Part shown: one piece after another, positions 1 to 64,000 of the stretch
Layout: every line of letters begins with the position of its first letter
Position numbering within the stretch: the first letter of the stretch is position 1
Assembly: GCA_027486935.1 (NCBI GenBank)
Contig: JAIXOF010000120.1
Span: forward strand, 32,001 to 96,000
Source: Cyanobium sp. C1_MAG_00004
GTDB lineage: Bacteria; Cyanobacteriota; Cyanobacteriia; PCC-6307; Cyanobiaceae
Direction of reading: 5' to 3'
DNA length: 64,000 nucleotides
The notes under the pieces: generated by a model
What the model was told of the DNA's origin: nothing
Seen by the model: the letters and a program-made list of their open reading frames with translations, nothing else
Databases searched by the model: none
Position numbers and translations under genes: made by a program

Positions 1-1618
<1,618 letters not shown>

Positions 1619-1706
1619 CGCCGTGGGGAGGTGCGGGCTTCCGCCGCTTGTGGGAGGCGGCGGTGGCCTATCAACATGTCTAGAACCGATTGTCGTGGGC
1701 GTCACC

Positions 1707-2375
1707 ATGAGCGATGACACCGTTGCGGGTTCCGGGAATTCCCTGCCCACCGATCAGCCTGAAGTTCAGGTCGACCAGCAGGTCCCACCGGTTCAGCCCG
1801 AGCCGCAGACCCAGGCAGCTGCTGACACGGCAGCCATACCCGAGCAGCCTGCAGCCGATCCGGCCAGCCGCGTCGCCCAGCTCGAGCAGGAGCTCGTTGC
1901 CCTGCGCGAGCAGCACGACAATCTCAACGGCCAGTACATGCGCCTGGCGGCCGATTTCGACAACTACCGCAAGCGTCAGAGCCGCGATCTCGAAGATCAG
2001 CGCCAGCAGATTGCTTGCAGCACCCTGAGCGAGATTCTGCCGGTCGTCGACAACTTTGACCGGGCCCGTCAGCAGCTCAACCCCCAGCATGAGGAGGCCC
2101 AGACCCTGCACCGCAGCTATCAGGGGCTGTACAAGCAGCTGGTTGAGGTCTTCAAGCAGCTGGGGGTGTCGCCGATGCGGGTCGAAGGCGAGGCGTTCGA
2201 CCCCAGCCTGCACGAGGCGGTCCTGCGCGAGCCCAGCGACCAGCACCCTGAAGATGTGGTGATCGAAGAACTGCAGCGCGGTTACCAGCTCAACGGCCGG
2301 GTGCTGCGCCATGCCCTGGTCAAGGTCTCGATGGGCCCCGGACCGGCTGAGCAGCCCCAGGAGCAGGGCGGCTGA
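1707..2375 (+). CDS. grpE: Nucleotide exchange factor GrpE
   Basis: Co-chaperone that releases ADP from DnaK. The protein is 222 aa, starting at ATG 1707. The frame is open upstream, but the preceding residues look non-coding. An acidic, Gln/Pro-rich tail of about 60 residues precedes the long dimerising coiled coil (around [14 protein letters not shown]), the family stretch [13 protein letters not shown], and the C-terminal beta domain with [12 protein letters not shown] and [11 protein letters not shown]. The stop codon overlaps the dnaJ start by one base (TGATG), so the two are translationally coupled in the usual grpE-dnaJ operon. Confidence 0.96.
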
Positions 2376-3508
2376 TGGCCGACTACTACGACCTGCTGGG
2401 TGTCAGCCGCGATGCCGATGCCGACACCCTCAAGCGGTCCTACCGGCGGCTGGCGCGTCAGTATCACCCCGACGTCAACAAGGACCCCGGCGCCGAAGAC
2501 AAGTTCAAGGAGGTCGGCCGGGCCTACGAGGTGCTCAGCGATCCCCAGACCCGGGCCCGCTACGACCAGTTCGGCGAGGCCGGGTTGGGCGGCGGTGGCG
2601 GCATGCCCGACATGGGCGACATGGGCGGGTTCGCCGACCTGTTCGAAACCTTCTTCAGCGGTTTCGGCGGTGGCGTGGGTGGTGCCGGTGCCCAGCAGCG
2701 GCGTCGGGGGCCCCGCCAGGGCGACGATCTGCGTTTTGACCTGACGATCAGCTTCAGCGAGGCGATCACCGGGGTCGAAAAGGAGGTGCAGCTGCGCCAC
2801 CTCGAGACCTGCGGCACCTGCAACGGCTCAGGAGCCAAGAGCGGCAGCGGTCCGGTCAGCTGCGGCACCTGCGGTGGTGTCGGTCAGGTGCGCCGTGCCA
2901 CCCGCACCCCGTTCGGCAGCTTCACCCAGGTGGCACCCTGCCCCACCTGCGACGGCGCCGGTCAGGTGATCGCCGATCCCTGCAGCGCCTGCGGCGGCCA
3001 GGGTCTGCAGCAGGTGCGCAAGAAGCTGCGCATCAACATTCCGGCCGGGGTCGACACCGGCACCCGCCTGCGGGTGGCCAACGAAGGCAACGCCGGCCCC
3101 CGTGGCGGTCCCGCCGGGGATCTGTACGTCTTCCTGAGCGTGCAGAGCCATCCCCACCTGCGCCGCGATGGCCTGCAGATCCACTCAGAGGTGACCCTCA
3201 GCTACCTGCAGGCGATCCTGGGCGACACGATCGAGGTGGAAACGGTCGACGGCAGCGAGCAGCTCGAGATCCCTCCCGGCACCCAGCCCGGCACCGTGCT
3301 GACCCTCACCGGCAAAGGCGTCCCCAAGCTGGGGAACCCGGTGGCCCGCGGCAATCACCTGTTCACGGTCAAGGTGCAGTTGCCCACCAAGCTGAGCGCC
3401 GACGAACGCCAGCTGCTGGAGGAGCTGGCCGGTCACCACACCCGCCGGGGCCACAAGCATCCCCACAAGAGCGGCCTGTTCGGCGGGCTGTTCGGCCAGC
3501 GTGACTGA
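2375..3508 (+). CDS. dnaJ: Chaperone DnaJ (type I Hsp40)
   Basis: DnaK co-chaperone, 377 aa, with full type I architecture. The J domain (residues 1-70) carries HPD in [10 protein letters not shown] Gly-rich linker follows at about 70-110. Then come four CxxCxGxG zinc motifs ([32 protein letters not shown]), and finally the C-terminal substrate-binding and dimerisation domains. It overlaps grpE by 1 bp at its start and the next gene by 8 bp at its end, so grpE, dnaJ, the TusA-like gene and rsgA form a tightly packed plus-strand unit. Confidence 0.97.
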
Positions 3509-3728
3509 CCTTGACCTGCGGGGCACCCCCTGCCCCCTCAACTACATCCGCACCAAGCTGGCGCTCGAGGGGTTGGCGGCCGGCCAGCAGCTGCAGGTCA
3601 TCCTCGACCGGGGCGAACCCGAGCAAATGGTGGCCGATGGCATCAGCGCCGCCGGCCATCAGGTCGACGTCAGCCCCCACGCTGACGACCAGGGGGCCGT
3701 GGTGCTGGTGATCACACCCCATGGCTGA
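3501..3728 (+). CDS. TusA/SirA-family sulfur-carrier-like protein
   Basis: Small 75-aa protein of the TusA (PF01206) fold. It starts with GTG at 3501, inside the last codons of dnaJ. The N-terminal signature [19 protein letters not shown] holds the conserved sulfur-accepting cysteine, although the second proline of the usual CPxP is replaced (CPLN). In bacteria TusA relays persulfide sulfur for tRNA thiolation and other sulfur transfers. The exact partner in cyanobacteria is not established by the sequence. It overlaps the following rsgA start by 8 bp. The family assignment is solid and the biological role is inferred. Confidence 0.88.
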
Positions 3729-4788
3729 GCCGGGCCGGCGCGGCCGGGTTGTGGCCCTGCTGGCCAACTACTGCTGGGTGCAGCTGGACCTGCCGGGCCC
3801 CGATGGCGTGCGGCGGTTGTTGTGCACCCGCCGGACCCGTCTGGGCAAAAGCGGCCAGACCATCTGCGTCGGCGATTGGGTGCAGGTCGAGGGAATCGAT
3901 TGGCCGGCCGGCCGTGGGGCAGTCGCGTCTGTGGAACCGCGGGCGCTGCTGCTGGATCGGCCGCCGGTGGCCAACCTGTCGACGGTGGTGGTGGTGGTGG
4001 CCCTGGCCGAACCGGCCCTCGATCCCCTGCAGCTGACCCGGTTTCTGATCACCGCCGAACTGTCGGGAGCGTCGGTGGAACTGGTGTTCAGCAAGGTCGA
4101 TCTGCTGCCGATCGCCCAGGTGAACCAGTGGCTGCAGCGCGCCGCCGGCTGGGGGTACCAGCCCCTGGCGGTCTCGACGTCGGTGTCGACGGCAGTCCCG
4201 CAGGTGGCCGCCAGCGGCCTTGAGGCGCTGCGTCAGCGGCTCAGCCGGCCCGGCCTGGCCGTGCTCTGCGGGCCTTCAGGGGTGGGCAAGAGCAGCCTGA
4301 TCAACGCCCTCATTCCCGATCTGGGGCTGCGGGTGGCGGCGGTTTCGGGCCGGCTCCAGCGGGGTCGCCACACCACCCGGCATGTGGAGCTGTTCCCGCT
4401 GGCCGATGGGGCGCTGCTGGCCGATACACCTGGCTTCAACCGCCCGGTGCTGCCGCAGCAGCCGGCCGATCTGATCGCCTGTTTTCCCGAGTTGCGCGCC
4501 CGGCTGGCGGTGGGGAGCTGCCAGTTCAGCGATTGCCAGCACCAGGGCGAGCCGGGTTGCGTCATCGGTGCCGCCTGGGACCGGCAACCCCTGTACAGCC
4601 AATGTCTGAACGAGCTGCTGGCCGAGCAGCGGCGCAGCGGCGGCGGCAGCCGTGCTGCCGACGCCGGCCTGCGCCAGCGGGGTGATCGCCTCGAGCCGCG
4701 GCTCGAAGCCCGCTACCGCCAGCTCTCGCGGCGGGGTCAGCGGCAGCAGGCTGCCGCCGAACTCAACCTCCCAGACCCGGAAGATTGA
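3721..4788 (+). CDS. rsgA: Small ribosomal subunit biogenesis GTPase RsgA (YjeQ/EngC)
   Basis: Circularly permuted GTPase that assists late 30S maturation. It is 355 aa. The N-terminal OB domain is followed by the GTPase motifs in permuted order: G4 (FSKVDL, with Ser where Asn is usual), G1 (GPSGVGKSS) and G3 (DTPGF). The C-terminal zinc knuckle is the Cys/His set around [15 protein letters not shown] basic tail rich in Arg/Gln ends the protein. It overlaps the preceding small gene by 8 bp and the convergent ybaB gene by 26 bp. Confidence 0.95.
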
Positions 4789-5104
4789 GGTTGAGGCCGC
4801 CGGTCAGCTCTTCCATGCGCTCCTTCATGGTGCTGGTCGAGCGCTCGTAAGCGGCCTTCAGGGCATCCAGGACCGCCGCCTCGGTGGCTTCGCTGCCCTG
4901 GGTCAGCAGCTCGGGGCTCAGGCGCACCCTGAGGGGCTGCTGGTTGCCTGACAGCCAGACGCTGGCCAGCCCATCGGCACTGCTGCCTTCGAGCTCCATC
5001 GCATCGAGCTCCTCCTGCAGCTTCTGGGCGTCCTGCTGAATCTGCTGGGCCTTCTTGAAGGCCTCGGTCAGTTGGCCGAAATTGGGGAGTCCGAAGCCAG
5101 CCAT
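4763..5104 (-). CDS. ybaB: YbaB/EbfC family nucleoid-associated protein
   Basis: 113-aa DNA-binding, nucleoid-associated protein of the YbaB/EbfC family, which acts as a dimer with long alpha-helical arms. The N-terminus carries [26 protein letters not shown] compatible with that helix, then a small beta sheet ([20 protein letters not shown]) and a C-terminal helix with a Gly/Leu-rich tail. It lies 24 bp upstream of murB on the same strand and is convergent with rsgA, overlapping its 3' end. Confidence 0.92.
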
Positions 5105-5128
5105 GCCCGAGAAATCACTGCGCGCAGG

Positions 5129-6028
5129 CTAGAACCCCAGCCGCTTCACCTCGGTGTGCAGGGTGATGCCGTGGGCTTCCTGCACCCGCTGCTGCACCCG
5201 GGCGATCAGGGCGGCGATGTCGGCGGCGCTGGCGGCGCCGCAGTTGACGATGAAATTGGCGTGGATCGGCGAGACCTGGGCATCGCCAATCCGCTGGCCC
5301 TTGAGCCCAAGGGCCTCGATCAGCTGCCCTGCCTTGTGCGGTTCGGGGTTGCGAAAGACGCTGCCGCAGCTTGGTTGCTGGTAGGGCTGGCTGTTGGTGC
5401 GGCTCTGCAGGTTGGCGCTGGTGCGGCGGCTGACCTCGGCGGGGTCCTGACCGCTCTGCAACCGGAACCGCGCCGCCAGCACGATCCAGGGTTCCTGTTG
5501 CAGACGGCTGTGGCGGTAGGCGTAGTCGAGCTCGGAGGCTCTCAGTTCGACCACGGCGCCAGGATCAGCCGGATCCAGCAGTTGCACGCTCTCCAGGCAA
5601 TCGGCGATGCAGCCCCCCTGGGCGCCGGCGTTCATCACCACCGCCCCTCCGACGGTGCCGGGGATGCCCACGGCCCACTCGAGCCCCGCCAGGCCGGCGC
5701 GGGCGGCCTTGCGCGCCAGGGTGGGAATCGGTTCCCCGGCCAGGGCTTCCACAACCCCCGCAGCGGTGTCCAGGCGGCTTCCCTGCAGCCGCCGCAGGCA
5801 CACGGTCAGGCCGCCCAGGCCCCCGTCGGCCACCAGCAAGTTGGAGCCCGCACCGATGCAGCGCAGGGGCAGCTTGTGCTCCAGGCTCCAGCTCAGCAGC
5901 GCCTGCAGCTGCTGCTGGTCGGCAGGCTCGGCCAGCCAGGCCGCGGGACCGCCCACCTTCCAGGTGGTGTAGTCCCGCAGGCTCATCTGCTGCTGCAGAC
6001 CGAGCGGGTGTGCCGACACCCCGGCCAT
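5129..6028 (-). CDS. murB: UDP-N-acetylenolpyruvoylglucosamine reductase MurB
   Basis: FAD-dependent reductase that forms UDP-MurNAc, the second committed step of peptidoglycan synthesis. It is 299 aa when started at ATG 6028, two bases after the murC stop. The frame is open further upstream, inside murC, but the family begins near this point. Motifs seen are TTWKVGGPA, the FAD-binding [32 protein letters not shown], and the active-site serine region SCGSVFRNP near the C-terminus. The murC-murB coupling is typical for picocyanobacteria. Confidence 0.94.
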
Positions 6029-6030
6029 GG

Positions 6031-7524
6031 TCAGGCAGCCAGCGGCAGCGAGCCGTCGCAGTCGTGGAGCCGGTTGAGCCGGTCCCACAGGCCGTTGATG
6101 TCGCCGGCTCCCATGGCCAGCACCAGATCACCGGGCCGGCTCTGATCGGCCACCAGGGCCGTCAGGTCGTCGGTGCTGGTCGCCACGCTGATCGCCAGCA
6201 GCGGATTGTGGGTTGCGATCGACGCTGCCAGGGCCTCGCTGCTGACCCCGCTGATCGGTTGTTCGCCGGCGCTGTACAGAGGGGCCAGCAGGACCGCGTC
6301 GGCGGTGCTCAGGGCCTGGGCAAAGCCATCGAGAAACTGCCCGGTGCGGCTGTAGCGGTGAGGTTGGAACACAGCCAGCACCCGTCCGGGGATCTGGGGC
6401 AGGGTGGTGGACCCACTGCGCACCATCAGCGCGGCCATGGCCAGGGTTGCCTGCACTTCGCTGGGGTGGTGGGCGTAATCGTCCACCACCAGCCGCCCCT
6501 GCCAGGTGCCCCGGTAATCGAACCGCCGGCCCGGAGCCTGCAGTGTGGTCACGGCCTGCTGCAACTCGGCGAAGGAGATCCCCTCGAGCCGGCAGGCCGC
6601 CACGGCGGCGGTCACGTTGCTGAGGTTGTGCAGGCCCGGCAGCGGAATGGTCAGCGTGCCGACGGGGCGGCCTTGCTCAAAGAACTCGGCCACCGTGCCG
6701 TCACCGCGGCACTCGCGGGGGATCGCTGCGAAATCGGCCTCCTGGGCCTGTTGGGTCGACCACCAGTGATCCGCGCGGAAGTGCTGGCTCAGCACCGGGC
6801 AGTCCCGGTTGGCGAGCAGTTGGCCGCAGCGGCCGCTGAAGCGTTGCACCGTGCCGATCAGTGCCTCCAGATCGGGGTAGTGGTCGGTGTGGTCCAGTTC
6901 CAGGTTGGTCAGCACCCCGAGTCGGGCCTCGAACTTCACCAGGGATCCGTCCGATTCGTCGGCTTCGGCCACCAGCAGGCGGCCCTCACCGTGGCGTCCA
7001 TTGCTGCCGAAGGCCGGCACGATGCCCCCGATCACGGCGGTCGGATCGTTGTGGGTCGCGGCCAGCAGCGTGGCGATCAACGAGCTGGTGGTGGTTTTGC
7101 CATGGCTTCCGGCCACGGCGATCGAGGCCTGGCCATTGATCAGCGCCGCCAGCACATCTGACCGGTGCCAGATGGTCAGGCCCGCCCAACGGGCCGCCCG
7201 CAGTTCGGGGTTGGTCTCGGGCACGGCCGAGCTGATCACCACCAGGGGCGCGACCGACGTGCCGCTGCGAATGGCATCGATCGTGCTGGCGCTCTGCTCA
7301 CGGAACACCCGCACCCCCAGCCGTCGCAGCTGGGTCAGGACGGCGTGATCGCGGGGGTCGGAGCCGCTGACATTGAAGCCGCGTTGCGACAGGATCCCTG
7401 CCAGGGCAGACATGCCGATGCCGCCGACACCGATGAAATGGACGGGCTGGCGGCGATCAAGCGATGGGGCCAATGGCGCCTCCCGGTCGGCGAACGATCT
7501 GAGTCCGGCCAAGCCGGAATGCAC
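6031..7524 (-). CDS. murC: UDP-N-acetylmuramate--L-alanine ligase MurC
   Basis: ATP-dependent ligase adding L-Ala to UDP-MurNAc. The Rossmann motif [16 protein letters not shown] lies near the N-terminus. The ATP-binding [11 protein letters not shown] follows, then the Mur ligase central and C-terminal domains, including DYAHHPSEV and FQPHRYSRT. An ATG exists at 7647, but it would place the gap promoter region inside the gene and add about 40 residues not expected for the family. GTG 7524 (497 aa) is preferred, and a TTG slightly further in is possible. Divergent from gap. Confidence 0.9.
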
Positions 7525-7631
7525 CGAAATTAAGGCCGGACGCCCCCGCTGTCCTTTACGAGTTGCGTCGTCTCGCCGCCTGCCGTTGCAGCGGCCGCGG
7601 TTTGTCGAAGGAATTTGCTGAAGGATTTCTG

Positions 7632-7637
7632 TATGAT
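7632..7637 (+). promoter_or_regulatory. Possible -10 element for gap
   Basis: TATGAT lies 46 bp upstream of the gap ATG, in the otherwise non-coding murC/gap divergent region (7525-7683). It matches the sigma-70 -10 consensus at five of six positions. No convincing -35 hexamer sits 16-18 bp further upstream. TTGCTG at 7615-7620 is only 11 bp away. Confidence 0.4.
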
Positions 7638-7683
7638 CGGCCGCCAAAACCCCCTTCAGTAGCGGTTTTCACCGTTTCCTGCC

Positions 7684-8706
7684 ATGACCCTGCGCGTTGC
7701 GATCAATGGATTCGGCCGGATCGGTCGCAACTTCATGCGCTGCTGGCTTAGCCGGGGTGCCGATACCAACCTCGAGATCGTCGGTCTCAACGGTTCAGGC
7801 GACACCACCACCAACGCCCACCTGCTCAAGTACGACTCGATGCTGGGCCCCCTGCGGGTCGTCGACATCAGCACCACCGAGAACTCGATCACGGTCAACG
7901 ACAAGACCATCAAGGTCTTCTATGACCGCAATCCCGCCAACCTGCCCTGGAAGGAATGGGGCGTCGATCTGGTGATCGAGTCCACCGGCGTCTTCAACGA
8001 TGACGTCGGCGCCAGCAAGCACTTCGAGGCTGGAGCCAAGAAAGTGATCCTCACCGCCCCCGGCAAGGGCGCCAAGGTGGGCACCTTCGTGGTCGGCGTC
8101 AACGCCGATCAGTACCGCCACGAAGACTGGGACATCCTCAGCAACGCGAGCTGCACCACCAACTGCATGGCCCCGATCGTCAAAACGATCGATCAGGCCT
8201 TTGGCATCGTCAAAGGCACGATGACCACCACCCACAGCTACACGGGTGACCAGCGCATCCTCGACGCCGCCCACCGCGACCTGCGCCGGGCCCGTGCCGC
8301 TGCCGTCAACATCGTGCCCACCAGCACCGGTGCCGCCAAGGCTGTGGCCCTGGTCTATCCCGAGGTCAAGGGCAAGCTGAGCGGCATCGCCCTGCGCGTG
8401 CCCACCCCCAACGTGTCGGTCTGCGACATGGTGTTTGAGGTGGGCCGCGACACCAGTGCCGAAGAGGTCAATGCCGTCCTCAAGGCAGCCTCCGAAAACG
8501 GCATGAAGGGCATCATCAAGTACTGCGACCTGCCCCTGGTCTCCAGCGACCACGCCGGCACCGACGAGAGCACCATCGTCGACGCCGACCTCACCCTGGT
8601 GATGGGCGGCAACATGGTCAAGATCGTTTGCTGGTACGACAACGAGTGGGGCTACAGCCAGCGCGTCGTCGACCTGGCCGAGATCGTCGCCAAGAACTGG
8701 AAGTGA
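7684..8706 (+). CDS. gap2: Type I glyceraldehyde-3-phosphate dehydrogenase (gap2-type)
   Basis: 340-aa tetrameric enzyme of the Calvin cycle and gluconeogenesis. The Rossmann start [16 protein letters not shown] is followed by the catalytic motif [10 protein letters not shown] (nucleophilic Cys in the first CTTN) and the substrate-loop sequence [11 protein letters not shown]. The latter and the overall length match the cyanobacterial/plastid NADP-preferring Gap2 rather than glycolytic Gap1; cofactor preference is inferred. It stands alone, with its own upstream region and a strong terminator downstream, consistent with high expression. Confidence 0.95.
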
Positions 8707-8742
8707 GTTCACTGCAGTCGCCCTGACTGCAGGAGCTCAGCC

Positions 8743-8767
8743 AAACCGCCCCTCGGGGCGGTTTTTT
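8743..8767 (+). terminator. Rho-independent terminator of gap
   Basis: A GC-rich hairpin, CCGCCC - CTCG - GGGCGG, is extended by AAA/TTT pairing and followed by six T residues. It begins 36 bp after the gap stop codon. This is one of only two textbook intrinsic terminators seen in the window. Confidence 0.92.
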
Positions 8768-8894
8768 GTTGGCTGGGCTCTGGGCGCCACCAGGGTGGGT
8801 TTGGGGTGCGCAGCGGTGTCGAGACGTTGTCGATACAGCATGCGGAACCCTGGCCTCCTTGCCGGGAGACAGCGCGTGGCCAGACGTCCGGGGT

Positions 8895-8954
8895 CAGATC
8901 AGCTTGGCCAGATCAGCAGTTTGGCCAGATCAGCCCAGGGATTTTCAGATCAGG
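8895..8954. repeat. Short direct repeats of CAGATCAGC in the gap/cyclophilin intergenic region
   Basis: CAGATCAGC occurs at 8895, 8909 and 8926, and a variant CAGATCAGG occurs at 8946. Two copies share the longer unit TTGGCCAGATCAGC at a 17-bp period. The last copy runs into the stop codon of the minus-strand cyclophilin gene. The rest of 8768-8949 shows no gene. Confidence 0.7.
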
Positions 8955-10080
8955 CGTGCGCCTTGAGGTTCTCGCCGCCGGCGATCACCGTCGCTTTGAC
9001 GATGGTGTCGTCAACGCCCAGTTCCTCGAGCACGTCCATGCCATCGACCACGTAACCGAAGGCTGCGTAGCGCCCATCGACCAGGTTGAGGCCGGCGGGG
9101 GTGAGCTCCGGTTCGTAGAGGAAGAAGAAGAACTGGGACGAGCCGTCATCGAGATGCTCGTCCGAATGGGCCCAGCCCAGGGTCCCGTAGGTGGCGAAGG
9201 GCAGAACGGCCTCGGCCTTGAAGCGACCCACGTCTTCAAAGGTCTCGTTGTAGATCGGTGCGGCATCCCCGGTGATGCGGATCTCCAGCGGCACGGTGCG
9301 CTCCTGTTTGCTGGTCGGATCGATGAAACCCTCTTCCGGGCCCTTGGGATCGCCGGTCTGCAGCACGTAGAAGTCCTCGGCGCGGATGAACGGCAGTCCG
9401 TCGTAGAAGCCGCGGCGCACCAGATCGACGAAGGCGCCACCGGTGATCGGGGCGTTGTAGCCATCGATCACGGCCGTCAGCATGCCTTTGCTGGTCTCCA
9501 TCGCCACGGTGGCCCGTCCCAGCAGACGCGGCAGGGCATCGAATTCGTCCGGTATGGCAAACGGAAAGTCCTGCACCTGCAGCTCTTCCAGGGCACCGAT
9601 CGTGTCGAGGGAGGCGCGTCGGGCGTCGAGGAACGGATCGCGCTGCTCGCCCTGGCTGGCCTCGACCAGCGCATCCAGCTCCGGTTTCAGTTGATCGAGC
9701 AGGTTCTCGGCTTGCGGGCGCCTGTCAGCCGGCACCGCCAGAACCATGGCGTCGTGTTTGCTGCTGAGCAAGGCTTGACTGCGCTTGGCTGTGCTGACCA
9801 GGGCGCTCCAGCGCTTGGCCCGCAGGTCATCGCTGGTGCTTTCGAGACGGCGTTGCAGCTCCTGCAGATCGGGGGCTTCGATCGGCAGGGCGTTGCGCAG
9901 GATGGCGCTGGGATCTTTGACCGCATTGCCCTGGGGCAGGGCGGCCCAGGCTTGATCGGCCGGCATCAGCCCACCGATCAGGGCCAGGCACAACAACGGC
10001 GTCAAAAGCAGGGCAACGCTGCGCTCAGCACACCGCTGCAACAGCTGTCGGCCGCTGCCCTCGCCCCTGCCTTGAGCCAT
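8950..10080 (-). CDS. Exported cyclophilin-type peptidyl-prolyl cis-trans isomerase (TLP40-like)
   Basis: 376-aa protein with a hydrophobic signal segment near residues 20-45 (around [17 protein letters not shown] ending near AWA), so lumenal or periplasmic. The middle is a helical domain of about 150 residues, with a leucine-rich stretch around [15 protein letters not shown]. The C-terminal half is a cyclophilin domain: [20 protein letters not shown], then GTLGWAHS and [11 protein letters not shown], then [14 protein letters not shown]. Length and layout resemble the thylakoid-lumen cyclophilin TLP40 group of cyanobacteria and plants. Divergent from efp, with 113 bp between the starts. Confidence 0.88.
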
Positions 10081-10165
10081 CTTTTTTGCAGTCGCTGAGC
10101 GGACTTTGGCACAGCCGAACCGCAGTCGGACCCCCCGGCTTCAGGGCAGCTCCGGTAGCCAGCCG

Positions 10166-10171
10166 TACAAT
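10166..10171 (+). promoter_or_regulatory. Possible -10 element for efp
   Basis: TACAAT lies 22 bp upstream of the efp ATG, in the divergent cyclophilin/efp intergenic region. It matches TATAAT at five of six positions. No clear -35 is visible, which is common in picocyanobacteria. The predicted leader would be very short. Confidence 0.4.
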
Positions 10172-10193
10172 CCGGCCGATCCGATCCGCCGGA

Positions 10194-10754
10194 ATGATCT
10201 CCAGCAACGACTTTCGTACCGGGACTTCGATCGAGCTGGATGGCCAGGTCTGGCGCGTCGTTGAGTTCCTGCATGTCAAGCCCGGCAAGGGCTCGGCCTT
10301 CGTGCGCACCAAGCTCAAGGCCGTCCAGAGCGGCAACGTGGTGGAGAAGACCTTCCGGGCCGGCGAGACGGTGCCCCAGGCGGTGCTTGAGAAGAGCACA
10401 CTGCAGCACACCTACATGGAAGGCGATGACTACGTCTTCATGGACATGGGTTCCTATGAGGAGACCCGCCTTACCGCCAAGCAGATCGGCGACAGTCGCA
10501 AATACCTGAAGGAAGGCATGGAGGTGAGCGTGGTCGCCTGGAACGGCAAGCCCCTCGAGGTGGAGCTTCCCAACTCGGTGGTGCTTGAGATCACCCAGAC
10601 CGATCCGGGAGTTAAGGGTGACACCGCCACCGGCGGTACCAAGCCGGCGATCGTGGAGACCGGTGCCCAGGTGATGGTGCCGCTGTTTCTGTCGATCGGC
10701 GAGAAGATCAAGATCGACACCCGGACCGACAGCTATCTCGGCAGGGAGAACTGA
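10194..10754 (+). CDS. efp: Translation elongation factor P
   Basis: 186-aa three-domain EF-P that rescues ribosomes stalled at polyproline. Start ATG 10194 gives [17 protein letters not shown], the usual cyanobacterial N-terminus. The loop that reaches the peptidyl-transferase centre reads KPGKGSAF, with Lys at the tip. The signature [18 protein letters not shown] is present in domain III. It is followed 5 bp later by accB, an arrangement common in cyanobacteria. Confidence 0.96.
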
Positions 10755-10759
10755 GCACC

Positions 10760-11242
10760 ATGCAGCTTGATCACGATCAGCTTCACAAGCTTCTGGCCCT
10801 GCTCGGCGACAGCGACATCCAGGAGCTCAAGCTTGAGGGCGACGACTTCCGCCTGGAGGTCAGGCGCAATCTGCCCGGTCTTCCTGCCCAGGTGATCCAT
10901 GCACCGTTGGCGGCGCCGCTGCAGCCCGCGCCGACGGCGATGGCACCCGCTGTTGCAGCTCCGTCGGCTCCGCCCCCGGCCGCACCTGCGGTGCGCAGTG
11001 ACCTGCTCGAGATCACCGCACCGATGGTGGCCACCTTCTACCGATCCCCGGCACCGGGTGAAGACCCGTTCGTCGAGCCGGGGACCCGCATCAGCTCCGG
11101 CCAGACGGTCTGCATCCTCGAGGCGATGAAGCTGATGAACGAACTCGAATCCGAGGTCAGCGGCGAGGTGGTCGAGATCCTGGTGGAGAACGGCACACCG
11201 GTCGAGTTCGGCCAGGTGCTGATGCGGGTCAAGCCCGTCTGA
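10760..11242 (+). CDS. accB: Acetyl-CoA carboxylase biotin carboxyl carrier protein
   Basis: 160-aa BCCP subunit of acetyl-CoA carboxylase, which carries CO2 on biotin for malonyl-CoA formation. An N-terminal helix-rich stretch is followed by an Ala/Pro-rich flexible linker (about residues 45-75), then the biotinyl domain with the canonical EAMKLMNEL, the Lys being biotinylated. Five bases downstream of efp. Its 3' end faces pdxA, 19 bp away, with no obvious terminator between. Confidence 0.96.
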
Positions 11243-11261
11243 TTCACCCCGGAGCCCGGGC

Positions 11262-12293
11262 TTAGCCCAGCTCCAGGGCGGTCTCCAGGGCTGCAGCCAT
11301 GCTGGCGGCCCTGGCTACGCCCTGACCGGCGATGTCAAACCCGGTGCCGTGATCGGGTGAGGTGCGCAGAAACGGCAGACCCAGGGTGGTGTTCACCGCG
11401 GCGTCAAAGGCCAGCAGCTTGACGGGGATCAGGCCCTGATCGTGGTATAGGGCCAGATAGCCATCGGGCCCCGGGCCCTGACCCTGCCAGGCCGCCGCGG
11501 CCCCCAGCCAGCAGGTGTCGGGAGGTACCGGCCCGTCCAGGCGCACCTGGGGATGCTGCTGCTGCCACTGCCGCAGGCAGCCAGCCAGCCAGTCCTGCTC
11601 CTGGCTGCCCAGCCGTCCGCCTTCGCCGGCATGGGGATTGAGGCCGGCCACCACCAGATGCGGTGTGCTGTTGAAGCGGCCACAGAAGGCCAGCAGGGTG
11701 TCGAGTCTGCTGCTGATCAGCGCCCCATTCAGGGCTGTCGGCACCGCTTCCAGGGGGATGTGGGTGGTGGCCAGCAACGTGTTGAACCGCCAGCTCCCGT
11801 GCGGCGCACGGGCGGTGAACAACATCGCCGCCTGGTCCACCCCGGCCAGTTCAGCCAGCCGTTCGGTCTGGCCCGGGTAGTGGTGACCGGCAGCGTGCCA
11901 ACAGGTTTTGGCGATCGGGGCGGTCACCAGGGCCCGGCAGTGGCCGCTCTGCACCAGTTCCCAGGCTCGGGTCAGCCAGGCAAACGAGGCCGCGCCGCCG
12001 CCGGGCCCGCTCACCCCCGGGCTGATCGGTTCGTCCAGGGGCAGGTCCACGATCTCGAGCGTGGCCGGGTCCCGCAGCGGGCTGTCGCTGCAGCTCCGCA
12101 GCTGCTGGTAGCTCTGCTCGAGCCAGCGGCGGCAGCCCACCAGCAGGGGCTGCTGGTCGGGCTGGGACCAATGGGCGCTGGCCAGGGCCTTGAGCGTCAC
12201 CTCGGCGCCGATCCCGGCCGGATCCCCCAGGGCGATGGCCAGCGGACCGCTCCTGGGGTTGGATGGGGCCTGGCTGTCGATGGCAGTGGCCAT
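11262..12293 (-). CDS. pdxA: 4-hydroxythreonine-4-phosphate dehydrogenase PdxA
   Basis: Metal-dependent oxidase/decarboxylase of the deoxyxylulose-5-phosphate-dependent vitamin B6 pathway. Family motifs visible are ALGDPAGIGAEVTLKAL at the N-terminus, the HxxPGQTE-type stretch GHHYPGQTERLAELAG, GLNPHAGEGG, and YHDQGLIPVK with the metal-ligand His. The C-terminus has LRTSPDHGTGFDIAG. The frame is open to 12350, but ATG 12293 gives 343 aa, the normal length. That ATG shares a CATG with the start of the divergent small gene at 12292. Confidence 0.92.
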   Translation of the reverse strand: MATAIDSQAPSNPRSGPLAIALGDPAGIGAEVTLKALASAHWSQPDQQPLLVGCRRWLEQSYQQLRSCSDSPLRDPATLEIVDLPLDEPISPGVSGPGGGAASFAWLTRAWELVQSGHCRALVTAPIAKTCWHAAGHHYPGQTERLAELAGVDQAAMLFTARAPHGSWRFNTLLATTHIPLEAVPTALNGALISSRLDTLLAFCGRFNSTPHLVVAGLNPHAGEGGRLGSQEQDWLAGCLRQWQQQHPQVRLDGPVPPDTCWLGAAAAWQGQGPGPDGYLALYHDQGLIPVKLLAFDAAVNTTLGLPFLRTSPDHGTGFDIAGQGVARAASMAAALETALELG

Positions 12294-12501
12294 GCTGCGT
12301 TGGTTGTTGCTGCTGGGGATCGGGTTCAGCCTCGTGACCGGAGTCAGCAAGGGATGGATCGAACTGCGCTGGGGACGCCTGCTGCAGGACCTGGGTGTGC
12401 CTTACGTCACCGATCCTGAACCCTCGGCGCCGCGGTGCGTCTCCGGCAGCACAGCCGTGCCGTCCTCTTCGGCCAACGCGGCGCGCAATCCCTCCCGGTA
12501 G
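12292..12501 (+). CDS. Small putative membrane protein, unknown function
   Basis: 69-aa frame with one N-terminal hydrophobic helix (LRWLLLLGIGFSLVTGV), then an amphipathic stretch with WIELRWGRLLQDLGVP and an acidic/proline turn. The last about 25 residues are Ser/Ala-rich and look unconstrained. Its ATG overlaps the pdxA ATG on the other strand, and its last 100 bp overlap the convergent NAD-dependent epimerase gene. I believe short proteins of this shape exist between these genes in related genomes, but this was not checked. The coding nature is likely rather than certain. Confidence 0.55.
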   Translation: MLRWLLLLGIGFSLVTGVSKGWIELRWGRLLQDLGVPYVTDPEPSAPRCVSGSTAVPSSSANAARNPSR

Positions 12502-13370
12502 GTCGGGTACCGCAGGCGGTAGCCCAGCTGGCGGGTCAGCAGGTCGTTGCGCACCCTGCGGCTCTCGCTCCAGAAGCTGCGGGCCATCGGGCTCAGCTCG
12601 GCGGCGGCCGCCTCATACCGTTGCAGGGGCGGCAGTTTGCAGTTGAGCAGGTGGGCTGCGTAGCCCAGCACCTCGCTGGCCGGGCAGGGGACGTCATCGC
12701 TGATATTGACCAGGGGCTGGCGCCGCTGGTCAGGCAGCGCCAGGCAGTGCAACAGGGCGCCACCGATGTCGTCGACATGGATCCGGCAGAAGACGTGGCC
12801 GGGGCGATGCAGCAGCCGGCTGCTGCCGCTGCGCAGGGTTGCAAACGGGCTGCGGCCGGGTCCATAGATCCCCGGCAGTCTGAAGATCTGCACCGGCAGG
12901 TCGGTGGCCAGCCAGGCCTGCTCACAGGTCAGGCGGTTGGCGCTGCGACCCGCCCGGGGCTGGCAGGGACTGTGCTCATCAACCCAGGCGCCACCGCTGT
13001 CGCCGTAGACGCCGGTGGTCGACAGATACCCCAGCCATTGCGGCCGCAGTGTCTGCAGCAGATCCCCCATCTGGCTCAGCACCGGATCATGGCCCTCCCG
13101 ATCCGGGGCGATGGTGCTGACCACGTGGGTGATGTCCGTCAGGGCGGTCGGGTCCGGGCGCAACCCGCTGCCGCTGTCAAACCCGACCTTGTGCCAACCC
13201 GGTGGCGGTGCGGCGGCGGCGCTGGGATCCCGATGGCTGATGACGCCGGCGATCCCGGCGCGGGCCGCCAGGGCCGCCAGGCGGCGGCCGCTGTAGCCGC
13301 CCCCCAGGACCAGCAGCTTGACCGGTCGATCCCGATTGAGTACGCTTGTACTATTCACAGATTCGATCAT
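12402..13370 (-). CDS. NAD(P)-dependent epimerase/dehydratase family protein (YeeZ-like)
   Basis: 322-aa extended short-chain dehydrogenase. The N-terminal VKLLVLGGGYSGRRLAALA matches the GxxGxxG Rossmann motif. A Thr/Gly-Tyr segment LGYLSTTGVYGDSGGAWVDE lies mid-protein and RLPGIYGPGRSPF further on. The catalytic YxxxK of classical members is not obvious, as in the YeeZ-type subgroup. Substrate unknown. The ATG at 13370 shares CATG with the divergent small gene. A LexA-like box lies within its first codons. GTG 13358 is an alternative start. Confidence 0.82.
   Translation of the reverse strand: MIESVNSTSVLNRDRPVKLLVLGGGYSGRRLAALAARAGIAGVISHRDPSAAAAPPPGWHKVGFDSGSGLRPDPTALTDITHVVSTIAPDREGHDPVLSQMGDLLQTLRPQWLGYLSTTGVYGDSGGAWVDEHSPCQPRAGRSANRLTCEQAWLATDLPVQIFRLPGIYGPGRSPFATLRSGSSRLLHRPGHVFCRIHVDDIGGALLHCLALPDQRRQPLVNISDDVPCPASEVLGYAAHLLNCKLPPLQRYEAAAAELSPMARSFWSESRRVRNDLLTRQLGYRLRYPTYREGLRAALAEEDGTAVLPETHRGAEGSGSVT
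13339..13352. promoter_or_regulatory. LexA/SOS-type operator
   Basis: AGTACGCTTGTACT fits the cyanobacterial LexA box RGTACNNNDGTWCB at every position and is a near-perfect palindrome. It ends 16 bp before the ATG of the plus-strand small membrane protein (13369) and lies just inside the 5' end of the minus-strand epimerase gene. It is therefore best placed to control the small gene, while it could also block the epimerase. Assignment rests on motif match only. Confidence 0.7.
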
Positions 13371-13650
13371 GGTTGCCTCCTCTCCACTGGCTTCCTCTTC
13401 GCTGGTTGCCTCTCCGCTGGTTGCCCCGACATGGGGCCAGCTTCGCCCGGGAGCCCGGGCATTGGCGTCTCGGCCTCTGCCTGCCGCCCTTGGAGGCGCG
13501 GGTCGATCCAGGTTTGAGCCGATCGTGGCACCCCTGGTGCTGGTGCTGGTGTTGTTCGGGGCGGCTGTGCTGGTGGCGCCTGAGCACCCCCAGAATCAGG
13601 CGGCCATCTGCCAGCGCCACAACGGCGTTGATGCCTGCCGGGTCTGGTGA
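13369..13650 (+). CDS. Small putative membrane protein behind a LexA-type box
   Basis: 93-aa frame from ATG 13369. The first about 50 residues are low-complexity (Ser/Ala/Leu/Pro) and come from imperfect direct repeats around GCTGGTTGCC. Then comes one strongly hydrophobic helix (IVAPLVLVLVLFGAAVLV) and a short C-terminal segment with two cysteines (ICQRHNGVDACRVW). A GTG near 13525 could give a 41-aa version with only the helix and tail. The 3' end overlaps the convergent HNH gene by 55 bp. No function recognised. An SOS-induced single-span membrane protein would be compatible with a division inhibitor, but that is inference. Confidence 0.55.
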   Translation: MVASSPLASSSLVASPLVAPTWGQLRPGARALASRPLPAALGGAGRSRFEPIVAPLVLVLVLFGAAVLVAPEHPQNQAAICQRHNGVDACRVW

Positions 13651-14021
13651 TCCCCCTGGGCTGTGCGTTCGGCCGTACGGGGCTCGGCCCACTGCAGCAG
13701 GCGCATGGCCAGTTTCAGGTCCCCATCCATCCAGGCTTTGATGGCCATGGCCCGGCGGGGGTCGTAGAAGCTCTGGCGTCGGTACCAACCGAACGCATCG
13801 GCATCGCCTTTGTGGCCGTTGCAGGCCAGGCAGGCAGGCACGCAGTTTTCGGTCACGCTCAGTCCGCCCCGGCTCTGGGGCAGCACGTGGTCGATTGATT
13901 CAGACGGGTTGCCGCAGTAAATGCAGCAGTTGTTGGTGAAGCGGTGGATGTTCTGGCGCCAACGGCGCACGCGCAGTTTGGGGCAGAGTTCCTCGAGAAA
14001 AACCGCATCCCTGGCCTGCAT
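13596..14021 (-). CDS. HNH endonuclease
   Basis: 141-aa protein with a compact HNH (beta-beta-alpha metal) domain. CIYCGNPSESIDHVLPQSRGG provides the first zinc pair and the catalytic DH, then NCVPACLACNGHKGD provides the second CxxC and the final N/H residues. The C-terminal 50 residues are helical and unassigned. Small stand-alone HNH proteins of this kind are widespread in cyanobacteria. Their role, whether in repair, restriction or as old homing nucleases, is uncertain. It is divergent from an SNF2-type ATPase and overlaps the SOS-box small gene at its 3' end. Confidence 0.88.
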   Translation of the reverse strand: MQARDAVFLEELCPKLRVRRWRQNIHRFTNNCCIYCGNPSESIDHVLPQSRGGLSVTENCVPACLACNGHKGDADAFGWYRRQSFYDPRRAMAIKAWMDGDLKLAMRLLQWAEPRTAERTAQGDHQTRQASTPLWRWQMAA

Positions 14022-14103
14022 GCCTGCGTCTCGGTTGCGGGCAGTCTGACGCTGGTGCCAGGGGTGTCAATGTGTCGGTGACTGCACTTTCGCCAATTGA
14101 CCG

Positions 14104-15732
14104 GTGTCCGATCGCTGCGTTCTGCGTCTGGCTGCCACCGGGGCGATCGAGGTGTTCAGCCCTTACGACGCCGTCACCCAGGCCCAGCTGAGGCGGGTGC
14201 GGCCCCGGGGCCTCTGGCGTGCCCAGCGAGGCTGCTGGGAGTTTCCGCTTGAGGCAGCCAACACCCTGCAGGCCCTGCTGGGTAGCCGTTTTGCGATCGA
14301 ACCAGAGCTGAACCGATGGTTGCAGTGGCTCGACAGTCCGTTGCCGCCGCTGCCGCCCCATCGGGAGCTGGTGGCCGCCGCTGAGCTCGAGCGCCCGTTG
14401 CCCGACGGGCGGCGCCTGTTCGCCCATCAGCGTTCGGCGGTCCGCTGGTTGCTGGCCCGCCGCGGTGCCGTGCTGGCCGATGCCATGGGCCTGGGCAAAA
14501 CCCTCACCGCCCTGGCAGCCGCCCGCGCCCTGGTGCGGCGGTCGGACTGCCGCATCGTCGTGCTGGCACCGGTGGGGCTGCATGCCCATTGGCTGCGCGA
14601 GGCCGCTGCGCTGCAGCTGCAGCTGACCCTGTACAGCTGGGCCGCCGTGCCCCAGGAGCTGCCCCTCGCCGGTTGTGTGTTGGTGGTCGACGAAGCCCAT
14701 TTCGCCCAGAACGGGCACACCCAACGGTCGGCGGCCCTGTTGCGGTTGGCGCGCCATCCACGGCTGCGGGCCTGCTGGCTGTTGACCGGCACGCCGATGA
14801 AGAATGGCCGCCCTGCCCAGCTGTTTCCCCTGCTGGCGGCGATCGGCCATCCCCTGGCCCGGGATCAGCGGGCGTTTGAGTTGCGCTACTGCGCCGGGCA
14901 CTGGCAGGAGCAGGGTGGTCGCCGCGTCTGGCAGGCCCGGGGCGCCAGCCAGCTCGAGGAGCTGCAACGGCTGGTGCGTCCCCTGTTGCTGCACCGTCGC
15001 AAACGGGATTGCCTCGATCTGCCGCCCAAGCAGCGCCAGTTCCATCCGGTGCAGCTCTGCACCGAACTGGCCGAGCGGTTCGATCTGGAGCTGAACAGCC
15101 GGCTTCAGGATTACCGCAATCGGGCTCACCAGGGTTTGGTGCGGCGCGATGCCGAAGCCCTGGCCGCATTGACGGCGGTGCGTCAGCTGGGATCCCGGTA
15201 CAAGCTGCCGGCGGCCCAGAGCCTGATCGCCGATCTGCTGAAGCAGGGTGAATCGGTGGTGGTGTTCACCGCGTTTCTGGATTCAGCCAGGGCCCTGCAC
15301 CAGCAACTGGCCCCAGCGGGGGCTCCGGGACTGCTGATCGGGGCCCTGCCGCCGTGCGAGCGCCAGCGGCAGGTCGATGCCTTTCAGCAGGGGGACGTGC
15401 CCTTGCTGGTGGCGACCTATGGCACCGGTGGGCTGGGTTTCACCCTGCACCGGGCTCGCCATGTGGTCCTGCTCGAGCGGCCCTGGACCCCGGGGGACGC
15501 CGAGCAGGCCGAGGATCGCTGCCACCGCATCGGCATGGCCGGCACGTTGCAGACCCATTGGCTGCAGCTCGGGGTGGCGGATCAGCTGGTGGACAGCCTG
15601 ATTGAAAGCAAAGCCGAGCGCATCGAGCTGGTGCTGCAGGGGCGAACCCAGCATCTGCGCCGTCAGCGGCTGGCCGCCATGGTCGATCAGCTGTTCAGCG
15701 GCTCGCCAGACAGCTCTGGCGGCGCATCTTGA
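14104..15732 (+). CDS. SNF2-family DEAD/DEAH-type ATPase/helicase
   Basis: 542-aa superfamily 2 ATPase. Motif I is ADAMGLGKTLTAL at about residues 125-140, motif II DEAH lies in VVDEAHF, and motif III is LLTGTPMKN. The C-terminal RecA lobe carries SVVVFTAF, the TYGTGGLGFTLHRA region and the QAEDRCHRIGM motif VI. An approximately 100-residue N-terminal domain precedes the helicase. The short single-protein layout resembles SMARCAL1/HARP-like annealing helicases rather than large HepA. GTG start at 14104. Likely a DNA-remodelling or repair role. The 3' end overlaps the convergent lipoprotein gene by 38 bp. Confidence 0.88.
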   Translation: MSDRCVLRLAATGAIEVFSPYDAVTQAQLRRVRPRGLWRAQRGCWEFPLEAANTLQALLGSRFAIEPELNRWLQWLDSPLPPLPPHRELVAAAELERPLPDGRRLFAHQRSAVRWLLARRGAVLADAMGLGKTLTALAAARALVRRSDCRIVVLAPVGLHAHWLREAAALQLQLTLYSWAAVPQELPLAGCVLVVDEAHFAQNGHTQRSAALLRLARHPRLRACWLLTGTPMKNGRPAQLFPLLAAIGHPLARDQRAFELRYCAGHWQEQGGRRVWQARGASQLEELQRLVRPLLLHRRKRDCLDLPPKQRQFHPVQLCTELAERFDLELNSRLQDYRNRAHQGLVRRDAEALAALTAVRQLGSRYKLPAAQSLIADLLKQGESVVVFTAFLDSARALHQQLAPAGAPGLLIGALPPCERQRQVDAFQQGDVPLLVATYGTGGLGFTLHRARHVVLLERPWTPGDAEQAEDRCHRIGMAGTLQTHWLQLGVADQLVDSLIESKAERIELVLQGRTQHLRRQRLAAMVDQLFSGSPDSSGGAS

Positions 15733-16087
15733 GCTCTGAGGCCAGCAACGGATCCACGCTGCCTGGTCTGGCCTGGCGTGCCAGGGCGTGGGCGGCTTCG
15801 ATCTCGCGGCAGGCGGCCTGGTCCTGTCCGTTCAGGCTCAGCAACAGGGCTCTCTCGCTGCGGGGGGCCGGATCCTGGGGGTAACGGGCCACCACCTGGT
15901 CGCAGCGCTTCAGGGCCTGCTGCAGCTGGTCCAGTTGCATGTCCCGCAGGCAGTCATCGGGCTGAACGCTGCGCTGGGGAAGATCCGCCTCGCTGCAGGA
16001 CTGCAGCAGCACGCCCGCCATGAGGGCCAACAGGACAGACGTGGTTCGCCGGGTCAGCCGTCGATCATTTGACGAAGAGGTCGCCAA
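15695..16087 (-). CDS. Putative lipoprotein with TPR-like helices
   Basis: 130-aa protein. It has an Arg-rich N-terminus, a hydrophobic segment and the lipobox-like LLQSC (Cys about residue 31), which together indicate a lipoprotein signal peptide. The mature part has helical repeats with TPR character (QLQQALKRCDQVVARYPQDPAP, then SERALLLSLNGQDQAACREI). The apparent start is TTG at 16087, 23 bp inside the upstream gene. No ATG is available before the lipobox. Function unknown. Confidence 0.72.
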   Translation of the reverse strand: MATSSSNDRRLTRRTTSVLLALMAGVLLQSCSEADLPQRSVQPDDCLRDMQLDQLQQALKRCDQVVARYPQDPAPRSERALLLSLNGQDQAACREIEAAHALARQARPGSVDPLLASELKMRRQSCLASR

Positions 16088-16430
16088 GGAATTTGCCGCA
16101 GTCGGGATAGGCGCTGGGGTTGTTGACCACCGCCTCGGTGATCATCACCGCTGCATGCTCTGGCGAGGTCTTGAACAGCGATGAATTCTGCCGCTTGATC
16201 AGGGCGTAGGCCGCTTCCCAGCTGACTTTGTGGGTGTTGCCGGCGTTGCGCATGTAGCAATAGATCCTGGCTCCCTTGGCCCCGACAACGCTGTCAGGGG
16301 TCGCGACCTGGCTCGCCGCAGGTGCCTCGTTGCTGGCCTGTGCCCAGACAGGAGCGCCCAGGCCGAGCGGAGCGCTCAGCAGCGCAGCCAGCAGGGCTGA
16401 GCCGGCAGCGGCGGGCAGGGGGGAGACCAC
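16065..16430 (-). CDS. Exported small conserved protein (DUF6554-like)
   Basis: 121-aa protein starting at GTG 16430, with a clear signal peptide (hydrophobic core, then PVWAQA cleavage). The mature domain contains ARIYCYMRNAGNTHKVSWEA, SSLFKTSPEHAAVMITEAVV and YPDCGKFLGDLF, with two cysteines that could pair. I associate this with a small cyanobacteria-specific family (DUF6554), from memory. Function unknown. It is followed by the lipoprotein gene with a 23-bp overlap, so the two are probably co-transcribed. Confidence 0.78.
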   Translation of the reverse strand: MVSPLPAAAGSALLAALLSAPLGLGAPVWAQASNEAPAASQVATPDSVVGAKGARIYCYMRNAGNTHKVSWEAAYALIKRQNSSLFKTSPEHAAVMITEAVVNNPSAYPDCGKFLGDLFVK

Positions 16431-16513
16431 GGCGACGAAGAACGCAATCGATCGAGGTCAAACCTATCGATCCAGGCTGATCTGTCGAGACCCCGGACCG
16501 GTTGCGGGGCGCC

Positions 16514-17029
16514 TCAGGTCCGGGGCAGCAGCTTCACCACCAGCGGTAAGACCACCAGCACCGTGATCAGGCGTACGGCATGCAGGGCGGCCACCGCAGC
16601 GCCGACACCGAATTCGGCGCCCACCAGGCTCATGCCGCTGATGCCACCCGGGGCGGCGCCCAGCAGGGCCACCACAGGATCGATGCCCAGCAACCGGCCA
16701 CACCACAGGCCCACGACGATGCCCGTCAGCACCAGGGTGAGCGTGATCAGCAGGGCCGGTTTCCACAGCCGTTGCAGCTCCAGCAGCGCCGGGGCGGTCA
16801 GCGAGGTGCCGATCACGGTGCCGATCGCGATCTCCAAGGCAGTGCGCGTGCCCGGCGGCCAGCTGGCGGCCTCGAGCCGGCCGCTCAGGCTCACCAGGGC
16901 CGCCCCCAGCAGGGCCCCGGCCAGTGGAGCCGCCGGGATGCCGGTGCGCAACGCCAGCAGGCCGCCGCCCAACCCCGCCAGGGCGTACAGCAACAGCTGC
17001 AACAGGTGACTTGAGCCGGCTGGCGGCAT
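16514..17029 (-). CDS. AbrB-family integral membrane protein
   Basis: 171-aa hydrophobic protein with about five membrane segments. It matches the 'AbrB duplication' membrane family (PF05145), related to E. coli AbrB/YddG-style putative transporters and unrelated to the AbrB DNA-binding regulator. Distinct features are the two Gly-rich stretches GLGGGLLALRTGIPAAPLAG and LLGAAPGGISGMSLVGAEFG, the second being the family hallmark. It is shorter than the two-repeat members and carries one unit. Divergent from the coiled-coil gene at 17068. Confidence 0.8.
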   Translation of the reverse strand: MPPAGSSHLLQLLLYALAGLGGGLLALRTGIPAAPLAGALLGAALVSLSGRLEAASWPPGTRTALEIAIGTVIGTSLTAPALLELQRLWKPALLITLTLVLTGIVVGLWCGRLLGIDPVVALLGAAPGGISGMSLVGAEFGVGAAVAALHAVRLITVLVVLPLVVKLLPRT

Positions 17030-17067
17030 GTGTTGTCATCGGTCCATCCACGAACACTGTCTCACCC

Positions 17068-17364
17068 ATGTCGCAGGAATCGGTCTCCTTTCGCATCACG
17101 CGCAGCACCGAGGATCTGGCCCAGACCATTCATGCGCTCTCCCATCGGCTGGTGCGGCTGGAGCAGCGCTTTGCGGCTCTTGAGCTGTCCGTTCAAGGGC
17201 TTGAAGTGCAGCCGTCCGTCAGTGATGAAGAGCGCACCAGCCTCAGTCACGTCGAACGGTTGCTCCAGGACTGCCGCAGCCTGCTGGCCCTCGATGGCGA
17301 CCTGACCTCGGAATCGCCCTACTCCCCGGTGGGTCTGGACGACGACCAGGCCCTGGCTGCCTGA
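17068..17364 (+). CDS. Small conserved hypothetical protein, coiled coil
   Basis: 98-aa protein from ATG 17068 (the frame is open upstream but unlikely to be used). The middle is a heptad-like helix (LAQTIHALSHRLVRLEQRFAAL), then a second helix with HVERLLQDCRSLLAL and an acidic tail. No catalytic motif. Likely a small cytosolic structural or adaptor protein. Not recognised beyond being a probable picocyanobacterial family. Confidence 0.65.
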   Translation: MSQESVSFRITRSTEDLAQTIHALSHRLVRLEQRFAALELSVQGLEVQPSVSDEERTSLSHVERLLQDCRSLLALDGDLTSESPYSPVGLDDDQALAA

Positions 17365-17431
17365 TCCGGCCCAGAACGGCCTTTGCTGTCGGCCCCTGGC
17401 CAGCGGTGGCAGAATAAGAAGAAAGCCAACC

Positions 17432-17683
17432 ATGGCCTACCCCCAATCCCTGCATCAGGCTTCAGGATCTGACGCAGCTGTTCACACAGCGGCGGGTGGC
17501 CGCCCGCCTCAGTGCCGGCCCAATGCCACGGCGCAATGCGGTGGCACACCGGGGGAACATCAGCTTGAGAAGCTTGAGTTCGCCCTGGCGGTTGCCCTCA
17601 CCCGTGGTGATCAGACCCGTTCGAGCGAGCTGCGTCGTCAGATTGATGACCTCGGGGGCAACCACGAAGAACCCGGAACCTAA
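17432..17683 (+). CDS. Small conserved hypothetical protein with an apparent compensated double frameshift
   Basis: An 83-codon frame runs from ATG 17432, preceded by a purine-rich AGAAGAAAG. Its C-terminal half (LEKLEFALAVALTRGD onward to GGNHEEPGT) looks like a genuine helical protein, while residues 10-40 are low-quality (Gly/Pro/Cys/His-rich). In the neighbouring frame the same DNA reads LQDLTQLFTQRRVAARLSAG and PMPRRNAVAHRG, which looks far more protein-like. Removing one G at 17458-17459 and adding one in the G5 run at 17551-17555 joins all three parts into one coherent protein of the same length. Either two compensating indels or sequence errors are likely. Confidence 0.6.
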   Translation: MAYPQSLHQASGSDAAVHTAAGGRPPQCRPNATAQCGGTPGEHQLEKLEFALAVALTRGDQTRSSELRRQIDDLGGNHEEPGT

Positions 17684-17923
17684 CCATGCGTTGATGGCTA
17701 TTCGTGTTGTGAGCATTCGCTTGCCAAGCGATTCACTGGGGTGCAGAGCGCGCAGTCATTGCTCAGGCAATCGCTATTCTGCCTGGGCAGACTGTCTGCA
17801 CCATGACTCTGGTCAGCATCCTCAATCTGTCCAGTCGCATGACACCAGCCGATCCTTTGCTTGTGGCCTGCGACACGGTTTTGCCCGCGACATGGTTTTG
17901 AACGACACTTTGGTTCCGGCGCA

Positions 17924-18178
17924 ATGACGGCCTTTAGCCCCTTGGTGGTGCCGACACAGAAACGACCTGTGTCTGCCCCAACCCCTGATGCGGCTCCCGG
18001 TGACGATGGACAGCGGCTTGAACTGGAAAAGGCCCAGTTGGATCGCGGCGCTCGGGCGGCTGCTGAAGCCGGAAATATCGCCGAATCGGCGCGGTTGATC
18101 CTCAAGGCCCTCGATTGTGAGCGTCGCCTGGCAAGCCGTGGGCCCCAGATTCTGCAATTGATCAAGCCCAGGGGCTGA
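17924..18178 (+). CDS. Small conserved hypothetical protein
   Basis: 84-aa protein from ATG 17924. A Pro/Ala-rich N-terminal third is followed by helices (QRLELEKAQLDRGARAAAE, then ESARLILKALDCERRLASR) and a basic end. No known domain recognised. It lies after a 240-bp non-coding stretch (17684-17923) in which I see no gene, clear promoter or RNA structure, and it ends 46 bp before the tRNA-Gly gene on the other strand. Confidence 0.65.
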   Translation: MTAFSPLVVPTQKRPVSAPTPDAAPGDDGQRLELEKAQLDRGARAAAEAGNIAESARLILKALDCERRLASRGPQILQLIKPRG

Positions 18179-18224
18179 CCAGCCCGCTAGGGGCCCGCCG
18201 GTGTGGCGGAGGGTCTCAACTGAA

Positions 18225-18296
18225 AGCGGGTGACCGGGCTCGAACCGGCGACGTTCAGCTTGGGAAGCTGACATTCTACCACTGAATTACACCCGC
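18225..18296 (-). tRNA. tRNA-Gly (anticodon CCC)
   Basis: 72-nt cloverleaf read on the minus strand. The acceptor is GCGGGTG/CACCCGC, the D arm ATTC/GAAT. The anticodon stem TCAGC/GCTGA encloses the loop TTCCCAA, so the anticodon is CCC. The variable loop is 5 nt, the T arm has GGTTCGAGCCC, and T is the discriminator base. No CCA is encoded. It decodes GGG. A hairpin terminator abuts its 5' end. Confidence 0.95.
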
Positions 18297-18331
18297 AAAA
18301 AATAAGAAACAGAGGTGTTCTGTTTCTTATT
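18297..18331 (-). terminator. Intrinsic terminator of the aminotransferase gene, abutting the tRNA
   Basis: A perfect 13-bp inverted repeat (AATAAGAAACAGA and its complement, loop of 5 nt at 18314-18318) begins 10 bp after the minus-strand aminotransferase stop. On that strand it is followed by a run of T residues that ends exactly where the tRNA-Gly gene begins (18296). Structure and position indicate Rho-independent termination. The AT-rich stem might also contain the tRNA promoter. Confidence 0.88.
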
Positions 18332-18340
18332 GCACACAGT

Positions 18341-19492
18341 TTAGCCGGCCAGGGCAACGGCGGCGGCGGCGACTCCGGCGCCTGCGGTCCCCTTGTGCAG
18401 CCCCAGCTCCTGCAGGGTCGCTTCGATGGCGGCGACGGCGGTCAGCACATCGCGGTCGCAGACGAAGCCCAGGTGGCCGATGCGGAACACGTGTCCCTTG
18501 AGATGGTCCTGGCCGCCCGCCAGCAAAATGTCAAAGCGCTCCTTGACCTTCTTGCGCAAGCTTTCGGCATCGATGCCCTCGGGCGCCACCGCCGTGATCG
18601 CCGGGCTGCCGTGGCCTTCGGCGGCATAAAGGGGCAGGCCGATCGCCTTCATGCCGGCCTGGGCGGCGGCGCGGTGACGCGCGTGACGGGCAAAGATCGC
18701 CTCCAGGCCTTCGGCCTGCATCATCGTCAGGGCCGCTTCCAGGGCGAAGTAGAGGTTGATCGCCGGGGTGAAGGGGTTGCTGTCGGCCTTGGCCGATTTG
18801 CGGTATTTGCCCAGATCCAGATAGAACTTCGGCAGGTCCGAGCGCTCGTAGGCGGCCCAGGCCTTCTCGCTCATGGCCACGAAGGCCAAACCGGGCGGCA
18901 TCATGTAGCCCTTCTGGGAGCCCGAGCCGATCACGTCGATGCCCCAGGCATCCATCGGCACGTTGCAGGCCCCCAGGCTGGTGACGCAGTCGGCGATCGT
19001 CAGGGCGGTGCCGTGGGCCTTGACGTGGCGCGCGATCGCCTCAAGGTCGTTGATGACCCCGGTGGAGGTTTCGGAGTGGGTCAGGATCACCGCCTTGATC
19101 GCCTTGGCGCTGTCGGCCTCGAGGGCCGCCCTGAAGGCTTCGGGATCCAGGGGTTGGCCCCACTCGGCCTTGATCACCTGCACATCCAGGCCATAGGCCT
19201 GGGCCACCTTGACCCAGCGTTCGCCGAACTTGCCGTTGTCGCCGCACAGGACCCGGTCGCCCTTGCTGAGCACGTTGATGATCCCGGCCTCCATGGCGGC
19301 GGTGCCGCTGCCGGTGATCACCAGCACGTCATGGCTGGTCTGGTGCAGCCATTGCAGCTGCTCGGTGGTGCGTTTGACGATCTTCTGAAAGTCGGCGCTG
19401 CGGTGGCCGATCGGATGGCGCCCCATGGCCTGCAGGACCGTTTCCGGCACCGGCGTGGGGCCTGGAATCATCAGGGTCAGCTTGTCCTGCAT
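18341..19492 (-). CDS. Alanine/serine--glyoxylate aminotransferase (class V, PLP)
   Basis: 383-aa PLP enzyme started at ATG 19492 (MQDKLTLMIPGPTPVPE, the usual N-terminus). It shows HPIGHRSADF, the cofactor region TGSGTAAMEAGI, and the Schiff-base lysine in GSGSQKGYMMPPG. The family uses glyoxylate as amino acceptor with alanine or serine as donor, which fits the photorespiratory/glycolate pathway in a cyanobacterium. The exact donor cannot be read from sequence. Ends with its own terminator. Divergent from cbiD. Confidence 0.92.
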   Translation of the reverse strand: MQDKLTLMIPGPTPVPETVLQAMGRHPIGHRSADFQKIVKRTTEQLQWLHQTSHDVLVITGSGTAAMEAGIINVLSKGDRVLCGDNGKFGERWVKVAQAYGLDVQVIKAEWGQPLDPEAFRAALEADSAKAIKAVILTHSETSTGVINDLEAIARHVKAHGTALTIADCVTSLGACNVPMDAWGIDVIGSGSQKGYMMPPGLAFVAMSEKAWAAYERSDLPKFYLDLGKYRKSAKADSNPFTPAINLYFALEAALTMMQAEGLEAIFARHARHRAAAQAGMKAIGLPLYAAEGHGSPAITAVAPEGIDAESLRKKVKERFDILLAGGQDHLKGHVFRIGHLGFVCDRDVLTAVAAIEATLQELGLHKGTAGAGVAAAAVALAG

Positions 19493-19545
19493 GGCGGTGG
19501 CGGCGAACGGCGGCGCAGAGGCGCAATCGACCACCATAAAAAACA

Positions 19546-20709
19546 GTGTCTCCGACCCACCCCGCCGTGAGCAGCGAGCCCCCGGGTTTCACCCTGCCGG
19601 TCTGGGCCTGCGCCGCCGCGCGCGCCGCCGTGCAGCAGCTGCATGGCGAGGCGTTTGCGGCTTTTCAGGAGCTGCTGCTGGACCCCGGCGACCTGGCGAC
19701 CACCTCGGTGCCGGTTCAGGTGGCGGCACCCCTGGGCGATGGCTGGGCGCTGGGGGAGGCGCGCTGTGATCCCGGTCCCGGGGTGCTCGATCTGACCCGT
19801 GACCTGATCGTCTGGGCGTTGGTGCGCTGGCTGGAGCCGCTGCCAACCCCGGCTGCCGCCGAGTTGTCCTGGTTGCTGCTCGAGGCGGGTGAGGGTGTGG
19901 GCATCCATGCGGCCAGCGGTGAGCTGTGCCTGTCGGCCTATGCCCGCAGCCTGCTGGCGGCCAACCTGCGCCCGCTGGTGCCGGCGGGGCGCCGGCTTCA
20001 TGTGCGCCTGGTGATTCCGGCGGGTCGGCAGCTGGCGGTGCGCACCAGCAATGCGGCCTTTGGCGTGGTCGATGGCCTGGCGCTGATCGGCACCCAGGCG
20101 ACGGTGCAGCGCAGTGCCGCCCCTGAGCAGCTCGAGGCCGCCCTGGCCCGGCTGAGGACGGTGGCTGCGGCACCGGGGTTCGGTGGTGCCCTGGTGCTGG
20201 TGATCGGTGAGAACGGGCTGGACCTGGCACCCCAGCTGGGATTGCCGCCCGAGCTGCTGGTCAAGGCGGGCAACTGGATCGGACCGTTGCTGGTCGCTGC
20301 CGCCGAGGCGGGGGTGCAGCAGCTGTTGCTGTTTGGCTACCAGGGCAAGTTGATCAAGCTGGCCGGGGGCATCTTTCACACCCACCACCACCTGGCCGAC
20401 GGCCGCGCCGAGATCCTGACCGCCCTGGCCGCCCTGGAGGGGCTGAGCGGCGAGGGCCTGGCCACCCTGCATCGCGCTGCCACCGTCGATCAGGGTCTGG
20501 CCGCCCTGGCCGCTGACCAGCCCCAGCTGGCGGCGCGGCTGCGCCGGCGCCTGGTGCAGGCGATCGAGACCCGCTGCGCTGACTATCTGCAGCGCCATGG
20601 CCACGGTCGCCCTGGGGTGGGTGCGGTGCTGTTTGATCGCCAGCGCCGCATCTGCGCCCAGGGTCCTGCGGGTGCCGCCCTGTTGGCCGGGCTTCAGGGG
20701 GGCTCCTAG
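19546..20709 (+). CDS. cbiD: Cobalt-precorrin-5B (C1)-methyltransferase CbiD
   Basis: SAM-dependent methyltransferase of the anaerobic (early cobalt) corrin ring pathway. It is 387 aa with a GTG start at 19546. Family features are [17 protein letters not shown] near the N-terminus, a mid-protein [32 protein letters not shown], and [28 protein letters not shown] with the typical histidine cluster. With cobH at 62 kb it supports de novo (pseudo)cobalamin synthesis. guaA follows 34 bp later. Confidence 0.93.
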
Positions 20710-20743
20710 GGTTGTCCGAATGCCCGGCAGCGAGCGCAAGTCC

Positions 20744-22336
20744 ATGACCGCCCCGATTGACGCAGCCTCCGGTTCCTCGCGCTACCCGGCGGTGGTGATC
20801 CTGGATTTCGGCTCCCAGTACTCGGAGCTGATCGCCCGTCGGGTGCGCGAGACCGAGGTCTTTTCACTGGTGATGAGCCACACCACCAGCGCCGACGAGC
20901 TGCGTCGCCTGGCCCCGAAGGGGATCATTCTCAGCGGCGGCCCCAGCTCGGTGTACGAACCGGGGGCGCCGCTGTGTGACCCGGGCCTCTGGGAGCTGGG
21001 CATTCCCGTGCTGGGCGTCTGCTACGGCATGCAGCTGATGGTTCAGCAGCTTGGGGGTTCGGTGGTGGCTGCCGGCCGCGCCGAGTACGGCAAGGCGCCG
21101 CTGTTTGTCGACGACCCGACCGATCTGCTCACCAATGTCGAGGACGGCTCGACGATGTGGATGAGCCATGGAGACTCGGTCGAGCGGTTGCCCGATGGGT
21201 TTGTGCGTCTGGCCCACACCGACAACACGCCTGAGGCGGCGGTCGCTGATCACGAACGCCATCTGTATGGCGTGCAGTTTCATCCCGAGGTGGTGCATTC
21301 CACCTTTGGTATGGCCCTGATTCGCAACTTCGTTTACCACATCTGTGGCTGCGAATCCGACTGGACCACGGCGGCGTTCATCGACGAAGCGATCGCCGAT
21401 GTGCGCGCCCAGGTCGGCGACAAGCGTGTTCTGCTGGCGCTTTCGGGCGGAGTTGACTCGTCGACCCTGGCCTTTCTGCTGCACAAGGCCATCGGCGATC
21501 AGTTGACCTGCATGTTCATCGATCAGGGCTTCATGCGCAAAGGCGAGCCTGAGTTTCTGATGGACTTTTTTGATCGCAAGTTCCACATCAATGTTGAGTA
21601 CATCAATGCGCGCGAGCGCTTCATCAGCAAGCTCTCCGGTGTCACCGACCCTGAAGAGAAGCGCAAGCTGATCGGCACCGAGTTCATCCGCGTGTTCGAA
21701 GAGGAGAGCAAGCGCCTCGGGCCCTTCGATTACCTCGCCCAGGGCACCCTCTATCCCGATGTGATCGAGAGTGCCGGCACCAATGTCGACCCCAAGACCG
21801 GCGAGCGGGTCGCGGTCAAGATCAAGAGCCATCACAACGTCGGTGGTCTGCCCAAGGACCTGCAGTTCAAGCTGGTCGAACCCCTGCGCCGCCTGTTCAA
21901 AGATGAGGTGCGCAAGGTGGGCCGCAGCCTCGGTCTGCCCCAGGAGATCGTCGGCCGACACCCGTTCCCCGGACCGGGGCTGGCGATCCGCATCCTGGGC
22001 GAGGTCACCGACGACAAGCTGGACATCCTGCGGGATGCTGATCTGATCGTCCGCGAAGAGATCCGCGATGCGGGCCTCTACAACGAGATCTGGCAGGCCT
22101 TTGCTGTGCTGCTGCCGGTCCGCAGCGTCGGCGTCATGGGTGACAAGCGCACCTATGCGTTCCCGGTGGTGCTGCGCTGCGTCTCCAGTGAGGACGGCAT
22201 GACCGCCGACTGGTCGCGTCTGCCCTACGACCTGCTGGAGACGATCTCCAACCGCATCGTCAATGAGGTCAAGGGGGTCAACCGGGTGGTGCTCGACATC
22301 ACCAGCAAGCCCCCCGGCACGATCGAGTGGGAGTAG
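20744..22336 (+). CDS. guaA: GMP synthase (glutamine-hydrolysing)
   Basis: 530-aa bifunctional enzyme converting XMP to GMP. The class I amidotransferase domain has [18 protein letters not shown], the nucleophile in GVCYGMQLM and the His-x-Glu in [11 protein letters not shown]. The ATP pyrophosphatase domain starts with the PP-loop [10 protein letters not shown], and the C-terminal dimerisation domain contains [13 protein letters not shown] and ends [12 protein letters not shown] 20744 gives the usual length. ATG 20720 is an in-frame alternative. Confidence 0.96.
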
Positions 22337-22391
22337 GGCCATGGCGGGGGGAGCCGCCGTTGGGTACCCTCGGTTCCCAACCACAGGCACT

Positions 22392-23021
22392 GTGACCGCC
22401 GTCTCTTCTGCGACGACTCCGGATCAGGACCTGCAGCTGCAGCGCCGGCTGCAGCAGGACAGCATTCAGCTGGCCGGCAAGACCATCTACCTCAACCCGT
22501 TTCTTTACTGGCGGCGGTTCGATGCCAACACCGACCGTTGGCTGAGGGAACCGGGTCAGCTGGACGAGGAGCAGATCCATAGCAACCGCAGCCGCTTCTA
22601 TCCCGAGCTGGCCTGGGATCTGCTCGAGGACGAGGAGCGCGCCATCAAGGATGGGGCGGTTGAGATGTTTCTCAAGTCCCTGGAGCTGATCAGCACCTTC
22701 AACCCCGAGCTCACCCCCGGTCAGCTGCTCGAGGTCGAGCGCAAGATGGCCGTCACCAAGAAACGGGCCTTTGAGCGCTGGGTTAGCCGCTCCCTGCGCC
22801 GTCGTGAGCAGCAGCAGGTTCGCGAGCGGCGGCGTTTTGACCGTGAGCGGGTGCTGCGGTCCTGGTTGGAATGGGCGGCCCTCGACGTCACCCGCCAGTC
22901 CTTGCTGCCCCTCGCGGCCCTGCTGGTGCTGGCGGTGGGGGCCGGCTGGTGGTGGGGCGCCCAGCAGAGCTGCCGGCCGATGGTCGTGGCTCCGGGAGTG
23001 GTGCCATCGCAGCAGCGCTGA
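22392..23021 (+). CDS. Conserved hypothetical protein with C-terminal membrane helix
   Basis: 209 aa from GTG 22392. An ATG at 22341 would add 17 unlikely residues. The soluble part contains distinctive conserved-looking stretches (GKTIYLNPFLYWRRFD, DRWLREPGQLDEEQIHSNR, FYPELAWDLLEDEERAIKDG) and a very basic segment RSLRRREQQQVRERRRFDRE. One transmembrane helix (LLPLAALLVLAVGAGWWWG) lies near the C-terminus. Probably a tail-anchored cytosolic protein specific to picocyanobacteria. No function recognised. 48 bp ahead of the next gene. Confidence 0.75.
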   Translation: MTAVSSATTPDQDLQLQRRLQQDSIQLAGKTIYLNPFLYWRRFDANTDRWLREPGQLDEEQIHSNRSRFYPELAWDLLEDEERAIKDGAVEMFLKSLELISTFNPELTPGQLLEVERKMAVTKKRAFERWVSRSLRRREQQQVRERRRFDRERVLRSWLEWAALDVTRQSLLPLAALLVLAVGAGWWWGAQQSCRPMVVAPGVVPSQQR

Positions 23022-23068
23022 GGCCACCCCGGGCGTCAGACTGAAGCCCCTGGTGTGCAGGCAAGCCC

Positions 23069-23464
23069 ATGGCAGCCGATCCCCTCGACAAGCTGCGGCT
23101 TCGGCTGATGCAGGATCTGCTGCCCGTCGGGGTTGCCGTGGTGGAGCGGGCCCGTAAAGGCGGGCTCAAGGATGTGGTGGCCGGCTTTTCAGCTGCCGAG
23201 GTGGGAACGGATCCCTTGAGCAGGCTGCGCCAGGAAGGGGAACCCCTGGCCAGTCAGCTGCGGGACGGGTTGGACCGGGTCTCGCCGGGCCTGGGCAATC
23301 CGGTGATGAAGGTCGATGTGCGGGTGGAGCAGACGCCCCCTGAAGCCGCACCCCATGAGCCCCCCCTGCAGGCCCTGCCTGACGAAGCTGCGCTGCAAGC
23401 GCGCCTGCAGGCGATGGAGCAGCGTCTGGGGCAGCTCGAAGCGCGGCTCGAGCGACCGGCCTGA
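23069..23464 (+). CDS. Conserved hypothetical protein
   Basis: 131 aa. The N-terminal half is helical (LDKLRLRLMQDLLPVGVAVVERARKGG), the middle proline-rich, and the C-terminus a short coiled coil (LQARLQAMEQRLGQLEARLE). No known domain. It ends 2 bp before the mrdA GTG, so the two genes are probably co-transcribed and translationally linked. A role around cell-wall elongation is possible from context only. Confidence 0.72.
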   Translation: MAADPLDKLRLRLMQDLLPVGVAVVERARKGGLKDVVAGFSAAEVGTDPLSRLRQEGEPLASQLRDGLDRVSPGLGNPVMKVDVRVEQTPPEAAPHEPPLQALPDEAALQARLQAMEQRLGQLEARLERPA

Positions 23465-23466
23465 CG

Positions 23467-25212
23467 GTGTTCGGGTCCCCATCCCAGCAGCGGCGCACCG
23501 GCCAGTCCCGTCAGTCCCTGGGGCTGCTGCTGGTGGTGCTGGTGTGTGCCGGCACGATGCTGGCGCGGCTGGTGGTGCTGCAGATCGTCCAGGGGGCCCA
23601 TTACCGCACCCTCGCCGACGAAAACCGCATTCGCCTGATGGCGCGCAATCCCATGCGCGGCCGTCTGCTCGATCGCAATGGTCAGGTGCTGGCGACCAAC
23701 CGGTTGACCTACAGCCTGTATGTCCAGCCCCGCGAGGTCACGGCAGCCCGTTGGCCGGTCCTGCGGGATCGCCTCAGCACCCTGCTGGCGATTCCTGCTG
23801 ACCAGCTCGAGCGCCGCCGCAGCGAGGGGGCGAACCCGGAGGGATTTCGCATCCTGCTGGCTCCGGGCCTGAAGCCCGAGCAGGTGCTGCGCTTCAGGGA
23901 GCAGGCCGACGCCCTGCCCGGGGCCGAGGTCGACAGTGATGTGCTGCGCAGCTATCCCCACGGCAGCCTGGGGGCCCACGTGCTGGGTTACACCAGCGGC
24001 ATCACCGAACAGGAATACGAGGACCTCAAGGCCAAGGGCTATCGCATTCGCGACCGGGTCGGGCGCAGCGGCCTGGAGAAGGTCTATGAATCCAGGCTGC
24101 GCGGCGAATGGGGCGGACAGCAGGTCGAGGTCAACGCCGCCGGTCAGGTGCAGCGCATCCTTGGCGACAAGCCTGCCAAGGCGGGCGGTGACCTGCGGCT
24201 GACCCTCGATCTGCAGCTGCAGCGGGCGGCAGAACAGGCCCTCAACGGCGTGCGCAAGGGGGCGATCGTGGCGATGGATCCCCAGACCGGCGCGATCCGG
24301 GCCATGGCCAGCCGTCCCACCTTTGATCCCAACCTGTTTTCGGACGGGCCGACGGTGCGCCAATGGGCCGATCTGAACCGTCCCGATGCACCGCTGCTGA
24401 ACCGGGCCTTTCGCGGCTTCCCACCGGCCAGCACGTTCAAGATCGTCACCACCATCGCCGCCCTGGAATCGGGCCTCTACCGCCCCGCTTCCAAGGTGCT
24501 GACCACCAGTTCGTTCTGTTACGCAGGCCTCTGTTACGGCGATCACGGTGCCCACGGCATGATCGGCTTTCCGCTGGCCCTGGCGGTCAGCAGCAACACC
24601 TTCTATTACCGGATCGGTCTGCGCATGGGACCGGATCCGCTGTTTCGGGCGGCCCGGCGGCTGGGTTACGGCTCCCCCACCGGCATCGAGCTGGCCGAAG
24701 AGGAGAGCGACGGTCTGCTGGGCGACCCGGCCTGGAAAAAGGCCGTGCTGGGCGAGCCCTGGACGCCGGTCGATTCGATCACCTCGGCGATCGGACAGGG
24801 CGCCCTGCAGGTCACACCGATCCAGATGGCGCGGTTGTACGCGGCGGTGGCCAATGGCGGTTGGCTGGTCACCCCCCACCTGGTCGAGCGACCTACCCAA
24901 CGGCAGAGGATCGGCCTCAAGGCCGCCACCCTGGCCGTGGTGCGCCAAGGCCTGCGGATGGTCGTTACTGAGGGCACGGCCCGTCTGCTGAACGATCCCC
25001 AGCTGCCGCCGGTGGCCGGCAAGACCGGCACCGCCGAGGATCCGCCACGGCCCGACCATGCCTGGTTCGGTGGCTATGCCCCAGCCGACAGACCCACCCT
25101 GGTGATCGTCGCCTTCGGCGAAAATTCAGGGGGCTATGGCGGAACCGTGGCCGCGCCGATGGTCAAGGCGCTGATGACCACCTGGTTCAGGCTGAACAGG
25201 CCAGCGGGTTGA
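23467..25212 (+). CDS. mrdA: Penicillin-binding protein 2 (MrdA), transpeptidase
   Basis: 581-aa class B PBP that crosslinks peptidoglycan during elongation. GTG start. An N-terminal membrane anchor (about residues 18-40) is followed by the PBP dimerisation domain with RGRLLDRNGQVLATN and a linker containing GRSGLEKVYE. The transpeptidase domain has the active-site tetrad STFK (residues 322-325), SSN (375-377) and KTG (519-521). Slightly shorter than enterobacterial PBP2. The last 26 bp overlap the convergent sqdX gene. Confidence 0.93.
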   Translation: MFGSPSQQRRTGQSRQSLGLLLVVLVCAGTMLARLVVLQIVQGAHYRTLADENRIRLMARNPMRGRLLDRNGQVLATNRLTYSLYVQPREVTAARWPVLRDRLSTLLAIPADQLERRRSEGANPEGFRILLAPGLKPEQVLRFREQADALPGAEVDSDVLRSYPHGSLGAHVLGYTSGITEQEYEDLKAKGYRIRDRVGRSGLEKVYESRLRGEWGGQQVEVNAAGQVQRILGDKPAKAGGDLRLTLDLQLQRAAEQALNGVRKGAIVAMDPQTGAIRAMASRPTFDPNLFSDGPTVRQWADLNRPDAPLLNRAFRGFPPASTFKIVTTIAALESGLYRPASKVLTTSSFCYAGLCYGDHGAHGMIGFPLALAVSSNTFYYRIGLRMGPDPLFRAARRLGYGSPTGIELAEEESDGLLGDPAWKKAVLGEPWTPVDSITSAIGQGALQVTPIQMARLYAAVANGGWLVTPHLVERPTQRQRIGLKAATLAVVRQGLRMVVTEGTARLLNDPQLPPVAGKTGTAEDPPRPDHAWFGGYAPADRPTLVIVAFGENSGGYGGTVAAPMVKALMTTWFRLNRPAG

Positions 25213-26329
25213 GCACCTGCCGGTAGTACCCGCGCAGTTGTTCGGTCGCCCCACTCCAGCCCCAGCGCTCGGCCTCCTGCCGGGCAGCGCCACGCAGTTC
25301 CTGCAGGCGGGTGCGGTCATCCAGCAGGCGCCGGGTGGCGGCCGTGAGGCTGCCCGCCCCACCGTCGGCCCCATCGGGTTCGTAGAGGCAGCCGTTGATG
25401 CCGTCGCTGACGATGTCGGGGATGCCGCCGCGGTTGGCCGCCACCACGGGACAGCCGGCCGCCATCGCCTCCAGCAGCACCAGGCCCAGGGTCTCGGTGC
25501 TGCTGGGAAACAGAAAGGCATCGCCGCTGGCGTAGGCGGCTGCCAGATCCTCACCGGCCAGATAGCCCACAAAGTGGGTGGCGCTGCCGGCGAACAGCGT
25601 CTCGAGCTGCTGGCGGTAGGGGCCATCGCCCACCAGGGCCAGGCGGGCGTCGGGCATGGCGTCGAGCACCGGGCGGATGCGCTCGATCTGTTTCTCGGCC
25701 GAGAGCCGGCCGATGTACAGCAGCAGCTGGCCGGTGTCGCTGCGGCCGTTCAGCAGGCGCTCGCGCATGGCCTGGCTGCGCAGCTCGGGCCTGAACAGCT
25801 CGGTGTCGACCCCCCGTTGCCACAGGGCCGTGTGCTGAATGCCCTTGTCGCTCAGTTCCTGCACCATCGCGTTGGAGGTGCACAGGTTGAGTGAGGCCTG
25901 GTTGTGGGCCGCCTTGAGCAGTTCCCACAGCAGGGGCTCGAGCATGCCCATGCCGTAGTGCTCCAGGTATTTGGGCAGGTGGGTGTGATAGCTGGCCACC
26001 AGGGGATAGCCCTTGGTCCTGGCCAGCCAGATGCCCCCCAGGCCCAGCACCGCCGGGTTGACCACATGGACCAGGTCGGGTCCGAATTGTTCGAGGGCTT
26101 CGGCCACGGCCGGCCGTGGCAGGGCCAGCTTCAGTTCCGGGTAGAGCGGCAACGGCATCGCCGGCACCCCCACCACCCGGGCTCCGCAGTAGTCGGGCGG
26201 GGCACCTTCGGGGCAGAAGATGAGCACCTCATCGCCGGCGGCGACGAGGTGCTGCACCGTTTTGGTGAGTCGCGTCACGATCCCGTCCACCTTGGGCAGG
26301 AAGGTTTCGGTGAACAGGGCGATCTTCAA
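25187..26329 (-). CDS. sqdX: Sulfoquinovosyltransferase SqdX (GT4)
   Basis: 380-aa glycosyltransferase that moves sulfoquinovose from UDP-sulfoquinovose to diacylglycerol, giving the thylakoid lipid SQDG. The GT-B fold shows MKIALFTETFLPKVDGI and DLVHVVNPAVLGLGG in the acceptor half. The donor half has LLYIGRLSAEKQIERI and FPSSTETLGLVLLEAMA with the GT4 E-x7-E motif. It follows sqdB by 32 bp on the same strand, the usual SQDG gene pair. Confidence 0.94.
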   Translation of the reverse strand: MKIALFTETFLPKVDGIVTRLTKTVQHLVAAGDEVLIFCPEGAPPDYCGARVVGVPAMPLPLYPELKLALPRPAVAEALEQFGPDLVHVVNPAVLGLGGIWLARTKGYPLVASYHTHLPKYLEHYGMGMLEPLLWELLKAAHNQASLNLCTSNAMVQELSDKGIQHTALWQRGVDTELFRPELRSQAMRERLLNGRSDTGQLLLYIGRLSAEKQIERIRPVLDAMPDARLALVGDGPYRQQLETLFAGSATHFVGYLAGEDLAAAYASGDAFLFPSSTETLGLVLLEAMAAGCPVVAANRGGIPDIVSDGINGCLYEPDGADGGAGSLTAATRRLLDDRTRLQELRGAARQEAERWGWSGATEQLRGYYRQVLNPLACSA

Positions 26330-26361
26330 GGCAGGGGCCGCAGGGCGGGGCAGGAGCTGAC

Positions 26362-27555
26362 TCAGGCGGTCTGGATGGCCTGGGCCTGGGCCTGGGTCCA
26401 GGCCGACACGCAGGGGATTCGGCTGCGGTCGCAGCGGTCGGCCCAGCGGCGCGCCACGTCGACGACTTCGGCCAGCAGGCCGTCATCGAGGGTGGTGGGC
26501 TTGAGTCCCAGTTCGATGAAGCAGCGGTTGTCGACGATCAGGTCGTTTTCGACGGCTTCGTTGCGGGGGTTGGGCAGGTGGTTGATCTGCGCACCCGTGA
26601 GGCCAGCGACCTTCTTGGCCAGCTCGCCCACCTGATGGCTCTCGGTCATCTGGTTGAAGATCTTGACCCGCTCACCCCGGGTGGGCGGATTTTCGAGCGC
26701 CAGCTGCACGCATTTGACCGAATCGCGGATGTGGATGAAGGCGCGGGTCTGGCCGCCGGTGCCGTGCACCGTCAGCGGGTAGCCGATCGCCGCCTGCATC
26801 AGAAAACGGTTCAGCACGGTGCCGTAGTCACCGTCGTAGTCAAAGCGGTTGGTCAGCCTGGGGTCCCGATCGGTCGCCTCGGTGTTGGTGCCCCAGACGA
26901 TGCCCTGGTGCAGGTCGGTGATGCGGACCTGGTCGTTCTTGTTGTAGTAGAGGAAGAGCAGCTGATCGAGCGTCTTCGTCATGTGATAGACGCTGCCCGG
27001 GCTGGCCGGGTGCAGGATCTCCTCTTCGAAGCGGGTGCCGTCGGGCTGGGGCACCTCCACCTTGAGGTAGCCCTCGGGGATGGTCGCCCCCCGATGGGAG
27101 CCATAGCCGTAGACGCCCATGGTGCCCAGGTGCACCACATGGATGTCCAGGCCGCTTTCCACGATGGCGGCCAGCAGGTTGTGGGTGCCGTTGACGTTGT
27201 TGTCGACGGTGTAGCGCTTGGTGGCGCTGCTCTTCATCGAGTAAGGGGCGGCCCGCTGTTCGGCGAAGTGCACCACCGCATCGGGCCGTTCGGCCAGCAG
27301 CAGATCAAGCAGGCGCTGGTACTCATGGGCGATGTCCATGAGCTCGAAGCGCATGGGCTTCGCGCCGGTCTGCTCCCAGGCCCGCAGACGGTCCGGCATG
27401 GTGGCGATCGGGGTCAGCGATTCGACCGCCAGATCGATGTCGATCTTGCGGCGGCTGAGGTTGTCCACGATCAGAACGTCATGGCCCTCATCCGCCAGGT
27501 TCACGGCACACGGCCACCCGCAGAAGCCGTCTCCGCCGAGAACGAAAACCTTCAC
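26362..27555 (-). CDS. sqdB: UDP-sulfoquinovose synthase SqdB
   Basis: Extended SDR enzyme that makes UDP-sulfoquinovose from UDP-glucose and sulfite. The GTG at 27555 gives VKVFVLGGDGFCGWPCAVNL, the family start, for 397 aa. ATG 27576 would add seven residues. Characteristic segments are FAEQRAAPYSMKS, LGTMGVYGYG, the catalytic YHMTK, and VWGTNTEATDRDPRLTNRFDYD-type sequence typical of SqdB. First gene of the sqdB-sqdX operon. Confidence 0.95.
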   Translation of the reverse strand: MKVFVLGGDGFCGWPCAVNLADEGHDVLIVDNLSRRKIDIDLAVESLTPIATMPDRLRAWEQTGAKPMRFELMDIAHEYQRLLDLLLAERPDAVVHFAEQRAAPYSMKSSATKRYTVDNNVNGTHNLLAAIVESGLDIHVVHLGTMGVYGYGSHRGATIPEGYLKVEVPQPDGTRFEEEILHPASPGSVYHMTKTLDQLLFLYYNKNDQVRITDLHQGIVWGTNTEATDRDPRLTNRFDYDGDYGTVLNRFLMQAAIGYPLTVHGTGGQTRAFIHIRDSVKCVQLALENPPTRGERVKIFNQMTESHQVGELAKKVAGLTGAQINHLPNPRNEAVENDLIVDNRCFIELGLKPTTLDDGLLAEVVDVARRWADRCDRSRIPCVSAWTQAQAQAIQTA

Positions 27556-27589
27556 CGCTGAACTCCTGCAATGCAAGCGATCTGAACGG

Positions 27590-27597
27590 GCGATCGC
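27590..27597. repeat. HIP1 octamer GCGATCGC
   Basis: Copy of the highly iterated palindrome of cyanobacteria, here upstream of sqdB in an intergenic stretch. Further copies are visible inside genes, for example near 19033, 21388, 35263, 40964 and 61402. Confidence 0.8.
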
Positions 27598-27624
27598 TCC
27601 GTCGCGTCAAGCTACTACAGGGAT

Positions 27625-27792
27625 TCAGCTGATCCCCACCGCCACCGCCACCATCAGCAGCACCAGCAGCCCGCCACCGATCAACAGCAGCCTGCTGGAG
27701 CCTGCGCCGCCTTCGCCTGCCTCCATCACCTGCATGCGGGGCTCTTTGGCGAACGCGTTCAACCTGCCGCCGTCTTCCTGGGTGACCTGCAT
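27625..27792 (-). CDS. psb34: Photosystem II assembly protein Psb34 (Ssl1498 family)
   Basis: 55-aa single-span thylakoid protein. The frame is open to 27843, but ATG 27792 gives the family-like N-terminus with GGRLNAFAKEPRMQV, which resembles the HliP-like stromal segment of Ssl1498 (Psb34). It is followed by a Gly-rich turn and one C-terminal transmembrane helix (LLLIGGGLLVLLMVAVAVG). Psb34 binds the CP47 assembly module during photosystem II maturation. The assignment rests on the short motif and topology. Confidence 0.8.
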   Translation of the reverse strand: MQVTQEDGGRLNAFAKEPRMQVMEAGEGGAGSSRLLLIGGGLLVLLMVAVAVGIS

Positions 27793-27885
27793 CGATCTGA
27801 GCTCGGATCGCTTGACGGTAAGGAGATCGGCCTCAACTGACACAACGCCTTGCCGAAGCGTTACGCGTGGCTGTCCCGCCGGTGT

Positions 27886-28704
27886 TCAGCTGCCCACCCG
27901 GCCCGAAGTCGGCGAGCTGGGGCTGGCTTCTGGACGCAGCGGCAGCCGGCCGGCCCTGAAGGCGCTGCGGCCCGCCTGGCAGGCCTGGGCCATGGCCGAC
28001 GCCATCAGCGCCGGGTCACCGGCCAGGGCGATGGCGCTGTTGATCAGCAGGGCATCGGCCCCCATCTCCATCGCCTGAGCCGCCTCGCTGGGCACACCGA
28101 TGCCGGCATCCACCACCACCGGAATGCCTGATGTTTCGATGATCAAGGCAATGTTGGCGGCATTGCGAATGCCCTGGCCCGAGCCGATCGGCGACCCCAG
28201 GGGCATCACCGTGGCGCAGCCCGCCTCCTCCAGGCGCTTGGCCAGCAGTGGATCGGCATTGATGTAAGGCAGCACGGTGAACCCTTCTTTGACCAGGGTT
28301 TCGGCCGCTTCCAGGGTGCCGATCGGGTCCGGCAGCAGATGTCTGCTGTCGGGGATCACTTCCAGCTTGACGAAGGTGTTGTCTTCCTGACCGGCCAGTT
28401 TCGCCAGCTCGCGCCCGAGCCGGGCCACCCGGATCGCTTCGTCGGCCGTGGCGCAGCCGGCGGTGTTGGGCAGCATCCAGATGCGCGACCAGTCGATCGC
28501 CTCCATCAGGCCCTGATGGCCGGCCGCCTGGCTCTGCACGCGCCGCACCGCCACCGTCACGATCTCGCAGCCACTGGCCTCGAGGCTGGCCTGCATGGTC
28601 GCCAGGTCGGGATATTTGCCGGTGCCGGTCATGAGCCGACTGCTGAAGCGGCGGCCTCCGATCACCAGAGGGTCCGCGTTGGCGGCGGCTGCGGTCGGGG
28701 TCAC
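27886..28704 (-). CDS. thiG: Thiazole synthase ThiG
   Basis: 272-aa TIM-barrel enzyme that condenses deoxyxylulose phosphate, dehydroglycine and ThiS thiocarboxylate into the thiazole of thiamine. GTG start at 28704. Motifs are [44 protein letters not shown], the phosphate-binding [14 protein letters not shown], and [14 protein letters not shown]. The last about 25 residues (Pro/Ser-rich) are a variable tail. Divergent from the exported protein at 28791. Confidence 0.95.
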
Positions 28705-28790
28705 GGCTGGCAGAGAGTTGCTTCTGCGACCGTATCGCGACAGGCTGCCTGTCTTTAGTCTCTGTGCAGCACCCGGACCTGCCGCCCGCC

Positions 28791-29339
28791 ATGACCCTGC
28801 GATCCCTGCTGGCTCCCCTTGCTGTGGTGACGGCGGCCCTGCCCCTGATGGCCGCCGCCGCTCCCCAGCCGGCCTTTGTACCCTTCAACCCCAACAGCCC
28901 GGCGGTGCGCAACGAGCTCAAGGCGGTGCAGACCGACACCGTCGATCAGTTCGACCCGGTGGCACGGGCCAAGACCCTGGCTTCGGAGATGCCGCGCCGT
29001 TGGAGCGGCACCTATGTCGGCTACGCAGGTGGCACGCCCCAGACGGTGGTGCTGAATCTTTCCGGGCTCGACCCCGTCGGCCAGATGGTCGTGCTCAGGG
29101 GCACGATGACAATCGGCAGTCTGAGTACGCCGGTCCAGGGCAACCTCAATGCCAAATCGGACCAGCTGGACCTGCTGGTACTGTCCGATACCAGCAGCAT
29201 TGGCCTGGAACCTGGTGGGGCCTTCCAGGGTCTGCAGACGTTTCAGCTGAGCGCCTGGGAAGCCCCCCGTCTGACGAATCCCGGCGGCAAGCTCCTGCTG
29301 GAACCCAGCACTGGAACTCAAACCACCAGGAAGCGTTGA
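28791..29339 (+). CDS. Exported hypothetical protein
   Basis: 182 aa from ATG 28791, with a signal peptide ([20 protein letters not shown], cleavage after Ala near residue 24). The mature domain is beta-rich, for example [24 protein letters not shown] and [19 protein letters not shown], suggesting a small sandwich or lipocalin-like fold. Probably periplasmic or lumenal. Not assigned to a family. Convergent with the ycf37-like gene, 18 bp away. Confidence 0.7.
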
Positions 29340-29357
29340 GGCTCCAGCCCAGATGCT

Positions 29358-29888
29358 TCAGGCGGCTGAGCGTCGTCCCAGCAGGTTCAGGCGCTTACTC
29401 GCCGTTTTGTTGTCGGGGTCGAGGCTGAGGGTCTTCTCGTAAACCTCGCGGGCCTCGTCGGTCTTGAGCTGCTTTTCAAGCGCGAATGCCAGGTTGTTCA
29501 GCGCAACCGGGTAGTCGGGCTTCGACTGCAGGGCCTTGCGGTAATGGGGGATCGCCGCCTTGAACTTGTTCTGGGCGGCGAGAGCGAAACCGAGGGCGTT
29601 TTCAATCAGGGCCTGGGCTTCGGCCGGCTCGCCCTCAGCCTGGGCACGCTTGAGGGCCTGGCGCAGGCTGTCAGCAGCCTGTCCATACAGACGCTTGCGC
29701 AGCTGGGCCGAGCCCAGCTCGTAGAGCCCAGACGCGGTTGCTCCCTTGGCCGTGTCCTGCTGCTCGAGTTTGGCCAGGGTGACCTCGTCGCGGCGTACCC
29801 GCCACACCTGGCGGGCGACAGCCACAGCGGCGACCCCCAAAATCGCGACCAGACCGATCAGATAGGCCTGGGGCAGCAGGGCGTCCAT
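29358..29888 (-). CDS. TPR protein, Ycf37-like (photosystem I assembly related)
   Basis: 176 aa from ATG 29888. An N-terminal transmembrane helix (AYLIGLVAILGVAAVAVA) is followed by about three TPR units: ASGLYELGSAQLRKRLYGQA, then IENALGFALAAQNKFKAAI, then ALNNLAFALEKQLKTDEA. Topology and repeats match cyanobacterial Ycf37, a membrane-anchored TPR protein that supports photosystem I assembly. The same plus-repeat layout is not unique, so the role is probable. It lies 31 bp after rplT. Confidence 0.8.
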   Translation of the reverse strand: MDALLPQAYLIGLVAILGVAAVAVARQVWRVRRDEVTLAKLEQQDTAKGATASGLYELGSAQLRKRLYGQAADSLRQALKRAQAEGEPAEAQALIENALGFALAAQNKFKAAIPHYRKALQSKPDYPVALNNLAFALEKQLKTDEAREVYEKTLSLDPDNKTASKRLNLLGRRSAA

Positions 29889-29919
29889 TGGATTGCCGGG
29901 GAGACGGTTGGGTTTGGAC

Positions 29920-30264
29920 TTACTTGGCGGCGCCCACGACAGTGGTGAAGCTGGCCGGATCCACGACTGCGAGATGGGCAAGCATCTTGCGGTTGAGGCG
30001 CACGTCAGCCTTCTTGAGGCCACCCATCAGGCGGCTGTAGCTCACGCCGTTGATGCGGGCTGCGGCGTTGATGCGGGCGATCCACAGACGGCGGAAGTCG
30101 CGCTTGCGGCGGCGGCGATCCCGGTAGGCGTTACACAGCGCCTTCATCACCCGCTGGTTGGCGGTGCGGAACAGCGAGCCATTGCCGCCACGGAAACCCC
30201 GGGCTAGGCGAAGGATCTTGTTGCGACGTTTGCGGGCGACGTTGCCCCTCTTGACGCGGGCCAT
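29920..30264 (-). CDS. rplT: 50S ribosomal protein L20
   Basis: 114-aa basic protein, the expected length, with the N-terminal helix region [24 protein letters not shown] and [14 protein letters not shown] typical of bL20. It binds 23S rRNA early in 50S assembly. Second gene of rpmI-rplT, 57 bp after rpmI. Confidence 0.98.
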
Positions 30265-30321
30265 GGGTGCAGAAAAGAAAAGTGAGCAGAGATGGTGGAT
30301 GCCCCGGGAGGCGTCCTGGAA

Positions 30322-30522
30322 TCAGCCGCTGTAGGGCAGCATCAGGGCCACGTTGTCGGCATCGCGCTCATCCACCACGGCCATCGTGCCGAGGTAGCGC
30401 TTGCGCTTGGGGCTCTTGTGGTCCAGCAGGTGATTGCGGAAGGCCCGGCGACGCAGGAACTTGCCACTGCCGGTGACTTTGAACCGCTTCGCGGCTGCTT
30501 TGCGGGTCTTGAGCTTCGGCAT
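30322..30522 (-). CDS. rpmI: 50S ribosomal protein L35
   Basis: 66-aa bL35 from ATG 30522 ([20 protein letters not shown], the universal start). The rest is rich in Lys/Arg, including [12 protein letters not shown] and SPKRKRYLG. First gene of the L35-L20 operon. The 78-bp region to the divergent gene at 30601 must hold its promoter, but no clear hexamers are seen. Confidence 0.97.
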
Positions 30523-30600
30523 GGCCTGGCGGCGCGGTCGCAAACGGGCACACTACGACGTGACCCTGCTTTTCTCCAACTGTTGGCCCCTCCGGCTTGC

Positions 30601-32133
30601 ATGCGCCTGTTGCTGGTGGGCTGTCTGGCTCTGCCGCTGATCAGTTCCGGTTGCCGGGCTGAGCCCGCTTCCAGCCTGCAGTGGCCGGTGCCTGCCCCCC
30701 CTGCTGTGGGGGCCGGGCAGCCCCGGTTGTGGGTGGCCCTGGCCGCCCGGCTGGGTGCCGGAAGCAGCCCGATGCCCCTGCAGCTGCGCAGCGCCACCGG
30801 CCTGTTGACCCTGCGTGATGGAGCGGGTCAGCGCTGGCAGGCGCCGCAGTTCAGCCTGGGCTGGCAACGGGTTGCGCTCTCCCAGCCCCTGCAGATCCGG
30901 CGCCTGGTGGCCGGCCCTTACGCCAGCTTTGAGACCGCCGAGCGCCGGGCAGACCAGTGGCGCCAGCTCGGGGTGCCCGTGACCCTGGCCCAGCCCGCTG
31001 ACTGGGAGGTCTGGGCCCCGCCGGGATCCCCCGTGCCCAGCGGCTGGACGGTGCGCAGCCTCGAGCAGCGCCACACCACGGCGGTCGCGCCGGTCCTGCA
31101 GTTGCCGGGTCGCTCCCCGCAGCGCCTGGTCGCTCCCTTGGCGCTTGAGGCCCCCGGTGGGTTGCGCTGGCAGGGGGGGGTCTACGCCGGGCCGTTCCGG
31201 CTGCAGGGCGATGCCCATGGCAGCTGGAGCCTGCTGGAGCAGGTGCCCCTCGAGCGCTATCTGGAAGGGGTGCTTCCGCACGAAATCGGGTCTGGTTCGC
31301 CCCCTCAGGCCCTGGCGGCCCAGGCGGTGCTGGCCCGTACCTGGTCGCTGCGCAACCAGCACCGTTATGCCGCTGACGGCTATCACCTGTGTGTCACCAC
31401 GCAATGCCAGGTGTACAGCGACCCCCGTGCGGCGGGGGTGGCGGTGCGCGAGGCGATCGGTCGCACCCGGGGCCTGGTGCTGAGCTGGCAGGACCAACCG
31501 ATCCACGCGGTCTATCACGCCAGCAACGGTGGCCTGGCAGCCGGTCTGGAGGAAGCCTGGAATGCCGGTTCCCAGCCCTATCTGCGCCCGGCCCTCGACC
31601 GTGTCGATGGACCGGCTGAAAGGGCACCGTTGCCCCGGGTCTCTGAGCTGGCGCAGCTGTTGGGCAGGTCCGAGGGCTTTGTCGGCGCGGACCATCCGCT
31701 GTTTCGCTGGAGCCGCTGGCTTGATCGCCAGCAGATCGCCCAGGCCCTGGGCCGGCAGGGCCTGCAGGTGGGCCAGGTGCAACGGCTGGCGGTGCTCGAA
31801 CGGGGTCCCAGCGGCCGGGTCACAGCCCTGGCGATCGAAGGCAGCACCGGCCGCACGGTGCTGCGGATCGATGCCATTCGCCGCACCCTGCGCAGCCTGC
31901 CCAGCACCCTGTTCGTGCTGACCCCCCAGGGCCCTGGTCGCTGGTTGGTGCAGGGGGGCGGTTTTGGCCACGGGGTTGGCCTGTCCCAGGCCGGGGCCAT
32001 CGACCTGGGGCGCCGTGGCTGGTCCTTCAGCCGCATCCTTGAGCGCTACTACCCGGGCACCCGCCTGCAGCCCCTGGCACCATCGCCGCCACTGCCACCG
32101 CCACAGCTGCCAGGTCTTGGCGGCGACCCGTAA
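30601..32133 (+). CDS. SpoIID/LytB domain protein, exported
   Basis: 510 aa from ATG 30601. A short hydrophobic signal ends at LISSGC, so it is either a loose lipobox lipoprotein or an ordinary secreted protein. An N-terminal half with a SPOR-like segment (RRLVAGPYASFETAERRADQWRQLG) precedes the SpoIID domain: YLEGVLPHEIGSGSPPQAL, ALAAQAVLARTWSL, CVTTQCQVYSD, VYHASNGGLAAG, and near the end GGGFGHGVGLSQAGA. In other bacteria such domains bind or cleave peptidoglycan glycan strands or activate amidases. Likely an envelope remodelling protein. Confidence 0.87.
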   Translation: MRLLLVGCLALPLISSGCRAEPASSLQWPVPAPPAVGAGQPRLWVALAARLGAGSSPMPLQLRSATGLLTLRDGAGQRWQAPQFSLGWQRVALSQPLQIRRLVAGPYASFETAERRADQWRQLGVPVTLAQPADWEVWAPPGSPVPSGWTVRSLEQRHTTAVAPVLQLPGRSPQRLVAPLALEAPGGLRWQGGVYAGPFRLQGDAHGSWSLLEQVPLERYLEGVLPHEIGSGSPPQALAAQAVLARTWSLRNQHRYAADGYHLCVTTQCQVYSDPRAAGVAVREAIGRTRGLVLSWQDQPIHAVYHASNGGLAAGLEEAWNAGSQPYLRPALDRVDGPAERAPLPRVSELAQLLGRSEGFVGADHPLFRWSRWLDRQQIAQALGRQGLQVGQVQRLAVLERGPSGRVTALAIEGSTGRTVLRIDAIRRTLRSLPSTLFVLTPQGPGRWLVQGGGFGHGVGLSQAGAIDLGRRGWSFSRILERYYPGTRLQPLAPSPPLPPPQLPGLGGDP

Positions 32134-32158
32134 AGTTGCGGCCATTCGAGGAAAGGTC

Positions 32159-33514
32159 ATGGACGCGGGCGGCACCGCCACCGATCGCCGTCGCGCCAAG
32201 ACCTTTGTCTATGCCCTGTGCTGCACCGCCGCCGGCATGGCACCCCATTGGTTGCCGGCGGGCCGCAGCTACTGGCCGGCGATCGCGCTGGCGGTGCTGC
32301 TGGGGGGGTACAGCATCCGCACCGTGCTGCTCCAGAGCCTGCGCGCCGCTGACGACAGCGCCGCTGCGGCCCAGGCCCGGTCCCTTCTCACCGGCCCTCT
32401 GGCCGCGGTTGATGTGGTCGTGGCGGCACGGGATGAGCAGGCCGTGATCACCCGCCTGGTCGAGCATCTGGCCCAACTGCGCTATCCCGAGGGGTTGCTG
32501 CGGGTGTGGGTCGTCGATGACGGCAGCACGGACCGCACACCCGACTTGTTGGCGGGTTTGCAAAAGCTGTACCCCCAGCTGCAGGTGGTGCGTCGCGCGG
32601 CTGATGCCGGCGGTGGCAAATCGGGCGCCCTCAATCTGGTGCTGCAACAGCTGCAGGGGCGCTGGATGCTGGTGCTCGATGCCGATGCCCAGCTTCAGAG
32701 CGACACCCTCGAGCGCCTGATCCCGTTCGCCGAGGCTGGTGGCTGGGCTGCGGTGCAGTTGCGCAAGGCTGTCGCCAATGCCGACGTCAATCTGCTGACC
32801 CGCGCCCAGGCCATGGAAATGGCTCTGGATGCGGTGATTCAGCAGGGCCGCCTGGGGGTCGGCGGCGTCGCCGAGCTGCGGGGTAACGGGCAGCTGCTCA
32901 GGCGTGACGCCGTGCTGGCCTGCGGCGGGTTCAACGAAGCCACGGTGACCGATGACCTGGACCTGAGCTTTCGGCTGCTGGTCGGCGGTCAGCCGATCGG
33001 CGTGCTGTGGGATCCACCGGTCCGGGAGGAGGCGGTGTTGGGCCTCAGGGCCCTGCTGCGTCAGCGCCAGCGCTGGGCCGAAGGGGGGCTGCAGCGTTTT
33101 CTTGATTACGGACCAGCCCTGCTGTCGAGCCGGCTCAGCCCGCGTCAGCGCCTTGATCTGATCTGTTTCTTCCTGCTGCAGTACGCCATGCCGATGCTGG
33201 GGGTGGCCGACATGGCGGGCGCCCTGGTGACCCGCACCCTGCCCTGTATCTGGCCGCTGTCGATCGTCGCCCTGGGCCTCTCCGGTCTGGCGATCGTCAG
33301 CGGTTGCCGCCGACCCAGCGAGGGCCCGGCTCTGCCGGCGATGAACCCCCTGGCCATGGGTCTGGGCATCGTCTACCTGGTCCACTGGTTCGTGGTGATT
33401 CCCTGGGTCACCCTGCGCATGGCGGTTCTGCCCAAGCGCCTGGTCTGGGCCAAGACCCTGCATCTGGGTGAAGACAACGACGGGTGCCTGGCTCAGGCCG
33501 CGTCCGAGCGCTGA
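32159..33514 (+). CDS. Membrane glycosyltransferase, family 2
   Basis: 451-aa processive-type GT2. N-terminal hydrophobic helices precede the catalytic domain with VVVAARDEQAVITRLVEHL, the first Asp in VWVVDDGSTDRTPDLL, the DxD in LVLDADAQL, TDDLDLSFRL and the QRQRWAEGG (Q/RxxRW) motif. C-terminal membrane helices follow (from about residue 330). Architecture resembles hyaluronan/NodC/IcaA-like enzymes or lipid glycosyltransferases. The sugar and acceptor are unknown. Its end overlaps the convergent dnaX by 22 bp. Confidence 0.86.
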   Translation: MDAGGTATDRRRAKTFVYALCCTAAGMAPHWLPAGRSYWPAIALAVLLGGYSIRTVLLQSLRAADDSAAAAQARSLLTGPLAAVDVVVAARDEQAVITRLVEHLAQLRYPEGLLRVWVVDDGSTDRTPDLLAGLQKLYPQLQVVRRAADAGGGKSGALNLVLQQLQGRWMLVLDADAQLQSDTLERLIPFAEAGGWAAVQLRKAVANADVNLLTRAQAMEMALDAVIQQGRLGVGGVAELRGNGQLLRRDAVLACGGFNEATVTDDLDLSFRLLVGGQPIGVLWDPPVREEAVLGLRALLRQRQRWAEGGLQRFLDYGPALLSSRLSPRQRLDLICFFLLQYAMPMLGVADMAGALVTRTLPCIWPLSIVALGLSGLAIVSGCRRPSEGPALPAMNPLAMGLGIVYLVHWFVVIPWVTLRMAVLPKRLVWAKTLHLGEDNDGCLAQAASER

Positions 33515-35343
33515 TCGCCGTCGTCGTCGTCCAGGGATCCCTCGAAGGCCACCACTTCGCCGTTGAAGAAGTCGGCCAGGCGCCTGGCTTTGCTGTCGAG
33601 GTCGTTGATTAGGCCAGGGGGCTGCGGCGAAAGCGGTGTCTGGGGCGGCGTCTGGGGTTGGGCCGCTGCCGGCGCTGCGGGGGCATGCAGACTCGGGTTT
33701 TGGCTGGCTGCTGGGGCGGGGCTTGCGGCCACTGGGCTTGGGGCCTCTGGCTTTGGCGTCGCTGGCTTTGGGGTCGCTGGGGCCGTTGGAGTCGGTGGAG
33801 CTGGTGGAGACGAGGGTGCTGCGGTAGGGCTGGGCCGCGGCGGTTCACCACCGCTTTCGAGCACCAGCTGGCGCGGGCTGCCCAGGGCCTGGGTGAGGGC
33901 TTTGTCCAGCAGCGGCAACCGGCTCTGGACCATGGCCATCCAGGTGCCGGCGACCCGCACCACGGCACGGCTGGCATCGAGCCGCACCAGCTGGGCCTGC
34001 TGGGATAGCAGCATGCGGGTCGAGGGCAGCTCGAGTCCCGCCAGGATCTGTTGCCACAGCTCGGCCAGGTTGGGCTCGGGGCCATTGGCCGGCGCTGCCA
34101 CGGGCTGTGGAGCCGGCGGCGGCGCAGCTGCAGCAGGGGCCGTGGCGGCTGTCGCTTCTGTGGGTGCGGCGGCGGCCATGGGTGCAGCTGGCGCTGGAGC
34201 CGTGACAGGTGTCGCCGCGGGCTTGGCGGCTGGTGCGGCGGCCGCCTGGGGCTGGGCCAGCAGACCCAGCAGCAGCACCTCGAGCCACAGGCGCGGATTG
34301 CTGCTGTGGCGCAGCTGTTGCTCGCTGCTCTTGAGCTGGGCCTGCCAATGCAGCAGCCGCTCTTTGCCGATCCTGCGGGCCAGGGCGGGCAGTTCGGTTC
34401 TGAACTGGGGTGACAGGCTCGTCAGCTCCAGCCGGTCCGGGGCCACACCGGCCAGCACCAGATCGCGCAGTACGGCGGCCAGACCCTGCAGCAGGGCCGT
34501 CGGTTCGCGCCCCCGTTCCAGCAGCAGCCGGCAGGACTCGGTCAGTTGCAGGGGATCGGCTGCGGCCAGGGCTGCAGCCAGCTGCAGCAACTCCTGTTCG
34601 GGAACCGCGCCCAGCAGATCCCAGACGGCTTCGGCTTCGACCGGCGGCGGCAGCAGGGAGAGCTGATCCAGCAGGCTTTCGGCATCCCGCAGGCCCCCCT
34701 GGGCCCGCTGGGCCACCACGTGCAGGGCTGCCGGGGTGATGCCGATCGCTTCCTGTTCGGCGATCCAGGTGAGGTGCCCTTGCAGCGCCTCCAGGGGGAT
34801 GCGACGAAAATCAAAGCGCTGGCAGCGACTCAGGATCGTCGGCAGCACCCGTTGCGGGTCGGTGGTGGCCAACACGAACACGACCCGCGGCGGTGGTTCC
34901 TCGAGGGTCTTGAGCAGGGCGTTGAAGGCGGCGGTCGAGAGCATGTGGCACTCGTCGACCACGTAGACCTTCCAACGGGCCTGCACGGGGGCAAAGCGCG
35001 AGCGTTCGATCAGCTCGCGAATGTTGTCGACCCCGGTGTTGGAGGCGGCGTCGATCTCGATCACATCCAGGGCCGTGCCGGCGGCGATCGTGGTGCATAG
35101 CTCGCAGCTGCCGCAGGGCTCGGGGGTGGGACCGTCGGCGGCCAGGCAGTTCAGCGAGCGGGCCAGGATCCGGGCGCTCGAGGTCTTGCCGGTGCCGCGG
35201 GGGCCGCTGAACAGATAGGCGGGGGCGATGCGACCCGAGCGCAGGGCGTTGCCCAGGGTGGCGGCGATCGCCTCCTGCCCCACCAGCTGGTCAAAGCGCT
35301 GGGGCCGGTATTTGTGATGCAGGGGCTGGTAGGTCTGACCCAT
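33493..35343 (-). CDS. dnaX: DNA polymerase III subunits gamma/tau
   Basis: 616-aa clamp-loader ATPase from ATG 35343 (MGQTYQPLHHKYRPQRF, the family start). The AAA+ core has SGPRGTGKTSSARI (Walker A), the zinc module with CGSCELC, DECHMLS (Walker B), TTDPQRV (sensor 1) and GGLRDAESLLDQL. Domain III follows, then a long Ala/Pro-rich linker (about residues 375-520) and a C-terminal segment, giving a tau-like full product. I see no intein and no A-rich slippery site of the E. coli type. Confidence 0.95.
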   Translation of the reverse strand: MGQTYQPLHHKYRPQRFDQLVGQEAIAATLGNALRSGRIAPAYLFSGPRGTGKTSSARILARSLNCLAADGPTPEPCGSCELCTTIAAGTALDVIEIDAASNTGVDNIRELIERSRFAPVQARWKVYVVDECHMLSTAAFNALLKTLEEPPPRVVFVLATTDPQRVLPTILSRCQRFDFRRIPLEALQGHLTWIAEQEAIGITPAALHVVAQRAQGGLRDAESLLDQLSLLPPPVEAEAVWDLLGAVPEQELLQLAAALAAADPLQLTESCRLLLERGREPTALLQGLAAVLRDLVLAGVAPDRLELTSLSPQFRTELPALARRIGKERLLHWQAQLKSSEQQLRHSSNPRLWLEVLLLGLLAQPQAAAAPAAKPAATPVTAPAPAAPMAAAAPTEATAATAPAAAAPPPAPQPVAAPANGPEPNLAELWQQILAGLELPSTRMLLSQQAQLVRLDASRAVVRVAGTWMAMVQSRLPLLDKALTQALGSPRQLVLESGGEPPRPSPTAAPSSPPAPPTPTAPATPKPATPKPEAPSPVAASPAPAASQNPSLHAPAAPAAAQPQTPPQTPLSPQPPGLINDLDSKARRLADFFNGEVVAFEGSLDDDDGDQRSDAA

Positions 35344-35410
35344 CGGCTCGGGCTGGGGCAGGTCCACGCTCTGAGCAGGTTACCGGCCGCGCTCAGACCC
35401 CAGTCAGACC

Positions 35411-36772
35411 TCAGGCCGAGGCCTGTTGCTCGCCGCCCTGGGCACTCGGATGGGTCAGCACCTGGGCCTTGGTGCGGGCTTCGACCAGTTCGCGGGTGAT
35501 GTTGAACTGCTGCACGTCCTTGCGGGAGGGCAGGTCGTACATCAGCTCCAGCATCAGCTCCTCGACGATGCCCCGCAGGGCCCGGGCGCCGGTCTTGCGG
35601 CGGTGGGCCTCGATCGCGATCGCTTCGATCGCGTCGGGTTCAAACTCGAGCCGCACGTTGTCCATGCTCAGCAGCGTCTGGAACTGCTTGACCAGGGCGT
35701 CCCGGGGCTCGGTCAGGATCGCCTGCAGGGCGCCGGCATCCAGCGGTTCGAGCACGGCGGTCACCGGCAGGCGGCCGATGAACTCCGGGATCAGGCCATA
35801 CCTGACCAGATCGTCCGGCTCCAGGTGGCGCAGCACCTCGGCGGCCTGGCGGTCCTTGCCGCTGCGGGGCCGGCTGGTGCCATCGGCACTGATGAAGCCG
35901 ATGGCGTTCCGGCCCATGCGCTTCTGCACCACGTCGTCGAGACCGACGAAGGCACCGCCACAGATGAACAGGATCTGGCTGGTGTCGATCTGGATGCAGT
36001 CCTGGTAGGGATGCTTGCGGCCCCCCTGGGGCGGCACATTGGCGACCGTGCCTTCCAGCATCTTGAGCAGGGCCTGCTGCACCCCCTCACCCGAGACGTC
36101 GCGGGTGATCGAGGGGTTCTCGCTCTTGCGGGCGATCTTGTCGATTTCGTCGATGTAGATGATGCCCCGCTGGGCCTGCTCCACATCCAGATCCGCCTTC
36201 TGCAGCAGCCGCAGCAGGATGTTCTCCACGTCTTCACCGACGTAGCCCGCTTCGGTCAGGGTGGTGGCGTCGGCCACGGCAAAGGGCACATCCAGCAGCT
36301 CGGCCAGGGTCTGGGCCAGCAGGGTCTTGCCGCAGCCGGTCGGGCCGATCAGCAGGATGTTGCTCTTGTGCAGCCGTGTGGCGGTCTGGTCGGTCTCGCC
36401 TTTGCCGTCGCCTTGCCAGGCCAGCCGCTTGTAGTGGTTGTAGACCGCCACCGACAGGGTTTTCTTGGCGTCCTCCTGACCCACCACCTGGCGGTCCAGA
36501 AAGGCCTTGATCTCCCGGGGTTTGGGGATCTGGGCCAGGGTCGGGGCCGGTTTGGCCGTTTTCTTGGGGGCTGCCTTGCCGCGACCGGTCTCCGGGGTGC
36601 TGCGGCCCGTGGCGGCGGGGGGACTGCTGACGAGTTCCTCATCGAGGATCTCGTTGCACAGGTCGATGCACTCGTCGCAGATGTAGACGCCGGGTCCGGC
36701 GATCAGCTTGCGCACCTGCTCCTGCGATTTGCCGCAGAAGGAGCATTTCAGGTGTGCGTCGAACTTCGGCAT
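35411..36772 (-). CDS. clpX: ATP-dependent Clp protease ATPase subunit ClpX
   Basis: 453-aa unfoldase. The N-terminal zinc-binding domain has CSFCGKS and CDECIDLC. The AAA+ core follows: [18 protein letters not shown] (Walker A), [13 protein letters not shown] (Walker B), the sensor/arginine region and the ClpP-docking IGF-type loop area (RNAIGF). The C-terminal substrate-sensor domain includes [12 protein letters not shown]. It follows clpP by 87 bp and completes a tig-clpP-clpX operon. Confidence 0.97.
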
Positions 36773-36859
36773 CGAACCTTGGCTTCGGCTTGACGGGGCA
36801 GAGGGGCCTCAAGGACCAGGATCGACCCGCGAACGGGAATCGTCAGCCGTCCTTAACGA

Positions 36860-37528
36860 TCAAACCGGAGTGGTCTCGGTGACGACCCGGTCGATCAGCC
36901 CGTATTCAACCGCTTCTGCCGGCGAAAGGAAGTAGTCGCGATCGGTGTCTTCAGCGATCTTGTCGAGCGGTTGACCGGTGTGCTCGGCCATCAGGCCGTT
37001 GAGGGTGTCCTTGAGGAACAGGATCTCCTTGGCCTGGATTTCAATGTCGACGGCTTGGCCCTGGGCCCCGCCCAGGGGCTGGTGAATCATGATCCGGGCG
37101 TTGGGCAGGGCCAGCCGTTTGCCCTTGGTGCCCCCCGACAGCAGAAACGCGCCCATGCTGGCGGCCAGGCCGTAGCAGATGGTCACCACATCCGGTGCCA
37201 CCTGCTGCATCGTGTCGTAGATGGCCAGGCCGGCTGTGACCGAACCGCCCGGCGAGTTGATGTAGATCTGAATGTCCTTTTCGGGGTCCTCGGCCTCGAG
37301 GAACAGCAACTGCGCCACCAGGGCATCGGCGACCCCATCGTCGATGCCGGTGCCCAGAAAGATGATCCGCTCCCGCAGCAGGCGGGAGTAGATGTCGAAG
37401 GCCCGGTCGCCCCGGCCCGACTGTTCGACCACGGTGGGCAGAACCCCGGGCGCGGCCACAGGGCCGGCCGACCAGTAGCCATCCGTCCAGCGGCTGTGGA
37501 TGGGGTGGGGGGTCAGGGCGTCGATCAC
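36860..37528 (-). CDS. clpP: ATP-dependent Clp protease proteolytic subunit ClpP (ClpP2-type)
   Basis: 222-aa serine protease that forms the barrel degrading substrates unfolded by ClpX. Catalytic Ser in [16 protein letters not shown], His in [11 protein letters not shown], and the Asp further on. The oxyanion region [18 protein letters not shown] is intact. Cyanobacteria carry several ClpP paralogues. The copy between tig and clpX is normally the ClpP2 type, so that label is by context. Confidence 0.95.
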
Positions 37529-37593
37529 GCGCGCGGTTCGGCAGGGGGGCGGGTCTTCAATTTATGGGCGCCAGCGGCGGTGCCGCGGCCAAC

Positions 37594-39093
37594 TCAGTCG
37601 TCGTCGCCTGACTTGGCCTTTGCCTTGGCGGCCTTGGGCTTGGCTTCCTTGGCCTCTTTGGCCTTGGCGCCGGCTTTGGGCTTGGCCTGCCCGCCGTCAA
37701 CGTCAGCGTCAGCCCCGTCGGCTGCCGCCGGTGTCTTTTCGCTGATGGTGCTGTTGGATTCCAGCCAATCCAGCAGCTTCTCCTGCAGCAGGTCGTCGGC
37801 CACGGCCTGGCGCAGGCGCTGTGGGTCGATGTTGCCCTGTTGGCTGAGGCCGCGGCTGATCTCCTTGACCTTGGCATCGAGGGCCCCGTCCTCGATGCTG
37901 ATGCCCTCGGCGTCAGCCAGGGCCTTGAGCGCCAGGCTGCGGCGGAGACGCTGCTCGGCCTCGGGCCTGGAGGTGTCCATCAGGCTGCGCACCAGATCGG
38001 GGGTGAACAGCTTCTTGACGTCCATGCCCTGCTCGGCGATCTGGCCGGCGGTCTGCTCGATCAGGTTGCGGATCTCCTGCTGCACCAGGGTCTCGGGCAG
38101 TTCCACCTCGAGCTGCTCGACCAGGGCCTCGACCAGGGCGTTGTGGCGGTTCGCCTTGCTGCGCCGTTCGGCGTCGTCCTTGAGGCGGGTCTCGAGGTCG
38201 CTGCGCAGTTCGGCCAGGGTCTGTTTGTCGCTGGCCTGCTGGGCAAAGGCGTCGTCAAGGGCGGGCAGTTCCCGGCCCTTGAGCTCCTTGAGCGTGATCG
38301 TGAAGCGGGCCGCGCGGCCGGCCGCATCCTCCTGGGGATAGCTCTCGGGGAACTGGCAGTCGACCGTCTTGGTGGCCCCGATCTCCAGACCGATCACCCC
38401 CTCGATGAACCCGGGGATCATGCGCCCCTCTTCGAGTTCCACCTCCATGGCATCGCTGCTGCCGCCGCTGATCGCCTCCCCGTTGTCGGCATAGATGCCG
38501 CTGAAGCTCAGCACGGCCACATCACCGCTCTGGGCGGCCCGGCCTTCAACCGGCACGAGGGTGGCCATCTGCCGGCGGGACTGGTCCAGCAGCTCGTCGA
38601 CCCGTGCCGGGTCATAGCTGACGGTTTCGGCCTCGGCCTTGAGCCCCTTGGTGCTCTTCAGGCTGGGGGTGGGTTCAACGTCCAGCTCCAGGGTGAAGGA
38701 CAGGGTCTGGCCGGGCTCGAACCGCTCAAGCACAGCCTCGAAGCCCTCGCTCAGTTCGGGCCGGCCGATGGCGGCGACGCTGTCCTTCTGCTGGTCGAGC
38801 GCTTCACGAAAGGCGGCATCGACCAGCTCCTCGAGGGCGGTGGCGCGGATGCGCAGGGGGCCGATCTGCTGCAGCAGCACGGCCCGTGGCACCTTGCCCT
38901 TGCGGAATCCCGGCAGCCTGATGGTGCGGCTGAGGCTGTCGAGCGCTTTTTCGTAGGCGGCGGTGCTGCGCTGGGCCGGAACGGCCAGTTCCAGCGCAAT
39001 GCGACTGCCCGGTCTGGTGCTGGTCTTGACCGTGAGGGTCCCTGCCTCGGCGCCTGTGCTGGCGGGTTGGCTGGTCTTGGCGGCAGGGCTCAT
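37594..39093 (-). CDS. tig: Trigger factor
   Basis: 499-aa ribosome-bound chaperone and peptidyl-prolyl isomerase from ATG 39093 (the frame is open to 39180). The ribosome-binding N-domain has the signature region [19 protein letters not shown] (GFRxGKxP). The FKBP-like domain follows ([13 protein letters not shown], then [19 protein letters not shown] type sequence), then the helical C-domain. An unusual Ala/Lys-rich acidic-ended tail of about 40 residues closes the protein. First gene of tig-clpP-clpX. Confidence 0.95.
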
Positions 39094-39320
39094 GGGCAGG
39101 GCTTGGCGATGCAGGGCAGCCCACGATCCTAGAAAGTGGTCCGAACCGCCGCCCAACCGCTTATTGTTGGTTCGGCGCAAGACGCAGGCAATACCCCCAC
39201 AACCCGCTCCCCATCGGCCCTATTCCCGGTCGAGGGTGGGCCGATCCATCCCAGGGGTGGGTTCAGTTCGTCGCAGCCAATCCGTTTTCGCAGTCACCGA
39301 TTCAGTCGGCTCCCGCTTCC

Positions 39321-40394
39321 TTGACCGTCGCCCAGACCGCCTCGCCAACCCAGCCCAAGACCTTTCCTGATCGCCCCCTGCGGATCGCCATCCTGGGTGC
39401 CACCGGTGCCGTCGGGCAGGAGCTGTTGCAGCTCCTCGACGAACGGCGGTTTCCTGTGGCCGAGTTGATTCCCCTGGCGTCACCGCGCTCGGCGGGTCAG
39501 ACCCTGGCCTGGCAGGACCAGCAGCTCCAGGTGCAGCCTGTGACGGCCGAGGCCTTCGCCGGCGTCGATCTGGTGCTGGCCTCGGCCGGCGGCTCGGTCT
39601 CCAAGCAATGGGCACCTGTCGCTGCCGCTGCCGGTGCTGTGGTGATCGACAACTCCAGCGCCTTTCGCCTCGACCCGTCGGTGCCGCTGGTGGTGCCCGA
39701 GGTCAATCCCCAGGCGGCCTTTGACCACCACGGCATCATCGCCAACCCCAACTGCACCACGATCCTGCTGACCCTGGCCCTGGCACCGCTGCAGGCGCGC
39801 CGGTCGATCCGCCGCGTGGTGGTCAGCACTTATCAGAGCGCCAGCGGTGCCGGCGCCCGCGCCATGGAGGAGCTGCAGCGCCTCAGCCGCACCGTCCTGG
39901 ATGGGGGTGAACCCGTCAGTGAGGTGCTGCCCCATTCCCTGGCCTTCAACCTGTTTCTGCACAATTCGCCGCTGCAGGCCAACGGCTATTGCGAGGAAGA
40001 GCTCAAGATGCTCAACGAGACCCGCAAGATCATGGCGCTGCCCGATCTGCGCCTCAGCGCCACCTGTGTGCGGGTGCCGGTGCTGCGGGCCCATTCGGAA
40101 GCCGTCAACATCGAATTCGAGCAGCCGTTTTCGGTCGACGAGGCCCGCGCCCTGCTGGCGGCGGCCCCCGGGGTGGAGCTGCTCGAGGACTTTGAGGCCA
40201 ACCGCTTCCCGATGCCCACCGACGTGACCGGTCGGGATCCGGTGGCGGTCGGCCGCATCCGTCAGGACCTGAGCGACCCCAATGCCCTGGAGCTGTGGCT
40301 CTGCGGCGACCAGATCCGCAAGGGGGCTGCGCTCAATGCGATTCAGATCGCCGAGCTGTTGCTGACCTCACCCGCCAATGGAGGTGCCGCTTGA
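39321..40394 (+). CDS. asd: Aspartate-semialdehyde dehydrogenase
   Basis: 357-aa NADPH enzyme reducing aspartyl phosphate to the semialdehyde on the lysine/diaminopimelate, threonine and methionine route. No ATG/GTG precedes the Rossmann motif [16 protein letters not shown], so a TTG at 39321 is the likely start. Catalytic Cys lies in [11 protein letters not shown], the substrate-binding region in [15 protein letters not shown], and the His/Arg segment in [16 protein letters not shown]. Its stop overlaps the dapA start (TTGA). Upstream 39094-39320 is the divergent tig/asd region, with no gene seen. Confidence 0.94.
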
Positions 40395-41305
40395 CCAGCG
40401 CCACCCGGCAGCCCTGGGTCCAGGCACCGTTCGGACGGCTGGTGACCGCCATGGTCACCCCGTTCGGTCCCGATGGGGCGGTGGACCATGCCCTCGCCGC
40501 GCGCCTGGCGGACCATCTGGTCAGCCAGGGGTCTGAGGGCCTGGTCATCTGCGGCACCACCGGCGAATCGCCCACGCTCAGCTGGGCCGAGCAGCACCGG
40601 TTGATCGCCGCCGTGCGCGAGGCGGTGGCTGGCCGCGCCCGGATCATCGCCGGCAGCGGCAGCAACTGCACCGCCGAGGCGGTCGAGGCCACCCGTCAGG
40701 CGGCTGACCTGGGGGTCGATGGCGCCCTGGTGGTCGTGCCCTACTACAACAAGCCCCCACAGGATGGCCTCGAAGCCCATTTCAGGGCGGTGGCTGCGGC
40801 AGCCCCTGAGCTGCCCCTGATGCTTTACAACATTCCTGGGCGCACCGGCTGCAGCCTGGCTCCCGAAACCACGGCTCGCCTGCTGGACTGCGGCAACGTC
40901 GTCAGCTACAAGGCGGCCAGTGGCACCACCGAAGAGGTCAGTGCCCTGCGGTTGCTCTGCGGCGATCGCCTGGCGATCTACAGCGGTGATGACGGCTTGA
41001 CCCTGCCGATGCTGGCGGTCGGCGCCGTCGGTGTGGTCAGCGTGGCCAGCCATGTGGCAGGCCCCCAGATCAGCGCCATGATCAACGCTTTCCTGGCGGG
41101 TGATCTGGGGCGGGCGCTCGAGCTGCATGAGCAGATGCTGCCGTTGAACCGCGCCCTGTTCAGCACCACCAACCCCATTCCTGTCAAAGCCGCCCTTGAG
41201 CTCTGCGGCTGGCCGGTCGGGGCTCCCAGGCTTCCCCTTCTGTCTGCATCTGAAGCAGTGAAACAACGTCTTTCCGAAACCCTCGCCGCCCTGCGTCCTA
41301 CCTGA
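40391..41305 (+). CDS. dapA: 4-hydroxy-tetrahydrodipicolinate synthase
   Basis: 304-aa TIM-barrel aldolase that condenses aspartate semialdehyde with pyruvate, the first dedicated step to diaminopimelate and lysine. TTG start at 40391, overlapping the asd stop by 4 bp, so translational coupling is expected. Motifs are [44 protein letters not shown] and the Schiff-base lysine in VVSYKAASG. lysC at 59 kb supplies the preceding step. Confidence 0.95.
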
Positions 41306-41356
41306 CGCCAAGGCTGATTCAACAGTTCGTGTTCATTTTCATCTGACAGCATCTTC

Positions 41357-43393
41357 ATGACCAGTTTCAACGGCGGCAATAACGGCAACGGCAGCAACGG
41401 CAATGGCAATGGCAACAAATCGGGCGCAAATCGGGCAGCACTGCGTGTGATTCCGCTGGGCGGTCTGCACGAGATCGGCAAAAATACCTGCGTTTTTGAA
41501 TACGGCGACGACATCATGCTGGTGGATGCCGGCTTGGCATTTCCCAGCGATGGCATGCATGGCGTCAATGTCGTCATGCCCGATACGAGTTATCTCAAGG
41601 AGAATCAGAAGCGCATCCGCGGCATGATCGTGACCCACGGTCACGAAGATCATATCGGTGGCATCTCACACCACCTCAAGAATTTCAATATTCCGGTCAT
41701 CTACGGTCCCCGCTTGGCCCTGGCCATGCTCACCGGCAAGATGGAAGAGGCGGGCGTCACCGATCGCACCGTGTTGCAGACGGTGGCCCCCCGCGATGTG
41801 GTCAAGGTCGGCCAGCACTTCTCGGTCGAGTTCATCCGCAACACCCACTCGATGGCGGACAGCTATTCGCTGGCTATCACTACGCCGGTGGGCACGATCA
41901 TTTTCACCGGTGACTTCAAGTTCGACCACACCCCGGTCGATGGCGAACATTTCGACATGGCCCGCCTGGCGCACCACGGCGAGCAGGGTGTGCTCTGTCT
42001 GTTCAGCGATTCCACCAACGCCGAAATTCCCGGTTTCTGCCCGCCCGAGCGTTCCGTCTTTCCCCATCTGGACCGTCACATCGCCCAGGCCGAAGGGCGG
42101 GTGATCATCACCACCTTTGCCAGTTCGATCCATCGCGTGTCGATGATTCTGGAGCTGGCGCTCAAGAACGGTCGCAAGGTGGGCCTGCTGGGTCGCTCCA
42201 TGCTCAACGTGATCGCCAAGGCGCGCGAACTCGGTTACATGCGTGCACCTGACGATCTGTTTGTGCCGATCAAGCAGATCCGCGATCTGCCCGATCGCGA
42301 GACCCTGCTGCTGATGACCGGCAGCCAGGGCGAGCCGCTGGCGGCCCTGAGCCGCATCTCCCGCGGCGAACATCCGCAGGTGCAGGTCAAGAGCAGCGAC
42401 ACGATCATCTTTTCGGCCAGCCCGATCCCGGGCAACACCATTTCGGTGGTCAACACCATCGACCGGCTGATGATGCTCGGCGCCAAGGTGATCTACGGCA
42501 AGGGCGAGGGCATCCACGTCTCCGGCCACGGCTTCCAGGAGGACCAGAAGCTGATGCTGGCCCTGACCAAGCCCAAGTACTTCGTGCCGGTGCACGGTGA
42601 GCACCGCATGCTTGTCTGCCACAGCAAGACCGCCCAGTCGATGGGCGTGCCGGCCGACAACATCCTGATCATCGACAACGGCGATGTGGTCGAGCTCACG
42701 GCCGATTCGATCCGCAAGGGGGATCCGGTCAAGGCGGGGATTGAGCTGCTCGATGCGTCCCGCAACGGCATCGTGGACGCCCGGGTTCTCAAAGAGCGTC
42801 AGCAACTGGCCGAAGACGGCGTCATCACTCTGCTGGCCGTGATCAGCACCGATGGCGTCATGGCCGCCCCGCCCCGGGTCAACCTGCGCGGTGTGGTCAC
42901 CACCGCCGATGCCCGCAAGCTCTCCCTCTGGGCTGAGCGCGAGATCACTTGGGTGCTTGAAAACCGCTGGAATCAGCTCAGCCGCAACACCGGTGCCAAG
43001 ACCCCCGATGTCGACTGGGTGGGCGTGCAGCGCGAGGTGGAGCTGGGGCTCCAGCGCCGCCTGCGCCGGGAGCTGCAGGTCGAGCCCCTGATCATCTGCC
43101 TGGTGCAGCCGGCCCCTGCCGGCACCCCGGCCTACAAGGGCCGTGCTGACGCCGAGCCCGACAACCGGCCCGCGCCCCGCAACGGCCGCCGCGAAGCCCC
43201 CCGCCAGCAGCACGCTGCCGGCGCTCCGGCTCCGGTGGTGCGGGCTGCCGCAGCCGCCACACCAGCCACTGCCTCAACTCCGGCCTCAACTCCGGCCCCG
43301 GCCCCAGCCGCGAGCAAGGCCCGGGCGGTCGAGCCCGAACCCGAGCTCGCGGGCCGTACCCGCCGCCGCCGCTCGGCTGCCACCGCCGGCTGA
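41357..43393 (+). CDS. rnj: Ribonuclease J
   Basis: 678-aa metallo-beta-lactamase/beta-CASP nuclease acting in RNA maturation and 5'-to-3' decay. The N-terminus is an Asn/Gly-rich tail (about residues 3-25). The catalytic core has VTHGHEDHIGG, the FTGDFKFDHTPVDG region, the beta-CASP domain (TGSQGEPLAALSRI) and the motif B/C segment HVSGHGFQEDQKLM ... PVHGEHRML. The last about 110 residues are Ala/Pro/Arg-rich and probably disordered. 51 bp after dapA. Confidence 0.95.
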   Translation: MTSFNGGNNGNGSNGNGNGNKSGANRAALRVIPLGGLHEIGKNTCVFEYGDDIMLVDAGLAFPSDGMHGVNVVMPDTSYLKENQKRIRGMIVTHGHEDHIGGISHHLKNFNIPVIYGPRLALAMLTGKMEEAGVTDRTVLQTVAPRDVVKVGQHFSVEFIRNTHSMADSYSLAITTPVGTIIFTGDFKFDHTPVDGEHFDMARLAHHGEQGVLCLFSDSTNAEIPGFCPPERSVFPHLDRHIAQAEGRVIITTFASSIHRVSMILELALKNGRKVGLLGRSMLNVIAKARELGYMRAPDDLFVPIKQIRDLPDRETLLLMTGSQGEPLAALSRISRGEHPQVQVKSSDTIIFSASPIPGNTISVVNTIDRLMMLGAKVIYGKGEGIHVSGHGFQEDQKLMLALTKPKYFVPVHGEHRMLVCHSKTAQSMGVPADNILIIDNGDVVELTADSIRKGDPVKAGIELLDASRNGIVDARVLKERQQLAEDGVITLLAVISTDGVMAAPPRVNLRGVVTTADARKLSLWAEREITWVLENRWNQLSRNTGAKTPDVDWVGVQREVELGLQRRLRRELQVEPLIICLVQPAPAGTPAYKGRADAEPDNRPAPRNGRREAPRQQHAAGAPAPVVRAAAAATPATASTPASTPAPAPAASKARAVEPEPELAGRTRRRRSAATAG

Positions 43394-43414
43394 CCTGGCG
43401 GCTGATCAGCAGCC

Positions 43415-44104
43415 TCAGCGCAGCACCACTTCGAGCAGGCCCCTGGCCAGCTCCGCCTCCTCGGCGGGGCTCCGGGGCGCCAGATCGACGATCTGGGCGT
43501 GGTCCGGATCGGCCTGGTGCACAGCGATCTGTTCCGGTTCCTCGATCACTTCGAGAACCTCAACCATCTCCACCGGTGTCGGTGTCGGTATCGGTGTCGT
43601 GGCTGCAGCAGCTGGCTCGCTGAGCCAGGGGGTCGCTGGTTCGGGGGGCGCGGCGTCTGGCTGCGGCGCTGGTTCGGCCTGCGCAGGCGGTTCGGCCTGT
43701 GCTGGCCGTTGAGCCGGGCTCACCGTCTCGAGCCACGGCGCAGCTGCGGCTGGCTGCCCTGTCGGCGGCATCCCCACAGCTTCGGCTGTGAATGGAAAGG
43801 CAGGTTTTGCGGCCACGGTCATCGCCTGGGCGCGGGCCAGTTCCTGTTGGGCCACCGCCAGCAGCACCGGTTCAGGCCGGCTGTCCAGCACCTGTTGGTA
43901 CAGGGCCGTTGCGGCATCGACCTGCCCCAGCCCATGCAGTCGGGTGTGGCCCTGCAACAGCAGCAGCCGTTGCCGCAGCGACGGGTCGTCGTCGCCCGGC
44001 AACGCGGCCAGCAGGGTGTCGCTGGCGTCGAGCACCTGCTGCCATTGCCCCAGGCTGTACATCCGTTCGATCGCGGCATAGCGATCGGCTGTGGCTGGGT
44101 TCAT
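43415..44104 (-). CDS. Hypothetical protein with TPR-like N-terminus
   Basis: 229 aa from ATG 44104, whose A is also the last base of the tilS stop codon (TGATG). The first about 100 residues form helical repeats (ADRYAAIERMYSLGQWQQVL, then LRQRLLLLQGHTRLHGLG, then AATALYQQVL) with TPR character. The middle is Ala/Pro/Gln low complexity, and the C-terminus is acidic with a short helix (SPAEEAELARGLLEVVL). No known family. Translational coupling to tilS is the only context clue. Confidence 0.75.
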   Translation of the reverse strand: MNPATADRYAAIERMYSLGQWQQVLDASDTLLAALPGDDDPSLRQRLLLLQGHTRLHGLGQVDAATALYQQVLDSRPEPVLLAVAQQELARAQAMTVAAKPAFPFTAEAVGMPPTGQPAAAAPWLETVSPAQRPAQAEPPAQAEPAPQPDAAPPEPATPWLSEPAAAATTPIPTPTPVEMVEVLEVIEEPEQIAVHQADPDHAQIVDLAPRSPAEEAELARGLLEVVLR

Positions 44105-45153
44105 CAATCCGCAGGCTCGGGCTGAACCAGCACCAGTCTGGTGCGGTCCCAACGCAGCTGCCAGCCAGCGGCCAGGTCCCAGCGACCGGGGGGGCGTCCC
44201 TGCTGCAAGCGCTCCAGCAGGGCGTCCAGCTGGCAGGCGGTGATGCTGCTGCCGAGCTGACTGCTGAGCCACAGCTCCAGCGCGGCGGCCTGGTTGACCC
44301 GCTGCAGCCCGGTGAGCCTGGCCCGATCGAGCCCGTCAGGATCGGCGGCCAGCCACTGCAGCGCCACCCTGAGCCACTCGTGCTGGGTGTCGTGTTCACA
44401 GGCCAGCCGTTCGGCGGTGGCGCCCAACCGGCGCGCCGCCCCGGGGTGCAGGGTCTCGAGTTCGGGCAGCACGGTCTGCCGTAGGCGGTTGCGGCTGTAG
44501 CGCAGGTCGCTGTTGGTCGGGTCCAGCCAGACCGGCAGCTGCAGCTGCTGGCAGATGCGGCCGGTGTCGCTGCGGTCAAAGATCAGCAGTGGCCGGCTCA
44601 GCTGCAGTCCGCTGCTGCCCAGGGCCCGCCGGGGCCGCAGGCTGGCCAGGCCGCGGCGGTGGCTGCCGCGGGCCAGGTGCAGCAGCAGGGTCTCGGCGCG
44701 GTCGTTGGCGGTGTGGCCGCAGACCACGTGGCTGCAGCCCTGGGCCAGGGCCTGCGCTTCCAGCCGTTCGTAGCGCCAGGCGCGGGCCTGGGCTTCGGTA
44801 TGGGCGCTGGAGGCCGCGGCGGGTTGGTCCCGGGCGTCGATCGTCAGGCCCAGGCCCTGGCCGCGGCACCAGCAGGCCAGCTGGGCCGCCTGCTGGGCCG
44901 CCTCGGGCCGCCAGCGGTGATCGCCGTGCCACAGCTGCAGCCGCCAGCCATGCAGGCGCCGCAGTCCCACAAGCAGGGCCAGCAGGGCCATCGAGTCCTG
45001 GCCGCCCGACACCGCCAGCAGCAGGTTCGCCCCCGGCGGCAGCAGCTCTGGCTGACGGCGCAGATGCCGGTGCAGACGCAGGTGGTCCCGGCCCCAGGCC
45101 CGCTCCAGCGTCTGGGGTGGGAGAATCACTCCATCTTGATCAGCTTGGTTCAT
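44104..45153 (-). CDS. tilS: tRNA(Ile)-lysidine synthetase TilS
   Basis: 349-aa ATP-pyrophosphatase that modifies C34 of tRNA-Ile(CAU) to lysidine. The PP-loop SGGQDSMALLAL lies at residues 49-60, LWHGDHRWRPEA and CGHTANDRAETLLLHLARGS follow, with the RPLL-type stretch after. The C-terminal region is short. ATG 45153 is chosen, because upstream frame is antisense to ycf23. This ATG overlaps the divergent ycf23 ATG in a shared CATG. Confidence 0.92.
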   Translation of the reverse strand: MNQADQDGVILPPQTLERAWGRDHLRLHRHLRRQPELLPPGANLLLAVSGGQDSMALLALLVGLRRLHGWRLQLWHGDHRWRPEAAQQAAQLACWCRGQGLGLTIDARDQPAAASSAHTEAQARAWRYERLEAQALAQGCSHVVCGHTANDRAETLLLHLARGSHRRGLASLRPRRALGSSGLQLSRPLLIFDRSDTGRICQQLQLPVWLDPTNSDLRYSRNRLRQTVLPELETLHPGAARRLGATAERLACEHDTQHEWLRVALQWLAADPDGLDRARLTGLQRVNQAAALELWLSSQLGSSITACQLDALLERLQQGRPPGRWDLAAGWQLRWDRTRLVLVQPEPAD

Positions 45154-45925
45154 GTCGCGTCTGTCCAGCCTGCCCACCGCCCTGCAGGCCGCCCTGGCCG
45201 AGCGCCGCGCCCTCAAGGTGATCGCCGGTCTGAACAACTTTGACGCCTCCAGTGTGGCCCGTGTGGCCCGGGCCGCCGCCGCCGGTGGTGCCGATCTGAT
45301 CGACGTGGCCTGCGACGGCGAGCTGGTGCGCCTGGTGCGTGATGTCGCCCCCGGTCTGCCGATCTGCGTCAGCGCCGTCGAGCCCGAGCTGTTTGTGGCT
45401 GCCGTGGCCGCCGGTGCCGACATGGTCGAGATCGGCAATTTCGACAGCTTCTATCCCCAGGGCATCGTCTTCGGTGCCGCCGAGGTGCTCGAACTGACCC
45501 GCCGCACCCGCGCCCTGCTGCCCCAGGTGGTGCTGAGCGTCACCGTGCCCCACGTGCTGCCCCTGGACCAGCAGGAGCAGCTGGCCGTGGACCTGGTGGC
45601 TGCCGGCGCCGACCTGATCCAGACCGAGGGCGGCACCAGTGCCAGGCCGTTCAGTGCCGGCAGCCTGGGCCTGATTGAAAAGGCCGCCCCCACCCTGGCC
45701 GCCGCCCATGGCATCAGCCGCGCCCTGACCGCCGCCGAGACGGCTGCGCCGGTGCTGTGCGCCTCTGGGCTGTCGGCCGTGACCCTGCCGATGGCGATTG
45801 CCGCCGGCGCCAGCGGCGTCGGTGTGGGCTCGGCCGTCAACCGCCTCAGCGACGAGCTGGCCATGGTGGCCGTGGTGCGCAGCCTGCGCGAAGCCCTGGG
45901 CAGCGCCGTCAAGGCTGCGGTCTGA
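45152..45925 (+). CDS. ycf23: Ycf23/DUF561 family protein
   Basis: 257-aa TIM-barrel-like protein of the Ycf23 family, found in cyanobacteria and plastid genomes, with unknown reaction. Signature stretches are RRALKVIAGLNNFDASSVAR, GADLIDVACDGELVRL, GADMVEIGNFDSFYPQGI and GAVGVGVGSAVNRL-like GASGVGVGSAVN. The ATG is confirmed by the family start but overlaps the tilS ATG on the other strand. uvrB follows 87 bp later. Confidence 0.92.
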   Translation: MSRLSSLPTALQAALAERRALKVIAGLNNFDASSVARVARAAAAGGADLIDVACDGELVRLVRDVAPGLPICVSAVEPELFVAAVAAGADMVEIGNFDSFYPQGIVFGAAEVLELTRRTRALLPQVVLSVTVPHVLPLDQQEQLAVDLVAAGADLIQTEGGTSARPFSAGSLGLIEKAAPTLAAAHGISRALTAAETAAPVLCASGLSAVTLPMAIAAGASGVGVGSAVNRLSDELAMVAVVRSLREALGSAVKAAV

Positions 45926-46012
45926 GCAGCGCTGGGTTGACCTGAGCATCGGCTGGTGAGTGGCGGGTTTCCGGTCACCGCGACCTCCCACGGGCTGCCC
46001 GAGAATGGCCCG

Positions 46013-48022
46013 ATGGTGAATCCCTACCAGCTGCAGGCCCCTTACGTTCCCAAGGGCGACCAGCCCCAGGCCATCAAGGGCCTGGTGGCGGGCGTCGAGG
46101 GGGGCGAGCGCTACCAGACCCTGCTGGGGGCCACCGGCACCGGCAAGACGTTCACGATCGCCAATGTGATCGCCCAGACCGGGCGTCCGGCGCTGGTGCT
46201 GGCCCACAACAAGACCCTGGCGGCCCAGCTGTGCAACGAGCTGCGGGAATTCTTCCCCAACAACGCTGTTGAGTACTTCATCAGCTATTACGACTACTAC
46301 CAGCCGGAGGCGTACGTGCCCGTCTCCGACACCTACATCGCCAAGACCGCGTCGATCAACGAAGAGATCGACATGCTGCGCCACTCGGCGACCCGTTCGC
46401 TGTTTGAACGGCGCGATGTGATCGTCGTCGCCTCGATCAGCTGCATCTACGGCCTCGGTATTCCGAGCGAATACCTCAAGGCTGCGGTCAAGTTTCAGGT
46501 GGGCGAGTCGCTCAACCTGCGCGCTTCATTGCGGGAACTCGTCAACAACCAGTACTCCCGCAATGACATCGAGATTGCGCGCGGGCGTTTTCGGGTGCGG
46601 GGCGATGTGCTCGAGATCGGCCCGGCCTACGAAGACCGGCTGGTGCGCATCGAGCTGTTTGGCGATGAGGTGGAGGCGATCCGTTATGTCGACCCCACCA
46701 CCGGCGAGATCCTGCAGAGCCTGGACACGATCAACATCTACCCGGCCAAGCACTTCGTCACCCCCAAGGAACGGTTGGCCGACGCGATCCAGGAGATCCG
46801 CACCGAATTGAAAGATCGCCTGGAGTTGCTCAACAGCCAGGGCCGCCTGCTCGAAGCCCAGCGCCTGGAGCAGCGCACCACCTACGACCTCGAGATGCTC
46901 GAGCAGGTGGGCTACTGCAACGGTGTCGAGAACTATGCCCGCCATCTGGCCGGCCGCGCCGCCGGCACCCCGCCCGAGTGCCTGATCGATTACTTCCCTG
47001 ACGATTGGCTGCTTGTCGTCGACGAATCGCACGTCACCTGCAGCCAGTTGCAGGCGATGTACAACGGCGACCAATCGCGCAAGCAGGTGCTGATCGAGCA
47101 CGGCTTTCGCCTGCCCAGTGCTGCCGACAACCGCCCCCTCAAGGGTGAGGAGTTCTGGGAGAAGGCGCGCCAGACGATCTTTGTCAGCGCCACCCCCGGC
47201 AACTGGGAGCTGGAGCAGAGCCACGGCCAGGTGGTGGAGCAGGTGATCCGCCCCACCGGTGTGCTCGATCCGATCGTCGAGGTCAGGCCCACCGATGGTC
47301 AGGTCGACGATCTGCTGGGCGAAATCCGCGTGCGGGCCGACAAGCAGGAGCGGGTGCTGGTGACGACGCTCACCAAGCGCATGGCCGAAGACCTGACCGA
47401 CTACCTGGCCGAGAACGGGGTGCGGGTGCGTTATCTGCACTCCGAGATTCACTCAATCGAGCGGATCGAGATCATTCAGGACCTGCGTAACGGTGCTTAT
47501 GACGTGCTGGTCGGCGTCAACCTGCTGCGCGAGGGCCTCGATCTGCCCGAGGTGTCCTTGGTGGCGATCCTCGATGCCGACAAGGAGGGCTTTTTGCGGG
47601 CCGAGCGCTCGTTGATCCAGACCATCGGCCGGGCTGCCCGCCACGTTGAGGGGGTGGCGTTGCTTTACGCCGACAACCTCACCGACAGCATGGCCAAGGC
47701 GATCCACGAGACCGAGCGACGCCGCGCGATTCAGCATGCCTACAACGTGGCCAACGGCATCACCCCCACTCCGGCGGGCAAACGGGCCGGCAACGCGATC
47801 CTGTCGTTTTTGGAGGTGTCGCGCCGTCTCAACGATGAGCAGTTGGAGGAAGCGGTCGAGCAGGCGGTGCACCACGACGTGCCCCTCGACGCCTTGCCCG
47901 AGCTGATTCAGCAACTCGAAGACAAGATGAAAGCGGCCGCCAAGAACCTGGAGTTCGAGGAGGCCGCCAACCTGCGCGACCGCATCAAGACCCTGCGCCA
48001 GCAGCTGGTGGGCAAGGCTTGA
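46013..48022 (+). CDS. uvrB: Excinuclease ABC subunit B
   Basis: 669-aa damage-verification helicase of nucleotide excision repair. ATG 46013 yields [20 protein letters not shown], the usual N-terminus. An upstream GTG at 45956 is less likely. Features are Walker A GATGTGKT (residues 39-46), the beta-hairpin [16 protein letters not shown] in [23 protein letters not shown] (motif VI), and the C-terminal UVR domain with [13 protein letters not shown] that contacts UvrC. No LexA box is visible upstream. It ends 9 bp from the convergent Nif11 gene. Confidence 0.97.
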
Positions 48023-48031
48023 ACCGCTGGT

Positions 48032-48352
48032 TCAGTCGCACTTGTACATGCAGGGGTCCAGGGTGCCTGCGGATTCCGGAATCGTCATGCGGTATCCGTG
48101 CCCGTAACAGGGGCAGCGTCCACTTTTCGTTTCGCTGCCGCGCTGCATTCCCCCGGCCGTCGTCTCCAGTTCCTGATCGCTGAGGGCCAGCCGCGGACGG
48201 ACCTGGCTCTGGTTGAGATCGGACTGGGTGATCAAAAACCCCGCCTCGCGGGCGATGGCCACCACGTCGGCACCGTTGGCCTGGAGCCTCTGTTTGAGGG
48301 TGTTGTCGGTTGCAAGCCTGGCCAGAAAGGCACGCAGTTGGTCCTCTGACAT
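48032..48352 (-). CDS. Nif11-leader peptide precursor with four-cysteine core (RiPP-like)
   Basis: 106-aa precursor from ATG 48352. The first about 65 residues are a Nif11-type leader (MSEDQLRAFLARLATDNTLK, KQRL.ANGADVVAIAREAGF) ending in a double-glycine site, TAGG at residues 65-68. The 38-residue core that follows is Gly/Tyr-rich and holds four cysteines, at 80, 82, 101 and 105 (CPC near its start, CMYKC at its end). Leader and GG site resemble prochlorosin/Nif11 precursors, but no LanM, cyclodehydratase or radical-SAM gene lies nearby, so disulfides or a remote enzyme are the options. Last gene of the PPIase-ABC-HlyD operon, 52 bp after hlyD. Confidence 0.85.
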   Translation of the reverse strand: MSEDQLRAFLARLATDNTLKQRLQANGADVVAIAREAGFLITQSDLNQSQVRPRLALSDQELETTAGGMQRGSETKSGRCPCYGHGYRMTIPESAGTLDPCMYKCD

Positions 48353-48404
48353 GGATTCAGAGCGGCTGATGCATAGCAACGCTAGGTCGAATCAGTTCAG
48401 CTGC

Positions 48405-49568
48405 TCATAGTTTGCGCAGCGATTCGCTCTTGTCGCGCATGCTGCTCAGCAGCAGCTGCAGGTAGGTGACCTTGCGCAGTTTGATGTTGGCGGTAAGGCT
48501 CATGCCGGCCTGCAGGGCCAGGCTCTGGCCGCTGCGCAGTTTGAGTTGCTGGTCGCTGAGGCTGATGGTGGCGGGGAAGCGGTAGGTGGTTTTCAGCTGG
48601 TCCGGGGGCAGGGCATCGGAGCCGACCTGGGTCACCGAACCGCGCAGCACGCCGAAGTCGCTGGCGGGGAACGAGTCGATGCTGATGTCGACCTGCTGAC
48701 CCTTGCGGATGAAGCCGATCTTGTCGCTGTTGATTTCGACCGCAGCCCGCAAGCGGTCAAAGGGCACCACCTGCATCACCGGTTCGCTGCCCTGGGCGAC
48801 GAAGCCAGCGCCGGTGGGCTTGAGGTTGAACACCACCCCGTTCACCGGTGAGCGCACGTCCTGGTAGCGAATCGCCATGTTGGATTCCGACATCCGGGCC
48901 CGCAGATCGGCCAGCCCGCTCTCCAGTTCCTGGATCTGCTGCTGCAGGATCGCGGTTTGACGGCGACGGTCCATGCGCAGGCGCTGCAGCTGACCCTCGG
49001 CCTCCTGCACCTTGTTGGCCTGTTGCAGGCTCTGCAGCTCGGCAACGGCTCCCTGTTGTTGCAGGTTGTCGAGCCGGCTCGAGATCGTGCGCTCCAGGCC
49101 CAGGTTCTTGCTGGTCGTCAGCTGTTCGCTGGCGTTGACATCCAGGTAGCGCTGCAGTTCCAGCTGTTTGAGCAGCAGTTGTTGTTGTTTGGCGACCAGT
49201 GATTTGCGCAGTTCCTGGTCCTTGCTGGACGCGGCTTCGTTGTCCAGCCGCAGCAGCACCTGCCCTTTGCTGACCTTTTCGCCTTCCTTGACCAGCATCT
49301 GCCGCAGCACGCCGCCCACCGGCATTTGGATGGTGTTGACCTCGCCGATCGGCTCGAGCTTGCCGGGGGCGACCACGACTTCTTCGGTTTGGGCGAGGGC
49401 CAGCCAGGCGACAGCCGCCCCGGTGGTCCCCAGCAGCACCCAGATGATCGTGCGCACCAGAAAGCGGGACTGCTGCAGCCCCATCTCGGCGGCGTTTGAG
49501 GCAACGCGGCGCTCGAGCGCGTTCTGGGCAGCGCGCACCAGCGCACCCGGTCGGACAGAAGGGGGCAT
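48405..49568 (-). CDS. HlyD-family membrane fusion protein of a type I secretion system
   Basis: 387-aa periplasmic adaptor linking the ABC exporter to an outer-membrane channel. Cytosolic start, one membrane helix (about residues 37-58), then the barrel/lipoyl segments EEVVVAPGKLEPIGEVNTI and GGVLRQMLVKEGEKVSKGQVLLRLD. A coiled-coil hairpin follows (about residues 115-220, Gln/Leu-rich), then DVRSPVNGVVFNLKPTGAGF. The ATG overlaps the ABC gene stop by one base. The partner outer-membrane protein (TolC-like) is not in the window. Confidence 0.92.
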   Translation of the reverse strand: MPPSVRPGALVRAAQNALERRVASNAAEMGLQQSRFLVRTIIWVLLGTTGAAVAWLALAQTEEVVVAPGKLEPIGEVNTIQMPVGGVLRQMLVKEGEKVSKGQVLLRLDNEAASSKDQELRKSLVAKQQQLLLKQLELQRYLDVNASEQLTTSKNLGLERTISSRLDNLQQQGAVAELQSLQQANKVQEAEGQLQRLRMDRRRQTAILQQQIQELESGLADLRARMSESNMAIRYQDVRSPVNGVVFNLKPTGAGFVAQGSEPVMQVVPFDRLRAAVEINSDKIGFIRKGQQVDISIDSFPASDFGVLRGSVTQVGSDALPPDQLKTTYRFPATISLSDQQLKLRSGQSLALQAGMSLTANIKLRKVTYLQLLLSSMRDKSESLRKL

Positions 49569-52528
49569 CAGCTGGACTCCTGCTGGCGGTAGAGGGCGTA
49601 GTAGCGCCCGCGCTGTTCGATCAGCGCATCGTGGGTGCCGACTTCGGCGACGGCACCCTCGTGCAACATCACGATGCGGTCGGCCCGGCGAATCGTGGAC
49701 AGCCGGTGGGTGATGAAGAACACCGTGCAGTGCTGCAGGTTGTCGAGCAGGTTGTCGCAGACCCGGCGCTCGGTGTCGTAGTCGAGGGCGCTGGTGGCTT
49801 CATCGAGCACCAGCAGGCGCGGCTTTGACAGCAGGGTGCGGGCCAGGGCCAGGCGCTGACGCTGGCCACCCGACAGGTTGGCGCCCCGTTCGCCCACGTT
49901 GGCGCTGTAGCCCCCGGGCAATTCCATGATGAAGTCATGGGCGCAGGCCAGCCGGGCTGCCTCGACAATCGCATCGCTGGTGGCATCCGGATCGGTCAGG
50001 GCGATGTTCTCGGCCACGGAGCCGGTGAACAGCAGCGGCTCCTGGGGCACGATGCCGATCTGGCGGCGCAGCGAATAGAGCTCCACCTTGTCGATGTCGT
50101 AGCCATCGACAAACACCCGCCCGCTGTTGGGGGCATAGAGCCGTGACAGCATTTTGGTGAGCGTGCTTTTGCCGCTGCCGCTCTGACCCACCACGCCCAC
50201 AAAGGTGCCAGCGGGGATGGTCAGGTCGATGTGGTTGAGGGTCAGGGCGCCGCCCTGCTGAAAGGAGAAACACACCTGGTCAAAGCGCACCTCGCCGGCG
50301 ATGGGGGGCAGAGGGATCTTGGCCTTGTCAGCGTCGTCCGATTCTTCAGGGGTGTCGACCACATCGGCCAGGCGCTCAAACGAGACCTTCAGTTCCTGGA
50401 TGTTCTGCCAGATCGAGGAGAGGCGCAGCAGCGGTTGGGTCACATAACCGGAGATGATGCGAAAGGCGATCAGTTGGCCCAGGCTCATCTCGCCCTTGAG
50501 CACCAACGTGGCGCCCACCCAGAGCACCAGCAGCTGCGACAGCTTCTGCAGCACCTGGGAGGTTTCGCTGATCGCGGTGCCGGTGATCGTTTTCTCGAAC
50601 GATCGGGCGATGTAGTTGCTGTAGAGGCTCTGCCACTTCCAGCGGCTGATCATCTCGACGTTCTGGGCCTTGACCGTCTGAATACCGGTCAGCACCTCCA
50701 CCAGATGGCTCTGGGTGCGGGCGTTCTCCTGGGCGGTGTCGCGGTACTGGCGCCGAAACAGCGGCGCCCCGATCACCGTCAGCCCCACCTGAATCGGCAA
50801 CACACACAGGGCGATCAGGGTGAGCAGCCAGCTGTAAAGCACCATCACGATGATGTAGATCACCGAAAAGGCGGTATCCAGCAGGGTCGTCAGCGCCTGG
50901 CCTGTCAAAAAATTGCGGATCTTCTCGAGCTCGGCGATGCGGGTGCCCAGTTCACCCACCGGGCGCCGGTCGAAGTAATTGAGCGGCAGGCGCAGCAGGT
51001 GGTCGATCACCTCGGCACCCAGGCGCATGTCGATGCGGTTGGTGGTTTCGGTGAACAAAAACGTGCGCAGGGCGCCGATCAGGCCTTCCAGCAGGGTGAC
51101 CACCACCAGGGCAATGCCCAGCACCTGCAGCGTGTCCAGGCTGCGCTGGCTGATCACCTTGTCGATGATCACCTGGATCAGCAGGGGGTTGGCCAGGCTG
51201 AACAGCTGCACCACAAACGAGGCCAGCAGCACCTGGCCCAGGATTCCCCGGTAGCGCTTGAGCGCCGGCCAGAACCAGTTGAAGCCAAAACGCTGCTCGG
51301 GGGTGCCGGTGCGCCGCTCCAACAGCAGAAACTCAATGCCCTCGGGGAACACCTCGGGCAGGTCGGCCGGCGGCACCACCACCAGGCCATCGCGGGGCGA
51401 GGCCACGTGCAACCCCTGGGCGTTGGCGGCGCGCACCAGCGCGTACCCCTGCTTCCAGGGAATCAGGGCGGGGGTCTGCAGCCGTGTGCCCTGGCTGGCG
51501 GGCACGCGCACACCGCTGACGTGCAGGCCCATCATCGCGGCGATGTTGCCGCACAGTTGCATGTCGGGGGCCTGGCCGCGCCGCAGGGCATCGCGCAGGA
51601 TCTTTTCGATCGCGTCGCGGCGAAAGGGGAGCTTCAGCTCGGCCGCCAGCATCTGGAAGCAGGCCAGGGTTTCCTCGAGGGGTCCCTCAGCGCGCTGGAG
51701 CCGGAAGGGCACCTGATCGCGCTGGCCAAGATCCAAACCAGAGGCGAGCGGCGGGCCACCCGAGGCCGGCACCAAGGCGGTGGCCGATGACGCTGCAACG
51801 GCGCCATCGTGCACCAGCTCGCTCTCCACAACGGCGGCGGGCTCTGCAATCGCGGCGTACCAATCGAGCGGCACCCCGATCAACCGGGGCGGCATCGGGG
51901 GATTGGCCTGGGGCACACCCGCCTGGGGATCGAGCCGGGCGGCGATCGGGTGGTGGGGCAGGTTGTGGCTGGCGGCCAGCAGCACCACATCCGGATGCAG
52001 TTGGGCCAGCCCATCAGCTGTGGGCTGAATCAACTGGGCCGCCGTTCGCACCCGCTCCATCTCATGGAGCGCACTGACCCTTTGATGGGGTTGGGCGGCC
52101 AGCACCTGCTCCACCAGCGCCAACAGTTCTGCTGTGAACAGATGGCCTGCACACCAGCTGGCAAAGGAGGGCTCAGTGCTGAGCAGCTCCAGCACCATTG
52201 CATCGGGGATCACCCAGGCCTGAAGCGGCCCGGCCGCACTCACCGACTCGCAGGCTTGGGTCCGCAACAGCGAGGCGAGGCCCACAAACGAGCCCGCAGC
52301 CAGCTTCTCGACCGTGCAGAGGCGGCCACCGTCGCGGCTGAGCAGACGGGCCTGCCCCTCAACCAGCAGCACCACCTCGCTGGGGATCAGATCGGCCTTG
52401 CTGAGCTCTTGGCCCGTGGTGAAGCTGCGCAGCTCAGATCGGGACTGGAGGGCCTGGCGGCCAGCCTCTGAGAGGGACGCAAAGGCGGGATGGTTGCTGA
52501 GCACCGCGTGGGGGGGAGCCTGGGTCAT
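49568..52528 (-). CDS. Type I secretion ABC exporter with cNMP-binding-like and degenerate C39-like N-terminal domains
   Basis: 986 aa from ATG 52528. Domains in order: a cyclic-nucleotide-binding-like fold (about 10-135), a variable linker, a C39 peptidase-like domain (about 285-395), an exporter transmembrane domain (about 425-705) and the ATPase with Walker A GQSGSGKST, signature LSGGQRQR and Walker B LLVLDEATS. In the C39-like part, the region that should hold the catalytic DCG reads EETLACF and the catalytic His position reads WKQGY, so it looks like a non-cleaving HlyB-type domain. The start overlaps the PpiC-like gene (ATGA) and the stop overlaps hlyD. Confidence 0.92.
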   Translation of the reverse strand: MTQAPPHAVLSNHPAFASLSEAGRQALQSRSELRSFTTGQELSKADLIPSEVVLLVEGQARLLSRDGGRLCTVEKLAAGSFVGLASLLRTQACESVSAAGPLQAWVIPDAMVLELLSTEPSFASWCAGHLFTAELLALVEQVLAAQPHQRVSALHEMERVRTAAQLIQPTADGLAQLHPDVVLLAASHNLPHHPIAARLDPQAGVPQANPPMPPRLIGVPLDWYAAIAEPAAVVESELVHDGAVAASSATALVPASGGPPLASGLDLGQRDQVPFRLQRAEGPLEETLACFQMLAAELKLPFRRDAIEKILRDALRRGQAPDMQLCGNIAAMMGLHVSGVRVPASQGTRLQTPALIPWKQGYALVRAANAQGLHVASPRDGLVVVPPADLPEVFPEGIEFLLLERRTGTPEQRFGFNWFWPALKRYRGILGQVLLASFVVQLFSLANPLLIQVIIDKVISQRSLDTLQVLGIALVVVTLLEGLIGALRTFLFTETTNRIDMRLGAEVIDHLLRLPLNYFDRRPVGELGTRIAELEKIRNFLTGQALTTLLDTAFSVIYIIVMVLYSWLLTLIALCVLPIQVGLTVIGAPLFRRQYRDTAQENARTQSHLVEVLTGIQTVKAQNVEMISRWKWQSLYSNYIARSFEKTITGTAISETSQVLQKLSQLLVLWVGATLVLKGEMSLGQLIAFRIISGYVTQPLLRLSSIWQNIQELKVSFERLADVVDTPEESDDADKAKIPLPPIAGEVRFDQVCFSFQQGGALTLNHIDLTIPAGTFVGVVGQSGSGKSTLTKMLSRLYAPNSGRVFVDGYDIDKVELYSLRRQIGIVPQEPLLFTGSVAENIALTDPDATSDAIVEAARLACAHDFIMELPGGYSANVGERGANLSGGQRQRLALARTLLSKPRLLVLDEATSALDYDTERRVCDNLLDNLQHCTVFFITHRLSTIRRADRIVMLHEGAVAEVGTHDALIEQRGRYYALYRQQESS

Positions 52529-53328
52529 TGGGGCTGAACGGCGACGGGGGCCAGCAGCTGGGGCCGCAGCTGCTCCAGACGGGCATCCACGGCCTGCTCG
52601 AGCCACTGCTCGAACAGTTCCTGACCCATCTGCAGGGCCATCGCCTCATCAAACGTGGCGGGGGTGAGGGATTCGAGCCGGCACAGGAGCCACCATTGCT
52701 CGATCCGGAAGGGTTCCTGAACCACGCCGATGGGTGCGGTGCGTAGCCGTTCCACCAACTGGGGATGGGCCTGGGTGAGGGACACCGGGCCCACGATGCC
52801 GCGGGTGGCCCGCTCTGGCCCCTCGGCGTACTGGGCTGCCAGATCGGCAAAGGTGGCTTCACCGTCTTGAAGCTGGAAATAGAGCTCCCGGGCCAGCCCC
52901 TCATCCTCGAGGCGCAGCAAGCTGTACACCACCCGATCGAGCTGCTGCTTGCGATCGAGAAAGCGGGCCTCGGCCTTGGGGCGATACAGCCGCTCACAGT
53001 GGCGGCGCAGGCGGATCGGGAGCTCTACCTGCAGCGCCAGGGCCTCGGGGGTGAGCAGGTTGGCGATGCGGAATCGCTCGATGGCCTCTGTGTTGGCCAG
53101 CCGGCGCTCCTGGGCAAAGGCCATCAGGGCCTGATGGCGCTCCTCGTCGCTGAGCTCCTCGCCCGTGATGGCCTGCGCCATCAGGCCCTGGCGCAGGTAG
53201 GCCCTGAGCAGGCCATGGTGAGCCAGCGACGCCAGCGACGCCAGCGACGCCAGGGGGAGAGCAGAACCGGGTTCACCCGTGGACAGGTTGGACAAACCAA
53301 GGGAACCAAGCTGGTCCATCTTGCCCAC
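52525..53328 (-). CDS. PpiC/SurA-like peptidyl-prolyl isomerase of the secretion operon
   Basis: 267 aa. No signal peptide, so a cytosolic chaperone for the exported substrate is likely. The N-terminal SurA-like helical region contains ITGEELSDEERHQALMAFAQERRL and RLRRHCERLYRPKAEARFLDRK. A parvulin-type domain lies at about 150-230 (YFQLQDGEATFADLAAQYAEGPERATRG and PIGVVQEPFRIEQWW). The first 40 residues contain the repeat SLASLASLA from a 9-bp DNA repeat, so the true start may lie further in. First gene of the operon. The 194 bp before it (53329-53522) show no gene or clear promoter. Confidence 0.82.
   Translation of the reverse strand: MGKMDQLGSLGLSNLSTGEPGSALPLASLASLASLAHHGLLRAYLRQGLMAQAITGEELSDEERHQALMAFAQERRLANTEAIERFRIANLLTPEALALQVELPIRLRRHCERLYRPKAEARFLDRKQQLDRVVYSLLRLEDEGLARELYFQLQDGEATFADLAAQYAEGPERATRGIVGPVSLTQAHPQLVERLRTAPIGVVQEPFRIEQWWLLCRLESLTPATFDEAMALQMGQELFEQWLEQAVDARLEQLRPQLLAPVAVQPQ
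53222..53253. repeat. 9-bp tandem repeat inside the PpiC-like gene
   Basis: GCCAGCGAC is repeated three and a half times without mismatch. On the coding (minus) strand it encodes Ser-Leu-Ala repeats near the N-terminus of the PpiC-like protein. Copy number may vary between strains. Confidence 0.85.
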
Positions 53329-53522
53329 AAATGCCCTCGTTGCTCAACGCGGAAGCCCCGCAGCCGCAGCATTGACGCCTGGGTAGGCGAGAGCACCATC
53401 GGGGCCGTGTTCGCGGCGTTAGACAGACCCAGGTCGCTGCCGCTGTGCTGCGGATCGGGCAGATGGTCCAGTTCCAGGGCTTGATGGGTGGCGATGTAGA
53501 CGCCGTGGGTGACTCCGACGCA

Positions 53523-54449
53523 TCACTCGCTTAGGGCAACGGCCCAGGTCAGATACTGCAGGGCAAAGACCGCATTGGGGTGGCAGGCCACCGGTGGCTG
53601 GGGCGGGGCCGGCACCGCCTTGAAGGGTGCGCCCGCTGCCGAGGTCTGGCGAAAGGCTTCGCGCACGATGCCCACCGGACAGGGCAACGCCTGCAGGTAG
53701 GCCTGCCGCACCAGGGCTGGCAGTTCGGCGATGCCTTCGCCGTCCTGCCACCACACCTGCAGGCCGGCGTCCTGCAACTGCTGCAGCCAGGCGCCGTTGG
53801 CGTCGGGTGACAGCTGGCCGGTGCTGTAAGCGCTGATGTGCAGGGGTTGGTCGAGGCGGGCGGCCAGCTGCTGCAGTTGGCTGCGGATTGCCGCGCGCCG
53901 CGGCGCCTCGGCGAACAACCGATCGGACAGCTCGGCCGGCAGGTACCAGCCGGCCACCGGCAGACCCAGCTGGCGCAGCCGGGGCTGCAAGCGCTGCTGC
54001 TGGGCCAGGGACTGGCGCTGCAGCCCTGCCCAGTAGTCGTTGAAGCGGTCCTTCCAGCCCGGTTGCAGCACCGTCTGGAAATAGGCCGGGTCGGCCGCCA
54101 GGCCGACCACCAGGGCCAGCCCCTGGCGATGGGCTTCGGCCAGGCTCGCCAGCAGCCAGTCGTCCTGCTCGAAGCGTTCGTCGCCGTAGGCGCTCCACTG
54201 CACGATCACCCGGTCAAAACCGCGGGCCCGGGCCTGCTGCCAGATCTGCTGCCACTGCTGCCGGTTGAGGCTGCGGTCGCGGTTGAGGGGCTGGTAAAAA
54301 ACGGTCCCGGCAGCGGCCGGCAGGGCCAGGCCCGCTGCCAGGCCGCTCGCCAGGCCCGCCCCCAGGGCAAGGCTGAGCACAAGCCGCCGCAGCAAGGGTC
54401 GCAGCAACGGTCGCAGCAACGGTGGGCGGGTCATCGAACGACCGGTCAT
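53523..54449 (-). CDS. DUF4434 protein (YbcH-like partner of NfrA/NfrB)
   Basis: 308 aa from ATG 54449, overlapping the nfrA-like stop by 4 bp (ATGA). ATG 54434 is an alternative. An N-terminal signal or anchor helix ends near LPAAAGTVFYQPL. The mature domain has TIM-barrel features of the DUF4434 glycosidase-like family: DRVIVQWSAYGDERF, LALVVGLAADPAYF, VAGWYLPAELSDRLF, ISAYSTGQLSPDANG and LQVWWQDGEG. In E. coli a DUF4434 gene, ybcH, also neighbours nfrA/nfrB. Likely a periplasmic polysaccharide-processing protein. Confidence 0.82.
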   Translation of the reverse strand: MTGRSMTRPPLLRPLLRPLLRRLVLSLALGAGLASGLAAGLALPAAAGTVFYQPLNRDRSLNRQQWQQIWQQARARGFDRVIVQWSAYGDERFEQDDWLLASLAEAHRQGLALVVGLAADPAYFQTVLQPGWKDRFNDYWAGLQRQSLAQQQRLQPRLRQLGLPVAGWYLPAELSDRLFAEAPRRAAIRSQLQQLAARLDQPLHISAYSTGQLSPDANGAWLQQLQDAGLQVWWQDGEGIAELPALVRQAYLQALPCPVGIVREAFRQTSAAGAPFKAVPAPPQPPVACHPNAVFALQYLTWAVALSE

Positions 54450-57010
54450 AAATCGGCCTGGAGGCTCAGCACCACGCCGGTGCTGTTGCTGTACAAGTTG
54501 CCGCCCAGCGACTGCTGCAGCTCGGCCCGGGCCGTCAGCTTGCGCATGTAGGCGCGCCGCAGGTCCTGGCCGAACCACAGCTGCCAGCGCAGGCCCAGGC
54601 CCACCCGCAGATCGGTCTGGGCGTTCTGCTGGGTGAACTGGCCCAGCAGATAGGGGCCCAGGGTCTGGGCCGATTGCCCCAGCCGCCAGGTGCGCCCCTG
54701 GCTGTAGCGCACCAGGCTCAGGGTCTGGGCCTGGTTGATGAACCAGGCCGCGTCGAAATACAGCGAGCGCTCGTTCCAGGCGCGGCGATCCTCCTTCCAT
54801 TCGGCGTTCCAGGGGCCCTGGTCCAGCAGCGAGCCGTTGACCCGCAGCAACAGGTCGGTGCTGCTGACCTGCCCCAGCTGGCCCTGGTAGGCCTCGGCGA
54901 ACAGGTTGGTGTTCAGCCCCCGGATCGGCGCCCAGCGCAGGCCAAGGCCGGCGGCGGTCTGGTTCTGGCCGTTGACGGCGTCGTTGGCGCTGATCACCCG
55001 GCCGTAGCCAAAGAGGTTGCCGGCCGCCAGCCGCGGTGTCAGCCGGTGCTCGTAGAGCACGGTGCCGACAAAGGTGTTGTTGGCATTGATCAGGGCCTCG
55101 TTGATCGTCTGGGCGACGCCGTCGGGCGCGGCGGTGACGTTGATCAGCCAGCTGTCGTTGCGGGCCAGGGCTTCGTAGGTGCGCTTGAGCCCGTAGATCC
55201 GCTGGCGCTGGGTGGGGCTCTGCAGCGGTTCGCTGGCGCTGGCCCCATCGCTCTCGAGGCTGATCGCCGCGGCCAGGTGCTGCAGGGCGGCCGGCCGGTT
55301 CTGTTGTTCGCGGTAGCGGTTGCCCAGTTCGGCTTCGATCGCCGCATTGCCCCCCAGCTGCCGGCTGGCCTCGAGCAGCACCGGCACCGCCTGATCGCGC
55401 ACGCTGCGGTCTGGGTCCTGGCTCAGGGTGAAGCCGTAATCGCTCAGGTAGCGGCCGTTGCCGGGGCTCAGGGCATTGGCGCGCTCAAGCCAGGCGCGGG
55501 CCTGCTGCCGCTGCCCCAGCTGCCGGGCGATCAGACCCGCCTGGTAAAAATCGGCACCATCGCGGCTGCTGGCCAGCACCGGCCGGTAGCGCTCGAGCGC
55601 CAGGGCCAGTTCGCCCCGGGCCTGGGCGATCAACCCGCCCAGCCGCCATTGCTCCAGGGTCGGCTCGAGGGTCGGCTGGCGCAGGGTCTGCCAGTGCTGC
55701 TCGGCCTGCTCCAGCCGGCCCAGCTCGAGGGCCACCTGGGCCATGGCCGCCTGCACGGTCGGTTGTTGCCGCTCGCTTGCGGGCAGGTCGCTCCAAAGGC
55801 GATAGGCGGCAGCGGGTTCGCCGGCGGCCGCCAGGGCAAAGGCCAGCAGGTTGCGGCTCTCGGCCAGCCCCAGGGCCTCGGCCTGCCGCAGGTAGACCAC
55901 CGCCTCGCCGGGACGGGTGGTGACGCTGCATTCGCCCCGGGCCAGCCACTCGCTGGCAGCGGTGGGGCCCGGATCGGCGGTCAGGGCGGGCAGTCGCGTG
56001 CACTGCCCCCGGTCCACCAGCTGGTCGTACAGGCGGCCCCGCAGTTGGGGGGTCAGCCGCGGCGCCAGGCGGGCCAGCTGGGCGCTGCTGGGGGGCCGCA
56101 CCTGGCCATACAGATTGACCAGCCGGCTGGCCAGCGGCTCGCCGATCGGCCCGTTGCCCGCGCCGAGTCGGCTTTCCAACAGCGTCAGGGCCTGGGCCGG
56201 CCGGCCGGCCACGATCAGCATGTAGCTGCGCTGATCCAGATCCGCGGCCGGGCTCAGGGGCGCTGCGGCTGGGGCCTGCTGCTGGGCGGCGATTGCGGTT
56301 GCAGGGCCCGGTTGCACCCGCGTTGCCCCGGCCAGGGTCTGGCGTGCCAGCTGCAGTCGCTTGGCCAGTAGCGGTGGCAGCGGCCCCCGGCGGGTCTGGG
56401 CCCCCAGCTCCCGCTGCACCGCCGTCCAGTCGCGGGCCAGTTCGGCCAGGCCGCTGCGGTATGTGATCGGTCCGCCGCGGCGTTGCAACCAGCGCCAGGC
56501 GGTCAGGGGCCCCTGCTGGCGGCGCAGCTGCTCGGCATGGCCCACGGCCAGCTGGTCCCGCTCCTGGCGGTTTGGGCTCTGCTGCAGCCAGCGCTCGACC
56601 CGGTTGCCGGGCACCGGCTGGCGCTGGTTGAGCCAGCTCAGCTGGATCTGCTGCTGCAATGGCGATGGGGGCAGGGGCGCCAGGGCATCCAGGGCGGCGC
56701 CATAGCGGCCCTGGCCCAGCAGGGCCTCGGCCAGCAGCTGCCGGGCCTCGCGCGAGTCCCGGTCGAGCTTGTTCAGGATGTGCCGGGCCTGCTGTTCGGC
56801 CTCGGCCGGCTTGCCCCGGCGCAGCGCTGCGTAGCCGCGGGCCAGATGGGGATAACTGCTGAAGCGGCGCCAGCTGCCCAGCAGGTCCGGTGCAGCCTGG
56901 GCCGGCAGGACGCTCAGGCCGGTCGGCCCAACCAGGCCCAGAACAGCCAGGCCCAGAGCAGCTAGCGACAGACCGGCCAGCGCCAGACGGGGCTGGGTCT
57001 TGCGGCCCAT
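54446..57010 (-). CDS. NfrA-like outer-membrane TPR protein (phage N4 adsorption protein A family)
   Basis: 854 aa. A signal peptide (hydrophobic to about residue 40, ending AQAAP) precedes a long array of TPR-like helices (about 55-640) and a beta-rich C-terminal region of about 200 residues (GYGRVISANDAVNGQNQTAAGLGLRW, LFAEAYQGQLGQVSSTDLLLRV, LGLRWQLWFGQDLRRAYMRK), consistent with an outer-membrane barrel. The layout matches E. coli NfrA, which exports the NfrB-made polysaccharide and serves as phage N4 receptor. ATG overlaps the nfrB-like stop by one base. Confidence 0.85.
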   Translation of the reverse strand: MGRKTQPRLALAGLSLAALGLAVLGLVGPTGLSVLPAQAAPDLLGSWRRFSSYPHLARGYAALRRGKPAEAEQQARHILNKLDRDSREARQLLAEALLGQGRYGAALDALAPLPPSPLQQQIQLSWLNQRQPVPGNRVERWLQQSPNRQERDQLAVGHAEQLRRQQGPLTAWRWLQRRGGPITYRSGLAELARDWTAVQRELGAQTRRGPLPPLLAKRLQLARQTLAGATRVQPGPATAIAAQQQAPAAAPLSPAADLDQRSYMLIVAGRPAQALTLLESRLGAGNGPIGEPLASRLVNLYGQVRPPSSAQLARLAPRLTPQLRGRLYDQLVDRGQCTRLPALTADPGPTAASEWLARGECSVTTRPGEAVVYLRQAEALGLAESRNLLAFALAAAGEPAAAYRLWSDLPASERQQPTVQAAMAQVALELGRLEQAEQHWQTLRQPTLEPTLEQWRLGGLIAQARGELALALERYRPVLASSRDGADFYQAGLIARQLGQRQQARAWLERANALSPGNGRYLSDYGFTLSQDPDRSVRDQAVPVLLEASRQLGGNAAIEAELGNRYREQQNRPAALQHLAAAISLESDGASASEPLQSPTQRQRIYGLKRTYEALARNDSWLINVTAAPDGVAQTINEALINANNTFVGTVLYEHRLTPRLAAGNLFGYGRVISANDAVNGQNQTAAGLGLRWAPIRGLNTNLFAEAYQGQLGQVSSTDLLLRVNGSLLDQGPWNAEWKEDRRAWNERSLYFDAAWFINQAQTLSLVRYSQGRTWRLGQSAQTLGPYLLGQFTQQNAQTDLRVGLGLRWQLWFGQDLRRAYMRKLTARAELQQSLGGNLYSNSTGVVLSLQADL

Positions 57011-59196
57011 CAGGCCAGCTCGAGGGCCGCCAGGCCCCGCGATCGCAGCCGGGCCTGCTCGGCCAGCAGCTGCTCGAGGTTGCTGGGGCTCAGCAGGCCC
57101 TGCTGCACCAGGTGCTCGCCCAGGCGCTGCCGTTCGGGTTCAAAGCTGATCAGGGCCTGGTTCAGCACCGATTGGTTGAGCAGGCCCAGATCCAGGGCCA
57201 GGTCCCCCAGCAGCACCAGCTGGCGGCAGACCTGTTCAAGCAGGTCGGGCCGGCTGGAGTGCAGGCCCGCCAGCCGGCGGATGCCCGCCGCCATCGGCGT
57301 CGGCTCATCCGGGCGGTACCAATGGCCCAGGCCGGCCTGGATGCGCCCCTGGGGCACCAGCACCTGGCGGCAGGGGCGGCCGATCTGACGGCTAATCACC
57401 CCTAGGGCCACGGCGCTGGCCGGGCTTTCGCGGCCCAGCACCAGGGTGTCGCCCTCGGTGCTCAGCGGCAGCACCGAGTACTTGTAGGCCAGGCGCTGGG
57501 GGAACCCGGCGACCTGGTGGGGATCCAGATCGAACGGGTCCAGATCCCGCCAATCCAGGTTCTGTTGCTCGGCCAGGGCAGCGGCCAATTGGCCGCTGCT
57601 GATGACCCCTTCGTCCAGCAGGGTGCGGCCAAGGCGACGGCGGCCGCTGCGCTGCAGGCCTGCCTCCAGCTGCTCCTGATTGAGAGCCCCCTGGGCGATC
57701 AGGATCTGCCCCAGGGGTTGGCTGCGGCGGGTTTCGGCGACGCTGGGGAACACATGGGTCGTCTTGTCCCAGGCCACCCGCCGCGCATCGCCCAGGGCCA
57801 TCACCTGGCGGTAGGCCCGCAGGTTGGCAAAGAAATTGATCCAGTTGCTCCAGACCATGCGGGGCACGGCCATCAGCGCCGCCACCAGCCCGTAGTAGCT
57901 GCCGGTGAAATAGACCCGCTGAACCATGCGGTTCAGGAGCAGCAGGCCGTTGTAGGCCAGCACCAGCTGCAGGTAGCGGCTGTCGCCCAGCACCGATGGA
58001 TAGTCCCAGCCGCTCCATTGCTCCTGGGTGATCAGCCAGACCAGCCCCAGCTGCACCGCCAGCAGCATCGAGATCAGGCCGATCAGGTTGCTGATGCCGC
58101 CACGGCGGTCGCGCCACAGAAAGTAATTGAGCAGCGGGCTTGAGCTCCAGGGCAGGGTGCGGGCCCCCTGAAACACGATGCCGGTGATCCAGCGCGACTT
58201 CTGACGCACCGCCGTGGCCAGGGTGTCGGGAAAGTTCTCGCGCACACAGATCACCTGGCTGTCGCGGCGGTTGACCCCGAACCGCCGCTCGCGCAGGGGC
58301 GCCAGGGCCGGATCGCGGGGGCTGAAGCGCACGAAGATCTCGGCCATGCCCACCTGCCGCAGGCGGATGCCGATGTCGTAATCCTCGGTCAGGCTCTGGG
58401 TCGAGAAGGCGATCCCTTCGCCTTCATCCAGCAGCCGCAGGATGGCCCGCCGGCTAAAGCAGGTTCCCACCCCGGCACTGGGCACCTGGCCCACCAGCGC
58501 CTCGCGCACGAGCACATCCTTGCCGTGCAGTTCGGCGAACTCGTCGGCGTAATGGTTGGCCGTGAAGTTCCACCAATGGCGGTGCAGAAACGGATACACC
58601 GGCACCTGGATCAGGTCCTTGCGGTCCACCAGCAGGTTGAACAGCCGCAGTTCCAGCGGTGAGATCACATCTTCGGCGTCGTGCAAGATGAAGCCGCTGA
58701 AGCTCACCGACGCCTCCCGCTCGAAGGCGAAGACGGCGGCGATGATGTTGTTCAGGCAGTCGGCCTTGCTGGTGGGGCCGGGCAGGGCGCAGACCACTTT
58801 GTGCACGTTGCTGAAGCGGCTGCAGGCTTCATCGACGTCCGCCTGGGTGTCGGGGTCGTTGGGGTAGGTGCCGACAAAGATCTGGTAGTTCTCGTAGTCG
58901 AGGCGGCTGGCGGCCAGACGGGCCATCTCACCCACCACGCCCACTTCGTTCCAGGCGGGCACCAGGATCGCCAGGGGCCGTTCGTGCTGCTGGTACAGCA
59001 GCTGCTCATCGGCAAAGCGGTGGCGGCTGTACACCGTCAGCCGCCGCCACAACCGCCGGGCCCAATAGAGCAGGTCGATCAGCAGGTCTTCGCTGCCCAG
59101 CACCGCCAGCACCGTGCCCACCGCGGCGGTGGCCAGCCTCAGGCCGAACAGATAACCGGTGGCCCAATCGATCAGCGTGTCGGGATCGATCGGCAT
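57010..59196 (-). CDS. NfrB-like GT2 glycosyltransferase with C-terminal MshEN (c-di-GMP) repeats
   Basis: 728 aa. An N-terminal membrane helix (about 14-34) precedes the GT2 catalytic domain: LAILVPAWNEVGVVG, the acidic HDAEDVISP (173-179), TEDYD (270-274) and QKSRW (332-336). Membrane helices follow (about 365-460). The C-terminus carries two pairs of MshEN-type motifs, starting PLGQILIAQG (494), RLGRTLLDEG (521), LGDLALDLG (663) and RLGEHLVQQG (691). MshEN domains bind c-di-GMP, so polymerisation is likely c-di-GMP-gated, as proposed for E. coli NfrB. Starts 11 bp after lysC. Confidence 0.88.
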   Translation of the reverse strand: MPIDPDTLIDWATGYLFGLRLATAAVGTVLAVLGSEDLLIDLLYWARRLWRRLTVYSRHRFADEQLLYQQHERPLAILVPAWNEVGVVGEMARLAASRLDYENYQIFVGTYPNDPDTQADVDEACSRFSNVHKVVCALPGPTSKADCLNNIIAAVFAFEREASVSFSGFILHDAEDVISPLELRLFNLLVDRKDLIQVPVYPFLHRHWWNFTANHYADEFAELHGKDVLVREALVGQVPSAGVGTCFSRRAILRLLDEGEGIAFSTQSLTEDYDIGIRLRQVGMAEIFVRFSPRDPALAPLRERRFGVNRRDSQVICVRENFPDTLATAVRQKSRWITGIVFQGARTLPWSSSPLLNYFLWRDRRGGISNLIGLISMLLAVQLGLVWLITQEQWSGWDYPSVLGDSRYLQLVLAYNGLLLLNRMVQRVYFTGSYYGLVAALMAVPRMVWSNWINFFANLRAYRQVMALGDARRVAWDKTTHVFPSVAETRRSQPLGQILIAQGALNQEQLEAGLQRSGRRRLGRTLLDEGVISSGQLAAALAEQQNLDWRDLDPFDLDPHQVAGFPQRLAYKYSVLPLSTEGDTLVLGRESPASAVALGVISRQIGRPCRQVLVPQGRIQAGLGHWYRPDEPTPMAAGIRRLAGLHSSRPDLLEQVCRQLVLLGDLALDLGLLNQSVLNQALISFEPERQRLGEHLVQQGLLSPSNLEQLLAEQARLRSRGLAALELA

Positions 59197-59207
59197 CGGG
59201 TCCTGAA

Positions 59208-61034
59208 TCAGACCGGCGCTTCCGTGCCCTCGGCCCGATGGATGGCTGCGCCGCCGAGGTTAAAGGCGTCATGCACCACCTGCAACGCCCGCACGCCGTC
59301 GGCTTCGGCAACCACGCAGCTGGTGCGGATCTCGCTGGTGGCGATCAGTTCGATGTTGATGGCGGCGTCAGCCAGGGCCCTGAACATGCGGGCCGCGGTG
59401 CCGGCTGTGCAAGGCATGCCGGCACCGACGGCGCTGACCCGGGCGATGGCGGGCCCCTCCTCGAAGCGCGAGCCGGGCCATTGCAGCAGCAGCGGTTGCA
59501 GCGCCTGGTGGGCCCGTTGCAGCTCATCCCGCTTGAGGGTGAAACTCATGTCCTTGGTGTCCTCGTGGGTGCGCTCGGACTGCACGATCGCGTCCAGGCT
59601 CAGGCCCGCATCGGCCAGCGTCCGGCAGACGGCGGCGGCGGTGCCGGGCCGGTCCGGCACCCGGCGCACCGCCACCTGGGCCTGGCCCAGGTCCAGGGCC
59701 ACCCCGCGCACGGGCGGGTCCCCCAGGTCACAGGCCTGGGGGTTGTGCTGCAGCTGGCCGTCCTGCAGTTCGAACGCTTCTGCGGCGGCCCGCAGGGCAC
59801 GGGCGCCCTGCTGACCGCTGACCAGGCAGCTGACCTTGACTTCGCTGGTGGCGATCAGTCGCAGGTTGATGCCGGCCCGGGCCAGGGTGTCGAACAGGCG
59901 GGCCGCCACCCCGGGGCGCCCCATGATGCCGGCCCCCGAAATGCTGAGCTTGGCCATGCCGGCCTCGCTGCTCAGCCGGGCCCCTGCGCTATCGGCGCTG
60001 CTGGCCAGTTCGGCCCCCAGGCCCAGTAGCACCTCGCGGCAGATCAGTTCTGCCCTGTCGAGTTCGGCCGCGGCCAGGGTGAAGGCGATGTCATTGCTGG
60101 CCCCTTCATGGGTGGCCTGCACGATCAGGTCGACGTTGAGGCCGGCGGCCCCCAGGGCTTCGAACAGGGTCGCCGCCACCCCCGGGCGGTCGGGCACGTG
60201 GGACAGCGAGAGCACGGCCTGGTCGGCATCGAGCTCAGCGCCATCCACCGGTTTGCCCAGTTCGAGCCCGCCGTGGCCGATCGGGCGGGGTGCGCCGCTG
60301 GTCAGGCGGGTGCCGGGGGCGTCGCTCCAGCTCGAGCGCACGATCAGCGGCACGCCGTAGTTGCGGGCGATCTCGACCGCCCGTGGATGCAGCACCGCCG
60401 CCCCCAGGCTGGCCAGCTCGAGCATTTCGTCGCAGCTGACCTGGTCCATCAACTGGGCATCAGCCACCTTGCGCGGATCGGTGGTCAGTACCCCGGGCAC
60501 ATCGGTGTAGATCTCGCAGGCCGCGGCCCCGAGGGCTGCAGCCAGGGCCACCGCCGAGGTGTCCGAACCGCCCCGCCCAAGGGTGGTGATTTCGGGCGTG
60601 CCGGCGGCGCCGCCGCTGGTGCCCTGAAACCCGGCCACCACCACCACCTGGCCGGCATCCAGCAGGCGTCTGAGCCGCTCGCTGCGCACCTCGAGGATGC
60701 GGGCACGGCCGTGGGCCGATTCGGTGATGATTCCGGCCTGGGTGCCCGTCATCGACACCGCCGGCACCCCCTGGGCGTGCAGGGCCATCGACAGCAGGGC
60801 GATCGAGACCTGCTCGCCGGTGGCCAGCAGCATGTCCATCTCCCGCTGGGGCGGGTCGCTGCTGATGGCGCGGGCCAGGCCGGTCAGCTCGTCGGTGGTG
60901 TGGCCCATGGCCGAGACCACCACCACGATGTCGTGGCCGTCCTCACGGCAGGCCGCGATCCTGGCGGCCACCGCCTGGATGCGTTCGACGTCGGCCACCG
61001 AAGTGCCCCCGAATTTCTGAACCAGCAGGGCCAT
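59208..61034 (-). CDS. lysC: Aspartate kinase with tandem ACT domains
   Basis: 608-aa kinase forming aspartyl phosphate for lysine/DAP, threonine and methionine. The catalytic domain starts [16 protein letters not shown], with [16 protein letters not shown] and [15 protein letters not shown] following. The regulatory half is duplicated: two ACT-domain pairs with paired motifs such as [19 protein letters not shown] and [16 protein letters not shown], and [19 protein letters not shown] and [19 protein letters not shown]. This long form is usual in cyanobacteria and signals feedback control. holA precedes it by 36 bp. Confidence 0.95.
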
Positions 61035-61070
61035 GGCGGTGGGCGGTGACCGGCATCTGTCAACGGCTGA

Positions 61071-62090
61071 TTATCCGTTGCTGCTGCCCTGGTGCTGGCC
61101 CAGCAGAAAACCGTCGCGAAACGCCTCGCCCGCCTCGCGGCCCCGCTTGAGCGCGGCTTCCACCTCGAGCAGCTGGCCCAGCAGCGTCAGCATCTGGTCC
61201 GGCGTCTTGCCGCGGATCTGTTTGCGCATCACAAAGATGCGTTTGGGATTGCCGATGCCGGCGGCCTTGGCGATCACGGCCGGATCCCGCTCGCCGGATG
61301 CTTCCAGCAGTGCCACCCACAGCCAGCCCCGGATCTGGCTACAGAGGCTGGCGACCATCCGCAGGGCTGGTTCGTTGGCCTCCAGCAGGGCATCAACCAG
61401 GGCGATCGCATCGGCAGGTCGGCCCGCCAGCAGGGCGTCGCCCACCGCCAGGGCGCTGGTGCTGCGTCCCCCCACCAGGGCTTCGACCGCCTGGGAGCTG
61501 ATCGGCGCGGCGGCTTGGCTCTGAGGGGCCGCGTTGACATACAGGCTCAGCTTTTCAAGTTCGCTGGCCAAACGGGCGCTGTCGTTGCCGATCGCCTCGG
61601 CCAGGGCCTCCGCGGCGGCGGGTTCCAGTGCCAGACCGAGCTCCCGGGCGGTGCGGGCCACCAGCTCCACCTGGCCGGCCCCGTCCCAGATGGCCGGCAG
61701 GGCAAAGCTCTGTTCGTGGGCCTCGCCGGCCTTGATCAGCTGCTGCAGGGCCTTGGTGGTGCGCAGCCGGGCATCGGGTTTGGCGCTATTGACCAGCAGC
61801 AGGTGGCAGTCGGGACTGATCAACGCCAGGTTGGCCTCGAGCTGGGCGGCCAGCTCGGCCGGGCACTGGTTGCAAAAGGGGCTGCGCTGCAGCAGTACCA
61901 CCCGGCTGCCGCTGCCCAGGGGGGGCGTGCGGGCTTCGGCCAGGGCCGCTGCGGCCTGGTCCGCATCGCTGCCATCGAGCCGGCTCAGGTTGATCGCGGC
62001 CCAGCTGGGATCCAGCTTGGCGGCGATCAGGGCCTCCACAGCCCGGTTGCGGGCCGCCTCATCGTCGCCCCAGAACAGGTGAATGGGCAT
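61071..62090 (-). CDS. holA: DNA polymerase III subunit delta
   Basis: 339-aa clamp-loader subunit that opens the sliding clamp. N-terminal AAA-like fold without ATP motifs: MPIHLFWGDDEAARNRAVEAL, then SRVVLLQRSPFCNQC. The central helical region has EAIGNDSARLASELEKLSLY, the C-terminal domain LLSQIRGWLWVALL-like SLCSQIRGWLWV. Sequence divergence is normal for this subunit. Divergent from cobH, 23 bp between starts. Confidence 0.9.
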   Translation of the reverse strand: MPIHLFWGDDEAARNRAVEALIAAKLDPSWAAINLSRLDGSDADQAAAALAEARTPPLGSGSRVVLLQRSPFCNQCPAELAAQLEANLALISPDCHLLLVNSAKPDARLRTTKALQQLIKAGEAHEQSFALPAIWDGAGQVELVARTARELGLALEPAAAEALAEAIGNDSARLASELEKLSLYVNAAPQSQAAAPISSQAVEALVGGRSTSALAVGDALLAGRPADAIALVDALLEANEPALRMVASLCSQIRGWLWVALLEASGERDPAVIAKAAGIGNPKRIFVMRKQIRGKTPDQMLTLLGQLLEVEAALKRGREAGEAFRDGFLLGQHQGSSNG

Positions 62091-62113
62091 GATCAGCTGC
62101 TGATTGCCGGGCC

Positions 62114-62794
62114 GTGGCGGTGCTTGATCATCCGATCTTTACGGCCAGCATCGCCCTGATCCGTCAGGAGCTGGCGGCCCGGGGTGCCAGCGATCCAGCG
62201 CTGGCGGCCCGGCTGCAGTGCCTGAGCCCCCTCGAGCGCGACGTGCTCGAGCGCTGCATTCACAGCAGCGGCGATCCCAGCCTGGTCGATGTCCTGTGTT
62301 TTGGGTCAGCTCTGGGTGCCTGCGAGCAGGGTCTGGCGGCCCTGGAGGCCGGGGCGCCGATCCTGTGTGACACCGCCATGGCTGCGGCGGCCGTGGCCCC
62401 CATGGCCAGGCGCACCCGCGGCAACCGGGTGCTGTGCCTGCTCGACTGGGCACCGGCGACTGCCCCGCCCGGCAGCACCCGCAGCGCCGCCGCCGTCGAG
62501 CCCGCCTGGAGCGCCCTCACGGCAGCGCTGACGGATCGCCCTGGGGCGGCGCCGGTCGTGTTGATCGGCAGTGCCCCCACCGCCCTGGAGCGGCTGCTGG
62601 ATCTGGTGGCTGCCGGCGCACCGGCCCCGTCGCTGCTGATCGGCATGCCGGTCGGTTTTGTCGGCGTCGCCGAAAGCAAACGGCACCTGGCTGCCAGCGG
62701 TCTGGCCCAGATCCGGCTCGAAGGCTCCCGCGGCGGCGCCGGCCTGGTGGCAGCGGCCTGCAACGCCCTGCTGCGTGCCGCTGGCGACAGCTGA
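62114..62794 (+). CDS. cobH: Precorrin-8X (cobalt-precorrin-8) methylmutase
   Basis: 226-aa isomerase that migrates the C11 methyl group to C12 and yields (hydrogeno)cobyrinate. GTG start at 62114. Motifs are DHPIFTASIALIRQE at the N-terminus, the catalytic His in ERCIHSSGDPSLVD, GAPILCDTAMA, and the C-terminal IGMPVGFVGVAESK. Could equally be named cbiC, because the companion cbiD suggests the early-cobalt route. Ends 2 bp from the convergent mutS stop. Confidence 0.93.
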   Translation: MAVLDHPIFTASIALIRQELAARGASDPALAARLQCLSPLERDVLERCIHSSGDPSLVDVLCFGSALGACEQGLAALEAGAPILCDTAMAAAAVAPMARRTRGNRVLCLLDWAPATAPPGSTRSAAAVEPAWSALTAALTDRPGAAPVVLIGSAPTALERLLDLVAAGAPAPSLLIGMPVGFVGVAESKRHLAASGLAQIRLEGSRGGAGLVAAACNALLRAAGDS

Positions 62795-62796
62795 CC

Positions 62797-64000
62797 TCAG
62801 GCGGCGAGCGCGCTGTCCTGGTCGGTTGCCCTGGGCTCCTGCCCACGCTCTGGCTGCACGCTCACATGGCTGTTGGCTTCGATGCGGCCCAGCACCTGGC
62901 GGGCCCGCAGGACCACCGACGGGGGCACCCCGGCAAGGCGGGCGGCCTCGATGCCATAGCTGCGGCTGGCTCCCCCCGGCACCACCCGGTGCAGAAACAC
63001 CAGGGCCTCGCCGGTTTCTTCGACCAGGACCTGGGCGTTGGCGACGTTGGGCAGCAGCGCCGCCAGCTCGTTGAGCTCGTGATAATGGGTCGCAAAGATG
63101 CTGCGGGCAGCCAGATCGCCGGCCAGGTGCTCGGCCACGGCCCAGGCGATCGCCAGTCCGTCAAAGGTGGCGGTGCCGCGCCCGATCTCATCAAGCAGCA
63201 CCACTGAGCGGCTGGTGGCGTGGTGCAGGATGTTGGCCGTCTCGGCCATCTCCACCATGAAGGTGGACTGGCCTGCCGCCAGGTCGTCACCGGCACCCAC
63301 CCGGGTAAAGATGCGGTCAGCGATCCCCAGCCGCGCTGAGGCCGCCGGGATCCAGCTGCCCATCTGGGCCATCAGCTGCAGCAGGCCCACCTGGCGCAGA
63401 TAGCAGCTTTTGCCGCTGGCATTGGGGCCGGTCAGGATCACTAAGTCGGGAAGCTCGCCACCGCAGTCCGTCCCGGTGGCCCCGCTGCCTGAGCCGAGGG
63501 CAACCGAGTTGGGTGTGAAGGGGTCCTCCACCAGCAGCTGCTCGACCACCGGGTGGCGGCCCGCCTCGATCAGCAGCAGCCGCGCGTCGGGGCCATCGGG
63601 GTCGGTGATCTCGGGTGCGCAGTAGCCGCTGGTGGCGGCCAGTTCGGCCAGGCTGGCCAGGGCATCAAGCTCGGCCACCAGGCGGGCGGCCGTGCGCACC
63701 GGCGTGGCTTGCTCGCCCACCCGCGATCGCAGCTCACAGAACAGCTCGTACTCGCGCTGAGCCGCACGGGCCTTGAGCTGCAGGATCTGGCCTTCGCGTT
63801 GCTTGAGCGCCGGGGTGACGAAGCGCTCTTCATTGGCCAGGGTCTGGCGGCGGATCCAGTGGTCCGGCACCTTGCCCGCCTTGGCCCGGCTCACCGCCAG
63901 GAAGTAGCCAAAGGTGCGGTGGTATTGCAGTTTCAGGGTGCTGATGCCGCTGGCACTGCGCTCGGTGGTTTCCTGCTGGGCCAGCCAGCGGTCCTGGTCG
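62797..64000 (-). CDS. mutS: DNA mismatch repair protein MutS, N-terminal part outside the window
   Basis: About 401 codons of the C-terminal half of MutS. The 5' end lies beyond the right edge. The frame stays open from 62797 to 64000. It includes part of the core/lever domain ([40 protein letters not shown]) and the whole ATPase domain: Walker [35 protein letters not shown], Walker [22 protein letters not shown], and [11 protein letters not shown]. The short tail after [11 protein letters not shown] lacks an extended clamp-binding segment. Confidence 0.96.

Follow-up and report, generated by a model that had tools for sequence, protein, structure and literature searches.

In Escherichia coli, the NfrB-NfrA-YbcH system makes the N4 glycan receptor (NGR). 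The synthase NfrB couples a GT2 domain to an MshEN domain, NfrA is an exporter with TPRs and a C-terminal barrel, and YbcH is a DUF4434 protein. The Bcs cellulose, Pga PNAG and Alg alginate systems likewise combine a c-di-GMP-gated GT2 synthase with a TPR and barrel outer-membrane exporter, and their periplasmic glycan-cleaving enzymes BcsZ, PgaB and AlgL are a further point of likeness with the Nfr set (PMC4594306, PMC5933820). In a phylum-wide survey of cyanobacterial EPS pathways, the BcsC_C domain was absent, and AlgK, AlgE and BcsC lacked a confident counterpart (PMC4594306). A 2021 survey reported NfrB homologues in Proteobacteria and rare Gram-positives, cyanobacteria being absent from its main text (PMC8669469).

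We analyzed a stretch of 64,000 nucleotides from Cyanobium sp. C1_MAG_00004 (the window), in which an initial annotation had read a synthase-dependent NfrB-NfrA-DUF4434 exopolysaccharide module of a picocyanobacterium. This core reading is supported and held against the two findings named beforehand as able to refute it, namely lack of kinship between the 854-aa protein and NfrA and loss of the c-di-GMP-binding residues.

Results

Gene order and insertion site

Three genes of the minus strand, nfrB (57010-59196, 728 aa), nfrA (54446-57010, 854 aa, for a putative outer-membrane export protein) and a ybcH-like DUF4434 gene (53523-54449, 308 aa), are present exactly as annotated, with overlaps of 1 base between nfrB and nfrA and 4 bases between nfrA and the DUF4434 gene. 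Their order is that of nfrB-nfrA-ybcH in E. coli, and the matches to the respective families far exceed chance. The 308 aa of the DUF4434 protein are counted from the ATG that overlaps the stop codon of nfrA; in the mechanical ORF list, the start is placed further upstream.

The aspartate kinase gene lysC (59208..61034, minus strand) forms the left flank of the insertion and uvrB (45956..48022, plus strand) the right flank. With only 11 bases between the end of lysC and the start of nfrB, both on the minus strand, transcription probably reads through from lysC into nfrB. In the window, 11 kb lie between uvrB and lysC; the two genes directly adjoin each other, as an empty site, in the same-genus genome G144 and in G030. 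The interval also holds a co-inserted type I secretion cassette (48032..53328, minus strand), recognized by Pfam and NCBIfam matches and comprising a Nif11-leader peptide, HlyD, an HlyB-type ABC protein with a cNMP-binding domain and a PpiC-like protein. The same cassette, with HlyD, ABC and PpiC genes, also shares this site in G047, where its order differs. In the same-genus genome G107, nfrB is reduced to its first ~45 codons, which are joined to a different coding sequence next to uvrB; identification of the fused sequence as the PI-PLC gene of locus L015 was not supported by the search. The uvrB-lysC interval appears to be an insertion hotspot, and the operon is present in some close relatives and missing from others.

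The synthase

The NfrB model NF008411 matches residues 13-718 of the 728-aa protein with 1034 bits, below NCBI's equivalog cut-off of 1170 bits, which is a naming rule and not a biological feature. The other cyanobacterial copies score 987-1033, Pseudomonas resinovorans 1227 and E. coli 1333. As the cut-off is missed, we refer to the protein as a homologue of NfrB that belongs to the same system, and not as a named equivalog. By BLAST, it is 51% identical to NfrB of E. coli K-12 over 719 aa.

The GT2 catalytic domain (residues ~75-388; 58033..58974, minus strand; PF13641/PF13632) carries the signatures of processive glycosyltransferases (DxD-type Asp, TED and QxxRW), and alignment to E. coli indicates that all of the residues are kept: D173, T270-E271-D272 and Q332xxR335-W336, corresponding to D169, TED265-267 and QxxRW326-330. 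The MshEN region with the c-di-GMP-contact residues (57304..57717, minus strand) was delimited by PF05157 (40.6 bits, cut-off 23.1), NF053729 and residue alignment, and matches the solved N-domains of MshE and PilB. The residues examined there, L495, G496, L510, L514, L522, G523 and L541, are kept and align with L490, G491, L505, L509, L518, G519 and L537 of E. coli NfrB. In E. coli, mutation of several of these NfrB residues lowers or abolishes function (PMC8669469, PMC8669472). A second C-terminal pair of MshEN-like half-motifs (residues ~663-716; 57049..57210, minus strand) is detected by NF053729, which at 1e-5 finds two stretches in NfrB of the window and of loci L014 and L017, against a single stretch in the E. 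coli and P. resinovorans proteins. Judged from its domains, the protein is an inner-membrane processive GT2 synthase with a C-terminal MshEN c-di-GMP domain. Profile matches and identity to E. coli NfrB agree with the annotated GT2 polymerase with MshEN repeats, and no loss of c-di-GMP-binding residues was found among the contact residues examined.

The exporter

In the 854-aa protein, NfrA_C (PF13283) covers residues 681-838 with 84.1 bits (cut-off 25), and the phage receptor model NF007302 gives 315 bits, below its cut-off. BLAST against NfrA of E. coli K-12 gives 25% identity over 344 aa (E 8e-18); the protein is ~135 aa shorter, and only the C-terminal half aligns well. An AlphaFold2 model (mean pLDDT 85.4), TPR profiles and Foldseek delimit a periplasmic TPR solenoid at residues 40-616 (55163..56893, minus strand); the Foldseek matches of the full-length protein are TPR proteins, whose solenoids swamp the list and leave it uninformative on the barrel. 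DSSP analysis of the model, together with NfrA_C, places a predicted 12-strand C-terminal beta-barrel at residues 619-853 (54452..55156, minus strand). NfrA is therefore predicted to comprise a signal helix, TPRs and an NfrA_C barrel of outer-membrane type, and profile, position and predicted architecture all relate it to NfrA.

The DUF4434 protein

The third gene does encode a DUF4434 protein, PF14488 scoring 66.7 bits (cut-off 30), and BLAST gives 33% identity to YbcH of E. coli K-12 over 279 aa (E 7e-33). In its model (pLDDT 88.6), an N-terminal membrane or signal helix precedes a predicted TIM barrel, with E173 at the end of strand 4 (165-175) and E264 at the end of strand 7 (260-264). Both glutamates are invariant in 22 sequences, and the E. 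coli, Zymomonas and Pseudoalteromonas proteins have them too; the L019 sequence, taken in a wrong frame, was left out of the comparison. The predicted barrel and the invariant pair suggest a candidate periplasmic glycan hydrolase, clan GH-A-like. Matches of the YbcH-like model to glycosidase folds are weak, at the level of the TIM barrel (TM ~0.5), and include non-glycosidases; solved glycosidases gave no sequence match to the protein, and a PDB profile search returned chance Rab matches only. A cellulose or PNAG system was rejected, the best models throughout being NfrB, NfrA and DUF4434.

Supply of c-di-GMP and nucleotide sugar

GGDEF genes number four in the genome of the window, and by eye the sites of some look degenerate; no DgcJ-type (dCache) cyclase is linked to the operon, and none of the four proteins resembles dCache. 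In two cyanobacterial relatives, a gene for a dCache-GGDEF protein, a sensor-type diguanylate cyclase, adjoins nfrB, and in G134 the linked cyclase gene has an in-frame stop. A single UDP-GlcNAc 2-epimerase gene (Epimerase_2, WecB-type) is present, unlinked to the operon. Genes of this family occur in 149 of 201 Cyanobiaceae genomes. Neither the GGDEF genes nor the epimerase is specific to nfr carriers.

These data bear on the sugar that is polymerized. The machinery could be functional and use another donor, e.g. UDP-GlcNAc or UDP-Glc, giving a glycan unlike that of E. coli; we consider this rather unlikely. The conserved GT2 motifs do not reveal donor specificity, and wecB, unlinked in the cyanobacterial operon, is a direct neighbor of nfrB in Zymomonas and Thalassospira and is located upstream in the loci of Paraburkholderia, Nitratireductor and Variovorax, which are more distant. 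However, unlinked nfrB has been seen only in cells with wecB elsewhere (PMC8669469), a rule that fits the presence of the epimerase in all three nfr-positive genomes of the 201-genome sample, and the 51% identity to E. coli NfrB extends across the whole synthase. A ManNAc-based polymer is preferred.

Distribution, descent and selection

The host is a small picocyanobacterium of freshwater type, similar to Cyanobium, and its assembly (2.98 Mb) is 99.8% complete. The operon was found in 6 of 400 Cyanobiaceae genomes, the nearest carriers being Cyanobium, Vulcanococcus and Synechococcaceae; in a 386-genome sample of the phylum, the window's own genome was the sole one over the cut-off. A marginal NfrA_C match in G293 (20 bits, below cut-off, in a 141-aa frame) was left uncounted. 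The recurrence of the operon in several independent Cyanobiaceae assemblies, among them the closed chromosomes G134 and G557, makes contamination very unlikely.

The seven cyanobacterial NfrB tested form one clade (100/100) beside the Pseudomonas/Thalassospira set. Support for the grouping with Pseudomonas, Thalassospira and Zymomonas ranges from 97/97 to 99/97, and E. coli and Pseudoalteromonas stand apart; the proteobacterial sampling of this tree leans on query-derived patterns and plasmids. The comparison with proteobacterial copies proposed in the initial annotation hence indicates common descent of NfrB, and the proposed kinship with Nfr stands, but the label "enterobacterial" is too narrow since the closest copies found are those of Pseudomonas and Thalassospira, not E. 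coli. Given the single clade, one transfer from a proteobacterial-type source is the simplest account of how cyanobacteria gained the operon.

A rare and patchy occurrence could also mark a recent passenger heading for decay, without a selected function in the lineage, and the G107 remnant and the interrupted cyclase gene of G134 would agree with this. We hold this to be highly improbable, as the three genes are intact in the window, dN/dS is 0.10-0.32 in the gene pairs compared, and the cyanobacterial clade is of considerable depth, which implies long retention of the genes. These dN/dS values indicate purifying selection on each of the three genes.

Presence and absence among relatives is a pattern possible for a receptor under phage pressure, and on E. 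coli, phage N4 attaches first to the glycan and next to NfrA (PMC8669469, PMC8669472). That the cyanobacterial system serves in the same way as a cyanophage receptor is nevertheless improbable. No sequenced cyanophage yielded a match to N4 gp65, which recognizes NfrA; when its matches in 50,697 phage records were tallied by organism, phages of cyanobacteria were not among them. For N4 gp66, a weak 26% match (residues 46-216) occurs in one Synechococcus phage. The link to cyanophage adsorption raised in the initial annotation therefore finds no support, and the ecological roles named there, attachment and grazing as well as phage adsorption, are speculative.

Discussion

The locus behind lysC is best explained, with good probability, as an Nfr exopolysaccharide system that is complete and was acquired laterally, and in which synthesis switched by c-di-GMP would be coupled to export and to trimming by the DUF4434 protein. 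Since the operon lies directly behind lysC, its transcription may come from that side. Judging from the retained residues, c-di-GMP would bind the MshEN domain of NfrB and switch on the membrane GT2 domain, which would polymerize a nucleotide sugar, by analogy with E. coli probably UDP-ManNAc supplied by the single WecB-type epimerase. The glycan chain would traverse the inner membrane through NfrB, pass along the TPR solenoid of NfrA across the periplasm and exit by the C-terminal barrel, as its predicted architecture suggests. The N-terminal helix of the DUF4434 protein would anchor it in the inner membrane or close by, and the protein would most likely trim or cleave stalled chains as a glycoside hydrolase, in line with its predicted fold and Glu pair. 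The NfrB score below the equivalog cut-off, the shorter NfrA with good alignment in its C-terminal half only, the unlinked wecB, the wide occurrence of its family in Cyanobiaceae, the lack of a linked cyclase, a donor sugar that the GT2 sequence does not reveal and fold matches of the YbcH-like model at the TIM-barrel level count against this explanation.

The chances seem about even that this is the first complete c-di-GMP-gated, synthase-dependent export chain recognized in cyanobacteria, acquired once from a proteobacterial-type source and selected in few picocyanobacteria, with an adjacent dCache cyclase in some carriers and gain and loss at the uvrB-lysC hotspot, and that the DUF4434 protein represents a new type of periplasmic hydrolase for glycans in Nfr systems at large. 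A complete, selected Nfr operon in picocyanobacteria would fill the missing outer-membrane half of synthase-dependent export and provide c-di-GMP signaling with a definite target at the surface of these organisms. Pairs of genomes with and without the operon within one genus provide material for testing the role of the glycan, and the conserved Glu pair makes the role of YbcH, in E. coli a putative scaffold only, directly testable.

The system resembles E. coli Nfr in gene order, in its tight or overlapping genes, in the GT2 and MshEN synthase, in the TPR and C-terminal barrel exporter, in the DUF4434 third protein and in all key residues. It differs in sequence (51, 25 and 33% identity for the three proteins), in the shorter NfrA, in the absence of a dCache cyclase of the DgcJ type from the genome of the window, in a second C-terminal MshEN-like pair that is stronger and in its site behind lysC in a hotspot. 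The nfr loci of Pseudomonas and Thalassospira, the closest non-cyanobacterial relatives found, have the same order, with 55-59% identity for NfrB and ~43-55% for the DUF4434 protein. Loci of this type carry a GGDEF gene in 58 of 76 cases, nearly always right after the DUF4434 gene; the one GGDEF protein read, that of L022, has an N-terminal membrane-type region and not the dCache of the proteins encoded beside nfrB in the two cyanobacterial relatives. Compared with Bcs, Pga and Alg, MshEN replaces PilZ or PgaD control in Nfr, the barrel is NfrA_C and not BcsC_C, and DUF4434 replaces the known hydrolases. The Wzy-dependent, ABC-dependent and partial synthase-dependent EPS pathways of cyanobacteria also yield surface or released polysaccharide, whereas the operon described here would provide a dedicated, synthase-linked exporter.

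An nfr operon in a picocyanobacterium

Segment 53523-59196 is fully occupied by three minus-strand genes: nfrB (57010-59196; 728 aa), nfrA (54446-57010; 854 aa) and a DUF4434/YbcH gene (53523-54449; 308 aa). The nfrB and nfrA genes overlap by 1 base (TGATG), nfrA and the DUF4434 gene by 4 bases (ATGA), and only 11 bases separate the stop of lysC, on the same strand, from the nfrB ATG. The products matched the NfrB (1034 bits over nearly the whole protein), NfrA_C (84 bits) and DUF4434/YbcH (66.7 bits) profiles, and share 51% (719 aa), 25% (344 aa) and 33% (279 aa) identity with NfrB, NfrA and YbcH of E. coli K-12, respectively. Alignment with E. coli NfrB, in which several of these residues were previously mutated (PMC8669469, PMC8669472), revealed that GT2 residues (catalytic Asp D173, TED 270-272, QxxRW 332-336) and MshEN residues (L495, G496, L510, L514, L522, G523, L541) are kept in the window protein. 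The c-di-GMP-binding domains of MshE and PilB, whose structures are solved, also match its MshEN domain. Sequence identity, key residues and gene order thus bear out the initial annotation of an NfrB-NfrA-DUF4434 exopolysaccharide module; the kind of system is known, the phylum is new. As its score lies under the NCBI equivalog threshold for NfrB (1170 bits), like those of the other scored cyanobacterial copies (987-1033), the protein is considered a member of the Nfr system and not formally a named equivalog.

An additional pair of MshEN-like motifs, at the NfrB C-terminus (57049-57210), produced an extra scoring stretch in the proteins of the window, Clear-D1 and the Cyanobiaceae genome G047, whereas none scored in E. 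coli or P. resinovorans NfrB at 1e-5; the pair, weaker or absent in E. coli, could form a second nucleotide site in the cyanobacterial proteins. Elsewhere in the window, a weak MshEN match (1283-1507; 21.8 bits, under the cut-off) lies inside a 646-aa open frame that may encode a pilus or secretion ATPase.

A literature text search, with most subscription journals beyond its reach, found no description of NfrB in cyanobacteria; in the sole paper to contain both terms, NfrB appears only as a metagenome orthology group. A phylum-wide survey of cyanobacterial EPS genes found neither BcsC_C nor a confident counterpart of AlgK, AlgE or BcsC (PMC4594306).

Distribution, origin and turnover of the operon

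The survey proposed with the initial annotation revealed a rare operon. NfrA_C was detected in 6 of 400 Cyanobiaceae genomes, belonging to 4 of 59 genera, and among 386 genomes sampled across the phylum only the window's own was above the cut-off. Scanning a genome collection brought in Synechococcaceae WB9_2_112, Cyanobium LE-02apr19, Vulcanococcus Clear-D1 and Cyanobium M55B138, some being assemblies already counted in the family set; Pseudomonas (up to 59%) and Thalassospira (56%) followed. In a tree of 21 NfrB proteins, the seven cyanobacterial copies formed one clade (100/100) that joined the Pseudomonas, Thalassospira and Zymomonas proteins (99/97) and stood apart from those of E. coli and Pseudoalteromonas. 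The most economical account is that Cyanobiaceae received the operon once from a proteobacterial-type donor, with later spread and loss. Because the tree was rooted at the midpoint only and its proteobacterial proteins were partly picked by similarity to the query, donor and direction are suggested mainly by how rarely cyanobacteria carry the operon.

A more divergent operon, still within the cyanobacterial clade, is carried by the closed chromosome of G557 (L130:6159-11708; 64%, 47% and 48% identity to the window NfrB, NfrA and DUF4434 proteins). Distant NfrB-like plasmid loci of Paraburkholderia, Nitratireductor and Variovorax (L098, L099, L101) have a different Nfr-type architecture, with wecB and a BcsB-like or 'cellulose synthase' gene upstream.

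The uvrB-lysC gap measures only ~50-60 bases in G144, of the same genus, and in G030, and 11.2 kb in the window, where it holds the nfr operon and a type I secretion cassette (48032-53328). The cassette encodes a Nif11-domain leader peptide with a GG motif and a Cys-rich core, HlyD, a 1012-aa HlyB-type ABC protein carrying a cNMP-binding domain, and a PpiC-like protein. Both elements also lie beside lysC in G047, in the opposite order, and the site is common to them in two species. In the same-genus draft assembly G107, an nfrB stump of ~45 codons directly adjoins uvrB and continues in frame into a different coding sequence (L129:987-1529); the operon appears to have been deleted there, unless the assembly is in error. 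The operon is sited elsewhere in G134 and Clear-D1. Combined, these empty, reordered, stump and displaced sites indicate that the operon changes position and disappears over short time scales, and that uvrB-lysC is a hotspot with gain and loss. Another different neighbour, a short ORF resembling a PIN-domain toxin, lies upstream of nfrB in M55B138 (L018:1060-1455).

Between cyanobacterial copies, dN/dS estimated by simple counting was 0.17 and 0.21 for nfrB, 0.15-0.32 for nfrA and 0.10-0.24 for the DUF4434 gene, the higher-divergence values being rough since some synonymous distances are near saturation. The genes are maintained.

Possible nucleotide control, substrate and phage recognition

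The Nfr system of E. coli is served by an unlinked dCache cyclase, DgcJ (PMC8669472). A dCache_1-GGDEF gene lies beside nfrB, in divergent orientation, in Clear-D1 (L017:4401-5885); its homologue beside nfrB in G134 (L013:12749-14284) has an in-frame TAG stop between the sensor and GGDEF domains. Among Pseudomonas/Thalassospira loci, 58 of 76 carry a GGDEF gene, nearly always directly after the DUF4434 gene; the one product inspected carries a membrane-type region, and not dCache, at its N-terminus. The window genome encodes four GGDEF proteins. Because none is recognisably of the dCache type and at least two have, by eye, degenerate sites, we regard a cyclase feeding NfrB as a possibility. 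c-di-GMP would control the system as in E. coli.

The genome also has one UDP-GlcNAc 2-epimerase gene; as 149 of 201 family genomes have a gene of this type, it indicates no more than a probable capacity to make UDP-ManNAc, the presumptive sugar donor for NfrB.

NfrA is recognised by gp65 of phage N4 (PMC12892993). Matches to gp65 came from phages of Escherichia, Achromobacter, Pseudomonas, Delftia, Acinetobacter and a few others, and none from cyanophages in that search. The earlier suggestion of a role in cyanophage adsorption thus found no support here; Nfr could still serve as a receptor through gp65-unrelated cyanophage proteins, and any ecological role is putative.

Predicted structures of NfrA and the DUF4434 protein

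In the AlphaFold2 model of NfrA (mean pLDDT 85.4), an N-terminal helix like that of signal peptides is followed by a predicted TPR solenoid (~40 to 616) and, in the C-terminal region (619-853), by twelve long strands. As Foldseek with the full model matched only TPR proteins, assignment as a pore, through which the glycan would be exported, comes from these strands and the NfrA_C family.

The DUF4434 protein is predicted to fold as a TIM barrel preceded by an N-terminal helix (pLDDT 88.6), with glutamates terminating strands 4 (E173) and 7 (E264). Both residues are invariant across 22 homologues and recur in the proteins of E. coli, Zymomonas and Pseudoalteromonas. In clan GH-A glycosidases, the acid/base and the nucleophile occupy the ends of strands 4 and 7. 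Fold matches were weak and mixed, headed by a putative fucosidase and including O-GlcNAcases, beta-amylase and a xylanase. The E. coli literature treats YbcH as a putative scaffold, with no mention of hydrolase activity. To the initial annotation the analysis adds a likely single acquisition, a gain/loss hotspot and, in relatives, a sensor cyclase next to nfrB; for the third gene it adds an enzyme hypothesis that can be tested. Based on the model, we propose that the DUF4434 protein may trim the glycan, in parallel with BcsZ, PgaB and AlgL in other synthase-dependent systems.
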